8,949 nt of DNA from a bacterium (GTDB taxonomy: Bacteria; JALSQH01): the NCBI GenBank assembly GCA_026985515.1, contig JALSQH010000187.1, positions 1 through 8,949 on the forward strand, in the 5' to 3' direction. Of the stretch, positions 1 through 8,949 are shown piece by piece. The stretch's first letter is position 1. The number at the start of each line of letters is the position of its first letter. The translations under genes and the position numbers were made by a program. The notes under the pieces were generated by a model that was not told the DNA's origin, did not search any database, and saw nothing but the letters and a program-made list of their open reading frames with translations.

Positions 1-225
1 GCTGACGCGATTGTGGCACTGGCTGCAGGATTCGCCATTGGACTGGCTGCCTTTGGAGGCTCTATTGGACAGGGAAGATCCATCTCTTCAGCTCTTGAGG
101 GCATTGCCAGAAATCCAGGGGCAAGTGGGAAAATCACAACACCCATGATCATTGGTCTTGCAATGATTGAGTCACTGGTTATTTACGCCCTGCTCATTGC
201 CTTCCTTTTACAGGCAAAGATTTAA
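1..225 (+). CDS. atpE: F-type ATP synthase subunit c (3' part)
   Basis: This is the membrane rotor subunit of F1Fo ATP synthase; a ring of copies carries ions through Fo. The reading frame is open from base 1, so the N-terminus lies outside the window. The visible 74 residues form the classic hairpin: helix 1 (about residues 4-24), a polar loop with the ARNP signature (36-39), and helix 2 (about 49-70) with the ion-binding Glu57. Gln24, Glu57, Ser58 and Tyr62 have the same spacing as Gln32, Glu65, Ser66 and Tyr70 of the sodium-binding Ilyobacter c-ring (recalled from memory); the Thr67 position is Leu59. This suggests, but does not prove, sodium coupling. A GTG at base 13 is not the start, since the family needs residues upstream of it. 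A strong terminator begins 47 bases after the stop and no other atp gene follows, so atpE appears to end its operon. Confidence 0.95.
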
Positions 226-228
226 TTA

Positions 229-1098
229 ATGGATGGAACCTGGCTGAGAAAAGAAGAATTAAAGAAATCTGAAAGGTTCTTCTACTCTTTCCCCACAGGG
301 GGAGTGGAAGAACCTTTTCTTTTTCCCCTTCTATGTTACAGAGAAAATTCAAATTACTTCCTCCTTGATGGCTGGAAAAGAATATCTCTTCCACTTGAAA
401 AATTCCCTGCTCTCTTCTGGGATGAGGAGGAAAAAACTCCCTCAGAGGCACTTCAAATCTCCATAAAAGCAAATACAATCTTTCGGGGTATCAACAGCAT
501 TGAAAAGGGAAACATTGCCAGAATCGTTTTAAAATACTTTCCAGATGAAGTAAAAAACTTTGCACATCTCCTAAATCTCAACCTGGATGACTTTCACAGA
601 ATTGCCAGGGTAAACCTGTTAGATGATTCTGTAAAGACAATGATATCCCACTGGAAAATTCCTCCAAAGTGGGTGATAAAGATGTGCGAATACCCGGAAG
701 AGTGGAATGAGATCATGGATATAATCAGGGGAATAAAACTGACTTCCTCCCAGATGGTATGGCTGATTGACTCAATGTATGAACTATCTCACAGAACCGG
801 AACTCCACCGTCACAGATTATAAAGGACCTTCAACCAGTTGCAACATTTGAGGATTTACAGAGGAAAATAGAAAGAGTCAGATATCCTGTAATTTCCAGA
901 TACAATGCCATTGTTAGAGAGCTGCAGAAAAAATACCAGGATTCTGCGTTAAGGCTCTCTGTTCCCGAAAATTTTGAAGGTGAAGAAATAATCCTTAATT
1001 TAAGGATAAGAAGCGACGCTGATCTGGAAGATATTAAAAACAGAATTCAGAAACTTCTGGATGAGGAAAAATTGAGAAAGATACTGGAACTGCTGTGA
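229..1098 (+). CDS. ParB-like N-terminal-domain protein, role unknown
   Basis: This 289-residue protein resembles the ParB/KorB/Spo0J fold but is divergent. A segment LLDGWKR (45-51) corresponds to the ParB box I (of the DG.RR type). Residues 78-94, with NTIFR and NSIEKG, resemble box II (ENxxR followed by NPIE). A helical middle part (about 105-195) matches the place of the ParB helix-turn-helix region. The C-terminus (about 205-289) is charged and helical. The second box I arginine and the exact ENxxR spacing are not kept, so CTP binding or hydrolysis is uncertain. No parA or parS-like site is visible, so a role in chromosome segregation is not supported. It starts 3 bases after the atpE stop without a clear Shine-Dalgarno sequence, and a terminator hairpin overlaps codons 15-32. 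The only in-frame alternative before the ParB boxes is GTG at 304, inside the hairpin and also poorly served. Its stop overlaps the next gene's start (GTGA), so the two are probably co-translated. Confidence 0.72.
   Translation: MDGTWLRKEELKKSERFFYSFPTGGVEEPFLFPLLCYRENSNYFLLDGWKRISLPLEKFPALFWDEEEKTPSEALQISIKANTIFRGINSIEKGNIARIVLKYFPDEVKNFAHLLNLNLDDFHRIARVNLLDDSVKTMISHWKIPPKWVIKMCEYPEEWNEIMDIIRGIKLTSSQMVWLIDSMYELSHRTGTPPSQIIKDLQPVATFEDLQRKIERVRYPVISRYNAIVRELQKKYQDSALRLSVPENFEGEEIILNLRIRSDADLEDIKNRIQKLLDEEKLRKILELL
272..324 (+). terminator. Strong intrinsic terminator after atpE, inside the next ORF
   Basis: Bases 272-287 pair with 302-317 over 16 bp, with one G-U pair (283/306). After a three-base bulge (288-290), an apical CCCC/GGGG stem (291-294 with 298-301) closes an ACA loop. 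The right arm runs into a T-rich tract, TTTTCTTTTT (315-324). This is a textbook Rho-independent terminator placed 47 bases after the atpE stop, so it most likely ends the atp transcript. It also lies in codons 15-32 of the downstream ParB-like frame. It would therefore limit read-through into that gene, or the gene's annotated start needs revision. Confidence 0.88.
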
Positions 1099-2183
1099 TA
1101 AAAGAAATTCTGATTGAAAAAGAGGCAGAAATTTATCCATTTACAGAGGAAATAATAAAAAGGAACAGGGGAAAAGTAAAAATTTCCTTTATAGAAAAGA
1201 GAGAAAGGGACCTGTCTTCAGAAAAATGGGGTATCGCAAAGAGAAGATTGCTGTTGAGGACATTTAAGGGGAAATGGGTGAGGCAGTGCCCAGGTACAAA
1301 AAATCTCTTATGCTGCAATTATCTTGTCATAAATCCCGTAGTTAACTGTCCTTTTAACTGTACTTACTGTTTCCTCCAGGGTTATCTTGATGCACCATAT
1401 ATACAGGTTATGGTTAACATTGAAGATCTCTTTGAGGAACTTGACCAGTTTCTCAACAGAAATAGAAATGGAAGATTCAGAATAGGTACCGGGGAAATGG
1501 CAGATAGCCTTGCCCTTGACCGTTACATAGGATTGAACGAAAAACTGATCAGGTTCATCTCCAACTATCCAAATGCTGTCCTTGAACTGAAAACAAAATC
1601 GGCAGATGTTGAGCCACTGCTTAAAATTTCACATGGAAAAAATGTGGTAATTTCCTGGTCACTGGCACCTCTTAAAATTACGAAGGAAGAAGAACTGGGA
1701 ACGGATGATCTTACAAAAAGAATCTCTGCAATGGAAAAAGTTCTGAGGGCAGGTTACATGGTTGGTTTTCACTTTGATCCCATCATCTACTATGAGGGAT
1801 GGGAAAGGGGATACAGAGAAGTCGTAGAAAGCATTTTTACAAAAGTTCCTGAGAGACAGCTTGCCTGGGTAAGTATGGGATCTTTAAGATTTTTTCCTCA
1901 GCATCTTGAGTCTGCAAGGAAAAGATTTCCGCATCACACAATTCTCTTTCAGGAAATGGTCCCTGGTGCCGACAGAAAACTGAGATATCCCAAACCGGTG
2001 CGAATTGAAATGTACAGAAAAATTTATACCTGGATAAAAAGCATTCGACCGGGAGCTTTTATATATCTGTGTATGGAAGGAAAAGATGTATGGAAAAAGG
2101 TGTTTGGATTTGCACCGGAAAATGATGTCAAGGTGGGAGAACTCTTTTTCAGATACTCCGGGGCACTGGTTAACTTTCAATAA
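1095..2183 (+). CDS. SPL-like radical SAM protein (spore photoproduct lyase family)
   Basis: This is a 362-residue radical S-adenosylmethionine protein. Cys85, Cys89 and Cys92 form the CX3CX2C motif that holds the 4Fe-4S cluster, followed by FLQGYL as in spore photoproduct lyase (SplB). Just before it, CPGTKNLLCC (Cys65, Cys73, Cys74) matches a cysteine signature I recall from the non-sporulating SPL-like subgroup; it may bind metal, which is inference. GFHFDPIIYYEGWERGY (224-240) and the C-terminal YLCMEGKDVW (325-334) are also family-like. Aligned from memory to Bacillus SplB, the hydrogen-donor Cys141 falls at about Glu134, so repair of spore photoproduct by the known mechanism is doubtful. 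The substrate is unknown. The GTG start overlaps the preceding stop in a GTGA quartet, implying coupled translation with the ParB-like gene. Its 3' end overlaps the convergent cupin gene by 14 bp. Confidence 0.88.
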   Translation: MIKEILIEKEAEIYPFTEEIIKRNRGKVKISFIEKRERDLSSEKWGIAKRRLLLRTFKGKWVRQCPGTKNLLCCNYLVINPVVNCPFNCTYCFLQGYLDAPYIQVMVNIEDLFEELDQFLNRNRNGRFRIGTGEMADSLALDRYIGLNEKLIRFISNYPNAVLELKTKSADVEPLLKISHGKNVVISWSLAPLKITKEEELGTDDLTKRISAMEKVLRAGYMVGFHFDPIIYYEGWERGYREVVESIFTKVPERQLAWVSMGSLRFFPQHLESARKRFPHHTILFQEMVPGADRKLRYPKPVRIEMYRKIYTWIKSIRPGAFIYLCMEGKDVWKKVFGFAPENDVKVGELFFRYSGALVNFQ

Positions 2184-2505
2184 TGTAATCTTCCCTTACA
2201 GGATGCCATGCATCAAGGCACTCACAATCTTCAACGGCAACAGCTGAATGTTTAGCACCAGAGGGGATCTTAACTCCCTCCCCTGCACCCAGAATCTTCC
2301 TGGTCCCCTCCAGCTCAAACTCCAGTTTCCCCCTTACTACCACAGTAATCTGTTCATGAGGATGAGTATGTGGAGGAATTCGGGCTCCTCTCTCCATAAC
2401 CACCCTCGTTACCATGAGATTATTAAGGTGCACCTCCTGAAGCGTAACTCCTCTTCCCATTTCTCTCTCTGGCAAAATGGGCCAGAAAAAGAAATTTTCC
2501 CTCAT
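2170..2505 (-). CDS. Small single-domain cupin (KdgF-like)
   Basis: A 111-residue single cupin barrel. Motif 1 is PPHTHPHEQ (44-52) ending in Gly59; His46 and His48 are the likely metal ligands, with Glu51 or Gln52 at the usual glutamate place. Motif 2 is IPSGAKHS (80-87) with His86 as the third histidine. The HxHPHEQ form recalls KdgF-type uronate-processing cupins, but many unrelated small cupins share it, so neither substrate nor enzymatic activity can be named. The start ATG shares ATGA with the stop of the polyprenyl synthase gene, and a GGGAGAA Shine-Dalgarno sequence lies within that upstream gene, so the two are co-expressed. Its end overlaps the convergent radical SAM gene. I see no convincing terminator behind it. 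Confidence 0.87.
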   Translation of the reverse strand: MRENFFFWPILPEREMGRGVTLQEVHLNNLMVTRVVMERGARIPPHTHPHEQITVVVRGKLEFELEGTRKILGAGEGVKIPSGAKHSAVAVEDCECLDAWHPVREDYIIES

Positions 2506-3446
2506 GAAATTCTCCCTGTTAATACTTCAAGGAGTGCCTTCAGCTGCTCTTTTCCCTCTCCATCTGGAAGGAAAGTAATCTTATCAAGAGCGGTCAGGGT
2601 CTGCTGCCTTGCTATCTGCCTCGCCTGATCAAATACCCCCTCTCTTTCCATATCTTCCACAAGCTTCGCCACCTCCTCCCCATCTATTCCTTCTCCACTC
2701 CATAATTCTTTAACCCTCTCCGATTTACCTCTCTGAAAATAGAGTATTAGTGGTAGAGTGGGCTTCTTTTCATAAAAATCTTTGAATCTGTCCTTACCAA
2801 GAATTTCACCCGGTGTGGTGTAATCTATGATGTCATCTATAATCTGAAAAGCTCTCCCTATGGCAATACCTGCATCTGAGAGATAGGCAACAAGCTCATC
2901 TTTCTGAAGGTAGAGAGGCACAATTATGAAAGCAAGTCTGAAGAGGGCTCCAGTTTTTCTATCTATGATCTGATAATACTGGTTAACCCTCATATTGACA
3001 TTTCCCCTGTGGGAAAGCTGGATCAATTCACCCTCTGCCATCATTTCAACTGAAAAAACAAATTCACGCAGCAGGTCAAGTCTATTTCTCATTGCAATGA
3101 GATTGTATGCCCTGGATACAATGAAATCTCCCATTAAAACAGATACATTGGCTCCCCACAGATAAAACACAGTTTTCTTTCCCCTTCTTGTTTCTCCAAA
3201 ATCAACCACATCATCATGCATGAGACTTGCAGTATGGATCAGTTCCACGGATGTGGCAAAATCCAGAAAATCTTCTCTCTTCGCTCCAAGCGACTTACCC
3301 ACAAGAAGAGTAATGAGAGGCCTGACTCTCTTTCCTCCCGACTCCACAATATACCTGCTTACCTCCTGAATCAGATGATTATCTGATCCCAGGACAGCGA
3401 TGAGGTTTTTATCAAGATCAGCAACTTCAGCAGTAAATCTTTCCAT
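2502..3446 (-). CDS. ispB: Long-chain trans-polyprenyl diphosphate synthase
   Basis: This 314-residue enzyme adds isopentenyl diphosphate units to an allylic primer, giving the side chain of quinones (octaprenyl or similar). All family marks are present: GGKRVRP (37-43), the first aspartate-rich motif DDVVD (78-82) within LIHTASLMHDD, then RRGK (87-90), MGDF (105-108), the lysine-threonine pair K164-T165, and the second aspartate-rich motif DDIID (204-208). Length and the region before the first aspartate motif fit the long-chain IspB/HepT type rather than farnesyl or geranylgeranyl synthases; exact chain length cannot be read from sequence. The ATG is preceded by an AAGGCGGG ribosome site (3459-3452) and a sigma70-like promoter. 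It is divergent from rplM-rpsI, much as E. coli ispB is divergent from another ribosomal protein pair, rplU-rpmA. It is co-translated with the cupin gene. Confidence 0.93.
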   Translation of the reverse strand: MERFTAEVADLDKNLIAVLGSDNHLIQEVSRYIVESGGKRVRPLITLLVGKSLGAKREDFLDFATSVELIHTASLMHDDVVDFGETRRGKKTVFYLWGANVSVLMGDFIVSRAYNLIAMRNRLDLLREFVFSVEMMAEGELIQLSHRGNVNMRVNQYYQIIDRKTGALFRLAFIIVPLYLQKDELVAYLSDAGIAIGRAFQIIDDIIDYTTPGEILGKDRFKDFYEKKPTLPLILYFQRGKSERVKELWSGEGIDGEEVAKLVEDMEREGVFDQARQIARQQTLTALDKITFLPDGEGKEQLKALLEVLTGRIS

Positions 3447-3471
3447 TTTAACCCGCCTTGAAACCTCTTAA

Positions 3472-3499
3472 ATTATATGAATAATATGTTAAAAATCAA
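3472..3499 (-). promoter_or_regulatory. Sigma70-type promoter of the polyprenyl synthase gene
   Basis: Read on the minus strand, a -35 box TTGATT (3499-3494, four of six consensus bases) is followed after 16 bp by a perfect -10 box TATAAT (3477-3472). Transcription would start near 3465, giving a leader of about 20 bases with an AAGGCGGG ribosome site before the ATG at 3446. Confidence 0.7.
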
Positions 3500-3513
3500 A
3501 AAATCCAGCCTCC

Positions 3514-3541
3514 TTGACAATACTGCTCTCATTCATATAAT
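3514..3541 (+). promoter_or_regulatory. Consensus sigma70 promoter of rplM-rpsI
   Basis: A perfect -35 TTGACA (3514-3519) and a perfect -10 TATAAT (3536-3541) are separated by 16 bp. An A-rich stretch upstream (about 3490-3503) could act as a partial UP element. Transcription would start near 3548, leaving a leader of about 23 bases with purine-rich ribosome-site sequence (AAGGAAGGG) before ATG 3571. The leader is too short for a structured L13 autoregulatory leader of the usual kind. Confidence 0.88.
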
Positions 3542-3570
3542 TTAACAACAAACTAAAGGAAGGGTGGTTT

Positions 3571-4005
3571 ATGCGAACTTACAGTTTCAAAACAAGAGAA
3601 GTTGAGAGAAAGTGGTATCTGATTGATGCAAAAGGGAAAACTCTGGGAAGACTTGCCAGTCAGATTGCGAAGATACTGAGAGGGAAACATAAACCTGAAT
3701 TTACTCCCCACGCTGATGTGGGAGATTTTGTGGTGGTGATTAACGCTGCGGAAGTAAAACTTACAGGGAAGAAACTTCTTCAGAAAAAATATTACAGATA
3801 CAGTGGATACCCCGGAGGACTCAAGGAATTCACTGCAAAGCAGATGCTGGAGAGACACCCTGAATACATTCTTTATCACGCTGTTAAGGGAATGATGCCC
3901 AAGAATAGGCTGGCAAGGAAACAACTTAAAAAGCTGAAAATTTACCCTGGACCTGAACATCCGCATCAGGCTCAAAAACCTGAACCCCTTGAAATTGATG
4001 TGTAA
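3571..4005 (+). CDS. rplM: 50S ribosomal protein L13
   Basis: A 144-residue protein of the large ribosomal subunit, close to the usual 142. The family pattern is clear: [20 protein letters not shown] near the N-terminus (14-33), the basic [10 protein letters not shown] stretch, the [14 protein letters not shown] segment (about 54-68), YRYSGYPGG (75-83) and [11 protein letters not shown] (104-114). It starts at an ATG behind a purine-rich ribosome site and a consensus promoter, and ends with tandem TAA stops 12 bases before rpsI. The pair rplM-rpsI is an almost universal bacterial operon. Confidence 0.98.
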
Positions 4006-4006
4006 T

Positions 4007-4013
4007 AAGGAGG
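4007..4013 (+). promoter_or_regulatory. Consensus Shine-Dalgarno sequence of rpsI
   Basis: AAGGAGG, the full anti-16S complement, lies four bases before the ATG of rpsI and partly within the second of two tandem TAA stops of rplM. It fixes the rpsI start at 4018 and shows that this organism uses ordinary ribosome sites. The weak or absent sites before argC, kdsB and the ParB-like gene therefore stand out. Confidence 0.9.
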
Positions 4014-4017
4014 GAAA

Positions 4018-4413
4018 ATGAGCGAAGAAAGATGGCACGCTGTTGGTAAAAGAAAAACAGCTGTTGCAAGAGTATGGCTAAAACCCGGTACCGGGAAAAT
4101 AGTAATAAATAAGAATATGCCACCTGAAGAGTATTTTGACAGAATAACCTCACTGATAAAAATACGACAGCCCCTGACTCTCACCAACACCCAGAACAAA
4201 TTTGACATATATGTTAACGTCAGAGGTGGTGGCAAATCTGCACAGGCAGAAGCCATAAGACACGGCATAGCAAGAGCACTCGTCGTTTACGACGAGTCTC
4301 TGAGACCCACCCTCAAAAAGGCTGGTTTGCTTACCCGGGACGCCAGAATGGTGGAAAGAAAAAAGTATGGTCGCCACAAGGCAAGAAGAAGCCATCAATT
4401 CTCCAAGAGGTAA
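4018..4413 (+). CDS. rpsI: 30S ribosomal protein S9
   Basis: A 131-residue small-subunit protein. It shows [19 protein letters not shown] (10-28), the [23 protein letters not shown] block (67-88) and the conserved tail [21 protein letters not shown]. It ends in QFSKR, whose last residues contact P-site tRNA in known ribosomes. Co-transcribed with rplM. A strong RNA hairpin can form in its 3' half (4274-4300). argC follows after 9 bases, so the ribosomal transcript probably extends into biosynthetic genes unless stopped by the hairpin in argC. Confidence 0.98.
4274..4300 (+). other. Strong intragenic hairpin in rpsI
   Basis: ACTCGTCG (4278-4285) and CGACGAGT (4290-4297) pair perfectly around a TTTA loop. 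GAG (4274-4276) and CTC (4298-4300) extend the stem past one bulged C. The codons used (CTC, GTC, TAC, GAC, GAG) are less A-rich than those around them, which makes the pairing look selected. No T-tract follows, so it is not an intrinsic terminator; RNA stability or pausing are possible roles. Confidence 0.55.
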
Positions 4414-4422
4414 TATTGACAG

Positions 4423-5427
4423 GTGGGGAAATATCTAATTGCAATTATTGGAGCCAGTGGATACACAGGCGGAGAACTTCTCCGCCTTTTCTGTTTTCAT
4501 CCAGATGTAGAGGTTGTCTCGGTAACTTCAAGGCAATACAAGGGTAAGAGTGTCTCTGAGGTATTTCCATTCTTAAATGGTTGCTACGATCTCAGATTCA
4601 AATCAATAAGTGAAGTAAAAGATGAGGCAGATTTTTACTTCCTGGCTCTCCCGCACGGTGTGAGTATGCTCCATGCAAGGAAATTCCTTGAATATGGGAA
4701 AGTAATTGACCTTGGAGCTGATTTCAGGCTGAAGGATATTGAAAAATACAGAAAATGGTATGGAGACCATCAGGATACTGACCTGATAAAAGAATCTGTT
4801 TATGGTCTTCCAGAGATAAACAGAGAAAACATCAAAAATGCAAAACTGGTGGCGAATCCGGGATGTTACCCCACCTCTGTGATTCTCGGGACATACCCCC
4901 TTGTAAAAGAAGGAATTGTGGAGGAGCCGGTTATTGTTGATTCAAAATCTGGAGTTACTGGAGCAGGAAGATTCCCCTCACCCAATCTCCATTTTCCTGA
5001 AGTGAATGAAAATTTCAATCCATATAAAATCAACGGGCACAGACATCTTGCTGAAATGGAAGAGCAACTTGGGATCAAGCTTATTTTTACCCCTCATCTC
5101 CTGCCCATTGACAGAGGTATTCTCTCATCCATCTATGCAAAAACAAAGAAAGATGTTACGCTCAAAGAGATTGAGGAAATTTTCCAGAAATACTACGGTA
5201 ACGAAAAATTTGTAAGATTGCTCGGCAACAGAGCCCCACACGTGAAAGATGTGAGGGGGAGCAATTTTATTGACATTGGCTGGGCAATAGATGGTTCCAT
5301 TCTGAAAGTATTTGTCGCAATTGACAATCTGGTTAAAGGTGCAAGTGGGCAGGCCATTCAGAATTTCAACATTATGGCGGGGTTACCCGAAGAAACCGGG
5401 TTGACTTCTCCATCCCTTTTCCCATAA
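4423..5427 (+). CDS. argC: N-acetyl-gamma-glutamyl-phosphate reductase
   Basis: The third enzyme of arginine (acetylated ornithine) synthesis: it reduces N-acetylglutamyl phosphate to the semialdehyde with NADPH. The 334-residue protein has the nucleotide-binding GASGYTGGEL (10-19), LALPHG (74-79), DLGADFRL (97-104), the active-site Cys148 in NPGCYPT (146-152), SGVTGAGR (176-183) and NGHRH (204-208) with catalytic-type histidines. NLVKGASGQAIQNFN (302-316) is near the end. The start is GTG, the first possible start after an in-frame stop at 4417-4419; its ribosome site is weak, the best candidate being AGAGG within the end of rpsI. A terminator-like hairpin overlaps codons 15-22. Placement behind rplM-rpsI is known from Geobacter-type genomes, as far as I recall. 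Confidence 0.96.
   Translation: MGKYLIAIIGASGYTGGELLRLFCFHPDVEVVSVTSRQYKGKSVSEVFPFLNGCYDLRFKSISEVKDEADFYFLALPHGVSMLHARKFLEYGKVIDLGADFRLKDIEKYRKWYGDHQDTDLIKESVYGLPEINRENIKNAKLVANPGCYPTSVILGTYPLVKEGIVEEPVIVDSKSGVTGAGRFPSPNLHFPEVNENFNPYKINGHRHLAEMEEQLGIKLIFTPHLLPIDRGILSSIYAKTKKDVTLKEIEEIFQKYYGNEKFVRLLGNRAPHVKDVRGSNFIDIGWAIDGSILKVFVAIDNLVKGASGQAIQNFNIMAGLPEETGLTSPSLFP
4467..4497 (+). terminator. Terminator-like hairpin (possible attenuator) inside argC
   Basis: AGGCGGAG (4467-4474) pairs perfectly with CTCCGCCT (4480-4487) around the loop AACTT; the symmetry even continues into the loop. TTTCTGTTTT follows (4488-4497). The shape and T-rich tail are those of an intrinsic terminator, though the tail is interrupted. 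It lies 54 bases after the rpsI stop, where an end to the ribosomal transcript would be expected, yet inside codons 15-22 of argC. These codons encode the conserved GGELLRL segment, so part of the symmetry could be coincidence; but CGC (Arg21) is unusual beside the AGA/AGG habit seen here. Confidence 0.55.
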
Positions 5428-5430
5428 AAT
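5401..5430 (+). promoter_or_regulatory. Possible promoter before kdsB
   Basis: TTGACT (5401-5406) and TAAAAT (5425-5430) each match five of six consensus bases with an 18-bp spacer. Transcription would start about 5437, only about five bases before the kdsB ATG, giving an almost leaderless message. kdsB has no evident Shine-Dalgarno sequence, which fits, but the call is weak since the site overlaps the end of argC. Confidence 0.3.
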
Positions 5431-5441
5431 AGTTCTGTCAG

Positions 5442-8949
<3,508 letters not shown>

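Follow-up and report, generated by a model that had tools for sequence, protein, structure and literature searches.

Transcript 3′ ends inside 5′ coding regions have been mapped in E. coli, some of them intrinsic, and they may regulate the gene in which they lie (PMC7815308). In the same organism, terminators that lie no more than 100 bp into an ORF are efficient despite translation: translation of a second ORF took only about 10% off the efficiency of a terminator located 30 bp into it, and stop-less messages went with about half of the upstream gene's expression (PMC4824070). A short spacing between stop codon and terminator has been read as RNA polymerase outrunning the ribosomes (PMC7858274).

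Here we describe a terminator-shaped hairpin which lies right after atpE, within the first codons of a ParB-like gene. It was found in a window of 8949 bp, which is the entire contig C187 of a draft bacterial genome (268 contigs, about 2.36 Mb). As for the ORF-internal ends of E. coli (PMC7815308), the transcript would end inside a coding region, but those ends were mapped experimentally, while the one considered here is predicted and would also terminate the upstream atp transcript. The terminator tR2 in plasmid W48 (PMC4824070) similarly lies tens of bp past a start codon that closely follows the upstream gene, and its terminated messages lack a stop codon, as would those of the window; that operon is however synthetic and its terminator is from a phage, whereas the window site is natural and predicted. 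As in leader-peptide attenuators (pyrBI, cited in PMC4824070), the position of the ribosome could decide whether the terminator forms, although theirs belong to short leader peptides and none was found at the window site. Ribosome termination structures (PMC7518266) also consist of a stable mRNA hairpin past a stop codon and near the following start, but they are centred 5 nt past the stop, compared with 46 nt here, and do not depend on a T tract. Early in-gene terminators are already known; the window site is unusually strong for one, and a misplaced start codon does not explain it.

Results

Architecture of the locus

The features under consideration are the following.

1–225, forward strand: 3′ end of atpE (ATP synthase F0 subunit c; PF00137, E=4.8e-19); the contig starts inside the gene
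223–225, forward strand: atpE stop codon
226–231, forward strand: TTA codon and ATG start of the ParB-like gene (sequence, start scan, local folding)
229–1098, forward strand: ParB-like gene, 289 aa (family profile E=2e-36; AlphaFold2 pLDDT 90.2; Foldseek to Noc/ParB)
271–287, forward strand: 5′ arm of the hairpin (fold), coding for E15–S20 (ERFFYS)
288–301, forward strand: TTT bulge (288–290) and inner CCCC-ACA-GGGG stem-loop (fold), coding for about FPTGG
302–318, forward strand: 3′ arm of the hairpin (fold and start scan), coding for VEEPF and including GTG 304
315–324, forward strand: T tract TTTTCTTTTT past the G-C-rich core (T-tail score of 4.57 after position 314)
1095–2183, forward strand: SPL-like radical SAM gene (PF20903, E=9.1e-31), overlapping the stop of the ParB-like gene

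The upstream part of the atp operon is absent from the contig, and no sigma-70-like promoter was found on the forward strand before position 452. A search of the genome for the F0 subunit a gene (PF00119) gave no match; this gene is probably missing from the assembly, with the contig breaking inside atpE. Both a tmRNA gene and a Rho gene are present in the genome. Further downstream, a promoter-like site with a perfect TTGACA-16-TATAAT arrangement is located at 3514–3541, upstream of the rplM-rpsI genes.

The hairpin and its T tract

Folding of the region gives a stem of 17 pairs between 271–287 and 302–318, of which 15 are Watson-Crick and two are G-U (271/318 and 283/306), carrying the inner stem 291–294/298–301 with the loop ACA. 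The fold has a free energy of -30.0 kcal/mol over 271–318 and of -25.3 kcal/mol over the core (275–314), which is directly followed, past 314, by TTTTCTTTTTCCCC; the RNA 3′ end is predicted at about 315–324. The hairpin begins 46 nt past the atpE stop and 42 nt past ATG 229. A G+C-rich stem-loop and an adjoining T tract, which together define the form of an intrinsic terminator, are thus both present and support the predicted terminator. The fold, the T tract and the reading frame confirm what the first-pass annotation had seen at this place, namely a hairpin of terminator shape which doubles as codons.

A known RNA family was ruled out, as no Rfam family matches at gathering score anywhere in the window. 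So was a repeated element or mobile hairpin: the hairpin is present in a single copy in the genome and is not found in the related genome. Neither a leader, a pause site nor a supported antiterminator was found at the hairpin locus, where by eye only a weak possible antiterminator pairing can be drawn between AAGAAGAA near 251–258 and TTCTTC at 277–282.

Within the first 110 nt of 53 homologues, the longest stem has 8 Watson-Crick pairs, against 16 in the window. The idea that the ParB-like family conserves the hairpin as a regulatory element was therefore dropped, as 0/53 homologues keep the pairing. Homologues lacking the pairing had been named beforehand as evidence against the terminator; all 53 do lack it, but they are about 20% identical and the upstream genes that were read differ, so that this speaks for lineage-specificity only. 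In the sole further genome from the organism's own family, neither atpE nor a ParB-like or SPL-like gene is detectable. Judged from these sequences, the hairpin looks specific to this lineage.

Strength of the hairpin compared with chance

Terminator-like sites (hairpin and T tract) were scanned on both strands of 1.19 Mb, about half of the genome (L010–L055 and L085–L164). The hairpin is the strongest such site within a same-strand coding sequence (-28.7, compared with -22.2 for the next one) and the second strongest anywhere in this sample. Synonymous resampling of 795 genes over their first 156 nt, repeated 200 times, gave no site that reached -28.7, and 0.015 sites per half genome that reached -25. 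All of the chance estimates for this site are to be read with the fact that it had been chosen beforehand by a reader searching for oddities.

A different picture is obtained when the peptide itself is taken as given. The hairpin codons are all common ones, the peptide (RFFY...VEEP) predisposes to pairing, and 9 of 3000 synonymous versions drawn with the codon usage of the genome have a stem of at least 16 Watson-Crick pairs. The folding energy (MFE) of the native segment has a z-score of only -1.9 relative to synonymous versions, and in 4 of 25 synonymous permutations of the half genome at least one coding sequence holds a site of equal strength. The complementarity had been described as far beyond chance for coding DNA: the scan and the resampling agree that it exceeds chance, while the 9/3000 and the z-score of -1.9 do not bear out "far beyond". 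The hairpin is unusual and its position meaningful, but it is not astronomically unlikely, being a 0.3% event given the protein.

This genome has few strong intrinsic terminators, with 19 intergenic ones counted in 1.19 Mb at the thresholds used, which speaks against the terminator reading. Among genes, 14 terminator-like sites lie within 100 nt of the start, compared with 4.1 expected. Many of these 14 have an alternative start nearby and are probably start-calling errors, from which the gene starting at ATG 229 differs; the enrichment was for this reason set aside as support.

A second and weaker terminator-like hairpin with a T tract is found at the 5′ end of the argC coding sequence (4467–4487), 53 nt past the rpsI stop. 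It codes for the conserved GGELLRL motif and may therefore be driven by the protein.

Coding status of the hairpin segment

ATG 229 shares the frame of atpE and is separated from its stop codon by 3 nt. The RNA around this stop is unstructured according to local folding, and the start scan found no Shine-Dalgarno-like sequence at ATG 229. ATG 229 and GTG 304 are the only in-frame ATG, GTG or TTG codons before position 640 (codon 138), where the next ATG lies within conserved sequence; a start-codon error was accordingly dropped as an explanation. Codon usage over 229–330 gives a frame-0 log-odds of 0.507, above that of 96% of gene starts.

The fold of the protein was modelled using AlphaFold2 with 27 relatives (mean pLDDT of 90.2). 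The family profile finds ParB chains (E=5.9e-26) and the model matches Noc in Foldseek (E=7.8e-6), which points to a Noc/ParB fold with a ParB-type N domain and a helical DNA-binding domain. With Pfam, the window protein alone has no hit, while 24 of the 28 family members hit ParB_N. In the model, strand 1 of the ParB domain falls at residues 4–7, which precede the hairpin, and strand 2 at residues 34–39. Residues 13–22 (KSERFFYSFP) match the beta-1 motif of the family, EDxTFxFTFP, with p about 0.004–0.012 against shuffles, and the FP is positioned 22 residues from the start, compared with about 24–28 in the relatives. The first helix of the N domain (LxxSIxxIGLxxP in the family) is absent from the window protein, whose N-terminal domain is short, and is also mostly missing in the relatives L202 and L006/L061. 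In the model, the hairpin codons (15–32) correspond to a poorly ordered linker between strands 1 and 2 which takes the place of this helix and is where the domain is least ordered, with a pLDDT of about 55 for the hairpin-coded residues 21–30.

Taken together, four lines of computed evidence agree in placing the hairpin segment within the translated part of the ParB-like gene. The profile alignment of the window protein does begin at residue 33, but the earlier statement that ParB similarity starts at the 3′ edge of the hairpin was wrong, given the motif at residues 13–22 and the modelled strand at residues 4–7. The suggestion made with it, that the true start could be elsewhere, is largely excluded by the same ParB-like features, found from residues 4–7 onwards, and by the location of the sole alternative, GTG 304, within the 3′ arm.

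Discussion

We consider it likely that atp transcripts end at the hairpin, which would be an intrinsic terminator nested within the ParB-like gene and would allow a low level of read-through into the ParB-like/SPL-like pair; termination itself, the fraction read through and co-transcription with atpE are what we infer. Most transcripts leaving atpE would end at about 318–326, independently of Rho, while the ParB-like protein would be translated from ATG 229 straight across the hairpin. The ParB-like/SPL-like pair would then be expressed by minor read-through, at a small fraction of atp transcription. There is no usable start downstream before the ParB core, so each full-length mRNA of the pair would be a product of read-through; the full protein cannot come from a promoter located 3′ of the hairpin, and every full-length mRNA must therefore cross it. 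On a terminated transcript, ribosomes that restart at ATG 229 would reach the end of a message lacking a stop codon and have to be rescued by tmRNA, and the missing ribosome-binding site at this codon would limit such wasteful starts.

The intergenic terminators of this genome have a median of 3 nt from stop codon to stem (19 sites), which possibly reflects runaway transcription in this isolated lineage.

The first-pass annotation had raised the possibility that ribosomes restarting at ATG 229 behind the polymerase melt the hairpin, which would make read-through dependent on translation. An atpE stop and an ATG only 3 nt apart in unstructured RNA form an arrangement that favours restarting (PMC7518266), and ribosomes that are close behind the polymerase are able to repress terminators (PMC4824070). 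The hairpin is however located in the first 90 nt of its ORF, where translation lowered termination by only about 10% in a very similar E. coli construct (PMC4824070), the 3-nt spacing of intergenic terminators is a signature of runaway transcription (PMC7858274), and ATG 229 has no Shine-Dalgarno-like sequence; melting by ribosomes is thus less supported, and we regard it as unlikely. The E. coli data on early-ORF terminators and the 3-nt spacing together favour a termination which ignores the ribosome. A chance origin, in which ordinary codons and the amino acids encoded by the two arms (FF opposite EE, R opposite P) produce a pairing that matters little for transcription, appears rather improbable to us, even though it would account for the common codons, for the synonymous versions with an equally long stem (9/3000), for the half-genome permutations with an equally strong in-CDS site (4/25), for a weaker terminator-like hairpin within the conserved argC motif of the same window, and for the lack of pairing in all 53 homologues. 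What it leaves aside is the location right after atpE, the T tract and a strength unmatched in 200 resamplings of gene starts; moreover, a hairpin of such strength is expected to terminate, whatever its origin. We therefore favour the nested terminator both over chance and over the coupling to translation.

Two further explanations were weighed. If the gene were mis-started, with GTG 304 or some non-standard codon as its true start, the hairpin would mostly be atpE 3′ UTR and an ordinary atp terminator. The local profile alignment, which begins only at residue 33, and the resemblance to start errors of many in-CDS terminator-like sites near gene starts of this genome, with their alternative starts, would fit this. 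GTG 304 is however within the 3′ arm, so that a transcript across that arm would still be required, and starting there would drop the modelled strand at residues 4–7 and the beta-1-like motif; codon usage is also strongly coding from 229, and the next ATG (640) is within conserved sequence, all of which makes a mis-started gene very unlikely. The hairpin could also act after transcription, as a 3′-end stabiliser of a processed atp mRNA or as a translation insulator behind atpE, whose product, the c subunit, is required in many copies. Stable structures past stop codons do limit re-initiation (PMC7518266), but insulating structures are centred about 5 nt past the stop (PMC7518266), a zone which is unstructured here, and the stem is 46 nt away, a position by which a post-stop insulating structure was ruled out. 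As a T tract is unnecessary for such a role, and no Rfam family matches, a post-transcriptional function is hardly credible.

If the hairpin terminates, as we favour, it would be a clear natural case of a terminator which cannot be moved out of a gene by re-annotating the start, and, being inseparable from the downstream gene, it would leave the expression of that gene to be set by read-through alone. It would then also provide a natural test of the result obtained with synthetic operons, in which terminators early in an ORF work despite translation and leave stop-less messages. A warning that follows is that terminator-based operon maps and start-codon calls may both look right and yet overlap. 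We are more doubtful about a fuller version, according to which the terminator and a conserved protein domain share bases and are both selected, the terminator occupies the slot of the deleted ParB helix, the gene pair lives on atp read-through, and failed read-through is coupled to tmRNA rescue.

Distribution of the gene pair

The ParB-like/SPL-like pair was also found in four of the five first relatives (L002, L003, L005 and L006). The gene upstream of the pair is glycosyltransferase-like, and not atpE, in L002, L003 and L006. A contig search with the ParB-like protein itself found nothing. Searching contigs with the SPL alignment gave 80 named loci (L166–L245), none of which is closely related; a member of the ParB-like family is present at 41 of them, mostly from Desulfobacterota, KSB1, Aminicenantes and other groups. 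A literature search found no paper covering the pair with all its terms. ParB-like and SPL-like radical SAM genes form an adjacent and often overlapping pair across many phyla, and in some loci labelled Deltaproteobacteria (L168, L175, L200 and others) the ParB-like partner is shortened and lacks the N domain.
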